Part shown: positions 1-64,000 of the stretch, piece by piece | How positions within the stretch are numbered: position 1 is the stretch's first letter | Layout: each line of letters starts with the position of its first letter | Assembly (NCBI RefSeq): GCF_003814705.1 | Contig: NZ_RKRA01000001.1 | Coordinates: forward strand, 2,418,001 to 2,482,000 | Reading direction: 5' to 3' | Origin: Georgenia muralis | Lineage (GTDB): Bacteria; Actinomycetota; Actinomycetes; Actinomycetales; Actinomycetaceae | Length of the DNA stretch: 64,000 bases | Made by a program: the position numbers and the translations under genes | Notes under the pieces: generated by a model | What the model saw: only the letters and a program-made list of their open reading frames with translations | What the model was told of the DNA's origin: nothing | Database searches by the model: none

Positions 1-148
1 GCTCCAGCGGCCACGTGAGGATCCGGACCTCGTCGAAGCCTCGGGTCAGCGCCGCCTCGGCGAGGTTGCGCGCCTCGCCGGAGTGGCCGCAGATCACCGG
101 GTCGGCGCGCACGACGATCACCAGGCGGCGGTCGGGTCGCTCGGTCAT
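1..148 (-). CDS. Unidentified protein, N-terminal fragment (possible glycosyltransferase)
   Basis: Only the first 49 codons lie in the window; the gene runs off the left edge. The ATG overlaps the stop of the GH92 gene as ATGA, so the two are probably translationally coupled. The fragment opens with a beta-strand (RRLVIVVRADPVICGHSGEA) and continues with a helix, strand pattern (ARNLAEAALTRGFDEVRILTWP). This looks like the Rossmann-type start of a GT-B glycosyltransferase, but no catalytic part is visible and the family is a guess. The coupling to an alpha-mannosidase would suit a glycan-related role. Confidence 0.55.
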   Translation of the reverse strand, partial: MTERPDRRLVIVVRADPVICGHSGEARNLAEAALTRGFDEVRILTWPLE

Positions 149-2373
149 GGAACCTCCGGTCGGGGGATGGGGTGGGTGGAGGCCGACGGCGGTCGACCGT
201 CGTGGCCCCACCCGGTGGGGGTGTCACCGAGCTCGAGGGCGAGGTGGCCACCGTGGTGGACCTCGTCGCCGCCGAGCCAGGTGCGCTCCAGGGGCTCGCC
301 GTTCAGCGTGGCGGCGCGGACGTATTGTGCACGACCGCCGGGCTCCGGCTCGACGAACCCGGTCGTGGTGATCTCGAAGGCCCCGCCGGCGACCGCCAGG
401 CGCGCGCGGGGGAAGGACGGGGCGTTGACGAGGAAGAGGTGCTGACCCGCCACGGGGAAGAGCCCGAGCGAGGCCCAGACGTACCACGAGCTCAGCCCGC
501 CGGAGTCGTCGTTGCCCGGCAGGCCGCCCCGGCCGGTCCCGAACTGCTGGTTGACCACGGCGTGGACGACCTCGGCGGTGCGGTCCGGGCGCCCGGCGTA
601 GTGGTAGGCCCACGGGGCGTCCATGTCCGGCTCGTTGTTGAGGCCCTCGAACCGGCCCAGCGCGTAGCCCTCGGCGAGCTCCGCCGTCGTGGGGGCCAGG
701 CCCGGCAGCCGCACGGGGGCAGCGCCGTAGCCGAAGAAGGTGTCGAGCATGCCGACGAACGCCTCGTCGCCCCCGGCGAGGTCGATCCGGGCGGCCATGT
801 CGTGCAGCAGTCGGAAGGAGTAGTTCCACGGTCCGCCCTCGTAGAAGGTGGAGTCGCGCAGCAGTCCGGTCGCGGGGTCGTAGGCCGCGGCCCACCCGCG
901 GGCGAGGCGGTCGAACTGGGCGGCGAGCGTCCGGTCACCGACGTGGGCGGCGACCTTGGCGGTGCACCAGTACCCGAACGCGAGGTCGAGGGTGTGGCTG
1001 ATGGGGTGGGCCACCCCGCGCAGGAGGTACTCCTCGCCGTAGGTGCGGCGAAGGTCGTTGTGCATGTGGACCAGGGCCCAGTCCCAGTCCAGCGGCAGGC
1101 CGGCCTGGCACAGGTCCGCCAGGAACGTGTGGGCGAGCGCGCTGCCCTGCCGCGAGAACCGGTCGGCCCCGCGGGCCATGCGGTAGCCGACGGGGAGGTT
1201 GCCCTCCTCCTCGCAGATGGTCAGCAGGGCCCGGGCGAGCTCGACGGCGCGGCGGGGCAGCAGCGTCGTCAGCAGCGGCAGCTGGGTGCGGTAGATGTCC
1301 CACATCGTGGAGATGTCGAAGGCGAACGGCCCGTCCCCGGGCCAGAAGGGGCTCTCGGCCGGGGCGAAGGAGGGCTTGACGAGAGAGTGGTAGAGGGCGG
1401 TGGAGAAGACGGTCCGGCGCTCGGGGGAGGAGGTCTCGACCTCGACGAGGTCGAGGTGCTCCGCCCAGGTCCTCGCCGTGGCCGCCCGGCGGGAGGCGAA
1501 GCTCGAGCGGGCCGGGCCGCAGTCGAGGTAGAGGTTCTCCCTCGCCTGCTCGGGCCCCCGCAGCGAGAAGCCCATGCGCAGCTCCACGCTCTGCCCGGCC
1601 TCGGCCGGCCCGGCCCACATGAGCCCGAAGGAGCGCAGGGTGGTGGGGCGGATGGCGTCGAAGTCCAGCCGGGTCCCGCCGGGCATGAGCCGCCGGTCGT
1701 ACCACAGCAGCTGACGCCAGTCGGTGTCGCACTCCAGGTGCACGGCCAGGGGCGCGCCCTCGACGACGATCTGGCCCTGCGCCACCCCCGGTCCCACGCT
1801 CTGCAGGTACGCCCGCAGCGGCACGGTCGCGCCGAAGGGGATGGCCAGACCGCCGAGGGAGAGGTCGACCACGAGCCGGGCGTCGTGGTGGCGCGGGAAC
1901 GTGTACCGGTGCACGGCGCTCTTGGGCCCCACCGTCACCTCGCACCGGATCCCCGTGGACAGCGTGGCGCTGTACCAGCCCGGCTCGGCCTCCTCGTCCT
2001 CGATCTCCCACAGGGTGCCCAGGGCGTCCAGGGGCTCGACCATGGGGGTGACGCGGAAGTAGTTGTAGTACTTGCGGATCGCTCCGGTGCCCGACTGCTG
2101 GAAGTGGGTCACGCCCGAGGCGAGCTGACGGTCGTGCATCGGGGCCGGCACGCCCTCGGTGCTGAGGTCGTAGCGCCCGTAGCCGGTGGGGTAGGCCCCG
2201 GAGTAGGCGCAGGCGGAGACCATCCCGAGCGGGTAGGTCGCGCCCGGGTGGGTGTTGCCGATCTGCGGCTTGGGTGACCACCAGCGCGCCGCCAGCCCGG
2301 TGCGGTGGGGCAGGTCGGTGACCTCGGTGCCGATGAAGGGGTCGACCCGTGCGGGGGCCACCGGTGCGTTCAT
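145..2373 (-). CDS. GH92 family alpha-mannosidase
   Basis: 742 aa, a normal length for a GH92 exo-acting alpha-mannosidase, a Ca-dependent inverting enzyme that trims alpha-linked mannose. The N-terminal beta-sandwich region starts VDPFIGTEV. The C-terminal (alpha/alpha)6-barrel region carries the family signatures NNEPDMD (about residue 578; its Glu matches the catalytic acid) and PGNDDSGGLSSWYVW (about residue 619; its Asp residues match the base). No signal peptide or membrane segment is visible, so it is probably cytoplasmic and acts on imported mannosides; many relatives are secreted. The start has a TAGGGT hexamer 6 nt upstream and no Shine-Dalgarno, suggesting leaderless translation. 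The next gene overlaps its stop. Confidence 0.93.
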   Translation of the reverse strand: MNAPVAPARVDPFIGTEVTDLPHRTGLAARWWSPKPQIGNTHPGATYPLGMVSACAYSGAYPTGYGRYDLSTEGVPAPMHDRQLASGVTHFQQSGTGAIRKYYNYFRVTPMVEPLDALGTLWEIEDEEAEPGWYSATLSTGIRCEVTVGPKSAVHRYTFPRHHDARLVVDLSLGGLAIPFGATVPLRAYLQSVGPGVAQGQIVVEGAPLAVHLECDTDWRQLLWYDRRLMPGGTRLDFDAIRPTTLRSFGLMWAGPAEAGQSVELRMGFSLRGPEQARENLYLDCGPARSSFASRRAATARTWAEHLDLVEVETSSPERRTVFSTALYHSLVKPSFAPAESPFWPGDGPFAFDISTMWDIYRTQLPLLTTLLPRRAVELARALLTICEEEGNLPVGYRMARGADRFSRQGSALAHTFLADLCQAGLPLDWDWALVHMHNDLRRTYGEEYLLRGVAHPISHTLDLAFGYWCTAKVAAHVGDRTLAAQFDRLARGWAAAYDPATGLLRDSTFYEGGPWNYSFRLLHDMAARIDLAGGDEAFVGMLDTFFGYGAAPVRLPGLAPTTAELAEGYALGRFEGLNNEPDMDAPWAYHYAGRPDRTAEVVHAVVNQQFGTGRGGLPGNDDSGGLSSWYVWASLGLFPVAGQHLFLVNAPSFPRARLAVAGGAFEITTTGFVEPEPGGRAQYVRAATLNGEPLERTWLGGDEVHHGGHLALELGDTPTGWGHDGRPPSASTHPIPRPEVP

Positions 2374-2385
2374 GGCCCAACCCTA
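2374..2385 (-). promoter_or_regulatory. Leaderless-type -10 element of the GH92 gene
   Basis: On the minus strand TAGGGT (2380-2385) is followed by a 6-nt gap and then the ATG at 2373. This spacing puts the transcription start on or next to the start codon. No -35 hexamer or Shine-Dalgarno is evident. Confidence 0.5.
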
Positions 2386-2466
2386 GGGACGGGCCCGCGA
2401 GCCGTCGTCGCTGCCATGCGGGCAACGTAGGGGGTGAAGATGTCCGGTGGGTTACGCCGCCCGCGG

Positions 2467-2472
2467 GAGAAT
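2467..2472 (+). promoter_or_regulatory. Possible -10 element of ltaE
   Basis: GAGAAT lies 6 nt upstream of the ATG at 2479. It is an imperfect match to TAnnnT, but the position is the same as at other starts in the window and there is no Shine-Dalgarno. Confidence 0.35.
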
Positions 2473-2478
2473 CGGTCC

Positions 2479-3495
2479 ATGACCTCCCGCGGCTTCACCT
2501 CCGACAACGCCTCCGGCGTCCACCCGGCCGTCCTGGCCGCCATCGCGGCGGCGGGCGAGGGCCACGAACCCTCGTACGGCGGGGACCGGACCACCGCCGC
2601 GCTCGGCGAGAGGGTGAGCGAGGTCTTCGGCCCGGACGCGCGGATCTTCCCGGTCTTCAACGGCACCGGCGCGAACGTCGTCGCCCTGCAGGCGATGCTC
2701 CAGCGGTGGGACGCCGCCGTCGCCACCGAGGTCTCCCACATGGTCACCGACGAGTCCACGGCGCCACAGCTGGTCGGCGGGACCCGGATCGTCACCGTCG
2801 CGCACGCCGGCGGCAAGGCGACGCCGGCCACCCTCGCGCCGGCGTTCGACGCCTACGACGGCACCGTCCACCACGCCCGGCCGGCGGCCGTGAGCCTGGC
2901 CCAGAGCACCGAGCTGGGCACGGTCTACACCGGCGCCGAGCTCGCCGCCGTCACCGCGTTCGCCCGCGACCGGGGGGCCCGGGTCCACGTCGACGGCGCG
3001 CGGCTGGCCAACGCCGCCGCCCGCCACGACGTCGGTCTCGCCGAGGCCTGCGCCGGCGCGGACGTCGTCTCCCTGGGTGCCACCAAGAACGGCGCCATGT
3101 TCGGCGACGCCGTCCTCGTCCTGGACCCCGCGCTCGCCGAGCCGGTGGACCGCCTGCGCAAGGCGTCCACCCAGCTGGCCTCGAAGATGCGATTCGTCTC
3201 CGCCCAGCTCCTCGCCCTGCTCACGGACGACCTGTGGCTGACCGGGGCCCGCCACGCCAACGCCGTCGCCGACCACCTCGCCGCGCGCCTGGGCGACCTC
3301 GGCGTCGCGCTGCGCCACCCCGTCGAGGCCAACGCCGTGTTCTTCGCGGTCGACCCGCGCGTGCTGCCGGCGCTGGTGGCCGAGGCTCCGGTCCTCGCCT
3401 GGGACGCGGGGACCGTGCGGGCGGTCGCCTCGTTCGACTCCACCGAGGAGGACGTCGAGGCCCTGGTCACCGTGGTGGCGCGGCACCTGGGTTGA
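2479..3495 (+). CDS. ltaE: Low-specificity L-threonine aldolase
   Basis: 338 aa. A PLP-dependent fold-type I enzyme that splits threonine or allo-threonine to glycine and acetaldehyde in the cytoplasm. The N-terminus FTSDNASGVHPAV is the family opening. HVDGARLANAA (170-180) holds the Asp that contacts the PLP ring nitrogen, and SLGATKNGAMFGDA places the Schiff-base lysine at about residue 203. The ATG at 2479 is chosen because the conserved FTSDN begins five residues later; an upstream in-frame ATG at 2434 would add a non-conserved tail. It diverges from the GH92 gene. Whether it prefers L-threo or L-allo substrates cannot be told. Confidence 0.93.
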   Translation: MTSRGFTSDNASGVHPAVLAAIAAAGEGHEPSYGGDRTTAALGERVSEVFGPDARIFPVFNGTGANVVALQAMLQRWDAAVATEVSHMVTDESTAPQLVGGTRIVTVAHAGGKATPATLAPAFDAYDGTVHHARPAAVSLAQSTELGTVYTGAELAAVTAFARDRGARVHVDGARLANAAARHDVGLAEACAGADVVSLGATKNGAMFGDAVLVLDPALAEPVDRLRKASTQLASKMRFVSAQLLALLTDDLWLTGARHANAVADHLAARLGDLGVALRHPVEANAVFFAVDPRVLPALVAEAPVLAWDAGTVRAVASFDSTEEDVEALVTVVARHLG

Positions 3496-3531
3496 CGCGC
3501 CTGGGACCTTCCGGCGTCGGGCCCGCGTCTC

Positions 3532-3537
3532 TAGGGT
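3532..3537 (+). promoter_or_regulatory. Leaderless-type -10 element of the CoA-transferase gene
   Basis: TAGGGT stands 7 nt before the ATG at 3545. It argues against the in-frame GTG at 3536, which lies inside the hexamer. Confidence 0.5.
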
Positions 3538-3544
3538 GCCGTCC

Positions 3545-4983
3545 ATGGTGGAGCACGGCTGGCCGGAGCTGCCGGGTGCAGCCGACGGGTCCGACGTCCC
3601 GGCCGTGACGGACGTGGTCACCCGACCCGTGCCGACCGTCGGACCCGTGCCGACCGTCGGACCCGTGCCGACCGTCGGACCCGTGCCGGTCACCGGACCT
3701 CGACGCCTGTGGGCGGGTCCGCTCGACGTCGAGGGGCTCGCCGTGGCGTCCGTGCGGGAGTGTGCGCGCGCCGCCGCAGAGCTCGCGGCAGCCCGGGGCA
3801 CCGACCTGGCCGTCTCCGTCGACAGCCAGGACGTCGCCGCGGCCTTCGACTCCTTCGGCCACCTGCGCCTCGACGGCCGGCCGCTCCAGGCGTGGGCGCC
3901 CCTGTCCGGATTCTTCGCCGCTGCCGACGGGTGGGTGCGCCTGCACGCCAACTACCCCCACCACCGCCGTGCCCTGCTCGACGCCCTGCACCTCGACGCC
4001 CTGCACCTCGACGGCGGCGCGGCGGACGGCGACGAGCGTCGGGACCCGGTGGCCCGCGCGGTGGCCCGCCTGCCCGCCGCGGAGGTCGAGGCGCGCGTGC
4101 GGGCCCGCGGAGGGGCCGCGGCGGCCGTGCGGAGCGAGCGTCGGTGGCGCGGCCTCGGCCACGGCGGCGGGCCGCTCGTCGCGATGACCGCCGCCGGCCC
4201 GGCCAGGGTCCTCCCCGCGACGCCACCCCCGGGGGCGCCGCTCGCCGGGGTGCGGATCCTCGACCTCACCCGGGTCATCGCCGGTCCCACGGCCACCCGG
4301 GTGCTCGGGGCCCTCGGTGCGGACGTCCTCAGGGTGGACCCGCCACACCTGCCGGAGCTGCCCGACCAGCACCTCGACACCGGCTTCGCGAAGCGCTCGG
4401 CCGTGGCCGACCTGCGCGACCACGCCACAGCGGCGCGCGTCGAGGAGCTCCTGGGCACCGCCCACGCCGTCGTCGCGGGGTACCGGCCCGGAGCCCTGGG
4501 CCGTCTCGGTCTCGACGGCGCAGCCCTGGCGCTGCGCCACCCCCGGCTCGTCGTCGTCGAGCTGTCCGCCTGGGGCCGGGGGCCGTGGGCGCACGAGCGC
4601 GGCTTCGACAGCCTCGTGCAGGCCGCCACCGGCATCGCCGAGCGGTACGGCACGACGGCGCCCGACGGGGCGTGGCGCCCCGGCGCCCTGCCCGTCCAGG
4701 CCCTCGACCACGCCACCGGCTACCCGGCGGCCGCGGCCGCCATGCGCCTGCTCGCGGCGGCCGGGTGCGGATCAGCCTCGCGCGCACGGCGGGGGAGCTC
4801 CTCGCGAGCCCGGCCCCGCCGGAGGGTCCGCCGGGCGATCCGGCGGTGACGGGGGAGCGGCGCACCGCCGTCACCTACCGTGGCACGCTCACGTACGTCC
4901 CCGTCCCCCTGCGGGTGGGGGGCCGGCTGTGGGACCACCCCCCGCCGCAGGAGTACGGCTCCGCCTCGCTGGCGTGGCTGTGA
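3545..4983 (+). pseudogene. Family III (CaiB/BaiF-like) CoA-transferase, frameshifted near the 3' end
   Basis: The frame beginning at ATG 3545 encodes a CaiB/BaiF-type protein, with the core RILDLTRVIAGPTATRVLG and GADVLRVDPP around residues 235-265. It runs cleanly to about nt 4757 and then becomes arginine-rich non-homologous sequence ending at 4849. The typical C-terminus (GGRVRISLARTAGELLASP through PQEYGSASLAWL) continues in another frame to a stop at 4981-4983. One small indel at about 4755-4770 therefore splits the gene. It may be a real pseudogene or a sequencing error in GC-rich DNA. The N-terminus carries a PVPTVG tandem repeat. It converges with the aldo/keto reductase gene, with 3 nt between stops. 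The substrate is unknown. Confidence 0.75.
3625..3689 (+). repeat. 18-bp in-frame tandem repeat (PVPTVG coding)
   Basis: Three perfect copies of an 18-bp unit (3625-3642, 3643-3660, 3661-3678) and a partial fourth. They encode (PVPTVG)n in the N-terminal tail of the CoA-transferase gene. Confidence 0.9.
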
Positions 4984-4986
4984 GCG

Positions 4987-5982
4987 CTACCAGCGGTGGT
5001 GGACCTGCGCCCGGATCCGCTCGTCGTAGAGGCGCTCGACCGCGGCGAGCAGCTCCTCGGAGAGCTCGGGCAGCTCACCCGCGGCGGCGTTGGCGCGCGC
5101 CTGCTCCGCGTTGCGCGCCCCGGGGATCACGGAGGTCACGCCCGGCTGCTGGACGATCCACCGCAGCGCCACCTGCGCCGGGGTGGCGCCCGCCGGCCCG
5201 AGCTCGGCGGCGAGGGCGCTGAACTCCCTCGCGGCGTCCACGCCCGTGTCGTAGTCGACCCCCGAGAAGGTCTCCCCGACGTCGAAGCTCTCGCCGTGAC
5301 GGTTGTAGGTGCGGTGGTCGCGCGGGGCGAAGACCGTGTCGTGGGTGTAGCGCCCGGACAGCAGCCCCGAGGCCAGCGGCACCCGCGCGATGATCCCCAC
5401 GCCCTTCTCCGCGGCGGTGGGCAGCACCTGCTCGAGGGGCTTGCGGCGGAAGGCGTTGAGGATGATCTGCACGCTCGCCAGGCCCGGGTGCTCCATGGCG
5501 GCGAGGGCCTCGTCGCAGGTCTCGACGCTGACGCCGTAGGCCGCGATCCGGCCCTCGTCCACGAGGGTCTCGAGCGCCTCGAAGACGGCGTCGTCACCGT
5601 GGACCACGGTGGGCGGGCAGTGCAGCTGGACCAGGTCGAGCCGCTCGACCCCGAGGTTCTGCCGGGACCGGTCGGTCCAGGCCCGGAACGCCTCGAGGTG
5701 GTAGTTCTCGGGCACCTGCTCGACCCGCCGGCCCATCTTCGTCGCGACGGTGACCGCCGGCCCGGCGTGCGCGCGCAGGAAGGCACCGATGATCGACTCG
5801 CTGCGCCCGTCGCCGTAGACGTCGGCGGTGTCGAAGAACGTCACCCCGGCGTCGACGGCCGCCTCGAGCACACCGCGCGCCTGGGACTCGTCCACCTCAC
5901 CCCAGTCCGCGCCCAGCTGCCATGTCCCCAGGCCCACCACCGAGACCTCGCGCCCCGTCGCGCCCAGCACCCGTTCCTCCAT
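4987..5982 (-). CDS. Aldo/keto reductase
   Basis: 331 aa, a full-length AKR-superfamily NADPH-dependent oxidoreductase of (beta/alpha)8 fold. The catalytic tetrad can be placed: Asp51 and Tyr56 (FFDTADVYGDG), Lys82 (ATKMG) and His121 (LVQLHCPP). The closest named group is the general predicted aldo/keto reductases of the YhdN/Tas kind, so the substrate is not predictable. The ATG at 5982 is preceded by a purine-rich AGAGGGG. It diverges from the FMN reductase gene across about 220 bp. Confidence 0.92.
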   Translation of the reverse strand: MEERVLGATGREVSVVGLGTWQLGADWGEVDESQARGVLEAAVDAGVTFFDTADVYGDGRSESIIGAFLRAHAGPAVTVATKMGRRVEQVPENYHLEAFRAWTDRSRQNLGVERLDLVQLHCPPTVVHGDDAVFEALETLVDEGRIAAYGVSVETCDEALAAMEHPGLASVQIILNAFRRKPLEQVLPTAAEKGVGIIARVPLASGLLSGRYTHDTVFAPRDHRTYNRHGESFDVGETFSGVDYDTGVDAAREFSALAAELGPAGATPAQVALRWIVQQPGVTSVIPGARNAEQARANAAAGELPELSEELLAAVERLYDERIRAQVHHRW

Positions 5983-6154
5983 GTCCGCTTCCCCTCTCGT
6001 CGTTGTCCGGCGTCCATCCTGCCCCCGATCACCGCCCCGTGCGTGCCGGGCCGCGGCGGAGCGGGTGCCGGAGGGGCCCCGGCCGGGGCGGGTAGCGCTC
6101 GCCCGGGAGCGGCGGGCGGGACCCCGGTCCCGGGGCGGCGCGGCGAGGCGCCGG

Positions 6155-6160
6155 TAGTGT
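6155..6160 (+). promoter_or_regulatory. -10-like hexamer upstream of the FMN reductase gene
   Basis: TAGTGT lies about 40 nt before the GTG at 6201, leaving room for a short leader with the strong GGAGGAG ribosome site at 6189-6195. No clear -35 is seen. Confidence 0.35.
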
Positions 6161-6200
6161 GCCGGAACGTCCGGTTCGACCCAACGGCGGAGGAGTAACC

Positions 6201-6905
6201 GTGATCCGACTCGCCATCGTCTCGGCGTCCACGAGCCCCAACCGCACGGGCAGCCCCATCGCCGCGTGGGTCGCGGAGCGGGCCCGGCACTGCCGCGCCT
6301 TCGACGTGGACGAGATCGACCTCCAGCAGGTCGCCCTGCCCCTGTTCGACGAGCCGTTCCTGCCCCGCTACCGGCGCTACATGCACCCGCACACCCTGCG
6401 CTGGTCGGAGCGGGTCGAGAGCCAGGACGCCTTCGTCTTCGTCATGCCCGAGTACAACCGCGGGTACCCGGCCCTGCTGAAGAACGCCCTCGACTTCCTC
6501 GTGCAGGAGTGGGCGTTCAAGCCCGCCGGCATCGTCTCGTACGGGTCGGGGATGACCGCCGGTATCCGGGGCGCCGAGGCGCTGCGCGGTGTCCTCAGCG
6601 CCCTGCAGATGCATCCGGTGCGGGAGACGGTGATGGTGCCGTGCGTGGAGGCGCACCTCCACGGTGGTGTGTTCGCACCGACCCCTGGCATGGTGGAGGG
6701 CGCCGAGCTGATGCTCGAGTCGATCGTGCGGGCCGACGCGGCGATGAACCTGCTGCGCACCACGACCGAGGAGGTGGGCGGGCAGCAGGGCGACGACCCC
6801 GAGCTCGCCGACCGCGGTGAGGGCGGCTACTCCCCGCGACCGGCGCGGGACGAGCGGGAGGCGTGGCGGCGCTCCGCGATGGGCCCCGGCGGCGCTCGCG
6901 GCTGA
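6201..6905 (+). CDS. NAD(P)H-dependent FMN reductase family flavoprotein
   Basis: 234 aa, flavodoxin-like fold. The phosphate-binding loop follows the first strand (RLAIVSASTSPNRTGSPIA), and PEYNRGYPALLKNALDFL (about 87-104) is the hallmark of the NADPH-FMN reductase/azoreductase family. The last 40 residues are polar and probably disordered. GTG at 6201 is chosen for GGAGGAG five nt upstream and because beta-strand 1 starts at residue 3. The physiological acceptor (quinone, azo or nitro compound) is unknown. It stands alone, ahead of hup. Confidence 0.88.
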   Translation: MIRLAIVSASTSPNRTGSPIAAWVAERARHCRAFDVDEIDLQQVALPLFDEPFLPRYRRYMHPHTLRWSERVESQDAFVFVMPEYNRGYPALLKNALDFLVQEWAFKPAGIVSYGSGMTAGIRGAEALRGVLSALQMHPVRETVMVPCVEAHLHGGVFAPTPGMVEGAELMLESIVRADAAMNLLRTTTEEVGGQQGDDPELADRGEGGYSPRPARDEREAWRRSAMGPGGARG

Positions 6906-7044
6906 GCGGGGCGGCACGGCGGCACCCGGCGCGCGCAGACGACGCCCAGTGTGGCCTGTGTGACAGATGTGACGGGTGGGGTGGACCGACGGTCTCTCAA
7001 GACGGCCAGATCGGCGCAGACACGCGGAAAAGTGGCGTGTGCGG

Positions 7045-7074
7045 ACGACATCGGCGCCCGGCTGTGCGTAGTGT
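7045..7074 (+). promoter_or_regulatory. Candidate hup promoter
   Basis: ACGACA (7045-7050) and TAGTGT (7069-7074), spaced 18 nt, lie about 55 nt before the hup ATG. The -35 match is weak. Confidence 0.4.
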
Positions 7075-7084
7075 CGGGCGCAGC

Positions 7085-7103
7085 GGCACCCGATACGGGT
7101 GCC
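7085..7103 (+). other. Hairpin in the hup leader
   Basis: GGCACCCG, loop ATA, CGGGTGCC forms a perfect 8-bp stem in the presumed 5' leader, ending 14 nt before the purine-rich ribosome site at 7117-7123. It could stabilise the mRNA or tune translation; the function is not known. Confidence 0.5.
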
Positions 7104-7128
7104 CGTTCCGAACGATGAGAGGGTTTCT

Positions 7129-7410
7129 ATGTCCGTCAACCGCACCGAGCTCGTCGCCGCCGTCGCCGAGCGCGCCTCGCTCTCCAAGACCCAGGCCGAC
7201 GCCGCCCTGTCCGCGCTGCAGGACGTCCTCGTGGACTCCCTCGGCAAGGGCGAGGCCGTCAAGGTCACCGGTCTGCTGAGCGTGGAGCGCGTCGAGCGCG
7301 CCGCCCGCACCGGTCGCAACCCCCGCACCGGCGAGGAGATCCAGATCCCCGCCGGCTACGGCGTCAAGATCTCCGCCGGCTCGGCCCTGAAGAAGGCCGT
7401 TGCCAAGTGA
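7129..7410 (+). CDS. hup: HU-family nucleoid DNA-binding protein
   Basis: 93 aa, the classical bacterial HU/IHF length and not the long lysine-rich tailed form of mycobacteria. It begins with the dimerising helices (NRTELVAAVAERASLSKTQA) and has the beta-arm signature GRNPRTGEEIQIPAG at about 62-76, which wraps the DNA minor groove. It acts as a dimer bending and compacting the chromosome. ATG 7129 has GAGAGGG just upstream. A perfect terminator follows 20 nt after the stop, so it is monocistronic. Confidence 0.96.
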   Translation: MSVNRTELVAAVAERASLSKTQADAALSALQDVLVDSLGKGEAVKVTGLLSVERVERAARTGRNPRTGEEIQIPAGYGVKISAGSALKKAVAK

Positions 7411-7430
7411 CCCTGCGCTGACGCGCGAGG

Positions 7431-7461
7431 GACGGGCAGGACCACACCGGTCCTGCCCGTC
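7431..7461 (+). terminator. Terminator after hup
   Basis: A perfect 13-bp stem (7431-7443 with 7449-7461) around an ACACC loop, followed by TCGTCTTC. It separates hup from nagB. Confidence 0.85.
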
Positions 7462-7532
7462 TCGTCTTCACCGGCGCGGCGGCGACGCCCCGCGTCCCCG
7501 GCGCCCCGCGCCCCGAGCACCAGGAGAGTGAC

Positions 7533-8318
7533 GTGGAAGTCGTCATCCAGCCCGACGCGGCGGCCATCGCCCGGCTCGTGGCCGACGAGGTCCAGAGCCT
7601 CCTCGCGGCCCGCCCCGACGCGGTGCTCGGCCTGGCCACGGGTTCGAGCCCGCTGGCCGTGTACGACGAGCTCGTCCGCCGGTACGAGGCGGGCGTCCTG
7701 AGCCTCGCCCGGGTGCGGGCCTTCATGCTCGACGAGTACGTCGGGCTGCCGGACGACCACCCGGAGCGGTACCGGAACGTCATCGAGCGCGAGTTCGCCG
7801 GGCGGGTCGACCTTCCTGCCGGCGCGGTCCAGGGGCCCGACGGCAACGCCGAGGACCTGCCCGCCGCGTGCGCCGCCTACGAGGCGGCCATCGCCGCCGC
7901 GGGCGGGGTCGACCTCCAGCTCCTCGGCATCGGCAGCGACGGCCACATCGCCTTCAACGAGCCGGGTTCCTCCCTCGCCTCGCGCACCCGGATCAAGACC
8001 CTGACCTCCCAGACCCGGCGGGACAACGCCCGCTTCTTCGACGGCGACGTCGAGGCCGTCCCGCGGCACTGCCTCACGCAGGGTCTGGCGACGATCATGT
8101 CCGCCCGACACCTCGTCCTCGTCGCCACCGGCGCCGGCAAGGCCGAGGCCGTGCACCACCTGGTCGAGGGTCCCGTCAGCGCGATGTGGCCGGCCACGAT
8201 CATGCAGCACCACCCGCGAGCCACCGTGCTCGTCGACGACGCCGCGGCGTCGCGCCTGCAGCTGGCCGGCTACTACCGCGAGGTCTTCGCCGGCAAGCCC
8301 TCCTGGCAGGGACTCTGA
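7533..8318 (+). CDS. nagB: Glucosamine-6-phosphate deaminase
   Basis: 261 aa. Converts glucosamine-6-phosphate to fructose-6-phosphate and ammonia, the last step of amino-sugar catabolism. GLATGSSPLAVY (33-44) is the phosphate loop and MLDEYVGL carries the conserved Asp. LGIGSDGHIAFNEPG gives Asp136, His138 and Glu143, the counterparts of the E. coli catalytic residues. GTG 7533 has AGGAGAG four nt upstream. It is single here. Its substrate would be supplied by NagA (not in the window) from the GlcNAc-6-P made by the MurQ island at 44-55 kb and by any GlcNAc PTS. Confidence 0.95.
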   Translation: MEVVIQPDAAAIARLVADEVQSLLAARPDAVLGLATGSSPLAVYDELVRRYEAGVLSLARVRAFMLDEYVGLPDDHPERYRNVIEREFAGRVDLPAGAVQGPDGNAEDLPAACAAYEAAIAAAGGVDLQLLGIGSDGHIAFNEPGSSLASRTRIKTLTSQTRRDNARFFDGDVEAVPRHCLTQGLATIMSARHLVLVATGAGKAEAVHHLVEGPVSAMWPATIMQHHPRATVLVDDAAASRLQLAGYYREVFAGKPSWQGL

Positions 8319-8393
8319 CGCCGTCGGGACCTGGGTCCCTTGCGACGTCGACACCCGGGTGTGGCACCCGGGTGGGCCACCCGCGGCGGTGCT

Positions 8394-8399
8394 TAGACT
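8394..8399 (+). promoter_or_regulatory. Leaderless-type -10 element of the DUF3039 gene
   Basis: TAGACT stands 7 nt before the ATG at 8407, with no Shine-Dalgarno. Confidence 0.55.
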
Positions 8400-8406
8400 G
8401 GGTGCC

Positions 8407-8778
8407 ATGAGCTCCACCCCCGACCGGCCCACCGGTCCGCAGCAGCCGGCACCCCCCTCCAGCGCCCCCGCGAGCGGCACGAGCGTGCTCGAGCGCGAGG
8501 AGGTGCGCGAGCAGGTCTCACCCGGGGACGACGAGCGCTACGCCCACTACGTCCGCAAGGACAAGATCACCGCCGCGGCCGTCACCGGCCAGCCGGTGGT
8601 GGCCCTGTGCGGGAAGGTCTGGACGCCGGGACGCGATCCGAACAAGTACCCGGTGTGCCCCACCTGCAAGGCGATCTTCGAGGGCATGAACCCCGGCGGC
8701 GACGAGGGCGGCAAGGGTCGCGGCTGGCCCTTCGGGCGCGGCCGCAAGGACGGCGCCTCCTCGGGAAGCGGGGAGTGA
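8407..8778 (+). CDS. DUF3039 family protein
   Basis: 123 aa. A proline/serine-rich N-terminal 30 residues precede the conserved core YAHYVRKDKITAAAVTG, then VALCGKVWTPGRDPNKYPVC and CPTC, three cysteines that could form a small zinc-binding knuckle. The C-terminus is glycine-rich and basic. The function is unknown. The stop overlaps the start of the following helicase (GTGA), so the two are made together; a role with the helicase on nucleic acid is an inference only. Confidence 0.85.
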   Translation: MSSTPDRPTGPQQPAPPSSAPASGTSVLEREEVREQVSPGDDERYAHYVRKDKITAAAVTGQPVVALCGKVWTPGRDPNKYPVCPTCKAIFEGMNPGGDEGGKGRGWPFGRGRKDGASSGSGE

Positions 8779-10610
8779 GCGCCGAGCACCTGCGCCGCTC
8801 GACGCCGAGCCACCCCGCCGGACCGACCGCCGTCTCCACGGCGGCGGCCGAGAGCCTCTCGCCCGCCTACCCTGCGCGGGCAGCCTGGGGCACGGCCTCG
8901 CGCCTGCGCGCCTGGCAGGCGGACGCCCTGGCCCAGTACCTCGAGCGTCAGCCGCGGGACTTCCTCGCCGTCGCCACGCCCGGGGCCGGCAAGACGACGT
9001 TCGCCCTGCGGATCGCCACCGAGCTCATCGCGGCCGGGACCGTGCGGCGGGTGACCGTCGTCTGCCCCACCGAGCACCTCAAGACGCAGTGGGCCGACGC
9101 GGCGGCCCGGGTCGGCGTGCACCTCGATCCCGCGTTCACCAACGCCCAGGGCCGCCACGGCGCCTCCTTCGACGGCGTGGCCCTGACCTACGCCCAGGTG
9201 GCCGCCAACCCCGCGCTGCACCGGGCCCGCACCACCGCCGAGCCGACGCTGGTCATCCTCGACGAGGTCCACCACGGCGGCGACGCGCTGAGCTGGGGCG
9301 ACGCCGCCCTCGAGGCGTTCGAGCCGGCCCGGCGGCGCCTGGCGCTGACAGGGACCCCGTTCCGCTCCGACACCGCGGCGATCCCGTTCGTGGAGTACGC
9401 GCGCGGCGCCGACGGCATCCGCCGCTCCCGGCCGGACTACTCCTACGGCTACGGCGACGCGCTCCGCGACGGCGTCGTGCGGCCGGTGATCTTCCTGTCC
9501 TACTCGGGGCAGATGCGCTGGCGGACCAAAGCGGGCGACGAGGTCTCGGCCACCCTGGGGGAGCCGCTGACCAAGGACTTCACCGCCCAGGCGTGGCGCA
9601 CGGCGCTGGACCCGGCGGGGGAGTGGGTCCCCGCGGTGCTCGCGGCGGCGGACCAGCGGCTGAGCGAGGTCCGCCGGCAGGTGCCCGACGCGGGCGGACT
9701 CGTCATCGCCACCGACCAGACCAAGGCGCGCGCCTACGCGCGGATGCTCGAGCAGATCACGGGCGAGCCCGCGGTGACCGTCCTGTCCGACGACGACGGG
9801 GCCTCGGCCCGCATCGACGCCTTCTCCGAGGGTGAGCAGCGGTGGATGGTCGCCGTGCGGATGGTCTCCGAGGGGGTGGACGTCCCGCGCCTGGCGGTGG
9901 GGGTCTACGCCACCGCCACCTCGACGCCGCTCTTCTTCGCCCAGGCCGTGGGCCGGTTCGTCCGCGCCCGGCGCCGGGGCGAGACGGCGTCGGTGTTCGT
10001 GCCCTCGGTCCCGCACCTGCTCGGCCTGGCCGGCGAGCTCGAGGTCGAGCGGGACCACGCCCTGGACCGGGTGCTCACCGCCGAGGAGAAGGGCACGTTC
10101 TACAACCCCGAGGACGCGCTCGTCGCCCGGGCGAACCAGGCCGAGCAGGCGTCGGACTCCCTCATGCTCCCCGGCTTCGAGGCCCTCGGCTCGCAGGCGT
10201 CCTTCGACAAGGTGCTCTTCGACGGCGGGGAGTTCGGCACCGGCGCCGAGGTCGGTTCGGTCGAGGAGCAGGAGTACCTGGGGATCCCCGGCCTGCTCGA
10301 GCCCGAGCAGGTGACCACGCTGCTGCGCGCCCGCCAGGCCGAGCAGGTCCGGGCGCAGCAGCGTCAGTCGGCCGCCGAGTCCACCCGTCGGCACAACGCC
10401 GGGGCCGACGACCACCGCCGCCGGGCCGCCGCGCGCAAGGAGCTCTCCGGCCTCGTCTCGGCGTGGTCGCGGCGGTCGGGCACCCCGCACGGCGTCGTCC
10501 ACACCGAGCTGCGAAACAAGTGCGGCGGGCCCGAGGTGGCCCTCGCCCGCACCGAGGAGATCGAGGCTCGGATCGCCCTCCTGCGGAAGTGGTTCGTCGG
10601 CCGGAGCTGA
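8775..10610 (+). CDS. Superfamily 2 DEAD/DEAH-box helicase
   Basis: 611 aa, cytoplasmic ATP-dependent nucleic-acid translocase. Walker A ATPGAGKTT (67-75), Walker B/motif II DEVHH (163-167), motif III LTGTPF (191-196) and motif VI QAVGRFVRARR are all present, so both RecA-like domains are intact. The C-terminal third is acidic and then arginine-rich (QQRQSAAESTRRHN), with no recognised domain. GTG 8775 overlaps the DUF3039 stop by four bases; Walker A falls at the expected distance from it. The pair recurs in actinobacteria, and relatives are annotated only as DEAD/DEAH helicases. The substrate (RNA or DNA repair) is not known. Confidence 0.9.
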   Translation: MSAEHLRRSTPSHPAGPTAVSTAAAESLSPAYPARAAWGTASRLRAWQADALAQYLERQPRDFLAVATPGAGKTTFALRIATELIAAGTVRRVTVVCPTEHLKTQWADAAARVGVHLDPAFTNAQGRHGASFDGVALTYAQVAANPALHRARTTAEPTLVILDEVHHGGDALSWGDAALEAFEPARRRLALTGTPFRSDTAAIPFVEYARGADGIRRSRPDYSYGYGDALRDGVVRPVIFLSYSGQMRWRTKAGDEVSATLGEPLTKDFTAQAWRTALDPAGEWVPAVLAAADQRLSEVRRQVPDAGGLVIATDQTKARAYARMLEQITGEPAVTVLSDDDGASARIDAFSEGEQRWMVAVRMVSEGVDVPRLAVGVYATATSTPLFFAQAVGRFVRARRRGETASVFVPSVPHLLGLAGELEVERDHALDRVLTAEEKGTFYNPEDALVARANQAEQASDSLMLPGFEALGSQASFDKVLFDGGEFGTGAEVGSVEEQEYLGIPGLLEPEQVTTLLRARQAEQVRAQQRQSAAESTRRHNAGADDHRRRAAARKELSGLVSAWSRRSGTPHGVVHTELRNKCGGPEVALARTEEIEARIALLRKWFVGRS

Positions 10611-10743
10611 CGTCCCGCCGCGCTGACGTGCGGTCTCGGGATGCGGGGCCGACCCGGCGGTGCCACGCTGTGACCATCGAAGGTGCACGGCTCGTCCCCG
10701 AACCCCGGGGGCGGGAGTCGTTCACAGAAACGGGAGGAACCCC

Positions 10744-10899
10744 ATGTCCCTCTGGCTCATTCTCATCATCGTCGGCGTCGTCATGCTCATCCTGGGTGTC
10801 GCCGTGGAGGCCGCCCAGATCCTCATCTGGATCGGCATCGCGATCGTCGTGGTCTCGCTGATCATGTCGCTGATCTCGCGCGGCAAGTCGCGCGTCTGA
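10744..10899 (+). CDS. Small hydrophobic membrane protein
   Basis: 51 aa. Two closely spaced hydrophobic stretches (WLILIIVGVVMLILGVAV and ILIWIGIAIVVVSLIMSLI) and a basic tail (RGKSRV) predict a two-helix inner-membrane hairpin. GGGAGG at 10732-10737, seven nt before the ATG, is a strong ribosome site, and a 17-bp terminator follows. This supports a real short gene. I do not recognise a function. Confidence 0.8.
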   Translation: MSLWLILIIVGVVMLILGVAVEAAQILIWIGIAIVVVSLIMSLISRGKSRV

Positions 10900-10927
10900 G
10901 CCGGTCCGGGCCCCAGCGCCCGGTCCC

Positions 10928-10964
10928 GCAGGAGGCCGCCCCCCACTGGGGGGCGGCCTCCTGC
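10928..10964 (+). terminator. Terminator after the 51-aa membrane protein
   Basis: A perfect 17-bp stem, 10928-10944 with 10948-10964, around a three-base ACT loop. It may serve both strands. Confidence 0.85.
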
Positions 10965-11377
10965 CATCTCCGGCGGAGCCATCGGGCGCGGGTCTCGTCT
11001 CCGGCGGAGCCATCGGGCGCGGGTCGCGTGCCGCAGCCGACCGGTCGGCGCCGGTTCGCCGCCCCGGGCCGTGCGGACCTCAGCGTCGGGCAGCGAGTGC
11101 ACCCGAGGTACTCCCGATCGCAGCGATCCGAGCCGCGTGCGTGGCCGTCGCCGACAGCCGAGCGGGGAGGATGCGGCGGGTCGGGTCACTTCCGACGGCT
11201 GACAGCCGCCGGATCGTCCCCGGTGAACCAGCGAGGGCGCCCGGTGACCGGTGAGCTGCGGTCTGGTGAACCCGCGCGGGGCGGTGAGTGACCGGCGAGT
11301 CGGCGATCCGAGCGGGCGGCGAGCCGCGATCCAGCGAGCCGGACCCGGCAGCCCGAGGACTGCCGCGCGGCGCGGTC
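10965..11377. other. Gene-free stretch
   Basis: About 410 bp between the terminator and the pncB stop. It begins with two 28-bp direct repeats. The rest is CGAG/GATCC-rich with small palindromes. I see no open frame with a ribosome site or recognisable protein on either strand, and no RNA gene. Confidence 0.6.
10967..11025. repeat. Two 28-bp direct repeats, period 31 bp
   Basis: Identical 28-mers at 10967-10994 and 10998-11025, separated by 3 bp, starting three bases after the terminator stem. They are non-coding. Confidence 0.9.
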
Positions 11378-12748
11378 TCAGCGGGCGCGGCGCTCGTCGT
11401 CGCGCGGGTCGAGGTCCACGTGCCGGGTGGGGATGGCCGGCTCGCCCTCGCTGAGGCGCCAGGCCTGGTACGGCAGCTCGGCCCGGGAGTCGAGGTGACG
11501 CTGGGCGGCGGCCTCCAGGGCGCCGGGACCACGGTGCTCCTCGACGATCTCGCCGCCGACCACCAGCGGTACCTGCAGCGCCCGGGCCCCCGCACGCTCG
11601 ATCTCCGTCCGCGCCCGGGCCACGTCGGAGGTGGCGACCACGAGCTCCTCGACGGCCCGGCCGGCCTCGTCCAGCACCCGGCCGGCCACCTTGTGCCCGC
11701 CCATCGAGGACTTCGAGGCCGACGCCTTGGCGACCTCCTCCATCCGGCCGTCGGCGTCCTCCCGGGCGACGATCTTGTACACGAGCTCGGCCGTCGGGTG
11801 GCCGGAGCCGGTGACCAGCTTGGTGCCCACACCGTAGGAGTCCACCGGTGCGGCACCGAGGGCGGCGATGGCGTGCTCGTCCAGGTCGGAGGTCACCGTG
11901 ATCCTCGTCGAGGTCGCCCCGAGCGCGTCGAGCTGCTCGCGGACGGTGAAGGCCTGCGCCACCAGGTCCCCGGAGTCCAGGCGCACCGCGCCGAGCTCAC
12001 CGCCGCCCGCCCGCGCCGCCGCCACCGCCCGCTCGACGCCGCGCGGGACGTCGTAGGTGTCCACGAGCAGGGTCGTGCCCGGGCCGAGGGCCGCCACCTG
12101 CGCGGCGAAGGCCGCCTCCTCGTCGTCGTGGAGGAGGGTGAAGGAGTGAGCGGCCGTCCCGATGGTGCGGATGCCGTAGGAGCGGCCCGCCTCGAGGACC
12201 GACGTGCCCGCGAACCCGCCCACGACGGCGGCGCGCGCGGCGGCCACCGCGGCGGCCTCGTGCGTGCGCCGCGCACCCATCTCCAGGCAGGGTCGCCCGT
12301 GCGCCGCCACCGTCATCCGGGAGGCGGCCGCCGCGACGGCGCAGTCGTGGTTGAGGATGGACAGGATCACCGTCTCGAGCACGACGGCGTCGGCGAACGT
12401 GCCCTCGACCGTCAGCACCGGTGACCCGGGGAAGAAGACCTCACCCTCGGCGTAGCCGGTGATGTCCCCGCCGAAGCGGTAGCCCGCCAGCCGGTCGAGG
12501 GTCTCCTCGCTCACGACGCCCGCGGCCGCGAGGTAGTCGATCTCGGCCGGGCCGAACCGGAACGCCTCGACCGCGTCGAGGATGCGGGCGGTCCCGGCGA
12601 CGACGCCGTACCGGCGTCCCGCCGGCAGCCGTCGGGCGAAGACCTCGAAGACGCTGTGCCGCTCGGCGGTCCCCGAGCGCACCGCTCCCTCGATCATGGT
12701 CAGCTCGTACATGTCCGTGAGCAGCGCCGTGCTCGCCGTGGTCCTCAT
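11378..12748 (-). CDS. pncB: Nicotinate phosphoribosyltransferase
   Basis: 456 aa. Joins nicotinate to PRPP to form nicotinate mononucleotide in NAD salvage. The N-terminus TALLTDMYELTMIEGAVRSG is the family opening. The PRPP/nicotinate pocket motifs are present (GTAAHSFTLLHDDEEAAF, then AVRLDSGDL and SYGVGTKLV). ATG 12748 is chosen over a much longer upstream open frame because the conserved N-terminus starts here and a TACCGT hexamer lies 6 nt before it. The gene diverges from clpS over only 42 bp. Confidence 0.93.
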   Translation of the reverse strand: MRTTASTALLTDMYELTMIEGAVRSGTAERHSVFEVFARRLPAGRRYGVVAGTARILDAVEAFRFGPAEIDYLAAAGVVSEETLDRLAGYRFGGDITGYAEGEVFFPGSPVLTVEGTFADAVVLETVILSILNHDCAVAAAASRMTVAAHGRPCLEMGARRTHEAAAVAAARAAVVGGFAGTSVLEAGRSYGIRTIGTAAHSFTLLHDDEEAAFAAQVAALGPGTTLLVDTYDVPRGVERAVAAARAGGGELGAVRLDSGDLVAQAFTVREQLDALGATSTRITVTSDLDEHAIAALGAAPVDSYGVGTKLVTGSGHPTAELVYKIVAREDADGRMEEVAKASASKSSMGGHKVAGRVLDEAGRAVEELVVATSDVARARTEIERAGARALQVPLVVGGEIVEEHRGPGALEAAAQRHLDSRAELPYQAWRLSEGEPAIPTRHVDLDPRDDERRAR

Positions 12749-12754
12749 GGCCAC

Positions 12755-12760
12755 ACGGTA
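12755..12760 (-). promoter_or_regulatory. Leaderless-type -10 element of pncB
   Basis: TACCGT on the minus strand, 6 nt before ATG 12748. It lies within the 42-bp divergent region shared with clpS, so the two promoters must overlap. Confidence 0.55.
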
Positions 12761-12778
12761 GTGGCCCGCCGGTCTGCC

Positions 12779-12784
12779 TAGAGT
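12779..12784 (+). promoter_or_regulatory. Leaderless-type -10 element of clpS
   Basis: TAGAGT followed by six bases and the GTG at 12791; there is no Shine-Dalgarno. Confidence 0.55.
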
Positions 12785-12790
12785 GGGGGT

Positions 12791-13111
12791 GTGAGCCCAC
12801 CCCCCGCCGTCCCGGCCCTCGCCCTGCCCGTGGAGCAGCGTGCCGAGGAGACGGCCGAGGCCGAGGAGGTCGAGGCCGACCAGCCCTGGCGGACCATCGT
12901 CTGGGACGACCCGGTCAACCTCATGAGCTACGTGACGTACGTCTTCCGCACCTACTTCGGCTACGACGAGCCCCGCGCGCACCGGCTGATGATGGAGGTC
13001 CACACCCAGGGCCGGGCGGTGGTCTCCACCGGCCACCGCGAGCAGATGGAGGTCGACGTGCAGGCCATGCACTCCTACGGGCTGTGGGCGACCCTGGACC
13101 AGGAGGCCTAG
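12791..13111 (+). CDS. clpS: ATP-dependent Clp protease adaptor ClpS
   Basis: 106 aa. ClpS binds N-degron substrates and hands them to ClpC/ClpA-ClpP. The core [20 protein letters not shown] is the family signature, followed by the HxxMxxVHxxG-like helix ([16 protein letters not shown]). A flexible acidic N-terminal 30 residues is usual. GTG 12791 is chosen because TAGAGT sits 6 nt upstream. Its stop shares one base with the GTG of the DUF2017 gene, a conserved actinobacterial neighbour. Confidence 0.95.
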
Positions 13112-13794
13112 TGCACGCCTTCGTCCCCGTGCCCGGTGGGCACGCCTCGAGGCTCGCCGAGACCGAGCGCACGGTCCTGGCCCGCCTCGTGGCCGACACC
13201 GCCGAGCTCCTCGGCACCCGCCTGGCAGAGACCGGCTCGGGTGCCGGGACGTCCACCGGCGCGGGCGAGCTGCCCGCCGCGGGCGGCACGCGCCTCACCC
13301 CCGACGACGCCGTCCTCGCCGCCCTGGACTTCACCCCGGCCGGGCACCTGGCCCCCGACGCCCCCGCCGACCCGGCCCTCGCCCGGCTGCTGCCGCCGAT
13401 GAGCCACGACGACCCCGAGCTCGCCGCGGAGCTGCGTGCCCTGACCGAGGGCGGCCTGCGCTCGGCCAAGGTCTCCCGGCTCGAGACGGTCTGGCGCGAG
13501 CTGCGCGGGCCCGCCCGGCCCGGCGGCGCCGCCGTCGTGCGCACGGGGCAGGAGGGGGCGTGGCTGGCCGCCCTGACCGACGTGCGTCTCGTGCTGGCCT
13601 CGCGCCTGGGGATCGAGGACGACGACGACGCCGAGGAGGTCTACGACCGTGCCCGGTCCGCGCGCTCGGGCGGCGACGACGGTGACGACGGTCACGACCC
13701 GGTGACGGACGCCCTGGCCACGATGTACGCGGCCCTGACGTGGTGGCAGGAGTCACTGCTCGAGTCCATGGAGCGGGCCCGGCGCGCGAAGTAG
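13111..13794 (+). CDS. DUF2017 family protein
   Basis: 227 aa. A mainly helical protein with conserved segments at about 10-35 ([19 protein letters not shown]), 88-105 ([20 protein letters not shown]) and the C-terminus ([18 protein letters not shown]). No catalytic motif is visible. GTG 13111 overlaps the clpS TAG by one base and follows AGGAGG. In actinobacteria the family is regularly found between clpS and murI, which suggests a link to proteolysis control, but the function is undescribed. Confidence 0.88.
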
Positions 13795-13797
13795 GCT
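13792..13797 (+). promoter_or_regulatory. Possible -10 element of murI
   Basis: TAGGCT overlaps the DUF2017 stop codon and lies 8 nt before the murI ATG. It may give a second, leaderless start inside the operon. Confidence 0.35.
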
Positions 13798-13805
13798 CGC
13801 CCACC

Positions 13806-14630
13806 ATGGACGACGCACCCATCGGCATCTTCGACTCCGGGGTGGGCGGACTGACCGTCGCCCGCGCGGTGCTCGACCAGCTGCCGGGGGAGTCCGTCGT
13901 CTACATCGGCGACACCGCCAACACCCCGTACGGCCCCAAGCCCATCGCCCAGGTCCGGGCGCTCGCCCTGGACGTCATGGACCGCCTGGTCGTCTCGGGC
14001 GTGAAGATGCTCGTCATCGCGTGCAACTCCGCCTCGGCGGCCGTCCTGCGCGACGCGCGGGAGCGCTACACCGTCGACGCCGGCGTGCCGGTGGTCGAGG
14101 TCATCCAGCCCGCGGTGCGCCGCGCCGTCGCTGCCACCCGCAGCGGGCGCGTGGGGGTGATCGGCACGCAAGCGACCATCGACTCCGGCGCCTACCGCGA
14201 CGCCTTCGCCGCCGCGCCGCACCTGGACCTGACGATGGCCGCGGCCCCACGGTTCGTGGAGTTCGTCGAGCGCGGCATCACCTCCGGCCCGGAGGTCCTC
14301 GCCGCCGCCGAGGAGTACCTCGCGCCCGTGCGCGCCGCCGGGGTGGACACCCTCGTCCTGGGCTGCACCCACTACCCGCTGCTCACCGGCGTCATCTCCT
14401 ACGTCATGGGGGAGGACGTCACGCTCGTCTCCTCGGCCGAGGAGACCGCCAAGGACGTCTACCGCACCCTCGTCGCGCACGACCTCGAGCGCGACCCCGC
14501 GTCCGGCCCACCCGAGCACCGGTTCCTCGCGACCGGCGACACAGGCTCCTTCCAGCGTCTCGCCCGGCGCTTCCTCGGCCCGGAGGTCGTGGCGGTCGAG
14601 GGCGCCGCCGAGCTGGAGGGTGCCCGGTGA
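13806..14630 (+). CDS. murI: Glutamate racemase
   Basis: 274 aa, full length. Interconverts L- and D-glutamate for peptidoglycan stem peptides, cofactor-free. [12 protein letters not shown] contains the conserved Asp10. The two catalytic cysteines are visible at Cys73 (VIACNSASA) and Cys187 (LGCTHYPLL). ATG 13806 lies 11 nt after the DUF2017 stop. The gene is followed by an overlapping MBL hydrolase as in many actinobacteria. It is presumably essential. Confidence 0.96.
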
Positions 14631-15427
14631 GGCTGACGGTCATCGGCAGCTCGGGCTCGATGTCCGGACCGGCCTCCCCGGCGTCGTGCTACCTCGTCCA
14701 GGCGGACGGCCCCGGGCCCGACGGCGCCGCCCGCACCTGGTCCGTGGTCCTCGACCTCGGCCCCGGCGCGATGGGGGCGCTCCTCAACCACGTCGACCCC
14801 GCCGAGGTCGACCTCGTGGCGATCACCCACCTGCACGCCGACCACATGGTCGACCTCATCGGCATGCAGGTCTACCGCCGCTGGCACCCCGACGGCGTCC
14901 TGGCCCCGGTGCCCGTCCTGGCCCCCTCGGGCGCCCTCGAGCGGGTCCGCGGCGTCGGCGGGGACCCCGAGAGCGAGACCTACGCCGGGGAGTTCCGCTT
15001 CCTCGAGCACGACCCCGCCACGCCGCTGCGCGTGGGGCCGTTGCGGGTGGAGTCCTTCCCGGTCGAGCACCCCGTCCCCGCCTACGGCATCCGGGTGACC
15101 GGTCCGGGCAGCGTCCCGGACGGTCCCGCGGAGGTCTCCGTCGCCTACACCGGTGACACCGACTCGTGCCGAGGGGTGGTCGAGCTGGCCACGGGCGTGG
15201 ACCTGCTGCTGTCCGAGGCCGCGTTCCAGGAGGGCCGGGACACCGTCCGCGGGGTCCACATGACCGGCTGCCGGGCGGGCGCCGCGGCCACCGCGGGGGG
15301 CGCCCGCCGCCTGGTCCTGACCCACCTCCAGCCCTGGACCGACCCCGCCGTCGTGCGGGCCGAGGCCGAGGCCACCTTCGCCGGCCCGGTCGAGGTGGCC
15401 GTGCCCGGGGCGACCTGGGAGCTCTGA
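14627..15427 (+). CDS. Metallo-beta-lactamase fold hydrolase (RNase Z-like)
   Basis: 266 aa. The zinc motif [11 protein letters not shown] gives His68, His70, Asp72 and His73; AYTGDTDSC and LTHLQPW supply the later metal ligands. The arrangement is that of the RNase Z/cyclic-phosphodiesterase branch, and the exosite arm of true tRNase Z is not obvious. GTG 14627 overlaps the murI stop (GTGA). Relatives sit in the same murI-rph neighbourhood and the substrate is unproven; tRNA 3' processing or a cyclic nucleotide are the alternatives. Confidence 0.85.
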
Positions 15428-15543
15428 CCCCCGGCTCCCCCGGCGCGGTGCCGAGCCGCTCCCGCCGCTGTCTCAAGGAATGGTCATGTCGGGGTGAGGG
15501 AAACCTCACGCTCCGGTCACGGCGCGGCACCGGCGGCCCTCGG

Positions 15544-15549
15544 TAGCCT
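15544..15549 (+). promoter_or_regulatory. Leaderless-type -10 element of ppc
   Basis: TAGCCT stands 8 nt before the ATG at 15558. Confidence 0.5.
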
Positions 15550-15557
15550 TCAGGACC

Positions 15558-18233
15558 ATGAACCCACGCAGCGACGAGCACTCCCGCGGGGCGGCCCGCC
15601 ACGAGGTGCCCGAGGTCATGCGCGACGACGTCCGGCTCCTGGGCGGGATGCTCGGCCGGGTACTGACCGAGTACGGCTCGCCCGGCCTCTACGAGGACGT
15701 CGAGCGCCTGCGCGAGCTCGCGATCGGCGCGGTCGAGCAGCCCGGCGCCGACCTCGCCGCCGCCGAGGAGCTCGTGGCCTCCTTCGCGCCCGGCCGGGCC
15801 GAGGAGGTGGCCCGGGCCTTCACCTGCTACTTCCACCTGAGCAACCTCGCCGAGGAGCAGCACCGCGTCCGGACGCTGCGGGCGCGCGACGGCGAGGTGC
15901 CGCTCGCCGAGCAGCGCCCCTCCGATTCCGTCGCCGCCGCCTACGCCCACCTCGCCGGCGAGGTCGGCGAGGACGAGGCCCGGCGTCGGCTGGCGGCACT
16001 CCGGTTCCACCCGGTCCTCACCGCCCACCCCACCGAGGCCCGCCGCAACGCCGTCGCGAGCAGCGTGCGGCGCCTGGGCGAGCTCCTCGACGAGCGCGAC
16101 GACCCACGCCTGGGGCCCGGTGCGCGCGACGAGAACGAGCGGCGCATGCTCGCCGAGGTCGACAACCTCTGGCGCACCGCCCAGCTGCGCCCGGCCAACC
16201 CGTCCCCGCTGGACGAGGTGCGCACCTCCCTCGCCGTCTTCGACAGCTCCCTCTTCGACGTCTTCCCGGCCGTCTACCGGCGCCTGGACGACTGGCTCCT
16301 CGGCTCGGGCCGCGGCGCGGCCGAGCCCCTCGCCCCGGCGTTCGTCCGCCTGGGCACGTGGATCGGCGGCGACCGGGACGGCAACCCCAACGTCACCGCG
16401 GCGATCACGCGCCAGGCCGCCGCGCAGTCGGCGGACCGGATCCTCACCGCCCTGGAGCAGGTGACCCGTCGGGTGGGCCTCGGCCTGACCCTGGACGACC
16501 GGTTCGCCCGGCCCAGCGCCGAGCTCGGCGCGCTCTGGCAGCGTCAGCGCCAGCTCTCCCCGGAGGTCACCCGCCAGGCCGCGGAGAACTCCCCGGGCGA
16601 GACCCACCGCCAGGTCCTCCTGGTGGTCGCCGAGCGGATCGCCGCCACCCGCCGGCGCGACGCCGACCTCGCCTACGCCCGGCCCGAGGAGCTCCTGGCC
16701 GACCTCGCCGTCGTCCAGTCCTCCCTGGTCGCCACCGGCGCGGCCCGCGCCGCGTACGGCGAGCTGCAGACCCTCGTGTGGCAGGTGCGGACCTTCGGCT
16801 TCCACCTCGCCGAGCTCGAGGTGCGCCAGCACTCCAAGGTCCACGCCCAGACCCTCGCGTGGCTCGCGGACCCGGCTGCCGTGCCCGCACCGGCGGTCCC
16901 GCCGGAGGAGGTGCTCGACACCTTCCGGTCCATCGCGGCGGTCCAGGCCCGCCACGGCGTCGAGGCGTGCCGGCGCTACATCGTCTCCTTCACCCAGTCC
17001 GCGCAGAACCTCGCCGACGTCTACGCCCTCGCCGAGGCCGCGATGGGCTCCGCCGAGGCCGCACCCGTCCTCGACGTCATCCCGCTCTTCGAGACCTTCG
17101 ACGACCTGCGGGCCGCGCCCGACGTCCTCGAGGAGATGCTCGCCATCCCCGCCGTGCAGCGGCGGCTCGAGGCCACCGGGCGGCGGATCGAGGTCATGCT
17201 GGGGTACTCCGACTCCGCCAAGGACGTCGGACCGGTCTCGGCCACGCTGGCCCTGTACGAGGCGCAGCAGCGCATCGCCGACTGGGCCCGCACGCACGAC
17301 ATCACCCTCACCCAGTTCCACGGCCGCGGCGGCGCCCTCGGGCGCGGCGGCGGCCCCGCCAACCGGGCCGTCCTGGCGCAGCCGCCCCACTCGGTGGATT
17401 TGCGGTTCAAGGTCACCGAGCAGGGCGAGGTCATCCAGGCGCGCTACGGCAACCGTGAGATCGCGGTGCGGCACATCGAGCAGGTCGCCGCCGCGACGCT
17501 CATGGCGTCGGCGCCCTCGACCGAGCGGCGCAACGCCGAGGCCGCCGGCCGCTACGCCGAGCTGGCCGGGCGCCTCGACGAGGTCTCCCGCGCCCGGTTC
17601 TACGACCTCATCCACGCCGAGGGGTTCGCGCCCTGGTTCGCCGAGGTCACCCCCATGGAGGAGGTCGGGCTGCTCGCCATCGGCTCGCGCCCCGCCCGCC
17701 GTGGCCTGAGCGTGGAGTCCCTGGAGGACCTGCGCGCCATCCCGTGGAACTTCGCCTGGACCCAGGCGCGGATCAACCTCACCGGCTGGTTCGGGCTGGG
17801 CACCGCCCTGGACGCCGTCGGCGACCTGGACCTCCTGCGCCGGGCGTACGCCGAGTGGCCCCTCCTCGCCACGATGATCGACAACGTCGAGATGTCCCTG
17901 GCCAAGACCGACCACCGCATCGCCAGGCGCTACCTCGAGCTCGGGGACCGGGACGACCTCGCCCAGATGGTCATGACCGAGCTGGACCTCACGACGTCGT
18001 GGGTGCTGGCCGTCACCGGGCACACCCGCCTGCTCGAGGGCCACCGGGTGCTCGGCCGCGCCGTCCAGCTGCGCAACCCCTACGTCGACGCCCTCTCACT
18101 CCTGCAGCTCAGGGCCCTGCGGGCGCTGCGGGACGGCTCGGCCGAGCTGAGCGAGGACGAGACCGCCGACCAGCGGCGCCTGCTGCTGCTCACCCTCAAG
18201 GGTGTCGCCGCCGGACTGCAGAACACGGGCTGA
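15558..18233 (+). CDS. ppc: Phosphoenolpyruvate carboxylase
   Basis: 891 aa. Anaplerotic carboxylation of PEP to oxaloacetate. Catalytic His157 lies in [27 protein letters not shown] is the second signature. [14 protein letters not shown] (about 590-603) is the glycine-rich active-site loop. The C-terminal QNTG, which closes on the allosteric aspartate site, is intact. A TAGCCT hexamer lies 8 nt before the ATG, and a perfect terminator follows the stop, so the gene is monocistronic although it sits inside the usual murI-MBL-rph-rdgB series. Confidence 0.97.
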
Positions 18234-18251
18234 CCCCCGGCCGGGCCCGCG

Positions 18252-18278
18252 CCCGGGGCGCCCGCCGGGCGCCCCGGG
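18252..18278 (+). terminator. Terminator after ppc
   Basis: A perfect 12-bp GC stem (18252-18263 with 18267-18278), loop GCC, 18 nt after the stop. Confidence 0.75.
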
Positions 18279-18314
18279 GTCGAGGCGCCGTCCGGACGCC
18301 CCGGCCCGCACCGG

Positions 18315-18320
18315 TAACCT
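18315..18320 (+). promoter_or_regulatory. Leaderless-type -10 element of rph
   Basis: TAACCT stands 7 nt before the ATG at 18328. Confidence 0.5.
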
Positions 18321-18327
18321 CGGGGGC

Positions 18328-19098
18328 ATGACGACGTCCCCCAGCACCGCCCTGCGCGCCGACGGCCGCGCCCCCGACGAGCTGCGCGAGGTCCGCCTCA
18401 CGCGGGGCTGGCTCGACGAGGCCGAGGGCAGCGTCCTGGTGGAGTTCGGCCGCACCCGCGTGCTGTGCGTGGCCTCCTTCACCGAGGGTGTGCCGCGGTG
18501 GCGGCAGGGCTCGGGCCTGGGCTGGGTCACGGCGGAGTACGCCATGCTGCCCCGGGCCACCTCCACCCGCAGCCAGCGGGAGTCGGTCAAGGGCAGGATC
18601 GGGGGGCGCACCCACGAGATCTCCCGGCTCATCGGCCGCTCGCTGCGCGCCGTCGTCGACCTCTCCGCCCTCGGCGAGAACTCGGTGGTGCTGGACTGCG
18701 ACGTCCTCCAGGCCGACGGCGGCACCCGCACCGCCGCCGTCACCGGCGCGTACGTCGCGCTCGCCGACGCCATCGCGTGGGGCACCCGGGAGGGGCACGT
18801 CCGTCCGCGGGCGGGCGCGCCGGTCCTGACCGACTCCGTGGCCGCGGTCTCCGTCGGGATCGTCGACGGCCTGCCGGTGCTCGACCTGCCCTACGTGGAG
18901 GACGTGCGCGCGGAGACCGACATGAACGTCGTCGTCACCGGCTCCGGCGACTTCGTCGAGGTCCAGGGCACCGCCGAGGGCGTGCCCTTCAGGCGTGCCG
19001 AGCTCGACACCCTGCTCGACCTGGCCGTCGCGGGGACGGCCCGGCTGCGCGACCTCCAGGCCGAGGCGCTGGAGCGGCCCCTCGAGCGTCGCGCGTGA
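18328..19098 (+). CDS. rph: Ribonuclease PH
   Basis: 256 aa. Phosphorolytic 3'-5' exoribonuclease that matures tRNA 3' ends. Family motifs follow in order: [13 protein letters not shown] at the N-terminus, [15 protein letters not shown] for RNA/phosphate binding, [10 protein letters not shown], and [16 protein letters not shown] with the metal-binding Asp residues. It overlaps rdgB by four bases. ATG 18328 is preceded by TAACCT. Confidence 0.96.
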
Positions 19099-19709
19099 GC
19101 GGTCCGCGCCTGGTCCTGGCCACGCACAACCCGCACAAGGTCGGCGAGCTCCGGGAGATCCTGCGGCCGCTGCTGCCCGGTCTGGACGAGGACGACGTGG
19201 TCGGCGCCGCCGACGTGGGCACCGACCCGCCCGTCGAGGACGGCGTCACGTTCGCCGAGAACGCGCTGCTCAAGGCCCGGGCGCTCGCCGCCGCCACGGG
19301 CCTGCCCGCGGTCGCGGACGACTCGGGCCTGTGCGTGGACGTCCTCGGCGGGGCGCCGGGGGTCTTCTCGGCCCGGTGGGCGGGCCGGCACGGCGACGAC
19401 CGCGCGAACCTCGAGCTGCTCCTGGCCCAGCTCGCCGACGTGCCCGAGCCGCACCGCGGGGCGCACTTCGCGTGCGCGGCCGCGCTCGTCACACCCGGCG
19501 GCCTGGAGGTGGTCGAGGAGGGCACGATGCCCGGCACGCTGCTCACCGCGCCCCGCGGCACCGGCGGGTTCGGCTACGACCCGATCCTGCGCCCGGCGGG
19601 GGAGGACCGGTCCTCGGCCGAGCTGAGCCCGGCCGAGAAGAACGCCATCAGTCACCGCGGCAAGGCCTTCCGGGCCCTGGCGCCCCACCTCGTGCCGCTG
19701 CTGGGCTGA
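19095..19709 (+). CDS. rdgB: RdgB/HAM1 family non-canonical purine NTP pyrophosphatase
   Basis: 204 aa. Hydrolyses (d)ITP and XTP to monophosphates, cleaning the nucleotide pool. [12 protein letters not shown] is the substrate-binding start; [20 protein letters not shown] and GFGYDPI are the other signatures. GTG 19095 overlaps the rph stop. Convergent to the DUF3054 gene, with 35 bp between stops. Confidence 0.95.
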
Positions 19710-19744
19710 GCGCACGACGCCGGACGGCGGCCCCGGCCGCGCGA

Positions 19745-20143
19745 TCAGAGGTAGCGCGCGCGGCGCTCCCGCCGCCGCTCGACGACCTCGGGGACCACGC
19801 GCCAGCCGACGAGCAGGAGCCCCAGGACGCCGAGGGTCACCCACGGGAACGCGCCGGACATGCCGCCGCCCGAGACGGCGCGCAGCGCCAGGCCGATGCC
19901 GGCGGTGAACACCCAGATCATCACCCCGGAGGGCCAGATGAGCAGCGGCAGCGCGCGCACGGCGGGGACGAACCACGCCACGGCCAGGCCCACGAGGAAC
20001 GGCCACACGATGCCGAGGTACCCGTCCGAGCCGTGGCTGAGCATGCCCACGAGCGCGAAGAGCAGGACCGCGGCGGCGTCGATCCCGAACCACCACGCGG
20101 GGTGGACCTGGTCCGGGACCACCGGCTCCGGTGCGGTGTCCAT
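19745..20143 (-). CDS. DUF3054 family integral membrane protein
   Basis: 132 aa with four predicted transmembrane helices (from about 18, 42, 66 and 101) and a strongly basic C-terminus (ERRRERRARYL). This matches the size and layout of DUF3054. Its ATG shares one base with the NUDIX stop (TGATG), so it is the last gene of a three-gene coupled operon. The function is unknown. Confidence 0.82.
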   Translation of the reverse strand: MDTAPEPVVPDQVHPAWWFGIDAAAVLLFALVGMLSHGSDGYLGIVWPFLVGLAVAWFVPAVRALPLLIWPSGVMIWVFTAGIGLALRAVSGGGMSGAFPWVTLGVLGLLLVGWRVVPEVVERRRERRARYL

Positions 20144-20679
20144 CAGCGCAACCTCCCCAGATGGGCGAGCGCCTGCCGCAGCAGGGTCGCATGCCCCTCG
20201 ATCATGTCACCGAGGATCTCCGGCGTCTGCGCCTCGGCGGCGGTGAGCCACGTCAGCTCCAGCGTGTCGTGGCTCGGCCGGCAGTCGCCGGCGACCGGGA
20301 CCACGTAGGCGAGGGAGACGGCGTGCTGGCGCGGGTCGTGGAACGGGCTCCCGGGCGTCGGGAAGTACTCCCCGACCGCGAACGGGTGGAGGGAGAGCGG
20401 CAGCCGCGGCAGCGCCATCGGCCCGAGGTCCTTCTCGAGGTGACGCTCCAGCGCCTCCCGGATGGTCTCGTGCAGGAGCACCCGGCCGGAGACCAGGGCC
20501 CGGGAGATCGTCCCCTCGTCTGTCGCCCGCAGGAGCAGCCCGACCGCCTCGAGGTCCCCGTGCGCGTCGACCCGCGCCGGGATCGCGTCGACGTAGAGGA
20601 TCGGCACCTTCCGGCGCACCAGGTCCAGGTCCTCGGGGGAGAGCCACGGGCCCATGTCCCCGCTCGCGATGTCACTCAT
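20143..20679 (-). CDS. NUDIX-hydrolase-like protein (DUF4916 type)
   Basis: 178 aa. Opens WLSPEDLDLVRRKVPILYVD and continues with DLEAVGLLLRA, features of the DUF4916 group, a divergent NUDIX relative. The canonical NUDIX box GX5EX7REUXEEXGU is reduced to GRVLLHETIREALERHLEKD, which keeps RE but lacks the usual EEXG end. Hydrolase activity is therefore uncertain. The ATG overlaps the stop of the decarboxylase-like gene and the stop overlaps the DUF3054 start. Confidence 0.75.
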   Translation of the reverse strand: MSDIASGDMGPWLSPEDLDLVRRKVPILYVDAIPARVDAHGDLEAVGLLLRATDEGTISRALVSGRVLLHETIREALERHLEKDLGPMALPRLPLSLHPFAVGEYFPTPGSPFHDPRQHAVSLAYVVPVAGDCRPSHDTLELTWLTAAEAQTPEILGDMIEGHATLLRQALAHLGRLR

Positions 20680-21389
20680 CCCACGTTTGTATCGTGCCCG
20701 GCGCCCGCGCGCGACGCCGCCTCGCCGTTCACCGCCCCGAACACGAGCGTTCCGGCCAGCCGCAGCGTCAGCACCGGCCGGCGGTGGGCGAGGTGACCCA
20801 GCGGCCCCGCCGGGGCGAAGTCCCACGCCGAGCGCAGTCCGCCCACCCGGGCCGAGAGCAGGTGGGCGGCTCGGTGGTCCGCCCCGTCGAGGTGCTGCGC
20901 CGTGGCGAAGGTCAGGCGGACCCGGCCGGGCAGCCACCGCCGGGTCCGGGGCCTCGTCCGGGTCCGGACCCGGACGACCGCGCTCCCGGGCCCGTTCTCG
21001 GCGGCGGCCCCCGCGGGCCCGATCGCAGCGTCCGGCACCGCAGGCGCCCCGCGGCTGAACACGGCGAGCTCCTTGGGGATGCCCCACAGGGCGCGGGCGC
21101 CGTCGCGGGAGGCCGGCGAGTCCACCCAGATCTGGGTGACCGTGACCACGGGGCGCAGCCCGCAGCGGCCGAGGACGGCGACCACGAGCTCGTCGTAGGT
21201 CAGGTCGCCGGGAGGTCCGTACCGGACCAGCGCGACGCCGGTGAGGAGCCTCCCAGCGAGGGCCACCGGTCGGCAGCCGGCCGGGGTCACCGGGCGGGCG
21301 GCCGGGGGCACCGTCGCCCGCGGGACGGCGAGGAGCGAGAGCGCCGCGGTCGCGGTGAGCGACCACGGCGCCGCCGGCCATTCACCCAT
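20676..21389 (-). CDS. Acetoacetate decarboxylase-like protein
   Basis: 237 aa. The central part TYDELVVAVLG through VTVTQIWVDSPASRDGARAL and WGIPKELAVF resembles the acetoacetate decarboxylase (ADC) superfamily beta-barrel. The Schiff-base lysine of true ADC may correspond to the lysine in GIPKEL, but this needs alignment. Many ADC-like proteins of this group have no known reaction. ATG 21389 has GAGGAG six nt upstream. It starts 28 bp after tRNA-Leu on the same strand and leads an overlapping three-gene operon. Confidence 0.75.
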   Translation of the reverse strand: MGEWPAAPWSLTATAALSLLAVPRATVPPAARPVTPAGCRPVALAGRLLTGVALVRYGPPGDLTYDELVVAVLGRCGLRPVVTVTQIWVDSPASRDGARALWGIPKELAVFSRGAPAVPDAAIGPAGAAAENGPGSAVVRVRTRTRPRTRRWLPGRVRLTFATAQHLDGADHRAAHLLSARVGGLRSAWDFAPAGPLGHLAHRRPVLTLRLAGTLVFGAVNGEAASRAGAGHDTNVG

Positions 21390-21416
21390 CTGAACTCCTC
21401 GACCGAGGGTCGTCCG

Positions 21417-21498
21417 TGCGCGAGAGGGGACTCGAACCCCTACGCCCGAAGGCACCAGGACCTAAACCTGGCGCGGCTGCCAGTTACGCCACTCGCGC
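21417..21498 (-). tRNA. tRNA-Leu (anticodon UAG)
   Basis: 82-nt cloverleaf with the 7-bp acceptor GCGCGAG/CTCGCGC and discriminator A. The anticodon stem CCAGG/CCTGG encloses TTTAGGT (anticodon TAG), the class II long variable arm is TGCCTTCGGGCG, and the T-arm contains GGTTCGAGT. CCA is not encoded. It reads CUA codons. Confidence 0.97.
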
Positions 21499-21527
21499 TC
21501 GGCGGACAGCCTACGCGGGCGGGACGC

Positions 21528-22004
21528 TCAGCCGACGCCGAGCTCCTTGCGCAGCCGCGCGACGTGGCCGGTGGCCTTGACGTTGTACTGGGCGAGGGCG
21601 ACCGTCCCGTCCGGGCCGACCACGACGGTCGACCGGATGACGCCCACCGACGTGCGCCCGTAGCTCGACTTCTCGCCCCAGGCGCCGTAGGCCTCGAGCA
21701 CCTCGTGGTCGGGGTCGGACGCCAGCGGGAAGGGCAGCGACTCCGCCTCGGCGAACCGGGCCAGCTTGGCGACGCCGTCGGGGGAGATCCCCACCACCGC
21801 GTAGCCGGCGGACCGCAGCGCGGCGAGGGAGTCCCGGAAGTCGCAGGCCTCCTTGGTGCAGCCCGGGGTCGCCGCGGCCGGGTAGAAGTAGACGACGACG
21901 CCGCGCTCGGCGCCGGCACGGAGCTCTGCCAGGGCGACCTCGCCGCCGTCGGCCGTGGGGAGGCGGAAGTCCGGGGCGGTGTCGCCGGGGGCGAGACGGG
22001 GCAT
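21528..22004 (-). CDS. bcp: Thioredoxin-dependent peroxiredoxin, Bcp type (copy 1)
   Basis: 158 aa. Reduces hydroperoxides. VVVYFYPAAATPGCTKEACDF has the peroxidatic Cys in PGCT and a second Cys five residues later (C-x4-C), the atypical two-Cys Bcp arrangement. Ends with the usual GHVARLRKELG. ATG 22004 has AAGGAG eight nt upstream. It lies immediately behind a paralogue on the same strand, and tRNA-Leu follows. Confidence 0.93.
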   Translation of the reverse strand: MPRLAPGDTAPDFRLPTADGGEVALAELRAGAERGVVVYFYPAAATPGCTKEACDFRDSLAALRSAGYAVVGISPDGVAKLARFAEAESLPFPLASDPDHEVLEAYGAWGEKSSYGRTSVGVIRSTVVVGPDGTVALAQYNVKATGHVARLRKELGVG

Positions 22005-22045
22005 GGTGTGGCTCCTTGTGCGGGTGGGGTGAGGGCCGGGTGGGG

Positions 22046-22525
22046 TCAGCGGTCGAGGCCGAGATCGGCGCGCAGCGCCGCGACGTGGCCGTGCGGGTCG
22101 ACGTCGTACTGCGCCAGCCGCAGCGTTCCGTCGGGCTCGACCACGAAGGTCGAGCGGTGCACCACCTCGCGGGTGACGCCGTTGCGGGTCACGGGTCCCC
22201 AGGTGCCGTAGGCCTCGGCGACGGCGTGGTCCCGGTCGGAGGCGAGGGGAAAGGTCAGCTGTTCCGCCGCGGCGAAGGACTCCAGGTCCTCGAGCGGGTC
22301 GGCCGAGAGTCCGACGACGGAGTAGCCGCCACCGCGCAGGGCGGCGAGGTTGTCGCGGAAGTCGCACGCCTCGGTGGTGCAGCCGGGCGTGGCGGCCCGG
22401 GGGTAGAAGTAGACGACCACGCCGCGTTCGCTGCTCCGGCGGAGCTCGGCGAGGGAGACCTGACCGCCACCGGCGGCGGGCAGGGTGAAGTCGGGCGCGG
22501 TCGTTCCGGGTTCGAGACGGCTCAT
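22046..22525 (-). CDS. bcp: Thioredoxin-dependent peroxiredoxin, Bcp type (copy 2)
   Basis: 159 aa, a close paralogue of the next gene, with the same PGCTTEACDFRD C-x4-C centre and the same length. The pair are 41 bp apart in tandem and probably co-transcribed. The copies differ mostly between residues 80 and 125 (LEDLESFAAAEQLTF here), around the dimer/substrate face. Division of labour is unknown. It diverges from the NAD(P)-binding protein gene. Confidence 0.92.
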   Translation of the reverse strand: MSRLEPGTTAPDFTLPAAGGGQVSLAELRRSSERGVVVYFYPRAATPGCTTEACDFRDNLAALRGGGYSVVGLSADPLEDLESFAAAEQLTFPLASDRDHAVAEAYGTWGPVTRNGVTREVVHRSTFVVEPDGTLRLAQYDVDPHGHVAALRADLGLDR

Positions 22526-22655
22526 GCGCTCATCCTGTCATCGCCCGGCCGGGTCCTCCCGTCGGTCCGTCCGGCGGCGGGCGGACCTGCGTCCCTCGCG
22601 CCGCGTCGGTTCGGCGCCTGTACTGGGACGAGGGGGCGAGTGCGGAGGCAGCGAC

Positions 22656-23528
22656 ATGCTGGTCGTCATCGCCGGTGGCACCGGCCGGCTCGGGACCGCG
22701 GTGGCCGGGCGCCTGGTCGAGGCCGGTCACCGGGTGCGGGTGTTCAGCCGCGGGCTCACCCCGCGCCCGGCGCTCGACCCGCGCGTGGAGGTGGCCGTGG
22801 CGGACGTGCGCGACCCGGCGAGCCTGCCCCCGGTCCTCGCCGGCGCCTCGGTGGTCGTCTCTGCGGTGCAGGGGTTCGTCGGCCGGGGCGGGGCCACCCC
22901 TGCGAACACCGACCGGGACGGCAACGTCGCGCTCGTCGACGCGGCCCGGGCGGCCGGGGCGGATGTCGTCCTCGTCTCCCTGGTCAACGCCTCGCCCGAA
23001 AGCCCGTTGGAGCTGGGCCGTGCCAAAGCGGCCGCTGAGGAGCACCTCCGGCGCTCGGGGGTGCGGTGGACGATCGTGCGCTCGGACGCCTTCACCCAGG
23101 CGTGGGTCGCCCTGCTCGAGCAGACCTCGAAGAACGGCAGGCCGGTCGTGTTCGGCCGGGCCGACAACCCGGTGGCCTGGGTCGACGTCGAGGACGTGGC
23201 CGACGTCGTGACGGCGGCCGTGCTGGACGGCTCGCTGCGTGGTCGCACGCTCGACGTGTGCGGTCCCGAACGGCTCACCCTCGGCCAGCTCGCGCTGGCG
23301 GTCATGCGCCGCGGCGGTGTCGCAGGCCGGCCCCGGCGGGTGCCCCGCCCGGTGCTGCACGTCGCTGCCCGGACCGTGGGCGTGGCCAGACCGGTGCTCG
23401 GCCGGCAGATGCGCGCCGCGCTCGCGATGGATGTCATGCAGCCCGCCGACGACGCCGCCACCCGCGCGGCACTTCCCGGCCTCGCCGGGCGCGGCGTGAG
23501 CGAGGTGCTCGGGCTCCGGCGCCGGTGA
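22656..23528 (+). CDS. NAD(P)-binding NmrA/SDR-like protein
   Basis: 290 aa. The N-terminal dinucleotide motif GGTGRLGTAVAGRL follows the first beta-strand VVIA. Further typical features are DVRDPASL, VNASPESPLELGRAKAAAEE (a Y-less atypical SDR active-site region) and WVDVEDVADVV. This is the NmrA/atypical short-chain family, which contains redox sensors, epimerases and reductases. A TTGNN/YxxxK catalytic pair is not evident. ATG 22656 has GGAGG eight nt upstream. Confidence 0.82.
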   Translation: MLVVIAGGTGRLGTAVAGRLVEAGHRVRVFSRGLTPRPALDPRVEVAVADVRDPASLPPVLAGASVVVSAVQGFVGRGGATPANTDRDGNVALVDAARAAGADVVLVSLVNASPESPLELGRAKAAAEEHLRRSGVRWTIVRSDAFTQAWVALLEQTSKNGRPVVFGRADNPVAWVDVEDVADVVTAAVLDGSLRGRTLDVCGPERLTLGQLALAVMRRGGVAGRPRRVPRPVLHVAARTVGVARPVLGRQMRAALAMDVMQPADDAATRAALPGLAGRGVSEVLGLRRR

Positions 23529-23627
23529 GCCGTCGCGATGGCGGACCTGTGCGCCATCTCACCCACCGGGACGCCGCCCCGGCTTGGGTGCTTCCCGAGG
23601 GGTGCGGTAATGTCTCATCCGCGCCAC

Positions 23628-23700
<73 letters not shown>

Positions 23701-24057
23701 CTCCTCGAAGGTTCCTCGTCCCGCGCTGCGGGCCGGGCCCCTCGCTCGTGGGCTACCCGTGAAGGCGTAGCCGGTACCACCGCGGCGACGTCCTCGTCAG
23801 CGGCCACCCCAGCCAGGTGGTCTCCGCGGCCTCGACGGAGTCGGTCTCAGGGGGGGCGCACCGCGCTCGCCGAACCGGCGGCGACCCTGCTGCTGCTCGC
23901 CTTCGGGGCGAGCCCGATCTGCTCCGTCGTCGACGGTGTGACGCCGCTCGCAGAGCGAGGCCACGTTCGCCGACTGGGCGTCATCACCGCCTCAGGCTGG
24001 TGCGGCGAGGCCCGCCCGGCCGTGGTGGCCGGGCGGGCCTCGCCGGCCGTGGTGGGG
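23701..24057. other. Gene-free stretch with several palindromes
   Basis: About 300 bp after tRNA-Lys, before the subtilase terminator, hold no gene I can support. It contains short hairpins, including GGCTAC/GTAGCC (23751-23772) and GCTCGCC with GGCGAGC around a TTCGG loop (near 23895-23915). A short plus-strand frame with a hydrophobic patch (TLLLLAFGAS) has no start or ribosome site. It could be decayed sequence. Confidence 0.5.
24003..24045 (-). terminator. Terminator downstream of the subtilase
   Basis: A perfect 19-bp stem (24003-24021 with 24027-24045) around GTGGT, 13 nt beyond the subtilase stop on the minus strand. Confidence 0.85.
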
Positions 24058-25488
24058 CTACCTCCGCGGGCCGCCCTTGCCGCGGGCGGGCTCGGGCGCG
24101 GTGTCCGTCGTCGCCGTCGTGAACGCGGCGTCGAGCGCGGCGGGGACGTCGACGACGCCCGACCCGCTCGCGTCGTCGCCCCAGGCGATGGTGCGCAGGC
24201 CACCGAGGTTGGGGTCGAAGACCTCCCGCTCGCCGGCGGGCAGCGCGGTCGCCGTCGCCTCGAGGATGCGCTCGGCGTCGGCCTGGGTCAGCGCTGGGTT
24301 GCGCTCGGCCATGAGCGCGACCGCCCCGGCGACGTGGGGTGACGCCATGGACGTGCCGCCGAGGAAGTAGTAGCTCTGCTTGGCGTTGAGCTGGTACGGC
24401 CCGACGATCCACGAGCCGGGGGCGGCGACGTCGAGGTCCTGGCCGGCGAGCTCGCGGGAGGAGAACTCGGCGATGTAGGCGGTCTCGGCCACGTCGCCCT
24501 CGGTGACGTCCGAGCCCGTCCACCAGGTGGGGCCGCCGAGCCACTCGCCGGTCCAGCCGTTGGCGGCCACCGAGATGACCGGCTCGTACGCGCCGGGGTA
24601 GCCCATGCCGGCCTCGCCGGAGTTGCCGGCCGAGGCGACGATGAGCACGCCCGCCTCGATCGCGCGGTCGATGGCGGCCATGCTCAGCGCGTCGTTCGTG
24701 GGACCGCCGAGGGACATGTTGATGACGACGGGCGCGTCCCCGAGGACGCCGCTCTCCTTGAGGTCGGTGACGTAGTCGATGCCGGCGGCGGTGACGGAGG
24801 ACCAGCCGGAGCCGTTCTGGTTGAGGACCTTCACCGGGATGACCGTCGCCTCGGGCGCGACACCGGCGATGGCCGTGCCGTTCATGTTGTAGCCGAGGAT
24901 GGTGCTGGTCACGTGCGTGCCGTGGCCGTTCTGGTCCACGGACCACTTGTTCGGCTGGTAGGAGATCGAGCCCCGCTCCCCGCCGCCGCCGCCGATGGCG
25001 ACGCCGAGCTCCTCCGCGATGCGCTCCTCGCCGAAGTACGCCGGCCACGAGCTGTGCAGGCCGGTGTCGAGGACGGCCACGTAGACCCCGGCGCCCGTCT
25101 CGGGGACCTCCCGGTCGCCGGTGGCGACGTCCTGGACGTCGATCTGGTCGGTGTGCCAGGTGGCCACGCCGTAATCGAGGGTGGAGGTGAACGGGCTGGA
25201 CTCCACCGGCTTGCCGATCACCTCGACGTCCTTGTTCGCCGCCTCGACGTAGGGCAGCCGGCTGATCCTGGCGACGGCGGAGGCGGGTGCGCGCATCGTC
25301 AGCGCGTCGATCTCCGGGTACTGCTCGTTGACCGCGCCGTACGCGGACAGCTCGGCGAGGATCGCGGGGGTGATGTCGGTGGACAGCACGACGTTGACGC
25401 CCACGTCCTGGCCGGCGGCCTGGGCGACCGGGACGGTCGCGAGGGTCAGGACGGCAAGGGCGGACAGTCCGGTCACGGCACGGCGCAT
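24058..25488 (-). CDS. Secreted S8 family subtilisin-like serine protease
   Basis: 476 aa. A Sec signal peptide (1-24, ending AQA) is followed by an I9-like propeptide (about 27-95, beginning VGVNVVLSTDITPAILAEL). The catalytic triad is complete: Asp in VAVLDTGL, His in NGHGTHVTS and Ser in GGTSMASPHVAGA, with the oxyanion Asn in SAGNSGEAG. The C-terminal tail after 455 is short and basic, with no cell-wall sorting signal, so the enzyme is released. GAGGAAG lies before the ATG. It is monocistronic, with a strong terminator. The substrate is probably general extracellular protein. Confidence 0.94.
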   Translation of the reverse strand: MRRAVTGLSALAVLTLATVPVAQAAGQDVGVNVVLSTDITPAILAELSAYGAVNEQYPEIDALTMRAPASAVARISRLPYVEAANKDVEVIGKPVESSPFTSTLDYGVATWHTDQIDVQDVATGDREVPETGAGVYVAVLDTGLHSSWPAYFGEERIAEELGVAIGGGGGERGSISYQPNKWSVDQNGHGTHVTSTILGYNMNGTAIAGVAPEATVIPVKVLNQNGSGWSSVTAAGIDYVTDLKESGVLGDAPVVINMSLGGPTNDALSMAAIDRAIEAGVLIVASAGNSGEAGMGYPGAYEPVISVAANGWTGEWLGGPTWWTGSDVTEGDVAETAYIAEFSSRELAGQDLDVAAPGSWIVGPYQLNAKQSYYFLGGTSMASPHVAGAVALMAERNPALTQADAERILEATATALPAGEREVFDPNLGGLRTIAWGDDASGSGVVDVPAALDAAFTTATTDTAPEPARGKGGPRR

Positions 25489-25636
25489 GGAGCGACTTCT
25501 TCCTCTAGGTGCTCGGGCGACCCGCCCCGGGGGCAGGGGGAGGGGCCTGGTGCTGAAAGCCTAGGGGTGCGCGCTCCCCGTGCGGGGGACGACGGGCCGG
25601 TGACCTCGCGGGCGGCCTCGCCGTGCCGGTGCGTGG

Positions 25637-26299
25637 CTATCGGCGCAGGACCTTGCGTGCGAGGTGGTTGCCCAGGAACTGGACCGCCTGGACGAGGGCG
25701 ACGATGACGAGCACCGTGATGTAGGTGACGCCCCAGTCGAAGCGCTGGTAGCCGTAGGTGAGGGCGAAGTTGCCCAGCCCGCCGCCGCCGACGATGCCCG
25801 CCAGGGCGGACATGTCCACGACCGCCACGAAGAGGAAGGTGTAGCCCAGGATCAGCGGGGCGAGCGCCTCCGGGATGATCACCGTGAGGATGATCCGCAG
25901 GGGAGAGGCGCCCATGGACCGGGCCGCCTCGATGACGCCGGGGTCGAGGGCCACGAGGTTCTGCTCGACGAGGCGGGAGGTGGCGAACGCCGCCATGATC
26001 GCCGCGGGCACGATGAAGGCGTCGGTGCCGATGCGCGAGCCCACCAGGGCCAGGGTGAGCGGGCCGACCGCCGTGAGGAAGATGATGAACGGGATCGGCC
26101 GGACGAAGTTGACCAGCACGTTGAGCGCAGCGAAGACGTACCGGTTCGCGAGCAGCCCCCCGCGGCGGGTGGTGTAGAGGACCAGGCCGAGCACGAGGCC
26201 GATCGCGCCGCCGATGCCCATCGCGAGGGCGACGATGTACAGCGTCTGCCAGAACGCCTCGAGGAAGAGGTCCCAGTCGGCCGCCCAGTCGAACTTCAT
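25637..26299 (-). CDS. metI: Methionine ABC transporter permease
   Basis: 220 aa with about five transmembrane helices. The EAA loop reads DPGVIEAARSMGASPLRIIL, matching MetI. ATG 26299 overlaps the metN stop (ATGA). MetI is the membrane partner of MetN and MetQ in D/L-methionine uptake. It is the last gene of the operon. Confidence 0.93.
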   Translation of the reverse strand: MKFDWAADWDLFLEAFWQTLYIVALAMGIGGAIGLVLGLVLYTTRRGGLLANRYVFAALNVLVNFVRPIPFIIFLTAVGPLTLALVGSRIGTDAFIVPAAIMAAFATSRLVEQNLVALDPGVIEAARSMGASPLRIILTVIIPEALAPLILGYTFLFVAVVDMSALAGIVGGGGLGNFALTYGYQRFDWGVTYITVLVIVALVQAVQFLGNHLARKVLRR

Positions 26300-27339
26300 C
26301 GTGTGGCCTCCAGCTCGGGGTACTCCTGGACGGTGGTGAAGTGCCGCAGCTCCGCCAGCGCGGCCTCGATCGCGGCGGGCTCGCCGGTCAGGGCCAGGGT
26401 GAGGGAGCCGAATGGGCGCTCACCGATCTCGGTGATGCCGCCGTAGACGATGGCCCCGTCGACGGCGTTCGCGGCGAGGGTGCGCATGATCTGTGCGCTC
26501 GAGCCGTGGTCCTCCTGCACCCCCACCGTGACCAGCGTGCCGGGGTGGCTCGCCGCGAGCCGGGCCAGGACGTCGGGGGTGGGCCGGTCGCGCAGCGAGG
26601 TCCCCACGAACCGGCGGGTGGCCTCCTGCGTGGGGTGGGAGAAGACGTCGTAGACGCTGCCCAGCTCGACCACGCGGCCGCCCTCCATGACCGCGACCCG
26701 GTCGCACAGGTACTTCACGACGTCCATCTCGTGGGTGATGACGACGATGGTGACGCCGAGCTCGGCGTTGACCCGCCGGAGCAGGGACAGCACGTCCCGG
26801 GTGGTCTCGGGGTCCAGCGCCGACGTCGACTCGTCGGCGAGGAGGATCTTGGGGCTGCTGGCCAGCGCGCGGGCGATGCCGACCCGCTGCTTCTGCCCGC
26901 CCGAGAGCTCGGCCGGCCGGGCCGCCGCCTTGTCGGCCAGGCCGACGAAGCGCAGGAGCTCGGCCACGCGCTCGCGGCGCCGGTCCTTGTCCCACCCGGC
27001 GACCCGGAGCGGGTAGGCGATGTTCTCCGCGACCGACTTGGCGGAGAAGAGGTTGAACTGCTGGAAGATCATGCCGATGTCGGCACGGACCGGCCGCAGC
27101 TGCTTCTCCGTCATCGCCGAGACCGTCCGGCCGTCGACGACGACGGTGCCCGCCGTCGCCCGTTCGAGGCCGTTGACCAGCCGGACCAGCGTGGACTTCC
27201 CGGCGCCCGAGTAGCCGATGACACCGAAGATCTCGCCCTGGGCGATCTCCAGGGTGACGTCCTCGACGGCGCGCACCGCCCCCGGGCCGTCGCCGAAGAC
27301 CTTGTGCACGCCGTCGAGCCGGATGATCGGGGAGCTCAT
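26296..27339 (-). CDS. metN: Methionine ABC transporter ATP-binding protein
   Basis: 347 aa. Walker A GYSGAGKSTLV (43-53), signature ELSGGQKQRVGIARAL, Walker B ILLADESTSALD and the His switch VVITHEM are all present. The C-terminal 80 residues form an NIL domain (GTLVTVGVQEDHGSSAQIMR), which in MetN binds methionine and shuts the transporter (trans-inhibition). This domain is the reason to prefer methionine over another D-amino-acid or lipoprotein substrate. Confidence 0.95.
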   Translation of the reverse strand: MSSPIIRLDGVHKVFGDGPGAVRAVEDVTLEIAQGEIFGVIGYSGAGKSTLVRLVNGLERATAGTVVVDGRTVSAMTEKQLRPVRADIGMIFQQFNLFSAKSVAENIAYPLRVAGWDKDRRRERVAELLRFVGLADKAAARPAELSGGQKQRVGIARALASSPKILLADESTSALDPETTRDVLSLLRRVNAELGVTIVVITHEMDVVKYLCDRVAVMEGGRVVELGSVYDVFSHPTQEATRRFVGTSLRDRPTPDVLARLAASHPGTLVTVGVQEDHGSSAQIMRTLAANAVDGAIVYGGITEIGERPFGSLTLALTGEPAAIEAALAELRHFTTVQEYPELEATR

Positions 27340-27357
27340 GGGGCCATCATCGCGGGC

Positions 27358-27390
27358 CGTGCCCGGCGCCGCCCGGCGGCACCGGGCACG
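27358..27390 (-). terminator. Intercistronic hairpin between metQ and metN
   Basis: A perfect 9-bp outer stem (27358-27366 with 27382-27390) enclosing a smaller GCC-rich hairpin, just after the metQ stop. It may act as an attenuator or 3' stabiliser, giving more binding protein than ATPase. Confidence 0.45.
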
Positions 27391-27397
27391 TGCGCGC

Positions 27398-28291
27398 TCA
27401 CTCGGTCAGGCCCGCCTGGACCTCGGCGAGGATCTCCTGGAGCTCGGCGGCGTCCTGGTCGGCGAAGGATGCGGTGCCGCCCGCGGTCTCCTGGACCGCG
27501 TCGAGGACCTCCTGCTCGTGGTAGAGCTCGACGAGACGGGCGTAGGTCTCGTTGTCGGCGTCCTCGGCACGGGCCACCCAGATGTTGATGTAGGGCCGGG
27601 CGCCCTCGCTCTCGGCGCTGTCGGCGAAGATCGCGTCCTCGGGCGTGAGGCCCGCGTCGGCGACGAAGTCGTTGTTGACGACCGAGGCGGCCACCGAGTC
27701 CAGCGCGACGACGGTCTGGTTGGCCTCGACGGGGGTGACGGTGACCGTGGAGGCGGCCTCGTCGATGTCCGACGGCGTGGGCACGGTGCCGGCGTCGTCG
27801 GCGAGGGTGAGCAGCCCCGCCTCCTCGAGGACGAACAGGGCCCGGGCCTGGTTGGTGACGTCGTTGGGGATGGCGATCTCGGCGCCGTCGGGGATGTCGG
27901 CGACGTCGTCGTACTCCTGGGAGTACACGGCCAGCGGGTAGACCGCGGTGGCGCCGATCGGGGTGAGGTCCTGCCCGTCCGCCTCGTTGTACTGGGCGAG
28001 GTAGAGGATGTGCTGGAACTGGTTGAGGTCGAGGTCGCCGTCGGTCAGGGCCGGGTTGGGCTGGGTGTAGTCGCTGAAGTCGACGATCTCGACCGCGATG
28101 CCCTCCTCGGCGGCGAGGTCCTCGAAGATCGTCCACTCCGGGTTCGCGGCGCCGACGACGCCGATACGGACCGGGTCGTCCTCGGAGCCGCCGGCGGCCG
28201 AGGTGGCCTCCCCGCCGCCGCAGGCGGCCAGGGTCAGGGCGAGGGCGGCGCCGGCCGCGAGGGCGGCGGCGCGACGGGGGCGGAGCGTCAT
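27398..28291 (-). CDS. metQ: Methionine-binding lipoprotein
   Basis: 297 aa. The signal peptide ends in the lipobox LTLAACGG, giving a lipid-anchored N-terminal Cys. The NlpA/MetQ fold features are visible: IGVVGAANPEWTIFEDLA, VDFSDYTQPNPALTDGDLDL and NQFQHILYL. It captures methionine (or a related amino acid) outside the membrane for MetNI. ATG 28291 has AAGGA upstream. No S-box or SAM-IV riboswitch was recognised in the leader. Confidence 0.94.
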   Translation of the reverse strand: MTLRPRRAAALAAGAALALTLAACGGGEATSAAGGSEDDPVRIGVVGAANPEWTIFEDLAAEEGIAVEIVDFSDYTQPNPALTDGDLDLNQFQHILYLAQYNEADGQDLTPIGATAVYPLAVYSQEYDDVADIPDGAEIAIPNDVTNQARALFVLEEAGLLTLADDAGTVPTPSDIDEAASTVTVTPVEANQTVVALDSVAASVVNNDFVADAGLTPEDAIFADSAESEGARPYINIWVARAEDADNETYARLVELYHEQEVLDAVQETAGGTASFADQDAAELQEILAEVQAGLTE

Positions 28292-28484
28292 GGTGGTCCT
28301 TCTCTGGTCGGCGGGTGCACGAGGTGGTCCGGTGCGGCGGCGCCCGGGGCGCGGTCTCCAGGCTCGCCGCTGACCCCGCTCACGGGCGACCTGGGACCGG
28401 GTCGTCTCACCATCCGGGCACCGCCCGGCGGGGTTTGAGAGGAGCGTCACTCCCGCACGTCCCCGCGGCGGACGGACCGGCGGG

Positions 28485-29501
28485 TCAGGACGAGCCGCGA
28501 ACGACCAGGGCCGTGGGGAACTGGACGGACTCGGTGCCCCCGGTGCCCTCGAGCTGGGCCAGGAGCATCTCGACGGCGCGGCGGGACATCGCCGGGGCGG
28601 GGTTGACGACGGTCGTCAGCGGCGGGCGGGTGCGGGCGGCGAGGCCCATGTCGTCGAAGCCGACGACCCGGACCCGGTCCGGCACCGCGATCCCGCGGCC
28701 GCGCAGCACCTCCATCGCGGCCTCGGCCATGAGGTCGGAGGCGACGAACAGGCCGTCGACGTCCGGGTGGTCGTCGAGCAGCCGGCCGGTGGCGGCCGCG
28801 GCCGCGTCGGCGGTCCAGTCCGTGTGCTCGACGGCGTCGGTGGCCAGGCCCGCCGCGGCGACCACCTCGGCCCAGCCGGCGAGACGGTCGCGGCCGGCGG
28901 CCATGTCGGCGGGCCCGGCCACCGTGGCGGGGCGCCGCGCACCGCGGGCGAGGAGGTGCTCGGCGGCGAGCCGGCCCCCGCCGGCGTTGTCGACGTCAAC
29001 CCAGGTCAACGGCAGGGACGCGTCCCAGGGGCGGCCGATGAGCACCGCGGGCACGGCGGACTCCGCGAGCGCCTCGACGACGTTGTCCATCCGGTGGTGG
29101 GAGACGACGATGGCGCCGTCGGCGTGCCCGGCCCGGAGGTAGTTGACCATCCGGGCGGCGCGCTCGCCGGGCTGGCCCACCAGCAGGACGATCTGCAGGT
29201 CGGTGCTCGACAGGGCCGTGGTCACGCCGTGGAGCACGGTCGCGAAGAACGGGTCGGTGAACAGGGTCGAGTCGGACTCCGGGATGACCACGGCGATGGA
29301 GTCGGTGCGCCGGGTCACCAGGCTGCGGGCTGCCTGGTTGGGGCGGTAACCGATCTCGCGCACCGCGGCCTCGACGGCCGCCCTGGCCTCCGGGCTGACC
29401 CGCTCCCCGCCGCGCACGGCTCGCGACGCCGTCGCCCGGGAGACCCCTGCGAGCCGGGCGACCTCGACGAGGGTGGGGGCCGGTGAGCCGGTCCTGGTCA
29501 T
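28485..29501 (-). CDS. LacI-family transcriptional regulator (CebR-like)
   Basis: 338 aa. The N-terminal helix-turn-helix with hinge helix (TLVEVARLAGVSRATASRAV, then GYRPNQAARSLVTRR) is followed by a periplasmic-binding-like sugar domain (SIAVVIPESDSTLFTDPFFA through VRVVGFDDMGLAA). It is downstream of the beta-glucoside importer/GH1 operon, separated by a terminator, so it has its own promoter. It is the likely binder of the two TGGGAGCGCTCTCA operators at 34485-34534, the site type of CebR-like repressors relieved by cellobiose. The effector is inferred. Confidence 0.9.
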   Translation of the reverse strand: MTRTGSPAPTLVEVARLAGVSRATASRAVRGGERVSPEARAAVEAAVREIGYRPNQAARSLVTRRTDSIAVVIPESDSTLFTDPFFATVLHGVTTALSSTDLQIVLLVGQPGERAARMVNYLRAGHADGAIVVSHHRMDNVVEALAESAVPAVLIGRPWDASLPLTWVDVDNAGGGRLAAEHLLARGARRPATVAGPADMAAGRDRLAGWAEVVAAAGLATDAVEHTDWTADAAAAATGRLLDDHPDVDGLFVASDLMAEAAMEVLRGRGIAVPDRVRVVGFDDMGLAARTRPPLTTVVNPAPAMSRRAVEMLLAQLEGTGGTESVQFPTALVVRGSS

Positions 29502-29556
29502 CGTCGCCCCCGTTCCGTTCGTCCGTGCGGGGCGTGGTCGCCCCAGGTGGAGTCTG

Positions 29557-29590
29557 CCACCCGCCGGGCCGCGCAGGGCCCGGCGGGTGG
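29557..29590 (-). terminator. Terminator after the GH1 operon
   Basis: A perfect 14-bp stem (29557-29570 with 29577-29590), loop GCGCAG, beginning about 40 nt past the GH1 stop on the minus strand. Confidence 0.8.
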
Positions 29591-29629
29591 GTCCCGCGCC
29601 GCCCGGCCGCCGCCCCCGGCCGGGCGGTC

Positions 29630-31144
29630 CTAGCCCTCGCCGCCCGGCAGGGACCGGCTGTGGGTGAGGTCGGCGTACCACAGGGCGCTGGTCTTGGGGG
29701 TGCGCTCGAGGGTGTCGTAGTCGACCCGGACGACGCCGAACCGCTTGCCGTACCCGAAGGCCCACTCAAAGTTGTCGAGCAGGGACCACACGAAGTACCC
29801 GCGCACGTCCGCGCCGGCGGCCACCGCGTCGGTGACCGCGGCGAGGTGGGCGGCGACGTAGTCCCGGCGCTCGGCGTCGTCGACGAACCCCTGCGCGTCG
29901 GGGACGTCGTCGAACGCGGCGCCGTTCTCGGTGACGTACACGGGGATGCCGGCCGGGCCGGTGTACTCCTGCTGGAGCCGCACGAGGAGTCGGGTGAGGC
30001 CCTCGGGCTGGACCTCCCAGCCCATGGCGGTCGTCGGCAGGCCCCGGGGCACCGCCCGCAGGTGCTCGGACCCGACGAACGGGCTGCGGCGCTGGCGCCC
30101 CCCGAGGGTGGCCTGCGGCGTCGTCGCGTCCGCCGGCCGCCCGTCCGCGGCGAGGCCGGTGGTGGCGCCGCCGTTGTAGTAGTTGACGCCGAGGAAGTCC
30201 AGGGGCGCGGAGATCCTGGCGAGGTCCCCGTCGCGGACGAGGCCGTCCGGCCAGTGCTCGGCCATGTCGCGGCGCACGTCGTCGGGGTACTCCCCGCGCA
30301 GCACCGGGTCGAGGAAGATCCGGTTGAACGCGCCGTCCACCCGCCGGGCGGCGTCGACGTCGGCGGGCTCGGCCGGGTCGGCGGGGTCGGAGACCGTGAG
30401 GTTGAGCGTGATCCCGAGGCGCAGGTCGGCGTCGCGCTCGCGCAGGGCCCCCACCGCGAGGCCGTGCCCGAGGAGGAGGTGGTGCGCGGCAGCGACCGCC
30501 TCGGCGGGGTCGGTGTGGCCGGGGGCGTGCTCCCCGGCGGCGTAGGACAGGAACGAGGAGCACCAGGGCTCGTTGAGCGTGGTGATGTGCCGGACCCGGT
30601 CGCCGAGCGCCTCGTGGACGCTGACGGCGTACTCGGCGAAGCGGTGGGCGGTGTCCCGGTCGGTCCAGCCGCCGCGGTCCTGCAGCGCCTGCGGCAGGTC
30701 CCAGTGGTAGAGCGTGAGCCAGGGGGTGATCCCGGCGCCGAGGAGCTCGTCGACGAGGCGGGAGTAGAAGTCCAGCCCCGCGGGGTTGACCGGGCCGCCG
30801 TCGGGGCGCACCCGCGCCCACGAGGTGGAGAAGCGGTAGGCGTCCAGGCCGAGGTCGGCCATGAGGGCGACGTCCTCGCGGTAGCGGTGGTAGTGGTCGA
30901 CGGCGACCGTGCCGTCGTCACCGTTGACGACGGCGCCCGGGACCCGGCAGAACGTGTCCCAGATGGAGTCGGTGCGCCCGTCCTCATGGGCGGCGCCCTC
31001 GATCTGGAAGGCGGCCGTGGCGGCGCCGAGGACGAACCCCGGGGGCATGGCCCGGCCGGTGCCCGCAGGGCGGGTGGCCTCGGCCGTGGTGGCGGCCTCG
31101 GCCGTGGTGGCGGCCTCGGCCGTGGTGGCGGCGGTGGGGTTCAT
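29630..31144 (-). CDS. bglB: GH1 family beta-glucosidase
   Basis: 504 aa. Cleaves imported beta-glucosides such as cellobiose in the cytoplasm. The catalytic acid is in TTLNEPWCSS and the nucleophile in VYVTENGAAF; the N-terminal FVLGAATAAFQIEGA and C-terminal VWSLLDNFEWAFGY are family marks. The ATG at 31144 overlaps the permease stop (ATGA) and adds a 32-residue low-complexity tail containing ATTAEA repeats. The conserved domain starts at an internal Met (31048), an alternative start. It is the last gene of the operon. Confidence 0.94.
   Translation of the reverse strand: MNPTAATTAEAATTAEAATTAEATRPAGTGRAMPPGFVLGAATAAFQIEGAAHEDGRTDSIWDTFCRVPGAVVNGDDGTVAVDHYHRYREDVALMADLGLDAYRFSTSWARVRPDGGPVNPAGLDFYSRLVDELLGAGITPWLTLYHWDLPQALQDRGGWTDRDTAHRFAEYAVSVHEALGDRVRHITTLNEPWCSSFLSYAAGEHAPGHTDPAEAVAAAHHLLLGHGLAVGALRERDADLRLGITLNLTVSDPADPAEPADVDAARRVDGAFNRIFLDPVLRGEYPDDVRRDMAEHWPDGLVRDGDLARISAPLDFLGVNYYNGGATTGLAADGRPADATTPQATLGGRQRRSPFVGSEHLRAVPRGLPTTAMGWEVQPEGLTRLLVRLQQEYTGPAGIPVYVTENGAAFDDVPDAQGFVDDAERRDYVAAHLAAVTDAVAAGADVRGYFVWSLLDNFEWAFGYGKRFGVVRVDYDTLERTPKTSALWYADLTHSRSLPGGEG
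31077..31130 (-). repeat. 18-bp in-frame tandem repeat in the GH1 gene
   Basis: Three perfect 18-bp copies (31077-31094, 31095-31112, 31113-31130) encode the ATTAEA repeats of the GH1 N-terminal tail. Copy-number change would stay in frame. Confidence 0.9.
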
Positions 31145-32046
31145 CCCTTGACAGCTCCTTGCATGATGCCGGTGACCAGGTGGCGGCCGGCGAGGGCGAA
31201 GACGACGACCAGGGGCAGCGTGGCGGCCACGACCCCGGCCATGATGAGCGAGTAGTCCTTGAAGTAGGAGGCCTGCAGCAGCTGCACGGCCACCGTGAGG
31301 GTGGGGTTGGTCGAGCCGAGGACGATGAACGGCCAGAAGAAGTTCGTCCAGGAGCCCACGAACGTGAACAGCGCGAGCATCGCCGCGGCGGGCCGGGCGG
31401 CGGGCATCGCCACGTGCCAGAACGTGCGGATCATCGAGCACCCGTCCACGCGGGCGGCCTCGACGAGCTCGTAGGGCAGGGCCTCGGAGAGGTACTGGGT
31501 CATCCAGAACACGCCGAACGCGGTGACCATGCCCGGGACGATGACCGCCTGGAGCTGGCCGACCCAGCCGAGCTCGGACATGACGATGAACAGCGGCACG
31601 ATGCCGAGCTGGGTGGGCACCGCCATCGTCGCGATGACGAACACCAGCAGCGGCCCGCGCCCCCGGAAGCGCAGCTTGGCGAAGGAGTACCCGGCCAGGG
31701 TGGAGAAGACGACGACGGAGAAGGCCGTCGCGGTGGAGACGATGAGACTGTTGCCGAGCGCACGCCAGAACTGGATGTCGGAGTCGACCACGCGGCGCAG
31801 GTTCTCGAGCAGGTTGCCCTCCGGGACGAGGGAGGGCACCGGGTTCTGGGCGATGGTGGCCGCGTCGGAGGAGGCGAGCAGGATCGCGTAGTAGATGGGG
31901 TAGACCGAGACGAGGAGCACCACCGTGAGGAGGGTGTAGGTGACCCAGCCGGGGCGGCGGTTCACGCCGCCGCGGCGGCGGGCGGCCGCGCGGGCGGCGC
32001 CGGGTCCGGCGGTCTGACGGATGACGGCGATCGACGGGGCGCTCAC
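31141..32046 (-). CDS. Sugar ABC transporter permease (MalG-like)
   Basis: 301 aa, six transmembrane helices, with the EAA loop LVEAARVDGCSMIRTFWHVA that docks the ATPase. The C-terminus GRHLVTGIMQGAVKG is typical of carbohydrate (CUT1) permeases. GTG 32046 overlaps the stop of the partner permease. It works with the neighbouring permease and binding protein in beta-glucoside uptake. Confidence 0.93.
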   Translation of the reverse strand: MSAPSIAVIRQTAGPGAARAAARRRGGVNRRPGWVTYTLLTVVLLVSVYPIYYAILLASSDAATIAQNPVPSLVPEGNLLENLRRVVDSDIQFWRALGNSLIVSTATAFSVVVFSTLAGYSFAKLRFRGRGPLLVFVIATMAVPTQLGIVPLFIVMSELGWVGQLQAVIVPGMVTAFGVFWMTQYLSEALPYELVEAARVDGCSMIRTFWHVAMPAARPAAAMLALFTFVGSWTNFFWPFIVLGSTNPTLTVAVQLLQASYFKDYSLIMAGVVAATLPLVVVFALAGRHLVTGIMQGAVKG

Positions 32047-33044
32047 TTGGCCCCTCCCTTCGTGGCGGCGCCGGCGGAGGCGATCTTGCGGGTGAGGGCG
32101 AAGTTCAGCAGGCCGATGGCCACGATGATGAGGAAGAGGATCCAGGCGACGGCCGAGGCCCGGCCGAAGCTCTTCTGGGCCCCCCAGCCGAGCTCGTAGA
32201 GATACATCGTCACGGTCATCCACTGCCGGTCCGCGCCGCCCTGCCCGAGGGTGTCGAACATGCGCGGCTCGTCGAAGATCTGCAGCCCACCGATGGTGGA
32301 GGTGATGACCACGAAGATCAGCGTGGGCCGCAGCATCGGCACGGTCACGGAGAGGAACTGGCGCAGCCGTCCGGCACCGTCGATGACGGCCGCTTCGTAC
32401 AGGTCCCGCGGGACGGCCTGCATCGCGGCGAGGAGGATGAGGGTGTTGTAGCCGGTCCAGCGGAAGTTCACCATCGTCGCGATGGCCACGTGGCTCGCCA
32501 GCGGGTCGGAGTGCCACCCGATCGGGTCCAGGCCCACGCCGGCGAGGACGGTGTTGATGAGGCCGGACTGGTCGGCGAACATCTTGGAGAAGATCAGGGC
32601 CACCGCGACCGGGGCGACGACGTAGGGCAGCAGCACACCCATGCGCCAGAAGGTCTTCGCGCGCAGGTTGGCGTCCAGGACGGCCGCCACCACGATGGCG
32701 ACGATGAGCTGGGGCACCGAGGACAGGAGGAAGATGCTGAAGGTGTTGCGCAGGGCGGTGAGGAAGCGCGGCTGGGTGAGGACGTCCACGTAGTTCTGGA
32801 GCCCGACGAAGCCGCCCTGGCCGCCGATGAGGTGCCAGTCGTGCACCGAGACGTACGCGGTGTAGACGATGGGGAACAGGCCCGCGACGGCGAAGACGAG
32901 GAAGAACGGGGCGATGTAGAGGTAGGGCGAGAAGGTGACGTCCCACCGGGCCAGGCGCTGACGCAGCCCGCGGGGGCCGGTGTCGCGGCGGGCGGTGGGC
33001 CGGGATGGCGCGGGCGTCGGCGGCGCCGGGGTGGTGACGGCCAT
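32043..33044 (-). CDS. Sugar ABC transporter permease (MalF-like)
   Basis: 333 aa, six transmembrane helices after a 40-residue proline-rich cytoplasmic tail. The EAA loop is LYEAAVIDGAGRLRQFLSVT. It pairs with the second permease. The start has GGAGG upstream. No ATPase gene accompanies the operon, so a shared MsiK-type ATPase elsewhere must energise it. Confidence 0.93.
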   Translation of the reverse strand: MAVTTPAPPTPAPSRPTARRDTGPRGLRQRLARWDVTFSPYLYIAPFFLVFAVAGLFPIVYTAYVSVHDWHLIGGQGGFVGLQNYVDVLTQPRFLTALRNTFSIFLLSSVPQLIVAIVVAAVLDANLRAKTFWRMGVLLPYVVAPVAVALIFSKMFADQSGLINTVLAGVGLDPIGWHSDPLASHVAIATMVNFRWTGYNTLILLAAMQAVPRDLYEAAVIDGAGRLRQFLSVTVPMLRPTLIFVVITSTIGGLQIFDEPRMFDTLGQGGADRQWMTVTMYLYELGWGAQKSFGRASAVAWILFLIIVAIGLLNFALTRKIASAGAATKGGAK

Positions 33045-33108
33045 GAGGGACCTCCGGGACGGGCTGAGGGGGCGGGGGCCGGCCGGACAGCCGGCCCCCG
33101 CCCGGCTG

Positions 33109-34416
33109 TCAGAGACCGAGCTCGTCGAAGGCGGTCAGGGCCTTCTCCCACGAGGTGGCGGCGTCGTCGGTGCCGTTGGCGTCGACGCGGACGATGGCGT
33201 CGGAGACGGCCAGGTGGATGGCGAAGTAGTTCGGGCCCTTGAACGGGGTGACCGAGACGGCCTCGGCCCGGTTGGCGAGGATCTCGCCGGTGGGCGCGTC
33301 GTTGAAGAACGCGTTGGTCTGACCCAGGAGCTCCTCGCTCTCGAGCGCCTCGACCTGGCTGGGGAAGGTGCCCTTGGAGATGAACGCCTTGACCTGCTGC
33401 TCCGGCGCGGTCAGCCAGGCGGCGAGCGCCTTGGCCTCCTCGGGGTGCTCGCCCTGCGCCGGGACGGTGAGGAAGGAGCCCCCCCAGTTGCCGCCACCGC
33501 CGGGGAAGACGTCGGCGATGTCCCAGCCCTCGACGCCGGCCGCGTTGCCCTCGATGACCCCGAGCATCCAGCCCGGCGCCAGCATGGTGGCGAAGCCGTC
33601 GTTCTGGAAGGCGTTGGTCCAGTCCTCGCCCCACTGCTCGAGGCCCGCGGAGAGCCCGTCGTCGACGGCGGCGGTGAGGACCTGGTCGTACAGCGCCTTG
33701 ACGTCGCTGTTCTCGGCGAGGTCCTTGGCGGTGCCGTCGGTCTCCTCGTAGGCGTTGGGGAGCTGGTTGACCATGCCCTGGTACGTCGCCTGGGCCGAGT
33801 CGAACCACGGCACGTCGGAGCTCTCGGCGAACTGGCGGCCCACCTCGAAGTAGGTCTCCCAGTCACCCTCGAGCAGCTCGGCCACCTCCTCGCGGTCGGT
33901 GGGCAGGCCGGCCTCGGCGAAGAGGTCGCTGCGGTACGCCACGGCCTCCGGGCCGATGTCGGTGCCGTAGCCGATGAGCTTGCCGTCGGCGGTGGTGGCC
34001 TGCTCGACCTTCCAGTCGAGCCAGCGGCCCTCGAGCTCGGGGTCGGCGAGGTCGACGAACTGGTCGGGGTACTGCATGAGCTCCGGCAGCCAGTCGACCT
34101 CGATGGCCTCGACGTCGGCCAGGCCGGAACCGGCGGCCAGACGGGTGTTCATGTTGTCGCGAGCCTCGTTGGAGGTCGCCGCCTTCTTGTGCTCGACGGT
34201 GATGCCCGGGTTCTCGGCCATGTACTCGTCGAGGAGCTCCTCGTAGCCGAACTCGTTGAACGTGGCGACCGTGAGGGTGATGTCACCGGCCTCCTCGGTC
34301 GAGCCGCCGCCGCCGGCGGCGGCGTCGCCGTCGGCCTCGGTGCCGCCGCAGGCGGCGAGGACCAGGCTGAGCCCGGCCAGACCGGCCGCACCGGCCGTGA
34401 GACGTGTGATGCGCAC
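33109..34416 (-). CDS. Sugar-binding lipoprotein (CebE-like) of an ABC importer
   Basis: 435 aa. Signal peptide with lipobox LVLAACGG; cluster B extracellular solute-binding fold (ITLTVATFNEFGYEELLDEY, WMLGVIEGNAAGVEGWD, AFISKGTFPSQV). Several exposed tryptophans suit an oligosaccharide ligand. The neighbouring GH1 enzyme and the CebR-like operators point to cellobiose or cello-oligosaccharides. It is the first gene of the operon, and the promoter region is 34485-34534. Confidence 0.93.
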   Translation of the reverse strand: MRITRLTAGAAGLAGLSLVLAACGGTEADGDAAAGGGGSTEEAGDITLTVATFNEFGYEELLDEYMAENPGITVEHKKAATSNEARDNMNTRLAAGSGLADVEAIEVDWLPELMQYPDQFVDLADPELEGRWLDWKVEQATTADGKLIGYGTDIGPEAVAYRSDLFAEAGLPTDREEVAELLEGDWETYFEVGRQFAESSDVPWFDSAQATYQGMVNQLPNAYEETDGTAKDLAENSDVKALYDQVLTAAVDDGLSAGLEQWGEDWTNAFQNDGFATMLAPGWMLGVIEGNAAGVEGWDIADVFPGGGGNWGGSFLTVPAQGEHPEEAKALAAWLTAPEQQVKAFISKGTFPSQVEALESEELLGQTNAFFNDAPTGEILANRAEAVSVTPFKGPNYFAIHLAVSDAIVRVDANGTDDAATSWEKALTAFDELGL

Positions 34417-34484
34417 TGAGACTCCTTCGTCGTGTGCGGCGGTGAGGCCGCCTGCGGTCGGGGCCGGGGGGTTCCGGACCCTGG

Positions 34485-34534
34485 TGTGGGAGCGCTCTCA
34501 CAAAAGCGAGAAACATAGCGTGGGAGCGCTCTCA
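34485..34534 (-). promoter_or_regulatory. Two CebR-like operators flanking the importer promoter
   Basis: TGGGAGCGCTCTCA occurs twice in the same orientation, at 34487-34500 and 34521-34534, 34 bp apart. The first extends to an 18-bp near-palindrome (34485-34502). The unusually AT-rich segment between them contains TATGTT on the minus strand (34512-34517), a candidate -10. Both sites match the TGGGAGCGCTCCCA consensus of actinobacterial CebR-type LacI repressors. Bound repressor would cover the promoter. Confidence 0.8.
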
Positions 34535-34627
34535 CGGGATGGTTCGAGGATGACAGAGCCAGCCCGGGCGCGTCAAGCACGATGTGCGACGTGCCCCGTC
34601 ACGTCCGCGCGGTGGCGCCCGTCGCGG

Positions 34628-34633
34628 TAGGTT
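34628..34633 (+). promoter_or_regulatory. Leaderless-type -10 element of the ATP-grasp gene
   Basis: TAGGTT stands 6 nt before the GTG at 34640. Confidence 0.5.
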
Positions 34634-34639
34634 GAGCGC

Positions 34640-35551
34640 GTGCCGAAGCCGATCGTGAACCTCGTGACCAGCGCCTCGCAGCCCCGCCTCGCCGCCGACG
34701 ACGCCGGCCTGCCGGACGCCCTCGCCGATCGGGGTATCGAGCCGCGGATCAGCGTCTGGGACGACCCGTCCGTGGACTGGAGTCAGGGGATGTCCGTCGT
34801 GCGGTCGGTGCACGACTACGCCCACCAGCGCGAGAAGTTCCTCGACTGGGCCGAGTCGGTGCCGCGCCTGGTCAACCACCCCGACGTGCTCCGGTGGAAC
34901 ACCGACAAGCACTACATGCTCGAGCTGGAGAAGCGGGGCATGCCCATCATCCCGACCACCTGGCTGGAGCCGGCCGCCGGCCTCAGCAAGCACCAGCTGC
35001 ACACGCGGTTCCCCGCGAGCGGCGACTTCGTCGTCAAGCCGGCGGTGTCCTCCGGCGCCCACGACACCGGTCGGTACACCTCCAACGACGCGCGCTCGCG
35101 TCAGGCGGCGATCGCCCACGCCACCGAGCTGCTCGCGGAGGGGCGCACGGTCATGGTCCAGCGGTACCTGGAGTCGGTGGACCGCCGTGGGGAGACCGCG
35201 CTGATCTTCATGAACGGCCTGGTCTCGCACGCGGTGGAGAAGGACGCGATGCTCCACGGCCCGTTCCGTCAGCAGGCCGACGCCCCGGAGGAGGTGGCCC
35301 ACCCCCGGCATGCCACGCCCGCGGAGTGGCGGCTGGGGGAGAGTGCGCGCACGGCGATCCACTCCTACATCAAGAGCCGGATCGGCCGTGACGAGCAGCT
35401 CGTCTACTGTCGGGTCGACGTCGTCGAGGGCGACGGCGGCCAGATGTACGTCATGGAGGTCTCGCTCGTCGACGCCTCCCTGTACCTCTCGACGACGCCC
35501 GGCGCGGTCGAGAACTTCGCCGACGCGATCTCGGTCCGCGCCTTCTGGTGA
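34640..35551 (+). CDS. ATP-grasp domain protein
   Basis: 303 aa. The ATP-grasp core is recognisable: NTDKHYMLELEKRGMPIIPT (lid entry), GDFVVKPAVSSGAHDTGRY (ATP-binding Lys and flexible loop), MVQRYLESV, and VYCRVDVVEG with VMEVSLVDASLYL for the Mg-binding acidic residues. It resembles glutathione-synthetase-like ligases that join a carboxylate to an amine through an acyl phosphate, but the substrate is unknown and no biosynthetic partner is adjacent. GTG 34640 is chosen for TAGGTT 6 nt upstream. It diverges from the sugar-importer operon. Confidence 0.85.
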   Translation: MPKPIVNLVTSASQPRLAADDAGLPDALADRGIEPRISVWDDPSVDWSQGMSVVRSVHDYAHQREKFLDWAESVPRLVNHPDVLRWNTDKHYMLELEKRGMPIIPTTWLEPAAGLSKHQLHTRFPASGDFVVKPAVSSGAHDTGRYTSNDARSRQAAIAHATELLAEGRTVMVQRYLESVDRRGETALIFMNGLVSHAVEKDAMLHGPFRQQADAPEEVAHPRHATPAEWRLGESARTAIHSYIKSRIGRDEQLVYCRVDVVEGDGGQMYVMEVSLVDASLYLSTTPGAVENFADAISVRAFW

Positions 35552-35630
35552 GTCCGGGCGGGTTCGTCGACGGAGCCGCCCCGGCCGGCGGGGTGCACCC
35601 CGGCGTCTGCTCGGGTCGAGGACCACGGAG

Positions 35631-35675
35631 CGATGGCAAGGCCCCCGGCGGTGAACCGCGGGGGCCTTGCCATCG
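35631..35675. terminator. Terminator shared by the ATP-grasp gene and tRNA-His
   Basis: A perfect 17-bp stem (35631-35647 with 35659-35675). It lies one base beyond the 3' end of tRNA-His (minus strand) and about 80 nt after the ATP-grasp stop. Confidence 0.85.
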
Positions 35676-35676
35676 G

Positions 35677-35750
35677 GGTGAGTAACGGGGCTTGAACCCG
35701 CGACCTCCTGGACCACAACCAGGCGCTCTACCGGCTGAGCTATACCCACC
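35677..35750 (-). tRNA. tRNA-His (anticodon GUG)
   Basis: 74 nt including the extra 5' G(-1), which pairs with C73. Acceptor GTGGGTA/TACTCAC, anticodon stem CCTGG/CCAGG with loop TTGTGGT (GTG), T-arm GCGGGTTCAAGCCCCGT. A terminator begins one base after it. Confidence 0.97.
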
Positions 35751-35834
35751 ATGCCTGTGCCGGCGAACCGGCGGCGACGACCAAGCATAGCCGACCGGCG
35801 CACGCCGCCGGGACCGCTGTCGCGGTGGCGTGGG

Positions 35835-36560
35835 TCACTCGCCGGGTGCCGCCGGCTCGCCCGTCGGACCGGCCGCCGGCTCGCCCGTCGGACCGGCCGC
35901 CGGCTGCGCCGCGAGCTCGGCGTGCCGGGCCACCGCGAGCGCCGTGGGGGCGGCGGTCACCGCGGCGGCGGCCTTGCGGGCGGTCGCGGAGTCGGGCCCG
36001 TCCCCGGCGGGGAAGAGGACCGAGCGGTAGTACCGCAGCTCGTCGATGGACTCCAGGATGTCCGCCAGTGCCCGGTGACCGCCGTTCTTGGCCGGCGACT
36101 GGTAGTAGGCACGGGGGTACCACCGCCGGGCGAGCTCCTTGATGGAGGAGACGTCGATGATGCGGTAGTGGAGGTGGTCGACCAGCTCGGGCATGTCCCG
36201 CGCGAGGAAGGACCGGTCGGTCCCCACGCTGTTGCCGGCCAGGGGTGCCTTGCGCGGCTCCGGCACCCACCGGCGGACGTAGTCCAGGACGGCGCGCTGC
36301 GCGGCCTCCATGGTGGTCCCCCCGGCGAGCTCGTCGAGCAGCCCCGACTCGGTGTGCATGATCCGCACGACCTCCTCCATCTGCTCGACGCTGCCGGGGG
36401 TCGGGGCGATGACGACGTCGATGCCGGCGTCGAGCGGGGTCAGCTCGGAGTCCGTGACGACGACGGCGACCTCGACGAGGGCGTCCTTGACGAGGTCCAG
36501 CCCGGTCATCTCGCAGTCGATCCAGACGATCGGGTCCTGGGGGGAGGGGTTTCGGCTCAC
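35835..36560 (-). CDS. orn: Oligoribonuclease
   Basis: 241 aa. DEDDh 3'-5' exoribonuclease that finishes RNA decay by cutting 2-5-mers, including pGpG. IVWIDCEMTGLD holds the first acidic pair, VGTDRSFLARDMPELVDHLHY the next, and HRALADILESIDELRYY the last His and Asp. GTG 36560 must be the start because the catalytic IDCEMTG begins 13 residues later. That start lies one base beyond the tRNA-Arg 3' end, leaving no room for a Shine-Dalgarno outside the tRNA. The tail after 195 is low-complexity, with AAGPTGEP repeats. Confidence 0.95.
   Translation of the reverse strand: MSRNPSPQDPIVWIDCEMTGLDLVKDALVEVAVVVTDSELTPLDAGIDVVIAPTPGSVEQMEEVVRIMHTESGLLDELAGGTTMEAAQRAVLDYVRRWVPEPRKAPLAGNSVGTDRSFLARDMPELVDHLHYRIIDVSSIKELARRWYPRAYYQSPAKNGGHRALADILESIDELRYYRSVLFPAGDGPDSATARKAAAAVTAAPTALAVARHAELAAQPAAGPTGEPAAGPTGEPAAPGE
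35851..35898 (-). repeat. 24-bp in-frame repeat at the 3' end of orn
   Basis: Two perfect 24-bp copies (35851-35874, 35875-35898) and a partial third. They encode AAGPTGEP units in the C-terminal tail of Orn, outside the catalytic domain. Confidence 0.85.
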
Positions 36561-36561
36561 G

Positions 36562-36634
<73 letters not shown>

Positions 36635-36735
36635 GCCGGTCAAGCGTACCGGGCGGGCCCCGTCCGCCCGCAGCGGCGGGCGCCCCGCGACGCCCCGCAC
36701 CGGCGTGCTTGCCGCGGGCGGGAGCCCGGCTGACG

Positions 36736-36741
36736 GACAAT
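36736..36741 (+). promoter_or_regulatory. Possible -10 element of the GTPase operon
   Basis: GACAAT stands 6 nt before the GTG at 36748. Confidence 0.35.
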
Positions 36742-36747
36742 GGCCCG

Positions 36748-38301
36748 GTGACCACCGACGCCCCCGACTCCGCGCTGCGCGCTCCACGGCTCGACGTCGT
36801 CACGGACCTGCGCGCCGAGATCGACCGCGCCGCGTTCCCGCTCGAGCTGCCCGGCGCCGCGGGGCTGCGGGCCCTGCGCGAGCAGCTCCTCACGCAGATC
36901 GACGCGCGCCTGCTGCCGCGGCTCGCGCGGCTCGCGCGGACCGCCGGGCCCGCCGTCGTCGTCCTCGGCGGCTCGAGCGGCGCCGGCAAGTCGAGCCTGC
37001 TCAACGCCGTGGTCGGCCGCGAGGTCAGCGAGGCCGGCGTCCTGCGCCCGACCACCCGCCGGGCCGTCCTCGCCGTCCACCCCGACGACGCCGCCGCCCT
37101 CTCGGGCGGGCCGCTCGAGCGCCTGGCCGACGTCGTCGTCGACGAGGGGGTCCCCCGCGGGCTCGCGCTGCTCGACGCCCCGGACCTCGACTCGGTCCAC
37201 CCCCACAACCGCTCCCTCTCGGCGCAGCTGCTGGAGACGGCCGACCTGTGGGTGTTCACCACCACCGCCTCGCGCTACGGCGACGCCGCCGCGTGGCACC
37301 AGCTCACCGCCGCCCACGAGCGCGGCATCACCACCGCCGTCGTCCTCAACCGGGTCCCCGGCCACGTCCTCGCCCCGGTCCGGGCCGACCTGCTGGCCCG
37401 GATGGACGACCTGGGCCTGGGGTCGGCACCGCTGTTCGTCGTCCCCGACGCCGGCGCCCTGGACGGTCCCCTGCCGGGCGGGCTCGCCGACGAGCTCGGG
37501 GCGTGGCTGCGGCTTTTGGCGGCCAGCCACCAGGGCGAGGGTCTCGCCGGGCGCACCACCCGCGGGGTGTGGGCGGCCCTGCGGGAGCAGCTTCTCGACC
37601 TCGCCGTCGGACTCGACGACCAGGTCGAGGCCGCGGACGCGCTGCGCTCGGCGGTCCACCACGCCGCGCAGGCGCCCGCGGAGGGTGTCGCCGACGCCCT
37701 GCGTGCGGGCCGGGCCGGCGCGGGGGCGCCGACCACGAGATGGGTCTCGCTCGCGTCGACCGGCGGGCCGCTGGCCCCGCTGGTGGACAAGCGGCTGCGG
37801 CCCGGCCGGCGCGCGGCCGCGGTGGCGGCCCGCTCGGCGGCCGCCGCGGAGCTCGGGGGCGAGGTCGGCGCCGCCCTCGAGGTGGTCCTCGCCGACGCCG
37901 TCGCCTCGGCCACCGACGCGGTCCGTCGCGCCTGGCACGCCCGGGAGCTGGGGGCCGAGCAGGTCGAGGTGGAGGTCCCCGCCGACCGCACGCACGAGGT
38001 GGTGGCCCGGTGGCGCGCGGACGTGCGCGCCGTCGTCGCGGCACCCGCAGGCGTCCTCGACGACGACGGGATCGCCGGCCTCGTGCAGGCCGGGGCCGCC
38101 GGCGTCGCCGGGGCTGCCGAGGCCGCGGCGGCGCTCGTCGGTGCGGAGGCGGTGCCACGGGCGCGGGAGTCCCTCGCCGGGGTCGCCGCGGAGGCCGTGC
38201 GCTCGGTGGTGCAGCCGTTCCTCGACGCCGTCGAGGAGCTGCCGGTCACCTCCGGAACGGGACTGAGACTGCGGGCGAGCGAGCTGAAGGAGCACGCATG
38301 A
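36748..38301 (+). CDS. Dynamin-like/YfjP-type GTPase, first of a pair
   Basis: 517 aa. G1 GGSSGAGKSSLLNAVVG (74-90), a G2-like LRPTTRR (99-105) and G3 LLDAPDLDSV (141-150, DxxD in place of DxxG). At the G4 position the sequence is VVLNRVPG, so the NKxD guanine specificity motif is degenerate. The rest is long alanine-rich helix without a clear membrane segment. The GTG start is chosen for GACAAT 6 nt upstream. It overlaps the second GTPase by four bases, so they are probably made in equal amounts and may form a heteromer. The cellular role is unknown. Confidence 0.82.
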   Translation: MTTDAPDSALRAPRLDVVTDLRAEIDRAAFPLELPGAAGLRALREQLLTQIDARLLPRLARLARTAGPAVVVLGGSSGAGKSSLLNAVVGREVSEAGVLRPTTRRAVLAVHPDDAAALSGGPLERLADVVVDEGVPRGLALLDAPDLDSVHPHNRSLSAQLLETADLWVFTTTASRYGDAAAWHQLTAAHERGITTAVVLNRVPGHVLAPVRADLLARMDDLGLGSAPLFVVPDAGALDGPLPGGLADELGAWLRLLAASHQGEGLAGRTTRGVWAALREQLLDLAVGLDDQVEAADALRSAVHHAAQAPAEGVADALRAGRAGAGAPTTRWVSLASTGGPLAPLVDKRLRPGRRAAAVAARSAAAAELGGEVGAALEVVLADAVASATDAVRRAWHARELGAEQVEVEVPADRTHEVVARWRADVRAVVAAPAGVLDDDGIAGLVQAGAAGVAGAAEAAAALVGAEAVPRARESLAGVAAEAVRSVVQPFLDAVEELPVTSGTGLRLRASELKEHA

Positions 38302-39881
38302 GCACCGATGTGCGCGACCACGACCTGATCGAGCGGGCGGACGAGCAGGGCGACGGGCAGGCGCCGGCGGACGGGACCGGAGCCGCCCCGGCGCACGACG
38401 TGTCGGCCCACGACGCGCCCGACCACGACGCGCCCGATGGACGCGCCGACGCCGCGGGCGAGCTCACGGCACGGGTGGCCGCGGTGCGGGCGGCGCTCGA
38501 CGCCGCCGAGCAGCACCTGGACCCGCGCACGGTGGCCCGGGCGCGGACGGACCTCGACGCCGCCGAGGCCCGCCTCGCCGTCGGGGTGGACCGCACGGTG
38601 GTGGCGCTCGTCGGCGGCACCGGGTCGGGCAAGTCGTCGTTGTTCAACGCGATCTCGGGGTTGGAGTTCGCGGACGTGGGGGCCCTGCGCCCCACCACCG
38701 AGGTCGCCGCCGCGTGCGTGTGGGGCGGTGACGCCGAGGTGCTGCTGGACTTCCTCGACGTCGCCCCGACGCGGCGGATCCGGCGCGAGTCGGTGCTCGA
38801 CGCCGACCGTGAGAAGGCCCTGGCGGGGATGGTCCTGCTCGACCTGCCCGACCACGACTCGGTCGCGCTCGGCCACGCCCGGCAGGTGGACCGGCTCCTG
38901 CCGCTCGTCGACCTCCTCGTCTGGGTCGTCGACCCGCAGAAGTACGCCGACCACCTCTTGCACGAGCGGTACCTCCGCGCGCTGGTCGACCGCCAGGAGA
39001 GCATGCTCGTCCTGGTCAACCAGGCGGACACCATCCCGGCCGACGCCGTGGAGAGGGTCCGGGCGGACGTCGCCGCGCTGCTCGCCGCGGACGGTCTCGA
39101 CCGGGTCCCCGTCCTGGCCACGTCCGCGCTGGCGCACACCGGGATCGCCGAGGTCCGCCGCGCCTTGGCCGAGGCGGTGGCACGACCCTCGGCCGCCGCG
39201 CGTACCGCCGGCGCCGAGCTCGACGCCATGGCCGCCCGGCTCGCACCGGCGCTGGGCCGCGCCCCCGAGGCCGACCCCGAGGAGACGGCGCGGCTCGCCG
39301 CCGACCTGACCCGGGCCAGCGGCGCCGACGCCGTGGCCGGCGCCATCCGCACCGCGGTCGCCGCGCCGCGCGGCGGTGCTCTCGCCCGGCCCGAGCCGCC
39401 CGCCGCCGCGACGGTGGCCGCGGTCCGCGACCGGTGGACCACGCGCGTGGGCGAGGGACTGCCCGCCCGGTGGCGCGCCGCCGTGGACGCAGCGGTGCCG
39501 GACGTGGCGACGCTGCGCGGCCTGGCCGCGGAGGCCGCGGCAGGGGTGCCGCTGCCGCCGGGCCGCAGCGCCCGCGGGACGCGCGCGCTCGTCCTCGCCG
39601 GCATCCTCGCGCTCGTCGGGATCGTGCTCGCCGTCGCCGCGGCCGGTGCGGGCCAGGTCGTCCTCGCCCTCGGGGCGCTGGCCGGTCTGGGCGCGGCGGC
39701 GGCGCTCGTCGTGCGCGCGCGCGGTCTGCGCGAGCAGGACGCCGCGGAGGCGGCCCAGCAGTACGTCGCGCAGTCACACCGCCGGGCGCTCGAGGTCGTC
39801 GAGGAACACCTCGTCCGGCCCACCGAGGAGGCGCTCGAGCCGCACCGCGCGCTCACCCGGGCGCTCGGCGGTAGGTCGTAG
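38298..39881 (+). CDS. Dynamin-like/YfjP-type GTPase with C-terminal membrane hairpin
   Basis: 527 aa. An acidic and His-rich low-complexity N-terminus (about 20-55) precedes a G domain with G1 GGTGSGKSSLFN (106-117), G2 LRPTTEV (130-136), G3 LLDLPDHDSV (180-189) and G4 VNQADT (240-245). Near 425-475 two adjacent hydrophobic helices (ALVLAGILALVGIVLAVAAA and VVLALGALAGLGAAAALVV) form a membrane hairpin, with a 50-residue helical tail beyond. This layout recalls bacterial dynamin-like proteins that remodel membranes, such as Streptomyces DynA/DynB. No experimental link exists for this pair. Confidence 0.84.
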   Translation: MSTDVRDHDLIERADEQGDGQAPADGTGAAPAHDVSAHDAPDHDAPDGRADAAGELTARVAAVRAALDAAEQHLDPRTVARARTDLDAAEARLAVGVDRTVVALVGGTGSGKSSLFNAISGLEFADVGALRPTTEVAAACVWGGDAEVLLDFLDVAPTRRIRRESVLDADREKALAGMVLLDLPDHDSVALGHARQVDRLLPLVDLLVWVVDPQKYADHLLHERYLRALVDRQESMLVLVNQADTIPADAVERVRADVAALLAADGLDRVPVLATSALAHTGIAEVRRALAEAVARPSAAARTAGAELDAMAARLAPALGRAPEADPEETARLAADLTRASGADAVAGAIRTAVAAPRGGALARPEPPAAATVAAVRDRWTTRVGEGLPARWRAAVDAAVPDVATLRGLAAEAAAGVPLPPGRSARGTRALVLAGILALVGIVLAVAAAGAGQVVLALGALAGLGAAAALVVRARGLREQDAAEAAQQYVAQSHRRALEVVEEHLVRPTEEALEPHRALTRALGGRS

Positions 39882-39885
39882 GTCG

Positions 39886-39915
39886 GCAGGCCAGCAGGTC
39901 GGCAGGTCGGCAGGC
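39886..39915. repeat. Short tandem repeat of AGGTCGGC units
   Basis: Repeats of AGGTCGGC/AGGCCAGC start just after the GTPase stop, in the 200-bp gap before the ssb-like gene. They are non-coding. Confidence 0.6.
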
Positions 39916-40081
39916 GCACCTGCCGCGCCGCGCGCGGGGGTGGCCCCGGCCACCCGCCTCCCCAGGACCCGCGCGCGGCCCGGTCGTCCCCAGCACCGAC
40001 CTCCGGCCGGACCCCCGTCCCTCGCCCGAGGCCACTGTCGTTCCGTGGCCGGCGCCCGGCCGGCCGGAACGGGGAGCGAAC

Positions 40082-40669
40082 ATGAAGGACAACGCCGACA
40101 TCACGGTCCTGGGTAGGCTGGGGAGCGAACCGGTGCTGCGGACCTCGGCCGCCGGCCGGCCCTGGGTGTCGTTCCGGGTGGTGGCCAACTCCCGCCGACG
40201 TGAGGAGGACGGCCAGTACCGGGACGTCGCGAGCTACTGGTTCACCGTTAAGGCGTGGGATGACCTGGCCCGCAACGCAGGCTTCTCGCTGCACAAGGGC
40301 ATGAGCGTGGTCGTGCAGGGGAAGCTGAGCGTCGAGACCTGGACCGGGGAGGACGGACAGAAGTTCGACCACGTCCTCAAGGCCGACGCCATCGCCGTCG
40401 AGCTGGGGCTGGGCATGGTCAACTTCGTCCGGACGGCGCCGCCCCGCGTCACCTCCGACGACGCCGCCGGAGCCGGCACCGTCACCGGACCCGACGGCTC
40501 GCGGTGGGAGAGCGTGGACCTCCCCGAGGGGGAGACCGAGGTGGTCGGCGACCGTGCGGACGACGTACCGGAGGACGTGGCCGACGACTCGCCGGAGTAC
40601 GGGCCCGAGGACGACCCGGACGGTGACGACGACCACCTCGGTCTGTCCGCGGCGGTCGCGGCCAGGTAG
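40082..40669 (+). CDS. ssb: Single-stranded DNA-binding protein paralogue
   Basis: 195 aa. An OB fold of SSB type: ITVLGRLGSEPVLR, WVSFRVVANSRRRE, YWFTVKAWDDLARN, KGMSVVVQGKLSVETW. The C-terminal half is acidic and disordered but ends AAVAAR and lacks the DDDIPF-like tip through which SSB recruits partners. It is therefore probably an accessory SSB; the main ssb normally sits with rpsF/rpsR. Similar SSB-like genes precede ettA in other actinobacteria. ATG 40082 has GGGAGC upstream. Confidence 0.88.
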   Translation: MKDNADITVLGRLGSEPVLRTSAAGRPWVSFRVVANSRRREEDGQYRDVASYWFTVKAWDDLARNAGFSLHKGMSVVVQGKLSVETWTGEDGQKFDHVLKADAIAVELGLGMVNFVRTAPPRVTSDDAAGAGTVTGPDGSRWESVDLPEGETEVVGDRADDVPEDVADDSPEYGPEDDPDGDDDHLGLSAAVAAR

Positions 40670-40729
40670 GCGGCGCCGGGTCAGTGCCCGGCCGCGGCCC
40701 CCCGCGCTGAGCACCGGGCGGTGGTGTCC

Positions 40730-40735
40730 TACCCT
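40730..40735 (+). promoter_or_regulatory. -10-like hexamer upstream of ettA
   Basis: TACCCT lies about 60 nt before the ettA start, giving a leader with the hairpin at 40748-40767. Confidence 0.35.
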
Positions 40736-40747
40736 GGAGGCAGCACC

Positions 40748-40767
40748 GGCCCGCCCCACGGCGGGCC
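40748..40767 (+). other. Hairpin in the ettA leader
   Basis: GGCCCGCC, loop CCAC, GGCGGGCC: a perfect 8-bp stem 28 nt before the GTG. It could be a weak terminator of the ssb-like gene or a leader structure. Confidence 0.4.
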
Positions 40768-40795
40768 ACCACCCCCACCCACGATGCGGAGAGCA

Positions 40796-42478
<1,683 letters not shown>

Positions 42479-42482
42479 GCCC

Positions 42483-42514
42483 ACGGCCGGGCGGCGACCG
42501 CGCCGCCCGGCCGT
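42483..42514 (+). terminator. Terminator after ettA
   Basis: A perfect 14-bp stem (42483-42496 with 42501-42514), loop ACCG, four nt after the ettA stop. Confidence 0.8.
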
Positions 42515-42555
42515 CCCGTCGCCGCCTGCACCGACGAGAGGAAGAGGGTTCCCGG

Positions 42556-43149
42556 GTGAGCCGGCTGACCATCCCCGTGAAGCTGCGCTGGAGCGACATC
42601 GACGCCTACCAGCACGTCAACAACGCCCGGATGTTCACCATCCTCGAGGAGACGCGCATCGCCGCGTTCTGGGCGTCCGTCCCCGGTGACGCCCACCGTG
42701 CGGAGGTGGACCGGGCCGGGACGGCGGGCGGCGCGGACCGGGCCGGGACGGCGGGAGGCGCGGACCGGGCCGGGACGGCGGGAGGCGCGGACCGGCCCGG
42801 CGATGCCGCGGCGGCCGGCGACCGGCCCGGCACGCGGGTCCTCGACACCGGCCCCGGCTCGGGGACGAACACCTACATCGCCCGCCAGGAGATCGAGTAC
42901 CTCGAGGCGGTGCCGTACTCGCTCGAGCCGCTGCCGGTGCAGCTGTGGATCTCCCACCTCGGCGGGGCGAGCATCGACATCTGCTACGAGATCGCCGGCC
43001 GGACCGGGCCCGCCGTGCGGGCCATGACCACCCTCGTCCTCGTCGACGAGGCGACCGGCCGGCCGCGTCGGATGAGCGAGGCCGAGCGCGCGTCCTGGCT
43101 CGAGTTCGTCGACGAGCCGTTGGTCTTCCGGCGCCGGAGGGGCGAGTAG
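42556..43149 (+). CDS. Acyl-CoA thioesterase, hotdog fold (4HBT type)
   Basis: 197 aa. LRWSDIDAYQHVNNARM (10-26) is the 4HBT signature, with the catalytic Asp. The second half (YIARQEIEYLEAVPY and LWISHLGGASIDICYEIA) completes the hotdog fold. Between them sits a low-complexity insert of about 45 residues, made of DRAGTAGGA repeats, placed after the first strand-helix unit. GTG 42556 follows AGAGGAAGAGGG. A terminator separates it from ettA, but the pairing is common in actinobacteria. The acyl substrate is unknown. Confidence 0.88.
   Translation: MSRLTIPVKLRWSDIDAYQHVNNARMFTILEETRIAAFWASVPGDAHRAEVDRAGTAGGADRAGTAGGADRAGTAGGADRPGDAAAAGDRPGTRVLDTGPGSGTNTYIARQEIEYLEAVPYSLEPLPVQLWISHLGGASIDICYEIAGRTGPAVRAMTTLVLVDEATGRPRRMSEAERASWLEFVDEPLVFRRRRGE
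42709..42789 (+). repeat. 27-bp in-frame tandem repeat in the thioesterase gene
   Basis: Three copies of 27 bp (42709-42735, 42736-42762, 42763-42789), the first differing by one base, encode DRAGTAGGA three times in a surface insert. Confidence 0.92.
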
Positions 43150-43208
43150 CGGCCCGTGCCGCCCGGGCGGGCGGCCGCCGGTCACGCCACGGCGCGCCGG
43201 GCACGGAG

Positions 43209-44234
43209 TCACCCGAGCAGCTCGAGCAGAGCGCCCTCCACCGCGCCGCGGGTGTCGGGCGGGAGCAGGTCGTCGCCGTCCGCCCGGCCCACGACCCGCC
43301 GGGCGAGCGCGGGGTCGATGGTCTGACCCCGCTCGAACAGGTCGACGACGCGCGCGTCGACGTAGGACGCCCGGCACACCGCGGGAGTGTTGCCCAGGTA
43401 CCCCGCCACCACCTGCACGGCCTCACGGACCGCCCTGCTCCGCGCGCGGTCGCTCGCCCCCGGCTCGACGCGCACGGCCAGTTCGACGGCGGCCAGTGCG
43501 GTGCCGTGCCAGGTGCGGAAGTCCTTGGCGGAGGCGTCCTCGCCGAGGAGGTCCTTGACGTAGTCGTTGATGTCGGTCGAGGTGATGTCGTGCCACTGCC
43601 CGCCCGCGCGGTAGGCGAGCAGCTCCTCACCGCCCCCGCGGCGCCGCCGGAGCATCGACACGGGCCTGATGAGGTCCTCGTCCCGTAGCCGCAGCACCCG
43701 GTGCTGTCCCGACTTGGCCGTGTAGTCGAACGTCAAGGTCCCGTCCCGGCCGATCCGTACGTGGTCCTTGCGCAGGGTGGCCAGGCCGAAGCTGCCGTTG
43801 ATCTCGGCGTACCCCTCGCCGCCGATCCGGAAGTAGCCGAGGTCGAGCAGGCGGAAGGCGACCGCCAGGGCCCGCTCGCGGGGCATCCCGCTGCCGCTGA
43901 GGTCCATCGTCACGCGGCGCCGCGCCGAGGGCAGCCGCCGGGCGAGGGTGACCACCCGTTCGTGCTTGGCCGAGTCCCGGCTCTCCCGCCAGGCCGGGTG
44001 GTAGAGGTACTGGCGCCGACCGGCGGCGTCGGTCCCCACGGCCTGGATGTGGCCGTTGGGCACCGGGCAGATCCACACGTCGGTCCACGCCGGCGGGATG
44101 AGGAGGTCGCGGCAGCGGGTGAGGACCTCCTCGTCGGTGACCCGGTTGCCGCCGGCGTCGAGGTAGACGAACCCGCGGCCCACCCGGCGGCGAGTCAGCC
44201 CCGGCGTGCCGACCTTGACCTTCCGCAGCCTCAT
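43209..44234 (-). CDS. DNA topoisomerase IB
   Basis: 341 aa, the short poxvirus/bacterial type. Relaxes supercoils through a 3'-phosphotyrosine. An N-terminal domain (GFVYLDAGGNRVTDEEVLTR, IPPAWTDVWICPVPNGHIQA) binds DNA. The catalytic domain has DYTAKSGQHRV, the Arg/His motif KDFRTWHGTALA, and the nucleophile Tyr in CRASYVDARVV. It is a non-essential accessory topoisomerase found patchily in bacteria. It sits beside, but is not coupled to, the salvage island. Confidence 0.94.
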   Translation of the reverse strand: MRLRKVKVGTPGLTRRRVGRGFVYLDAGGNRVTDEEVLTRCRDLLIPPAWTDVWICPVPNGHIQAVGTDAAGRRQYLYHPAWRESRDSAKHERVVTLARRLPSARRRVTMDLSGSGMPRERALAVAFRLLDLGYFRIGGEGYAEINGSFGLATLRKDHVRIGRDGTLTFDYTAKSGQHRVLRLRDEDLIRPVSMLRRRRGGGEELLAYRAGGQWHDITSTDINDYVKDLLGEDASAKDFRTWHGTALAAVELAVRVEPGASDRARSRAVREAVQVVAGYLGNTPAVCRASYVDARVVDLFERGQTIDPALARRVVGRADGDDLLPPDTRGAVEGALLELLG

Positions 44235-44291
44235 GCGGCGTACCCGGCGCTCATGGGGACAGTGTGGGGGCCGCGCGACGCGGACGCCCGT

Positions 44292-45254
44292 TCAGCGGGC
44301 CCGGCCCGCGAGCTCGCCGGGGCCGAGCGGCGGCCACCCCGCCCGGCGCGCGGCGAGGGCGACGGCACCGACGACGGGCTCCGCAGCCTCGCGGACGTCC
44401 CGCCGGGCGAGCGCGGTGCGCACCGTGTCGCGGACCGGGCCCGGGGAGAGGAGCACCGATCCGGCGAGCACCACGGTGCCGCCCCGGTCCACCGCCCCGA
44501 ACGTGGTGAGGAGCGCCGCGGCCGCCTCCGCCGCGATGCGCCCGGCGACCTCGTCGCCGGCGGCGGCGGCGGCGGTGACAGCCGGGGCGAAGCGGCCGAG
44601 CTCGGCAGGGGTGGACATGTCGACGAGGCGGACGATGTCCTGCCGGGGATCACCGGTTCCGTCCGCGCCGTGGTCGCTGGTGTGGGCCGCGGCCGCGGCG
44701 ACGAGCCGGGTGACGGGACCCCGACCGTCGAGGGCCGCCGCTGCGGCCCGGAGCCCGGCCAGACCCAGCCACACCCCCGACCCGACGTCCCCGAGCAGCC
44801 AGCCCAGTCCGTCGCTCCGGGCGATCGGGGCGAAGTCCGCCATGCGGCACGCCACCGCGCCGGTGCCGGCGAGCAGGAGGCTGCCCTCCCCGGAAGGCGC
44901 CGCGGCGGCGAAGGCGATCTCGGGGTCGCTGCGCAGCTCCGGCACGGGATCCCCGGGCAGGTGCGCCGCGGCGACCGCGTCGTCGAGCAGCGCGCGCGCC
45001 CGGGTGCGGCCTGCCGGCCCTGCCCCGGTGAGGCCGGCGACGACGCCGACCACCCGCCACGGGGCCCCGTCGAGAGCGGCGCGGAGGTCGGCAGCCGCAC
45101 CCCGGACCAGTGTTCCCAACGCGTCGCCGGGCGCGGAGGAGCGGAAGCTGGCGCCGGGCCCCCGGCGGCGGACCAGCGGCTGGCCGTCGGCGCCGGCGAC
45201 GAGCACGCGCGACGAGGTGCCACCCACGTCCACGCCGATGACGACCTCGATCAT
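44292..45254 (-). CDS. BadF/BadG-family amino-sugar kinase (GlcNAc/MurNAc kinase-like)
   Basis: 320 aa. ASKHA fold: phosphate-1 loop VIGVDVGGTSSRVLVAG (4-20), LLLAGTGAVACRM for phosphate-2, and LLGDVGSGVWLGLAGL. The family includes eukaryotic GlcNAc kinase and clostridial MurK, which phosphorylates both GlcNAc and MurNAc. The divergent position beside the MurNAc operon favours MurNAc/GlcNAc as substrate; this is inference. ATG 45254 is chosen because the DVGGT loop starts at once; GAGGGA lies upstream. Confidence 0.85.
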   Translation of the reverse strand: MIEVVIGVDVGGTSSRVLVAGADGQPLVRRRGPGASFRSSAPGDALGTLVRGAAADLRAALDGAPWRVVGVVAGLTGAGPAGRTRARALLDDAVAAAHLPGDPVPELRSDPEIAFAAAAPSGEGSLLLAGTGAVACRMADFAPIARSDGLGWLLGDVGSGVWLGLAGLRAAAAALDGRGPVTRLVAAAAAHTSDHGADGTGDPRQDIVRLVDMSTPAELGRFAPAVTAAAAAGDEVAGRIAAEAAAALLTTFGAVDRGGTVVLAGSVLLSPGPVRDTVRTALARRDVREAAEPVVGAVALAARRAGWPPLGPGELAGRAR

Positions 45255-45284
45255 GCCGGTTGTTCCCTCGATCACGTTTGGGTG

Positions 45285-45325
45285 GTAACTTTCCATCCGC
45301 AGACAGTCTAGGGAGAAAAGTTCCC
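45285..45325. promoter_or_regulatory. Candidate operator pair between the kinase and the salvage operon
   Basis: Two AT-rich motifs stand out in the 143-bp divergent region: GTAACTTTCC (45285-45294) and GGGAGAAAAGTTCCC (45311-45325). They share AACTTT in opposite orientation, and the second is a near-palindrome. They bracket TAGGGA (45309-45314), a possible -10. They are plausible sites for the RpiR-type regulator at 52169 and could control both directions. Confidence 0.45.
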
Positions 45326-45397
45326 GGGATGTCCTGGCCACATCCAACCAGCAGTCCGCGGCGCAACGGAGCCCGCGACACGAACAGGGAGACAGGC

Positions 45398-46726
45398 ATG
45401 AGGCGACGAGTTTCTGGTGCGGCGGCGATGGTGACGGTCGCGCTGACCCTCGCGGCGTGCGGCAGCTCCGGCGGCACCGAGACCGAGGCGGGCTCCGCCG
45501 AGAGCGGCACCGCGGAGGAGGGCCCGGCCTACGCCGGGGAGACGCTGGACGTCTGGATCATGGAGGGCACCAACCCCGACGGATCGGCCTTCTTCGAGGA
45601 GGTGGGCGCAGCCTTCGAGGAGCGCACGGGTGCCACGCTCAACGTCGAGTTCCAGCCGTGGGCGAGCGCGCACGACAAGTTCGTCACCTCCATCGCCGGC
45701 GGGACCGGACCGGACGTCGCCGAGGTGGGTACCACCTGGACCACGGAGTTCGCCGAGATCGGCGCGCTGGAGGACCTCAGCCCGCGGATCACCGAGGCGG
45801 GCCTGGACGGCGACCTGGTCGAGGGGCTCGTGGAGGCGGGCACCTACGACGGCGGCCTCTACGGGATGCCCTGGTACGCCGGGGTGCGCTCGATGATCTA
45901 CAACACCGAGATCTTCGATGCCGCCGGCATCGAGGAGCCGCCCCAGTCGTGGGAGGAGCTGGTCGCCGCGGTCGAGGCGATCAGGTCGAGCCAGCCCGAC
46001 GTCATCCCCTTCCCGATCCCCGGTGACAGCCAGTACGGCGCCTACCCGTGGATCTGGGGTGCCGGCGGCGAGATCGCCTCCCAGGAGGGGGACGCCTGGG
46101 CGTCCGAGATCAGCGCTCCCGAGGCAGTCGAGGGCCTGGACTTCTACACCGGCCTCGCGCTCGAGCACGACTCGTCGACGGCGGCCGCCACCACCTGGAA
46201 CGAGGCCGCGGTCCTCGAGGCCTTCATGCAGGGCGACGTCGGCATGGTCATCGCGGGCAGCTGGACGCCGGGCCGCATCGCCCAGGACGCCCCGGACCTC
46301 GTCGAGAAGGTCGCCGCGTTCCCGATCCCGGCGAAGGACGGCGGCGTGGCCGGCTCCTTCCTGGGCGGGTCCCACCTCGGGGTGTTCTCCGACGCGGAGA
46401 ACCCCGACCTCGCGTGGGAGTTCGTCGAGATGATGGGCACCGGCGAGTTCGCGCAGCAGTGGGCCGAGCAGTCCGGCTTCTTCCCGGGCCAGGCCAGTCT
46501 CATGGAGGAGATCGCCGCCACCGACGACCCCATGGTCGCGCCGTTCGCCCAGCAGATGCTCGAGGGCGGCCGGGCCATGCCGGTCACCCCGCTCTTCGGC
46601 CAGATCCAGGGCGCGAAGACGGTCGAGACGATGCTCCAGTCCATCCTCTCCGGCAGCGCCTCGGTGCAGGAGGCCGCCGAGACGGCCGCCGCGCAGATGG
46701 ACGAGACCTTCGCCGCCGCCGAGTGA
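45398..46726 (+). CDS. Sugar-binding lipoprotein of the wall-sugar importer
   Basis: 442 aa. Signal peptide with lipobox LTLAACGS, a Glu/Ser-rich linker, then a cluster B binding fold (LDVWIMEGTNPDGSAFFEEV, GTGPDVAEVGTTW, GLYGMPWYAGVRSMIYN, DVGMVIAGSWTPGRIA). It has the size and aromatic content of oligosaccharide-binding proteins. Being first in an operon with NagZ-, AnmK- and MurQ-type enzymes, it probably binds GlcNAc-MurNAc or GlcNAc-anhydroMurNAc fragments. ATG 45398 has AGGGAG seven nt upstream. Confidence 0.92.
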   Translation: MRRRVSGAAAMVTVALTLAACGSSGGTETEAGSAESGTAEEGPAYAGETLDVWIMEGTNPDGSAFFEEVGAAFEERTGATLNVEFQPWASAHDKFVTSIAGGTGPDVAEVGTTWTTEFAEIGALEDLSPRITEAGLDGDLVEGLVEAGTYDGGLYGMPWYAGVRSMIYNTEIFDAAGIEEPPQSWEELVAAVEAIRSSQPDVIPFPIPGDSQYGAYPWIWGAGGEIASQEGDAWASEISAPEAVEGLDFYTGLALEHDSSTAAATTWNEAAVLEAFMQGDVGMVIAGSWTPGRIAQDAPDLVEKVAAFPIPAKDGGVAGSFLGGSHLGVFSDAENPDLAWEFVEMMGTGEFAQQWAEQSGFFPGQASLMEEIAATDDPMVAPFAQQMLEGGRAMPVTPLFGQIQGAKTVETMLQSILSGSASVQEAAETAAAQMDETFAAAE

Positions 46727-47715
46727 TGATCGAGCAGGCCCCGTCCCGAGCGGCCGTCGCGCCGTCCGGGACGGGGCGCGCGGCGGGAGGCGGCGGCGCC
46801 GGGAGCAACGCGCGGCGCCGTCGCCGGCGCGCCACCGTGCGGGCGTGGCTGCTGCTCAGCCCGGCCCTGGTGCTCTTGGGCGTGCTGCTCCTCGTGCCCC
46901 TCGTCCGGGTCGTCCAGCTCTCCTTCCAGGACTACGGCCTGCGGGAGCTGGCCGCCGGCACGACCAACCCGGTCGGCTGGGCCAACTACGCCGAGATCCT
47001 CTCCTCGCCGTACCTGTGGCAGACCGTGCTCCCCAACACCGTGGGATTCGCGCTGGTGTGCGTCACCCTGACGGTGACCCTCGGCACGCTCGTCGCGCTG
47101 TTCCTCAACACCCTGAGCACGAGATGGCGGGTGCTGTGCTCGACGGCGATCATGGTCGCCTGGGCGGTCCCGGCCGTGACCGGCACCTACGTGCTGGTGT
47201 GGATCTTCGACCCGCTCAACGGGCTCGTCGCCAGCGTGCTGGCCGACGTGGGGCTCATCGAGGCGGGTACCGTCAACTGGTTCGCGCACCGGGTCCCCTT
47301 CTACGCCATCGCCACCCTCAACGTCGTCCACCACGGGTTCCCGTTCATCGCCATCACCGTCCTCGCGGGCCTCATGACGGTGCCCGTCGAGCTGTACGAG
47401 GCGGCCCGGATCGACGGAGCGGGAGCGTGGCGCCGGTTCTGGAACATCACGGTCCCGATGCTGCGGCCCGTCTTCGCCGTGGTCACCATCCTGTCGACGA
47501 TCTGGGACTTCAAGGTCTTCACCCAGATCTACCTCATGCCCGGTGGCAACGGCGGCAACCCCGACGTCTACAACCTCGGGGTGTGGAGCTACCTCCAGTC
47601 CTTCGCCCAGGGCAAGTACGGCATGGGCTCGGCGATCGCGGTCCTGCTGACGCTCATCCTGCTCGCCGTCACCGTCGTGTACACCCGCACCGTCTTCAAG
47701 GAGCAGGACCTGTGA
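46726..47715 (+). CDS. Sugar ABC transporter permease (MalF-like)
   Basis: 329 aa, six transmembrane helices after a Gly/Arg-rich cytoplasmic tail. The EAA loop is LYEAARIDGAGAWRRFWNIT. Its ATG shares one base with the binding-protein stop (TGATG). It forms the channel with the next permease. No ATPase is encoded in the operon. Confidence 0.93.
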   Translation: MIEQAPSRAAVAPSGTGRAAGGGGAGSNARRRRRRATVRAWLLLSPALVLLGVLLLVPLVRVVQLSFQDYGLRELAAGTTNPVGWANYAEILSSPYLWQTVLPNTVGFALVCVTLTVTLGTLVALFLNTLSTRWRVLCSTAIMVAWAVPAVTGTYVLVWIFDPLNGLVASVLADVGLIEAGTVNWFAHRVPFYAIATLNVVHHGFPFIAITVLAGLMTVPVELYEAARIDGAGAWRRFWNITVPMLRPVFAVVTILSTIWDFKVFTQIYLMPGGNGGNPDVYNLGVWSYLQSFAQGKYGMGSAIAVLLTLILLAVTVVYTRTVFKEQDL

Positions 47716-48539
47716 ACGGCCGCGCCCCTCTCGCCCGCGCCGGCCGCGCCGCCGGCATCGTCGCCCTGCTGGTGTTCTCGCTCTTCCCGGCGTACTGGAT
47801 GTTCACCACGGCCATCGACGCCGACGCCGCCACCCGGGGATCGTCGCTGTTCCCGGCGGACCTGACCTGGGCGCACTTCGACCGGGTCCTCGACCAGGGC
47901 GGGTTCGCCGTGTACATCCGCAACTCCGTGCTCGTAGCCACCGGCACGGTCCTCGTCTCGGCTCTCGTCGCGCTCCTCGCGGCGGTGGCGGTCGCACGAT
48001 TCGAGTTCTCGCTGCGCAAGGCGATGCTCGTCATGATCCTCGTGGTCCAGATGGTCCCGCTCGAGGCCCTGGTCATCCCGCTGTTCCTCCAGGCCCGCGA
48101 CCTCCAGATGCTCAACTCGCTCCTCGGGCTCGTCATCGTCTACCTCGCCTTCTCCCTGCCGTTCGCGGTGTGGACGCTGCGGGGTTTCGTCGCCGCGGTC
48201 CCCAAGGAGATCGAGGAGGCGGCCTACGTCGACGGCGCCTCGTGGGGCCGGATGTTCCGGTCGGTGCTGCTGCCCCTGGTGGCCCCCGGTCTCGTGGCGA
48301 CGAGCGTCTTCGCCTTCATCACGGCCTGGAACGAGTTCATCTTCGCCCTGACGTTCATGCAGGACTCCGACCGGTACACCGTGGCGATCGGCCTCCAGAA
48401 GTTCTTCGGCCAGAACACCGCCGACTGGGGCGCCGTCATGGCCGCCTCGACGCTCATCACGCTGCCCGTCGTCGTGTTCTTCACCCTGGTCCAGCGCAAC
48501 CTCTCCTCCGGACTCGCGGCCGGGGCGGTGAAGGGCTGA
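47712..48539 (+). CDS. Sugar ABC transporter permease (MalG-like)
   Basis: 275 aa, six transmembrane helices. The EAA loop is IEEAAYVDGASWGRMFRSVL and the end LSSGLAAGAVKG is typical of CUT1 permeases. GTG 47712 overlaps the upstream stop by four bases. It is the partner of the preceding permease. Confidence 0.93.
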   Translation: MNGRAPLARAGRAAGIVALLVFSLFPAYWMFTTAIDADAATRGSSLFPADLTWAHFDRVLDQGGFAVYIRNSVLVATGTVLVSALVALLAAVAVARFEFSLRKAMLVMILVVQMVPLEALVIPLFLQARDLQMLNSLLGLVIVYLAFSLPFAVWTLRGFVAAVPKEIEEAAYVDGASWGRMFRSVLLPLVAPGLVATSVFAFITAWNEFIFALTFMQDSDRYTVAIGLQKFFGQNTADWGAVMAASTLITLPVVVFFTLVQRNLSSGLAAGAVKG

Positions 48540-50047
48540 TGGGCATCACGACCCGGCACCCGGACCGGTCCGAGGTGAGACGGCTGGTCCTGGGCGTGCT
48601 CGCCCCCGGCTTCACGGGCAGCACCCCACCCACCTGGCTGCTCGAGGCGGTCCGCGACGGCCTCGCCGGCGTTGTCCTCTTCGCCGGCAACTCCCCGGAC
48701 GTGGTCACCACCCGTGCGCTGACCGACGCCCTGCGCGCGGCGGGGCCGGTGCTCGTCGCGATCGACGAGGAGGGCGGCGACGTCTCGCGTCTGCAGGCCC
48801 GGGACGGCTCGTCGCTGCCGGGCGCCGCGGCGCTGGGCGTCGTCGACGACCCCGACCTCACCCGCCGGACCGGCTCCGCGCTCGGGGAGCTCCTGCGGCT
48901 CGCCGGGGTGGACCTCGACCTCGCCCCGGTCCTCGACGTGGCGTCCGAGCCGCGCAACCCCGTCATCGGGGTGCGCTCCTTCGGTGCGGACCCCGACCTC
49001 GTCGGCCGCCACGGGGCCGCCCTGGTGGCGGGCCTGCACGCCGCGGGGGTCGCCGCGTGCGGCAAGCACCTACCGGGGCACGGTGCGACGACCGTGGACT
49101 CCCACGTCGGCCTGCCCGTCGTCGACGCGGACGTGGCGACCCTCGAACGACGCGACCTCCCGCCGTTCCACGCCGCCGTGCGAGCCGGTCTGGACGCGGT
49201 GATGACCGCACACGTCCGCGTCCCGGCCCTCGGCCCCGCGCCCGCGAGCCTGGAGCCGGCCGTCACCCGCCTCGCGCGCGCCCTCGGGGGCGGGTTCGAC
49301 GGCCCCGTCATCACCGACGCCCTCGACATGGGTGCCGTCGCCGACGACCCCGGCCTCGGCGAGGCCTGCGTGCGGGCGCTCGAGGCGGGGGCCGACCTGC
49401 TGTGCCTGGGCACCACGGTCGGGCGCGACGACCGCGCCATCCTGGAGACCGCGGTGAGCGCGCTCACCGACGCCGTCGTCGCGGGCCGGCTCGAGCCCGA
49501 CCGGCTCACGACCTCCGCTTCCCGTCACGCCCGGCTGCGCCGGCGGTCCGCAGCCGAGGCACCCGCGAGCGTGCCGGCCACTGCCGACGGGGAGCAGCTG
49601 CGCCGCGCGGTCGCCGACGCGGAGGCCGCCCTCGCCGTCGTCGGCGCGGAGACCGCCCGCCGGGCGGTGGCCGTCCGGGGGCAGGTGCGGCGCAGCGGCG
49701 TGCCGGTGCTGCTGGACCTGCGACGCCGCCTCAACCACGCGGCCGGCCGCACCTCCCCGGCCCTCGCCACCGAGCTCGCCCGCCGCCGCCCCGGCACACT
49801 CGTCGTGCTGCGCGGTGAGGACGTCCCCGCCGACCCCGACCGCCCGCTCGTCGTCCTCACCCGTGAGCCGCTCGCCGACGCGGACGAGGGCCGGAGCCTC
49901 GCGGCGGTCCTGGCCGCGCGTCCCGATACCGTGGTCATCCACGGCGGCACCGCACCGGCGGCGCCGGACGCCGAGCACCTGGTGCTGGCCCACGGTGTCG
50001 GCCGGGCCAACGCCGAGGCCGCCCTCGACCTGGTGGTGGGGCCGTGA
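48539..50047 (+). CDS. nagZ: GH3 beta-N-acetylhexosaminidase (NagZ type)
   Basis: 502 aa. The NagZ-specific loop GKHLPGHGATTVDSHVGLPV supplies the His/Asp acid-base dyad, and VITDALDMGAV holds the nucleophile Asp. The (beta/alpha)8 domain (1-330) is followed by an alpha/beta domain with an unclear role (340-500), longer than Gram-negative NagZ and like Gram-positive forms. There is no signal peptide, so it should split imported GlcNAc-MurNAc or GlcNAc-anhydroMurNAc in the cytoplasm. ATG overlaps the permease stop (TGATG). Confidence 0.9.
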   Translation: MGITTRHPDRSEVRRLVLGVLAPGFTGSTPPTWLLEAVRDGLAGVVLFAGNSPDVVTTRALTDALRAAGPVLVAIDEEGGDVSRLQARDGSSLPGAAALGVVDDPDLTRRTGSALGELLRLAGVDLDLAPVLDVASEPRNPVIGVRSFGADPDLVGRHGAALVAGLHAAGVAACGKHLPGHGATTVDSHVGLPVVDADVATLERRDLPPFHAAVRAGLDAVMTAHVRVPALGPAPASLEPAVTRLARALGGGFDGPVITDALDMGAVADDPGLGEACVRALEAGADLLCLGTTVGRDDRAILETAVSALTDAVVAGRLEPDRLTTSASRHARLRRRSAAEAPASVPATADGEQLRRAVADAEAALAVVGAETARRAVAVRGQVRRSGVPVLLDLRRRLNHAAGRTSPALATELARRRPGTLVVLRGEDVPADPDRPLVVLTREPLADADEGRSLAAVLAARPDTVVIHGGTAPAAPDAEHLVLAHGVGRANAEAALDLVVGP

Positions 50048-51213
50048 GGGTGCTCGCCCTTTCCTCCGGGACGTCCGTGGACGCCATCGACGTCGCCCTC
50101 GCCGACCTGACCGACGCCGAGGGGACCCTGATCATGCGTCCGCTCGGCCATGCCGAGGTCCCCTGGCCCGAGGAGCTGCGCAAGCGGATCGTCGCCGCGC
50201 TGCCGCCCGCGCTGCCGGGCGCGGGGGAGTGGTGCGCGCTCGACACCCTCGTCGGCCAGGCCTTCGGTGACGCCGCGGCAGCGGCGTCGGAGAGCCTCGG
50301 GCCCGCCGAGCTCGTCGTCTCGCACGGGCAGACCCTCTTCCACTGGGTGCGTGACGGCCGCGCCCGGGGCACGCTCCAGGTGGGTGCACCGGCGTGGATC
50401 CACGCCCGCTGCGGTCTCCCCGTCGTCCACGACCTGCGCACCGCGGACATCGCCGCGGGCGGCCACGGCGCGCCGCTGGTCAGCCTCCTCGACCAGCTCT
50501 GGCTCGGCGGCACCGCCACCGCCGCGCTCAACGTCGGCGGGATCGCGAACGTCACCCTGCTCGGCGGCGCCGACGTCGTCACCGGCGACACCGGACCCGG
50601 CAACTGCCTGATCGACGCCGCTGCGCGGGCGTTCGACGGCCGGCCCTACGACGCGGGCGGCGAGCTCGCCGCAACCGGCACGGTCGATCGGCGCGCGCTG
50701 GACCTGCTGCTCACGGACCCGTTCTACGCCCAGCCACTGCCCCGGAGCACCGGGCGGGAGCACTTCCACGCCGGCTACGTCGCCGAGCGCCTGGCCGCGC
50801 TGCCCGACTCGCCGACGGGGCCCGACCTCCTCGCGACCCTCACCGAGCTCACCGCCCGCACGATCGCCGCGCAGGTCCGCGGCGTGGCGCGGGTCGTGGT
50901 CTCGGGTGGCGGCGCCCACAACCGCGTCCTCATGAGCCGCCTCCGCGAGCTCCTGCCGGGGGTGGTCACCGCCACCTCGCTCGGTCTGGACGGCGACGCC
51001 AAGGAGGCCTACCTCTTCGCCGTCCTCGGCTACCTCGCGGTGCGGGGCCTGCCCGGGACAGCGCCGCGCCGGCTCGACCGGCCCGACGGTCCCCGGTGCA
51101 CCGGGGCCGCGCGGCCCGTGGTCCTGGGGTCCCTGACCCCGCCCGCCCCAGCACCGTGCGAGCCGGCGACCGTGCCCGTCTCGCGCCTGCAGATCCTCGA
51201 GGAGCAGCCATGA
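50044..51213 (+). CDS. anmK: Anhydro-N-acetylmuramic acid kinase
   Basis: 389 aa. Opens 1,6-anhydro-MurNAc and phosphorylates it to MurNAc-6-P. VLALSSGTSVDAIDVAL is the ATP-binding start; most relatives have GTSxDGxD, so Ala replaces Gly here. VVSHGQTLFHW, LNVGGIANVTLL, GDTGPGNCLIDAAA and VVSGGGAHNRVLM are the other conserved blocks. GTG 50044 overlaps the nagZ stop. Its presence implies that lytic-transglycosylase products are used. Confidence 0.93.
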   Translation: MRVLALSSGTSVDAIDVALADLTDAEGTLIMRPLGHAEVPWPEELRKRIVAALPPALPGAGEWCALDTLVGQAFGDAAAAASESLGPAELVVSHGQTLFHWVRDGRARGTLQVGAPAWIHARCGLPVVHDLRTADIAAGGHGAPLVSLLDQLWLGGTATAALNVGGIANVTLLGGADVVTGDTGPGNCLIDAAARAFDGRPYDAGGELAATGTVDRRALDLLLTDPFYAQPLPRSTGREHFHAGYVAERLAALPDSPTGPDLLATLTELTARTIAAQVRGVARVVVSGGGAHNRVLMSRLRELLPGVVTATSLGLDGDAKEAYLFAVLGYLAVRGLPGTAPRRLDRPDGPRCTGAARPVVLGSLTPPAPAPCEPATVPVSRLQILEEQP

Positions 51214-52172
51214 CCCGGTCCGGAAGCGACTGGCGGGACGTGCTCAGCCTGCGCTCGCCCACCGAGGAGCGCAACCCGCGCACCGCGATGATCGACCAGC
51301 TCCCGACGCGTGAGGTCGTGTCGCTCGTGCTCGCCGAGGACCGTGCGGTCCTCACGGCCGTGGAGGCGGCCGCCGAGCAGGTGGGCGCGCTCGCCGAGGC
51401 CGGCGTGGCGGCGGTGCGGCGCGGTGGTCGGATCCACTACGTCGGGTCCGGGACCTCGGGACGCCTCGGCGTGCTGGACGCCGTCGAGCTGCGGCCCACC
51501 TACGACGTCGGGGAGGAGACCGTCCTCCCGCACCTCGCCGGCGGCCCGAGCGCGATGACCCGCGCGGTGGAGGGGGCCGAGGACGACGTCGACGCCGGCC
51601 GGGCGGTCACCGCGGAGGTCGCGGCCGGCGACCTCGTCGTCGGCCTCAGCGCCAGTGGCCGCACCCCCTTCGTGGCCGGGGCCCTCGCGGCCGCCCGCGA
51701 GCTCGGCGCGGTCACAGCGCTGGTCTCGACGAACCCCGCGGCACCCCTGGCTGCCGGGGTCGACATCGCGGTGCTCCTGGACACCGGGCCCGAGGTCGTC
51801 ACCGGCTCGACGCGGATGAAGGCCGCGACGGCGCAGAAGCTCGTCCTCAACGCCTTCTCGACCGCCGTGATGGTGCGTCTCGGGAAGACCTACTCCAACC
51901 TCATGATCGAGGTGCTGCCCACAAACGACAAGCTCAGGGCCAGGACGGTCCGGATGCTCGTCCAGGCCACCGGTGCCCCACCGGACAGGTGTGCCGAGGT
52001 CCTGGAGGAGGCCCGCGGCCGGGTGCGGACCGCGCTCGTCGCCCTGCTGGCGGGCTGCTCGGCCGACGAGGCCGCGCGCGCCGTCGAGGCCCATCCGCCG
52101 GACGCGGACCGGTCCGGCGATCCCGCCGGCGTCCGCGCCGCCGTCGCGGCACTCGGGGTGGTGGCCCGGTGA
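51210..52172 (+). CDS. murQ: N-acetylmuramic acid 6-phosphate etherase
   Basis: 320 aa. Removes D-lactate from MurNAc-6-P to give GlcNAc-6-P. N-terminal TEERNPRTAMIDQLPTREVV and the SIS-domain blocks IHYVGSGTSGRLGVLDAVEL and VVGLSASGRTPFVAGAL are characteristic. TGSTRMKAATAQKLVLNAFS and TYSNLMIEV complete the family set. The catalytic Glu lies in the VLDAVELRPT region. ATG 51210 overlaps the anmK stop (ATGA). Confidence 0.96.
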   Translation: MTRSGSDWRDVLSLRSPTEERNPRTAMIDQLPTREVVSLVLAEDRAVLTAVEAAAEQVGALAEAGVAAVRRGGRIHYVGSGTSGRLGVLDAVELRPTYDVGEETVLPHLAGGPSAMTRAVEGAEDDVDAGRAVTAEVAAGDLVVGLSASGRTPFVAGALAAARELGAVTALVSTNPAAPLAAGVDIAVLLDTGPEVVTGSTRMKAATAQKLVLNAFSTAVMVRLGKTYSNLMIEVLPTNDKLRARTVRMLVQATGAPPDRCAEVLEEARGRVRTALVALLAGCSADEAARAVEAHPPDADRSGDPAGVRAAVAALGVVAR

Positions 52173-53080
52173 GCGCACCGCTGACCGTACGCCTGCGGGG
52201 CCTGCTGCCCCAGCTCCAGCCCTCCACGAGGCGGGTGGCCGAGCTCGTCCTGCACGACCCCGAGCGGGCGGCCGGCCTCACCATCACCCAGCTGGCCGAG
52301 GAGGGCCGGACCTCGCAGTCGACCATCGTGCGCCTGTGCCAGGAGGCGGGCCTCGACGGGTACCGGCAGTTCCGGATGGAGCTCGTCGCGGAGCTCGGCC
52401 GTTCCGAGGGCGGGCCGGCGGCGGTGGCCGGGGACATTGCCGAGGGGGACGACCTCGCCTCGGTCGTGGCCAAGATCGCCTTCGCCGACGCGCGCGCGGT
52501 CGAGGACACCGCCCGGGCGCTGTCGGTGCCGGCGCTCGAGGCGGTCGCCGAGGCGGTCGTCCGCGCCGGCCGCACCGACGTCTACGGGGTGGGCGCGTCC
52601 GGGATCGTCGCGGCGGACCTGCAGCAGAAGCTCCACCGGATCGGCCAGGTGGCCTTCTCCTTCACCGACGCCCACCTCGCGCTCACCTCGGCGGCGCTGC
52701 TCGGCCCCGGCGACGTCGCGATCGGGGTGTCCCACAGCGGCATGACCATCGACACCGTCGACGCGCTGTCCATCGCCCGGCGCAACGGCGCCACGACCGT
52801 GGCGATCACCAACGCCCCCCGCTCCCGCATCGCCGCCGACGCCGACCACGTCCTGCTGACCGCGGCGCGGGAGACCACGTTCAGGTCGGGTGCGACCGCC
52901 TCCCGGCTCGCGCAGCTGACGGTCGTCGACTGCGTGTTCGTGGCGGTGGCTCAACGCACCTACGACGCGAGCCGCCGCGCGCTGGAGGTCACCCGCGAGG
53001 CCGTGCGTGACCGCAGCCTCGCCGCCCGGGGACGCGGCCCGAACGGGTCACGCCCCGCACCAGGAGAGGAGGCCGGCTGA
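52169..53080 (+). CDS. RpiR-family transcriptional regulator with SIS domain (MurR-like)
   Basis: 303 aa. N-terminal helix-turn-helix (about 20-75: RRVAELVLHDPERAAGLTIT, TSQSTIVRLCQEAGLDGYR) and a sugar-phosphate SIS domain (about 115-255: VYGVGASGIVAADLQQKL, GVSHSGMTIDTVDAL). The position directly after murQ, overlapping by GTGA, suggests it senses MurNAc-6-P or GlcNAc-6-P and controls this operon, as E. coli MurR does. Candidate operators are at 45285-45325. Confidence 0.9.
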   Translation: MSAPLTVRLRGLLPQLQPSTRRVAELVLHDPERAAGLTITQLAEEGRTSQSTIVRLCQEAGLDGYRQFRMELVAELGRSEGGPAAVAGDIAEGDDLASVVAKIAFADARAVEDTARALSVPALEAVAEAVVRAGRTDVYGVGASGIVAADLQQKLHRIGQVAFSFTDAHLALTSAALLGPGDVAIGVSHSGMTIDTVDALSIARRNGATTVAITNAPRSRIAADADHVLLTAARETTFRSGATASRLAQLTVVDCVFVAVAQRTYDASRRALEVTREAVRDRSLAARGRGPNGSRPAPGEEAG

Positions 53081-53161
53081 GGGGGATCAGACCCCCGGGC
53101 CCCGTCGCCCGACGACGCGCGACGGCGCCACGCACACGAGACGAGAAGAAGGAGCAAGACG

Positions 53162-54724
53162 ATGAGACGACCGACCGCGAGGACGATCGCCGCACTGGGG
53201 GGTTTTGCACTCCTGCCCGCACTCGCCGCGGCACCCGCCGTGGCCGAGACCACGCAGCCTGAGGCTGCCGGCGCCACGGAGCAGTGGCGCGGCTACTGGG
53301 TCGACGCCTTCAACGAGGGCATCTACGACGCCGACCAGGTCAGCGGGCTGGTCACCGAGGCTCAGGACCTCGGGGCCAACGCGCTCGTGGTCCAGGTGGG
53401 CCGGCGGTTCGACTGCTTCTGCAACGAGGCCCTCTACCCGCGTACCGACGCCAGGATCGACCCCGCGCCGTACGACCCGCTCGCCGAGGTCGTCGAGCAG
53501 GCGCACGCCGCGGGCATCGAGGTCCACGCGTGGGTCAACGCCACGACCCTGTGGAACTCGGCCACCGCGCCGACGTCACCGGAGCACGCGTTCAACGCCC
53601 ACGGCCTCGACGCCGAGGGCGGGGACCGCTGGCTGAACAAGCGCGTCGACGGCGCCGAGAAGATCGGCAACAACACCTTCATCGACCCGGCGAACCCCGC
53701 CGCGGTGGACTACGTCGTCGACGCGGTCACCTCGATCACCGCGAACTACGACGTCGACGGCGTCAACCTCGACTACATCCGCTACCCCGACTACAACGGA
53801 GGCGAGTTCGTCAACGACTGGGGCTACTCCGAGGTCTCGCTCGCCCGGTTCGCCGAGGAGACCGGCACCACCGAGGTCCCCGCGCCCGACGACGCCGCGT
53901 TCAGCGACTGGCGTCGCGACCAGGTGTCCAACCTCGTCCGGAAGATCTTCGTGAACATGTACGAGGTGGACCCGAGCGACCGGTTGAGCATCAACGGCAT
54001 CACCTACGCCTACGGCCCGCAGACGTACGGCGGCTGGGAGGGCACCCGGCCCTACACCAACGTCATGCAGGACTGGCGCGGCTGGCTCGACGAGGGCATC
54101 GTCGACACCGTCACCGCGATGAACTACAAGCGGAATTGGAACCCGGACCAGGCGAAGATGTTCACCGAGTGGAACGAGGCGCTGGCCGAGTACCGGGCGG
54201 ACCGGCACGTCGTCTCCGGGCCCGCGCTGTACCTCAACGGCATCGAGGACTCCGTCGCGCAGGCGCAGGAAGTGGTCGATCTCGGGCTCGACGGGTGGAT
54301 GGGCTACTCCTACGCCAACCCCACCATGGCCGCCACCGCCTCGGGCGACCTGGCGTTCAAGGACGCCCAGCGGGCCGCGCTCGTCGACGCCCTGCGCGCG
54401 GACGTGCTCGCGGAGGACGTCGTCGTGCCGGAGATGACCTGGAAAACCCAGCCCACCACCGGCACCGTGTCGGGTTCCGTGGCGCTGCGTGACGGCACGG
54501 TGGCGGACCAGGTCGACGTCGTCCTGCACCCGGTCGCCGGACCCGGCGAGGTGGTCCGGGTGCGCACCGACGGCACCGGCTGGTTCGGTGCGGTCGATCT
54601 CGCCCCCGGGCGCTACCGCGTCCAGGTCGTCGAGGAGGGTGCCGAGGGCACCGCGTCGACCTTCGTGCAGGTGGAGGCCGGCACGGTCAGCGAGGTGTCG
54701 GTACGGGCGGACACCCTGGGCTGA
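53162..54724 (+). CDS. Secreted GHL10 family glycosidase (DigH-like)
   Basis: 520 aa. Sec signal peptide (1-28). The glycosyl-hydrolase-like 10 barrel spans about 40-410: QWRGYWVDAFNEGIYDADQV, ALVVQVGRRFDCFCNEALYP, VDGVNLDYIRYPDYN with the conserved catalytic-site Asp, and VTAMNYKRNW. A C-terminal beta-sandwich (about 430-518: GTVSGSVALRDGTV, YRVQVVEEG) resembles carboxypeptidase-regulatory-like modules. E. coli DigH, of the same family, cuts stem-peptide-free peptidoglycan glycan. Its own ribosome site is AGAAGGAG. It ends the salvage island and a terminator follows. Confidence 0.85.
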   Translation: MRRPTARTIAALGGFALLPALAAAPAVAETTQPEAAGATEQWRGYWVDAFNEGIYDADQVSGLVTEAQDLGANALVVQVGRRFDCFCNEALYPRTDARIDPAPYDPLAEVVEQAHAAGIEVHAWVNATTLWNSATAPTSPEHAFNAHGLDAEGGDRWLNKRVDGAEKIGNNTFIDPANPAAVDYVVDAVTSITANYDVDGVNLDYIRYPDYNGGEFVNDWGYSEVSLARFAEETGTTEVPAPDDAAFSDWRRDQVSNLVRKIFVNMYEVDPSDRLSINGITYAYGPQTYGGWEGTRPYTNVMQDWRGWLDEGIVDTVTAMNYKRNWNPDQAKMFTEWNEALAEYRADRHVVSGPALYLNGIEDSVAQAQEVVDLGLDGWMGYSYANPTMAATASGDLAFKDAQRAALVDALRADVLAEDVVVPEMTWKTQPTTGTVSGSVALRDGTVADQVDVVLHPVAGPGEVVRVRTDGTGWFGAVDLAPGRYRVQVVEEGAEGTASTFVQVEAGTVSEVSVRADTLG

Positions 54725-54731
54725 CCCGCAA

Positions 54732-54761
54732 CGGTGGCCCCCCGACGGGGGGGGGCCACCG
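54732..54761. terminator. Bidirectional terminator between the GHL10 gene and tesB
   Basis: A 12-bp stem, CGGTGGCCCCCC (54732-54743) with GGGGGGCCACCG (54750-54761), between convergent genes. The run of nine G could slip and vary. Confidence 0.7.
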
Positions 54762-54778
54762 CTGTGCGCCGCGCGTCG

Positions 54779-55801
54779 TCAGCGCAGCGAGGGTCGACGC
54801 CACTCGCCGTCGGCGGGCGTCTCGGGCGCGGCACCCTCGTTCGTGGCGCGGGCGGACCCGGCGCCGTCGTCGTCGGGCACCCGGACCATGCCTTCCTGGG
54901 CGATGGTGGCCACGTGCGTGCCGGCCCGGTCGAAGACCTGGGCGGTACCGAGGCCCCGCCCGCCCTGGGCGCTGGGGGAGTCCTGGACGAAGAGGAGCCA
55001 GTCGTCGACGGCGACGTCGCGGTGCCACCACATCGAGTGGTCCAGGCTGGCGACGCTGAGGCCCCGGGTGCGCCAGGACAGCCCGTGCCGGCGCAGGACC
55101 GGCTCGAGGAGCACCTGGTCGCACGCGTAGGCGAGCAGCGCGCGGTGCTGGAGCTGGGTGAGGCCGGCCGGCAGCGGGGACCGCGCGCGCATCCACAGCA
55201 TCTGGGTCCGCTCCGCCGACCCGGCCGGGCGCAGGTACACGTCCTGGTCGACGTGGCGGATGTCGAACGCCGCGATCGAGGACATGAACTTCGCGACCGG
55301 GTGGTCGATCTCGCCGAAGAGCGTGATGGCGCTGCGCAGCGTCTCCGGGTCCGGCGCGGCCGGGGCCGTGGAGGCGTGGTCGCGGCCGGGCTGGTCCTCC
55401 TGGTAGGAGCTGATGAGCGAGAGGATCGGCTTGTCCTGCTGCAGGGCGTGGGTGCGGCGCGTGCTGAAGGACCGGCCGTCATGGAGCCGCTCGACGGCGA
55501 AGCTGATCGGCAGGTCCACCTTCCCGGGCCGCAGGAAGTACCCGTGGACCGAGTGGAGCTGGCGGGCGCCGTCGGCCGGGAGCGTGGCGTGGGCGGCCAG
55601 CACGGACTGCGCGAGCACCTGTCCGCCGTAGATCCGGCCGCTGAGCTGCGGCAGCGACGTGCCGGTGAACCGGTCGGGGCCGAGGCGGCCCAGGCGCAGG
55701 ATGCGCAGGACCGTGGCCATCGGCTCGACGTCGCTCTGCGGGACGTCGAGGGTCTCGGTGACGCCGTCGGCGTGCTCGGCGTGCTCGACCTCGTCGGGCA
55801 T
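54779..55801 (-). CDS. tesB: Acyl-CoA thioesterase II
   Basis: 340 aa, a double hotdog protein. First repeat: GGQVLAQSVLAAHATLPAD and HSVHGYFLRPG. Second repeat: SVASLDHSMWWHRDVAVDDW with the catalytic Asp of the TesB Asp-Thr-Gln triad, then GRGLGTAQVFDRAGTHVATI. Hydrolyses medium- and long-chain acyl-CoA. ATG 55801 has GAGGAGAG eight nt upstream. Convergent with the GHL10 gene. Confidence 0.93.
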   Translation of the reverse strand: MPDEVEHAEHADGVTETLDVPQSDVEPMATVLRILRLGRLGPDRFTGTSLPQLSGRIYGGQVLAQSVLAAHATLPADGARQLHSVHGYFLRPGKVDLPISFAVERLHDGRSFSTRRTHALQQDKPILSLISSYQEDQPGRDHASTAPAAPDPETLRSAITLFGEIDHPVAKFMSSIAAFDIRHVDQDVYLRPAGSAERTQMLWMRARSPLPAGLTQLQHRALLAYACDQVLLEPVLRRHGLSWRTRGLSVASLDHSMWWHRDVAVDDWLLFVQDSPSAQGGRGLGTAQVFDRAGTHVATIAQEGMVRVPDDDGAGSARATNEGAAPETPADGEWRRPSLR

Positions 55802-55839
55802 CGACGCTCTCCTCGCGGTGGTGCGACGGCGGGTCGCCG

Positions 55840-56265
55840 TCAGATCAGGGGGGTCCGGCCGGGGCCGTCCGTGTTGACCATGGCGTGGGCGGCCCGGACG
55901 AGATAGTCCCACAGCAGGGCCTCCGACTCGGCCGGCAGGGCGAGCTCGTCGACCGCCACCCGCATGTGGGCGAGCCAGCGGTCGCGCGCTGTCGGGGTCA
56001 CGGTGAACGGCATGTGGCGACGGCGCAGCATCGGGTGCCCGCGGCGCTCGGAGTAGGTGGTGGGACCGCCCCAGTACTGCTCGAGGAACATCCGGAGCCG
56101 GTCCTCCGCGCCCTCCCAGTCGTCCTGCGGGTACATCGGGGCGAGCAGCTCGTCGGTGCGCACGCCCGCGTAGAACCGCTTCACCAGGCGCGCGAAGGTC
56201 TCGTGGCCGCCCATCGCGGCGAAGAGCGAGTCCATGTCCAGGGGTTCGGTGCTCACGGCTCCCAT
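55840..56265 (-). CDS. glbO: Group II truncated haemoglobin
   Basis: 141 aa. The conserved haem pocket is visible: the CD/E region YPQDDWEGAEDRLRMFLEQY, the Trp of WGGPTTYSERRGHP, and the proximal His in RRRHMPFTV. The family binds O2 or NO and may detoxify NO or peroxide. It sits 38 bp upstream of tesB on the same strand and is likely co-transcribed with it. Confidence 0.93.
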   Translation of the reverse strand: MGAVSTEPLDMDSLFAAMGGHETFARLVKRFYAGVRTDELLAPMYPQDDWEGAEDRLRMFLEQYWGGPTTYSERRGHPMLRRRHMPFTVTPTARDRWLAHMRVAVDELALPAESEALLWDYLVRAAHAMVNTDGPGRTPLI

Positions 56266-56338
56266 TCTCCCAGGTGCACGGCGGTCGCCCGTCCCGTGGC
56301 GCCGCGCGGGCGGACCGGCTCCCCGGCCGGCGGGCCGG

Positions 56339-56368
56339 CGGTCCGCCTCCCGTCCGGCGGGCGGACCG
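56339..56368 (-). terminator. Possible terminator after ptsI
   Basis: CGGTCCGCC (56339-56347) pairs with GGCGGACCG (56360-56368), starting two nt after the ptsI stop on the minus strand. An alternative pairing with 56310-56317 is possible. Confidence 0.45.
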
Positions 56369-56370
56369 TT

Positions 56371-58074
56371 CTACAGCCCGAGCTCCGCCAGGACCGGCAG
56401 GCCCGCCCGCACCCGGGCGCGGGCCTCCTCCGCGGACTCGGCGTCCACGGCGGCGCGGGCGAGCTCGCGGCAGCGCTGCAGGTCCGTGGCCGCCAGGACG
56501 GCAGCGACGTCGGGGATGGCTCGCGGGGTCATGGACAGGGTCGCGACGCCCAGGCCCACGAGGACGACGGCGAGGGCGGGGTCCGCGGCGGCCTCCCCGC
56601 ACACACCCACCGGCCGGGACTGCTGCGCACCGCCCCGGCAGGTCTCCTCCACCAGTCGCAGCACCGCGGGCTGCCAGGAGTCGGAGAGGTCGGCGAGGGA
56701 CCCCAGGAGCCGGTCCGCCGCCATGACGTACTGGGTGAGGTCGTTGGTCCCGACGGAGGCGAAGTGGGCCCGGGCGAGGATCGGCCCCGCCAGCAGGGCG
56801 GCGGCGGGGACCTCGACCATGACCCCCGCCCGGTCGAGGCCGTGGGCGGCGCACGCGGCCACGAAGCTCTCGGCCTCGGCCACCGTCGCCACCATCGGCG
56901 CCATCACCCAGACCTGCGCCTCCTCGGCCGCGGCGGCGGCCGCGATCGCCTCGAGCTGGTGGTCCAGGACGGCGGGGGAGCGGCGGGCGGTACGCAGTCC
57001 GCGCACCCCGAGGGCGGGGTTCGCCTCGGCGGTGTCGGTGAGGAACGGCAGCGGCTTGTCCGCGCCGGCGTCGAGGGTCCGCACGACCACCTTCCGACCG
57101 GGGAAGTGGGCCAGCACCTCGCGGTAGGCGGCGGTCTGGTCGGCGACCGAGGGCTCCTCGGCACGGTCGAGGAAGCAGAACTCCGTCCGGAAGAGGCCGA
57201 TGCCCTCCGCGCCGGCGGCGGCCGCGGCCGCCGCCCCGCGGGCGTCGCCGACGTTGGCCAGGAGCGCCACCTCGTGCCCGTCGGCCGTGCGACCGCGCCC
57301 GTCGAAGCTCCGCTGGCGTCCCGCGGCGGCGGCGGCCCGCTCGAGGTCGTCGGCGCCCGGGTCGAGCCGCACGGTCCCGGCCCCGCCGTCGACGAGGACG
57401 GCCCGGCCCTCCGGCAGCGCGTCGAGCGCCCCGGCGAGGGCCACGACCGCGGGGATGCCCAGGGAGCGGGCGAGGATGGCGGTGTGGGACGTCGGGCCGC
57501 CCTCGGCGGTGACGATCGCCCGCACCCGGGCGGGGTCGAGGAGGGCGGTGTCGGCGGGCGCGAGGTCCTGCGCCACGAGGACGAACGGCTCGGGCCGGGT
57601 GGGCACGCCCGGCAGCGCCGTGCCGGTCAGGACGGCGACGATCCGGTTGCGCACGTCGGTGACGTCCTGGGCGCGCTCGGCCATGTACCCGCCCAGGGTG
57701 CGCAGCTGCTCGGCGACCGTCCCGGCCGCCTCCCACACCCCGCGGGCGGCGGTGAGCCGGTCCGCGCGGACCCGGCGGGCGGCGGTCTTGACGAGGCTGG
57801 GGTCCCGCGCCATCTGCGCGGTGGTCTCGAGCAGCTCGCGGGCCTGCCCCTCCACGGTCGCTGCCGCGGTCTCGAGCCCGGCGGCGACCTCCTCGGCGGC
57901 GGCGCGGACCCGGTCGGCCTCGGCCTCGACGTCGGCCCCCGCGGGCAGGGTGCCGCGAGACGGCTCGGCGGGCGGCGCGCCCAGCTGCGCCACGGGCCCG
58001 GCGGCGAGGCCCGGACTGACGCCGACGCCCTGCAGGTCACGGACGGGGGCCCGCAGGCCCGGCTGGTCGTTCAT
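56371..58074 (-). CDS. ptsI: Phosphoenolpyruvate-protein phosphotransferase (PTS enzyme I)
   Basis: 567 aa. Transfers phosphate from PEP to HPr. The phosphoryl His197 lies in EGGPTSHTAILARSLGIPAV. The PEP-binding barrel has EGIGLFRTEFCFLDR, NPALGVRGLR, SVGTNDLTQYVMAADR and the catalytic Cys in VGVCGEAAAD. GGGAGG lies before the ATG. It diverges from the first stand-alone EIIB. HPr, EIIA and EIIC genes are not in the window. Confidence 0.96.
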   Translation of the reverse strand: MNDQPGLRAPVRDLQGVGVSPGLAAGPVAQLGAPPAEPSRGTLPAGADVEAEADRVRAAAEEVAAGLETAAATVEGQARELLETTAQMARDPSLVKTAARRVRADRLTAARGVWEAAGTVAEQLRTLGGYMAERAQDVTDVRNRIVAVLTGTALPGVPTRPEPFVLVAQDLAPADTALLDPARVRAIVTAEGGPTSHTAILARSLGIPAVVALAGALDALPEGRAVLVDGGAGTVRLDPGADDLERAAAAAGRQRSFDGRGRTADGHEVALLANVGDARGAAAAAAAGAEGIGLFRTEFCFLDRAEEPSVADQTAAYREVLAHFPGRKVVVRTLDAGADKPLPFLTDTAEANPALGVRGLRTARRSPAVLDHQLEAIAAAAAAEEAQVWVMAPMVATVAEAESFVAACAAHGLDRAGVMVEVPAAALLAGPILARAHFASVGTNDLTQYVMAADRLLGSLADLSDSWQPAVLRLVEETCRGGAQQSRPVGVCGEAAADPALAVVLVGLGVATLSMTPRAIPDVAAVLAATDLQRCRELARAAVDAESAEEARARVRAGLPVLAELGL

Positions 58075-58135
58075 GGCGATCCTCCCTCGTCGGCGACCAT
58101 CATGCCGCCCCTGCCGCGGGGGCGCCCGGCGCAGG

Positions 58136-58141
58136 TAGGCT
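58136..58141 (+). promoter_or_regulatory. -10-like hexamer upstream of the first EIIB gene
   Basis: TAGGCT about 60 nt before the ATG at 58201, in the 126-bp region divergent from ptsI. Confidence 0.35.
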
Positions 58142-58200
58142 CTCCCCGGACCGAGACCCCGGTCACACCTGACGACCGACGACGCCCGGAGGCACCGACG

Positions 58201-58431
58201 ATGACCAAGGCCGAAGACATCCTCACCGCGTTGGGAGGTGCCGCGAACGTCGTCGACGTCGAGCCGTGCATCACCCGCCTGCGGGTGGAGGTCCGCGACC
58301 CGGCGGCGGTGGGGGATCGCGACCTCAAGGCCACGGGCGCGTTCGGCGTGGTCCGCTCCGGCCGCATCGTCCAGATCGTCGTCGGTCCCGAGGCGGACGA
58401 CCTGGCCGAGGCGATCGGCGCCATGCTCTGA
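58201..58431 (+). CDS. Stand-alone PTS EIIB domain, glucose/GlcNAc family (copy 1)
   Basis: 76 aa, one EIIB domain only. The phosphorylated Cys23 is in VEPCITRLRVEVRD, the invariant motif of the glucose/GlcNAc/maltose class. GAFGVV and VQIVVGPEAD complete the fold. It accepts phosphate from an EIIA and passes it to sugar bound by a separate EIIC, neither present here. GGAGG lies eight nt before the ATG. It is 62% identical to the second EIIB at 60819. Confidence 0.93.
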   Translation: MTKAEDILTALGGAANVVDVEPCITRLRVEVRDPAAVGDRDLKATGAFGVVRSGRIVQIVVGPEADDLAEAIGAML

Positions 58432-58531
58432 GGCGTCGCCCGGTGCGCCCCGGCGGGCGCGGGCGGCAGCCTCTGGCAGGATCGTCTCGCGACGAGGGCG
58501 ACCGACCGGCCCTCGCGACGTGAGGAGCGAG

Positions 58532-60685
58532 ATGACTGACCCGGCCGCCGTCGAGGCCCCCGGACCGTCCCTGCACCGGCTGGCCGACGCCCTGGGCGTC
58601 GCCACGGACTTCTGGGACTTCACGGGACACCACCGGACCGTCGGTGCACCGACCATCCGTGCGGTGCTTGCCGCGCTCGGCGTCGACGCCGCCACCGAGG
58701 AGGCGGCGGAGGCGGCGCTGGCGGAGATCGATGTCGCCCCGTGGCGGGCCACCCTCCCGCCGTCCGTCGTCGTGTCGGCCGGGCGCGAGCACGACCTGGC
58801 CGTGCACGTCCCCGACGGCACCGCCGTGCGGGTGCACGTCGCGGTCGAGGACGGCCGCCGCTGGGACCTCACCCAGCGCGAGGTGTGGACCGCCCCGCGC
58901 GACGTCGACGGCGTGCGCACCGGCCGGGCGACGTTCGTCCTGCCCGCGGACCTGCCGCTGGGCTGGCACGAGCTGGTCGCCGACGTCGAGGGCGGCAGCC
59001 GGGCGACGGCGCCGCTCGCCGTCACCCCCGCCGCCCTGGAGGCACCCACCCTGGCCACCGACCGCGGCTGGGGGGTCATGGCGCAGCTGTACTCCGTCCG
59101 CTCGGCCACCTCGTGGGGGGTGGGGGACCTCGCCGACCTCGCCGAGCTGACCGCGTTCTTCGGTGACGTCGGCGCGGACTTCCTCCTCATCAACCCCCTC
59201 CACGCGGCCGAGACAACCGGGCACATGACGCCCTCGCCGTACCTGCCGGTCAGCCGCCGCTTCTTCAACCCCCTGTACATCCGCCCCGAGGACATCCCCG
59301 AGACCGCCTACCTCACCGGGCCCCAGCGGGCCCTGGTGGAGTGGGCCGCCCAGGAGGTCCGGCCGGCGAACACGACCAACGAGCCGCTCGACCGCGACGC
59401 CTCCTGGGCGGCGAAGCTGCGGGCGCTCGAGGTCGTCCACGCGGCGGGCCGGTCCCGGTCACGCCAGCGCTCCCTCGACCGGTTCCGTGCGGAGGAGGGC
59501 CAGGGGCTGGAGGACTTCGCCCTGTGGTGCGCGCTGCAGGAGAAGTACGCGGGCAGGGCGTGGCCCGAGGAGCTCGCGGACGCGCGCTCGCCCTTCGCCG
59601 CCCGGGAGCGCCGCGAGCTCGCCGACCGCGTGGACTTCCACGCCTGGCTGCAGTGGGTGGCGGACTCCCAGCTCGCCCACGCCCAGCAGGTCGCCAAGGA
59701 GTCCGGGATGGGCCTGGGCGTCATGCACGACCTCGCCGTGGGCGTCCACCCCGACGGCGCCGACTCGTGGTCCCAGCGCGAGGCCTTCGCCCTGGGGATC
59801 GGCGTGGGCGCGCCCCCGGACATGTACAACCAGCAGGGCCAGAACTGGCACCAGCCGCCCTGGCGGCCCGACGCCCTGGCCCGCACGGCCTACGCCCCGC
59901 TGCGGGAGATGGCCCGTACGGTGCTGCGCCACGCCGGGGCGGTGCGGGTCGACCACATCCTCGGCCTGTTCCGGCTGTGGTGGATCCCGGACGGCATGGG
60001 CGCCGGCGAGGGCACGTACGTGCGCTACGACCACGAGGCGATGGTCGGGGTGCTCCTCCTCGAGGCCCACCGCGCCGGCGCCGTCGTCATCGGTGAGGAC
60101 CTCGGGACGGTCGAGCCGTGGGTCCGTGGCTACCTGGCCGAGCGCGGGGTCCTGGGCACGTCCGTGCTGTGGTTCGAGAAGGACTCCGCCGGCTGGCCCC
60201 TCGAGCCGGGGGACTACCGCGACCTCGTCCTGGCCACGGTCGACACCCACGACCTGCCCCCGGTGGCCGGCTACCTCGCCGAGGAGCACGTGGACCTGCG
60301 CGAGCGCCTCGGGCTGCTCACCACCCCGGTGGATGAGGTGCGGGCCGAGGCACGGCTCGAGCGCGAGCGCATGGTCGCGCGCCTGCGCGAGCACGAGCTG
60401 GTCGGGGCGGACCCCACGGAGCGCGAGCTCGTCGAGGCGCTGCACGCCTACGTCGTGCGCACCCCGGCCGTCCTCGTGGGCGTCTCCCTCACCGACGCGG
60501 TCGGCGAGCGGCGTGCGCAGAACCAGCCCGGGACCGACACCGAGTACCCGAACTGGAAGGTCCCGCTCGCCGACGGCGCGGAGCGCGTGGTCATGGTCGA
60601 GGACCTGCCGGGGTCGGCCCGGCTGCTCTCCCTCGTGGCCGCGGTGCGTGCCGCCATGGGCGACGACGACCGGTTGGCGGACTGA
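58532..60685 (+). CDS. malQ: 4-alpha-glucanotransferase (amylomaltase, GH77)
   Basis: 717 aa, the long actinobacterial form with an extra N-terminal domain (about 1-165). Disproportionates maltodextrins. The GH77 barrel starts GVMAQLYSVRSATSWGVGDL. The catalytic residues are the nucleophile Asp in RVDHILGLFR, the acid Glu in VIGEDLGTVEPW and the Asp of VDTHDLPPVAG. ATG 58532 has GAGGAG four nt upstream. It lies between two EIIB genes on the same strand, suggesting a maltose/glucose link. Confidence 0.95.
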   Translation: MTDPAAVEAPGPSLHRLADALGVATDFWDFTGHHRTVGAPTIRAVLAALGVDAATEEAAEAALAEIDVAPWRATLPPSVVVSAGREHDLAVHVPDGTAVRVHVAVEDGRRWDLTQREVWTAPRDVDGVRTGRATFVLPADLPLGWHELVADVEGGSRATAPLAVTPAALEAPTLATDRGWGVMAQLYSVRSATSWGVGDLADLAELTAFFGDVGADFLLINPLHAAETTGHMTPSPYLPVSRRFFNPLYIRPEDIPETAYLTGPQRALVEWAAQEVRPANTTNEPLDRDASWAAKLRALEVVHAAGRSRSRQRSLDRFRAEEGQGLEDFALWCALQEKYAGRAWPEELADARSPFAARERRELADRVDFHAWLQWVADSQLAHAQQVAKESGMGLGVMHDLAVGVHPDGADSWSQREAFALGIGVGAPPDMYNQQGQNWHQPPWRPDALARTAYAPLREMARTVLRHAGAVRVDHILGLFRLWWIPDGMGAGEGTYVRYDHEAMVGVLLLEAHRAGAVVIGEDLGTVEPWVRGYLAERGVLGTSVLWFEKDSAGWPLEPGDYRDLVLATVDTHDLPPVAGYLAEEHVDLRERLGLLTTPVDEVRAEARLERERMVARLREHELVGADPTERELVEALHAYVVRTPAVLVGVSLTDAVGERRAQNQPGTDTEYPNWKVPLADGAERVVMVEDLPGSARLLSLVAAVRAAMGDDDRLAD

Positions 60686-60700
60686 CGCGGCGGGTCGCGG

Positions 60701-60729
60701 TTGACACGCCCCCGTGCGCAGGGTGTCAT
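60701..60729 (+). promoter_or_regulatory. Sigma-70-type promoter of the second EIIB, with inverted repeat
   Basis: A perfect -35 TTGACA (60701-60706), 17-nt spacer and -10 TGTCAT (60724-60729). TGACAC and GTGTCA form an inverted repeat across the same positions, and GTCAT-CAGC-ATGAC overlaps the -10 and start region, so a regulator may bind here. This is the best classical promoter seen in the window. Confidence 0.65.
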
Positions 60730-60818
60730 CAGCATGACGGGCCGCACGGCCCGGCACGGCGCGCACGGCCGCACGGATGTTCCCGTCGCCCGCCGGCAGT
60801 GACGACAGGAGCGAAAAG

Positions 60819-61049
60819 ATGAGTCAGGCCGAGCAGATCCTCGCGGCACTCGGCGGGGACGCGAACGTCCTCGACCTCGAGGCGTGCATCACCCGCCTCC
60901 GCGTGGAGGTGGAGGACCCGTCCAAGGTGGACGAGGCGGCGCTCAAGGCCGCGGGCGCCTTCGGCGTCGTGCAGCAGGGCGCCGCCGTGCAGGTCGTGGT
61001 GGGCCCGCAGGCGGACACCATCGCCGAGGACATCGAGGACCTCCGCTAG
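60819..61049 (+). CDS. Stand-alone PTS EIIB domain, glucose/GlcNAc family (copy 2)
   Basis: 76 aa, a single EIIB domain with Cys23 in LEACITRLRVEVED. 47 of 76 positions match copy 1 without gaps. The differences cluster at 35-41, 52-56 and the last four residues, so partner specificity may differ. AGGAG lies nine nt before the ATG. It has its own TTGACA promoter about 80 nt upstream and a strong terminator after it. Confidence 0.93.
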   Translation: MSQAEQILAALGGDANVLDLEACITRLRVEVEDPSKVDEAALKAAGAFGVVQQGAAVQVVVGPQADTIAEDIEDLR

Positions 61050-61090
61050 GACGCACGAGCGAGCCGCGCCCGGCGCGGCCCAGGGTGGTT

Positions 61091-61134
61091 GCGGCGAACC
61101 GGCCGGCGGGACGACCCGCCGGCCGGTTCGCCGC
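61091..61134. terminator. Bidirectional terminator between EIIB copy 2 and pepN
   Basis: A perfect 20-bp stem (61091-61110 with 61115-61134), loop ACGA, between convergent genes. Confidence 0.88.
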
Positions 61135-61142
61135 GCGCCCGC

Positions 61143-63725
61143 TCAGGCGGTCGCGACCGCCCCGCCGGCGGCGTCCGCGGCCTGGGCCCGCACCGCACGG
61201 CGGGCGGCGTCGAGGTTCTCCACCACCAGGCGGCGCAGCGCGGGGGGCGCGGCGGGGTGGTCGGCCAGCCACTGCTCGGTGAGCGCGACGACGTCGACGC
61301 CGTGCTCACCGGCGAGCCCGGCGAGCTTGTGCGGGTACAGGCCGACGACGATGTTCTGCGCCATCTCGTTGGTGCGTTCGCGCCACACCGTCTCCAGGGC
61401 GTCGAAGTAGCGCCCGGCGAACGGCACGAGGAGCCCCCGGTCGTGGAGCTGGGAGAACCCGCCGATGACGTTGGACTGCACGGCGTTCGGCAGCGCGTCG
61501 GAGTCGACGACGTCGGCCCAGGCGGCCGCCTTGTTCTCGGCGGTGGGGATCGCCGCCCTGGCCCGGGCCGCCTGCTGGTGCCCGGTGGCCGTGGCGTCAC
61601 GGCCGAGCTCGGCGTCGATGCGCGCGGCATCGGCGCGCCCGCCCGCGACCAGGCCCTGCAGGAGGGTCCAGCGCAGGTCGGTGTCGACCTCGAGGCCGTC
61701 GAGGTCCACGGTCCCGTCGAGCAGGCCGGCGAGGACGTCGAGCTGCTCCGTGGTCACGGCGTGCTGGGCGAGTGCCCGGACCAGCTGGAGCTGGGTGTCC
61801 GACCCCCCGCGCGAGCTGCGGGCGAGCGTGAGGAGACGGTCCGCGACACGCTCGGCGAGGTCGGTGCGCGTCGCCGGTGCCGAGTACGACCCCACCGCGG
61901 TCGCGAGCTGGCGGAGCAGCACCTGGACCACGGAGGAGTCGGACTCGCCGGGGATCGCGGCGAGCACGAGCTCGGTGAACTCCCGGGCCGGCCACTCGCC
62001 GTCCCGGGTGGTGTCCCAGGCCGAGGCGAGCACGAGCGCGCGGGGCAGGGAGTGGGCGAACCCGCCAAGGTGCGCCCGCGCCGTCGCCAGGGAGGCCTCG
62101 TCCAGGCGGACCTTGGCGTACGCGAGGTCCTCGTCGTTGACCAGGACCAGGTCCGGCCGGCGGTCGCCGACCAGCTCGGGCACCTCCGTCCGGTCGCCGT
62201 CAACGTCGAGCTCGACGCGCAGCCGCCGCTCGAGCCGGTCCCCGACGACGTCGTAGCCGCCGACGACCAGCCGGTGCGGGCGCAGCGTCGGGTGCTCGGC
62301 GGGCGCCTCCTGGAGCACCGCGAAGGAGGTGACCGTCCCCTCCTGGTCGACCTCGATCTCCGGGCGCAGCAGGGTGACGCCGGCCTGCTCGAGCCACACC
62401 TGCGACCACGCCGTCAGGTCGCGGCCGGAGGTGGTCTCGAGCTCGGTGAGGAGGTCGGTGAGCTCGGTGTTGGCGAAGGCGTGCTTGGCGAAGTAGCGCT
62501 GCAGGCCCGCGAGGAACGCCTCGCTGCCGACCCACGCGACGAGCTGCTTGAGGACCGAGGCACCCTTGGCGTAGGTGATGCCGTCGAAGTTGACCTCGAC
62601 GTCCTCGAGGTCGTTGATGGGCGCCACGATGGGATGGGTCGAGGGCATCTGGTCCTGGTTGTAGGCCCAGGACTTCTCCAGGGAGGAGAAGGTCGTCCAG
62701 GCGCTCGTCCAGCGGGTCGCCTCGGCGGTGGCCAGGTGGGAGGCGTACTCCGCGAAGGACTCGTTGAGCCACAGGTCGTTCCACCAGCGCATGGTCACCA
62801 GGTCGCCGAACCACATGTGGGCGAGCTCGTGGAGGATCGTCACGGCCCGGCGCTCGACGGTGGCCTCGGGCACCTTGGAGCGGAAGACGTAGTTCTCGAG
62901 GAACGTCACCGCGCCTGCGTTCTCCATGGCCCCGGCGTTGAACTCGGGCACGAAGAGCTGGTCGTACTTGGCGAAGGGGTAGGGCCGGTCGAACGCGACC
63001 TCGTAGAAGGCGAACCCGGCCCGTGTGATGTCCATGATCTCCTCGGCGTCGACGTACCGGGCCAGGGAGGCGCGGGCGTAGACCCCCAGGGGGATGGTGC
63101 GGCCGTCGGTGGAGACCAGCTCGCCGGTGAATCGCGAGTACGGCCCGGCGATGATCGCCGTGAGGTAGGAGGAGATGACGTCCGTCGGCGCGAAGCGCCA
63201 CGTGGCCACGTCCTCACCGGCCGGCTCCGGGTCGGGGGTCGGGCTGTTGGACACCACGGTCCAGTGCTCGGGGGCCGTGACCGTGAACGTGAACGTGGCC
63301 TTGAGGTCGGGCTGCTCGAAGACGGCGAATACGCGGCGTGAGTCGGCCACCTCGAACTGGGTGTAGAGGTAGACCTCCTCGTCCACCGGGTCGACGAAGC
63401 GGTGCAGACCCTCGCCGGTGTTCATGTAGCGGCACGTGGCGACCACGACGAGCTCGTTGTCCGCGGCGAGGTCGGTCAGGGCGATTCGCGAGTCGGCGAA
63501 CGCGGAGGTGGCCACGGGGGCGCCGTTGAGGGTGATCTCCTCGACCGACTCGGCGATGAGGTCCACGAACGTGCTCGCGCCCTCGCGGCCGGCGAAGCGG
63601 ATCGTCGTCGTCGAGCCGAACACGCGCTCGCCACGCGTCAGGTCCAGCGCGACGTCGTAGGTGGACGTCGTCACGATCCCGGCCCGCTCCTGGGCCTCGG
63701 CGCGGGTGAGGTTCTCTCCGGGCAT
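61143..63725 (-). CDS. pepN: Aminopeptidase N (M1 family)
   Basis: 860 aa, full length for the actinobacterial M1 form. Removes N-terminal residues from peptides in the cytoplasm. GAMEN (265-269) binds the free N-terminus. Zinc is held by HELAH (299-303) and Glu322 in [10 protein letters not shown], the HExxH-x18-E pattern. The C-terminal helical ERAP1-like domain spans about 500-850. ATG 63725 is chosen over an upstream extension because AAGGAG lies six nt before it. In M. tuberculosis pepN is likewise beside the Rv2466c oxidoreductase. Confidence 0.96.
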
Positions 63726-63904
63726 GGGTCTCCTTCGTCCGGGCCGCCGTGGCGACCCTCTCCCGGCGCGCCAGGACGCGCACCGCCGGCGCAGTGCGCG
63801 CCGACGACGATCCTGCCATCCGGGAGCCGTCCGGGCCGAGCCCAATACCGCCCGGCGCGTGGACCGACGTGCGGGCGCGGGGTGGCGTCACGCAGGATGG
63901 CCCC

Positions 63905-64000
63905 ATGACCGAGACCCACCGCGCCGACTTCTGGTTCGACCCCCTGTGCCCCTGGGCCTGGATGACCTCCCGCTGGATGGGGGAGGTGGAGAACGTCCGT
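63905..64000 (+). CDS. DsbA-family oxidoreductase (Rv2466c-like), N-terminal fragment
   Basis: The first 32 codons only; the gene leaves the window. [19 protein letters not shown] matches the opening of the mycothiol-dependent DsbA-like family of M. tuberculosis Rv2466c. That protein has a CPWC centre, while this one reads CPWA, so it is a single-Cys version. It diverges from pepN, a conserved arrangement. Nitroreductase or disulfide-related function cannot be judged from the fragment. Confidence 0.75.

Follow-up and report, generated by a model that had tools for sequence, protein, structure and literature searches.

The window, a stretch of 64,000 nucleotides of Georgenia muralis DNA, holds a locus of nine genes, in which a BadF-type kinase gene is divergent from a run encoding a solute-binding protein (SBP), two permeases, a NagZ-type GH3 enzyme, AnmK, MurQ and an RpiR regulator, with a GHL10 gene after this run. 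The features are as follows.

44292..45254, minus strand: BadF-type sugar kinase, ATG start; PF01869 58 bits, gathering score 31.5
45281..45325, no strand assigned: candidate promoter/operator block of 45 bp with TAACTT and GGGA...TTCCC elements
45398..46726, plus strand: solute-binding lipoprotein (SBP) of a CUT1-type sugar ABC importer; PF01547 166 bits
46726..47715, plus strand: ABC permease 1; PF00528
47712..48539, plus strand: ABC permease 2, GTG start; PF00528
48539..50047, plus strand: GH3 beta-N-acetylglucosaminidase, NagZ-type; PF00933 219 bits; equivalog model NF003740 169, under the 207 cut-off; KHLPGHG..DSH motif
50044..51213, plus strand: AnmK, anhydro-MurNAc kinase, GTG start; PF03702 314 (cut-off 24), NF007146 475 (cut-off 440)
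51210..52172, plus strand: MurQ, MurNAc-6-P etherase; NF003915 351 (cut-off 168); sequence motifs
52169..53080, plus strand: RpiR-family regulator, HTH_6 and SIS domains (Pfam), GTG start
53081..53161, plus strand: RpiR-GHL10 gap of 81 bp with a predicted hairpin, z -2.55
53162..54724, plus strand: GHL10-fold protein that looks secreted, from a divergent DYxRYPD subfamily, its C-terminal domain regulatory-like; PF02638 100 (cut-off 27.9)

Positions, order and families of the nine genes agree with the first-pass annotation: in the open reading frames and Pfam matches all nine fall into the expected family above the gathering score (MurQ via SIS-type models only), and third-position GC lies between 0.93 and 0.97 in every one of them. 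From the SBP to the RpiR gene the six junctions overlap by 1, 4, 1, 4, 4 and 4 bp in order, and these genes are probably co-transcribed. Kinase and SBP genes are spaced by 143 bp, and the kinase frame has an alternative TTG opening at 45347.

According to Pfam, the importer consists of an SBP_bac_1 protein and two BPD_transp_1 permeases, as expected for the CUT1 type, and the SBP was classified as a lipoprotein by its LAAC lipobox, the N-terminus being judged by eye. None of the nine genes encodes an ATPase; UgpC-type ATPases score above the cut-off at two other positions of the genome and are putative partners. AnmK passes its family models and carries the motif DTGPGN (pattern DxGPGN) from residue 182. 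MurQ exceeds the NF003915 cut-off, stays under the stricter TIGR00274 (283 vs 302) and contains GSGTSGRL, DAVELRPT and EGAED, while no signal peptide was seen by eye in NagZ. The motifs given for AnmK, MurQ and NagZ we take to be catalytic signatures. Since the regulator scores only 106 with the MurR model NF012026 (cut-off 408), it was filed only as a member of the RpiR family.

Co-occurrence of the importer with AnmK

The distribution of the importer was analyzed in 149 genomes of the order, of which 35 contain AnmK (the 24-bit matches of G148 and G119 being left out of 37 over the cut-off) and 52 contain MurQ; 32 of the 35 AnmK genomes also have MurQ. All 16 genomes with an SBP orthologue of at least 400 bits, which are akin to each other and stand for 7 genera, encode both AnmK and MurQ (16/16 vs 35/149 for AnmK, Fisher 3e-12). 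When only the 52 murQ genomes are considered, the SBP is found in 16 of 32 with AnmK and in 0 of 20 without it (p 6e-5). In 12 of the 16 SBP genomes the two genes are at most 10 kb apart; AnmK is far from the importer in G029 (215 kb), in G038 and G136 (>1 Mb) and in G097 (other contig). In a set of 396 genomes of the phylum, the best 11 SBP homologues come from genomes with AnmK without exception (base rate 17/396), including 9 of 9 from outside the order. The limits of 400 bits (order) and 220 bits were chosen after the lists were seen; at the preset limits of E 1e-60 for the order and E 1e-50 for the phylum, AnmK accompanied 16 of 17 and 12 of 19, respectively. The importer is thus tied to AnmK well beyond chance, and it is absent from 19 of the 35 AnmK genomes of the order.

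Furthermore, relatives of the importer, GH3, AnmK, MurQ, RpiR and kinase genes recur together in other families. Together with the importer-AnmK tie, this recurrence supports the earlier proposal that the genes form one unit for importing and salvaging peptidoglycan sugars. Solved structures matching the SBP (428 matches) are generic sugar binders from which no ligand can be read, and a search of open-licence papers for such an importer recognised none. From the genomic association we infer a 1,6-anhydro-MurNAc saccharide as the SBP ligand.

Kinase, GHL10 protein and alternative readings

The best match of the kinase among solved structures is the MurNAc/GlcNAc kinase 8zo3 (E 3.9e-13, 53 bits); the T. 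forsythia kinase matches with E 0.35, and the score with the GlcNAc-kinase model NF046058 is far under the cut-off (55 vs 370). By fold family and best PDB match the protein appears MurK/GlcNAc-kinase-like. Of the 52 murQ genomes, 26 have a homologue no more than 12 kb from murQ. Six of these 26 lack AnmK, and in some of the six this speaks for MurNAc kinase activity; among them, only G011 (134 bits) has a kinase closely related to that of the window. The presence of both AnmK and a MurK-like kinase had been read as implying the use of lysozyme-type and lytic-transglycosylase-type fragments alike. We rejected this inference because GlcNAc freed by NagZ requires a kinase in any case, so that use of both fragment types is permitted rather than implied; the kinase may simply serve this GlcNAc.

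These data bear on what the importer carries. It could mainly import plain MurNAc or lysozyme-type GlcNAc-MurNAc, with the BadF kinase forming MurNAc-6-P and AnmK being ancillary. MurK as the nearest solved structure, the six genomes that lack AnmK but have a kinase homologue close to murQ, and G029, in which the importer accompanies murQ and the kinase with AnmK 215 kb off, all agree with this reading; we nevertheless consider it unlikely, as none of the 20 AnmK-less murQ genomes of the order has the importer, including G011 with its close kinase relative beside murQ. Far less probable still is an operon that chiefly serves the use of GlcNAc oligomers, for instance fragments of chitin, in which the muramic genes would be passengers. 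Its GH3 and GlcNAc-kinase-like genes would be compatible with such a role, and among NCBIfam models the SBP matches general ones of the maltose and chitin-oligomer types, each far below its cut-off; however, the importer orthologues track AnmK and MurQ, enzymes useless on chitin. We prefer to read the locus as an operon with a CUT1-type importer that salvages amino sugars of peptidoglycan, which is probable on the sequence evidence, anhMurNAc-ended ligands being the most likely.

The GHL10 protein is a separate question. In Foldseek the predicted structure (pLDDT 80.9) has Cwp19 as top match (E 2.9e-20), which agrees with the Pfam domain; no NCBIfam model matched, and the protein was called secreted from its N-terminus by eye. 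The GHL10 protein Cwp19 is described in the available part of PMC6016235 as a lytic transglycosylase making anhydro ends. In the alignment, the proposed active-site residues Asp196 and Arg132 of Cwp19 correspond to Tyr205 and Thr129 of the window protein, both invariant in 21 relatives, and where Cwp19 and DigH have FDDYFYP and NPYR motifs it has LDYIRYPD and NATT. A plain DigH/Cwp19 equivalent was rejected for this replacement; judging from the alignment, the protein is a member of a divergent subfamily without the proposed Asp and Arg. The suggested cleavage of denuded glycan by this GHL10 is weakened by these replacements.

Linkage of GHL10 and kinase genes to murQ, on which the first-pass annotation had made the pathway depend, was checked and did not refute it: besides the kinase (26/52), of 13 full GHL10 genes 5 are no further than 10 kb from murQ and 6 no further than 5.5 kb from AnmK (matches under 100 bits left out; 10 genomes have only such matches). 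In G038 GHL10 clusters with AnmK, with murQ 2.1 Mb off. That GHL10 is a neighbour with another role, acting on another glycan or as a binding protein outside the wall-sugar pathway, is a real if somewhat doubtful alternative. The 81-bp gap before the gene, the replaced Asp196 and Arg132, the unlinked GHL10 of G067, that of G030 (88% complete) with no murQ found, and 11 Streptomyces loci in which the relatives come after an iron-type ABC transporter speak for it; against it, 9 of the 30 named loci, spread over several genera, have GHL10 next to AnmK, MurQ or both, importer genes are nearby in L162, L174 and L182, and many polar and aromatic residues are invariant among the relatives.

Proposed salvage route, known systems and regulation

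In the salvage reading, the importer, probably borrowing a shared ATPase encoded elsewhere, would take in saccharides of the wall, those ending in 1,6-anhydro-MurNAc (GlcNAc-anhMurNAc or anhMurNAc) being the most likely. Cytoplasmic NagZ would release GlcNAc, AnmK would open and phosphorylate anhMurNAc to MurNAc-6-P, and MurQ would convert this to GlcNAc-6-P with removal of lactate. The BadF kinase would phosphorylate the freed GlcNAc and perhaps MurNAc. After GlcNAc-6-P the route may be continued by NagA-like enzymes, two genes for which lie elsewhere in the genome with NagA models below the cut-off. The secreted GHL10-fold protein probably works on extracellular wall glycan, and the sequence appears compatible with both uptake of foreign wall and recycling of the own wall. 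Tentatively, and as quite possible though not the likelier case, we propose that the importer is an ABC transporter specific for 1,6-anhydro-MurNAc saccharides and an actinobacterial AmpG counterpart, partly replaced in other lineages by an SSF symporter beside AnmK/murQ (56 murQ loci searched), with the DYxRYPD GHL10 subfamily as a new secreted wall-glycan enzyme type feeding it. The importer that tracks AnmK is a concrete candidate for the entry route of muramic sugars into actinobacterial cells, with Georgenia, Actinotalea and Occultella among the relatives in which this could be examined; its presence would also point to the actinobacteria that use lytic-transglycosylase-type wall fragments.

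The binding protein of Agrobacterium YejBEF-YepA is of a different type from the window SBP. As far as the excerpts of PMC9790009 go, YejBEF-YepA, an ABC transporter like the one proposed here, serves the recycling of peptidoglycan in the absence of AmpG, but imports muropeptides. The B. subtilis cluster murQ-murR-murP-amiE-nagZ-ybbC, in the portion of PMC5061867 at hand, likewise unites MurQ, a MurR/RpiR-type regulator, NagZ and a transporter; the latter is the PTS MurP instead of a CUT1 ABC importer, NagZ is extracellular there, unlike the window NagZ without a visible signal peptide, and AnmK, BadF kinase and GHL10 are features of the window. The same portion describes S. coelicolor as recycling MurNAc without a MurP orthologue; its SCO4305-SCO4308 genes share with the window actinobacterial MurQ and MurR-like genes and the lack of MurP, and include two genes of unknown function, an importer not being known there (PMC5061867). 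For M. smegmatis an E. coli-type recycling set of NagE, AnmK, MurK, MurQ and NagB is given in the accessible text of PMC13041923, which reports no MurP homologue in its mycobacteria and, within that text, describes no importer of the window kind; AnmK, MurK(-like) and MurQ without MurP are thus common to both actinobacteria. Partial texts further place the GHL10 fold in C. difficile Cwp19 and E. coli DigH (PMC6016235, PMC5765458, PMC12288456) and list MurK of C. acetobutylicum (8zo3) and T. forsythia as BadF-type kinases like that of the window (PMC10465942).

The RpiR protein is probably a sugar-phosphate sensor acting at the kinase-SBP gap. There, manual alignment recovered the 45-bp block upstream of the SBP gene in 12 of 14 distinct regions (17 SBP genes including that of the window, 15 with a usable start, L075 and L104 being out and L102 duplicating L068); it was not alignable in L055 and L070. 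An inverted repeat in this gap was set aside as evidence because shuffled sequences score as well: only L101 stands out (4 of 60 equal or better), and the repeats of the other 11 block regions are equalled by 18 to 59 of 60 shuffles. The hairpin in the RpiR-GHL10 gap, which has no T-run, is a stable predicted fold, equalled in stability by 2 of 200 shuffles.

Gene layout and upstream region

All nine genes and coordinates proposed for the unit (44292-54724) in the first-pass annotation proved correct, and the unit is real. The following positions are needed below:
44292-45254, minus strand, BadF-type kinase with an ATG start at 45254
45281-45325, candidate promoter-operator
45398-46726, solute-binding lipoprotein (SBP) of a CUT1-type sugar ABC importer

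Each of the six junctions in the seven-gene run from SBP to the regulator RpiR is an overlap of 1 or 4 bp, a strong sign of a single operon. The gap between RpiR and the GHL10 gene amounts to 81 bp and folds more stably than most of its shuffles (z -2.55, 2 of 200 equally good); since this hairpin lacks a T-run, transcripts may read through it or be processed there, or GHL10 may have a promoter of its own. Because none of the nine genes encodes an ATPase and two UgpC-type ATPases above the model cut-off are encoded elsewhere in the genome, the importer probably relies on a shared ATPase. In Streptomyces, MsiK is such a shared ATPase for importers. Two NagA-like genes are also located elsewhere in the genome, both (205 and 186 bits) under the NagA cut-off of 226. 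The block 45281-45325, in which TAACTT resembles a -10 element and a GGGA...TTCCC element is also present, was aligned manually for 12 of the 14 distinct regions upstream of SBP genes; three of these 12 come from one genus, and L043 and L050 fit just loosely.

Association of the importer with AnmK

In the order set of 149 genomes, the MurNAc-6-P etherase MurQ was found above cut-off in 52 and the anhydro-MurNAc kinase AnmK in 37, of which 35 were kept; MurQ is present in 32 of these 35. The SBP search returned 17 genomes at the preset E of 1e-60. AnmK and MurQ occur in all 16 with an SBP orthologue of at least 400 bits, a limit which, like the 220 bits for the phylum set, was picked after the lists had been seen, and related genomes in these counts are not independent. 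The sole extra match (G051, 214 bits) has no AnmK above cut-off. Among the MurQ genomes the importer was present in 16 of 32 with AnmK versus none of 20 without it, and the SBP orthologue lies within 10 kb of AnmK in 12 of 16 genomes and of AnmK or murQ in 13.

In the phylum set (396 genomes, a few in common with the order set) all 11 best SBP genomes (at least 220 bits) have AnmK versus a base of 17/396; outside our own order, the values are 9/9 versus 15/394. AnmK was found in one of eight genomes with lower SBP scores and, at the preset E of 1e-50, in 12 of 19. The distance between importer and AnmK is below 6 kb in six of the 11 (G000, G198, G221, G243, G274, G430) and 87 kb in G263; both are far apart in G038 and G348 and on separate contigs in G349 and G440. 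Inside individual genera the pattern is partly upheld: in genus g18 five genomes (G029, G076, G104, G118, G132) carry both and G011 neither, the exceptions being G046, G090 and G146 with AnmK and no window-type importer, while in g33 three (G038, G097, G111) carry both and G069 neither.

We infer that the ligand would be a sugar with an anhydro-MurNAc end; MurNAc itself is a possible ligand too. Furthermore, an SSF symporter stands beside AnmK and murQ in 11 of 56 murQ loci (L043, L047, L048, L050, L051, L053, L056, L058, L064, L066, L067), in 10 of them between the two genes, as called at murQ loci by at least 850 bits to the L043 symporter, from which the Pfam assignment was taken. All 11 genomes have AnmK, three of them (G008, G027, G074) together with the ABC importer, and the symporter may offer these sugars another way into the cell. 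Either the symporter near murQ or the ABC importer anywhere was found in 24 of the 35 AnmK genomes, and neither in 11. Returning to the ABC importer, we recognised no description of its like in the open-licence literature, and this specific, testable candidate is the most useful outcome. Overall, conservation lends good support to the broad reading of the unit as peptidoglycan-sugar salvage.

The GHL10 protein and the kinase

The AlphaFold2 model of GHL10 (mean pLDDT 80.9) matches Cwp19 best (E 2.9e-20), followed by beta-amylase at high rmsd (18 A) and the PgaB glycosidase domain, so that the fold is firmly predicted. Its closest named relatives belong to Georgenia, with 83 and 79% identity, which suggests that the genome is of this genus or a neighbouring one. 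In A2, a 21-row alignment of the window GHL10 and relatives, T129 and D204, Y205, R207, Y208, P209 and D210 (DYxRYPD) are invariant, whereas DigH, Cwp19 and canonical order members carry NPYR and FDDYFYP at these places. Tyr205 and Thr129 thus correspond to Asp196 and Arg132 of Cwp19, respectively, which its authors propose as likely active-site residues (PMC5765458). The window GHL10 has the fold of Cwp19 and lacks its proposed active-site residues, and the case for its role as wall hydrolase of the pathway is weaker than claimed.

GHL10 was above cut-off in 23 of 149 order-set genomes, 13 with a match above 100 bits (full GHL10). The suggested survey of co-occurrence with murQ did not refute a linkage: MurQ is present in 12 of the 13 (AnmK in 11), and 26 of 52 murQ genomes have a kinase homologue no more than 12 kb from murQ, six of the 26 without AnmK. 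Of the 13 full GHL10 genes, five are at most 10 kb from murQ and six at most 5.5 kb from AnmK, a proximity that uniform gene placement would seldom yield in a calculation ignoring relatedness; seven are far from AnmK or in a genome without it, which counts against a tight rule. A direct link between GHL10 and AnmK is favoured by L093 (order-set G038), where a canonical GHL10 (6461-8470, minus strand) lies 2.3 kb from AnmK and murQ is 2.1 Mb off. Such clustering agrees with what is known of Cwp19, a lytic transglycosylase among the GHL10 proteins (PMC6016235), whose anhydro products need AnmK. The window-type GHL10 adjoins murQ in three of five order-set genomes (G000, G013, G063; not in G067 and G030).

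Among 30 named loci, GHL10 is accompanied by AnmK and/or MurQ in nine. Of the 30, L102 and L110 were taken as the contigs of order-set G013 and G030.

Named loci with GHL10 and AnmK and/or MurQ
L098, L099: Georgenia; the L099 stretch is without AnmK or importer
L100: Actinotalea
L101
L102-L104: Occultella
L105: Tessaracoccus; AnmK and RpiR, no MurQ match
L122: Nitriliruptoraceae

On the 7-kb contig L106 an SBP homologue alone accompanies GHL10, and no unit genes were found beside it in the other 20 loci, some on short contigs. Eleven of these, all Streptomyces (L112, L114-L117, L120, L121, L123, L124, L126, L127), have a window-type GHL10 after a conserved SBP_bac_6-type ABC transporter, probably for iron, near an RlmN-like gene. 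The phylum set gave GHL10 matches at 27 places in 23 genomes; of 26 loci with wider flanks, three have clear importer relatives next to GHL10, together with MurQ and AnmK (L162, L174) or GH3 (L182). L174 (3405-4400, minus strand) and L182 (7886-8935, plus strand) share a protein, matched by no Pfam model, that is encoded between permease 2 and GHL10/MurQ. On L122 (428-11455) the importer, MurQ, AnmK and BadF kinase genes occur with two distinct GHL10 genes, and the regulator is of the GntR-UTRA type instead of RpiR.

The kinase, homologues of which occur in 72 of 149 order-set genomes at E 0.001, finds its best solved-structure match in MurK (8zo3) and shares its motifs with its nearest relatives; GlcNAc and MurNAc are both likely candidate substrates. 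Just nine of the 26 murQ-linked homologues, the window's included, exceed 110 bits to it, and the others may be another BadF subtype. That AnmK plus this kinase implies the use of two fragment types is weaker than claimed.

Other observations in the window

A pair of short stand-alone PTS EIIB proteins that resemble each other is encoded on the plus strand (58201-58431 and 60819-61049). By eye, the first is preceded by a minus-strand ptsI-like gene, and an apparent 4-alpha-glucanotransferase gene lies between them. A hotdog-thioesterase-like frame, also seen by eye (~42558-43149, plus strand), contains about three copies of the peptide GTAGGADRA in its middle.
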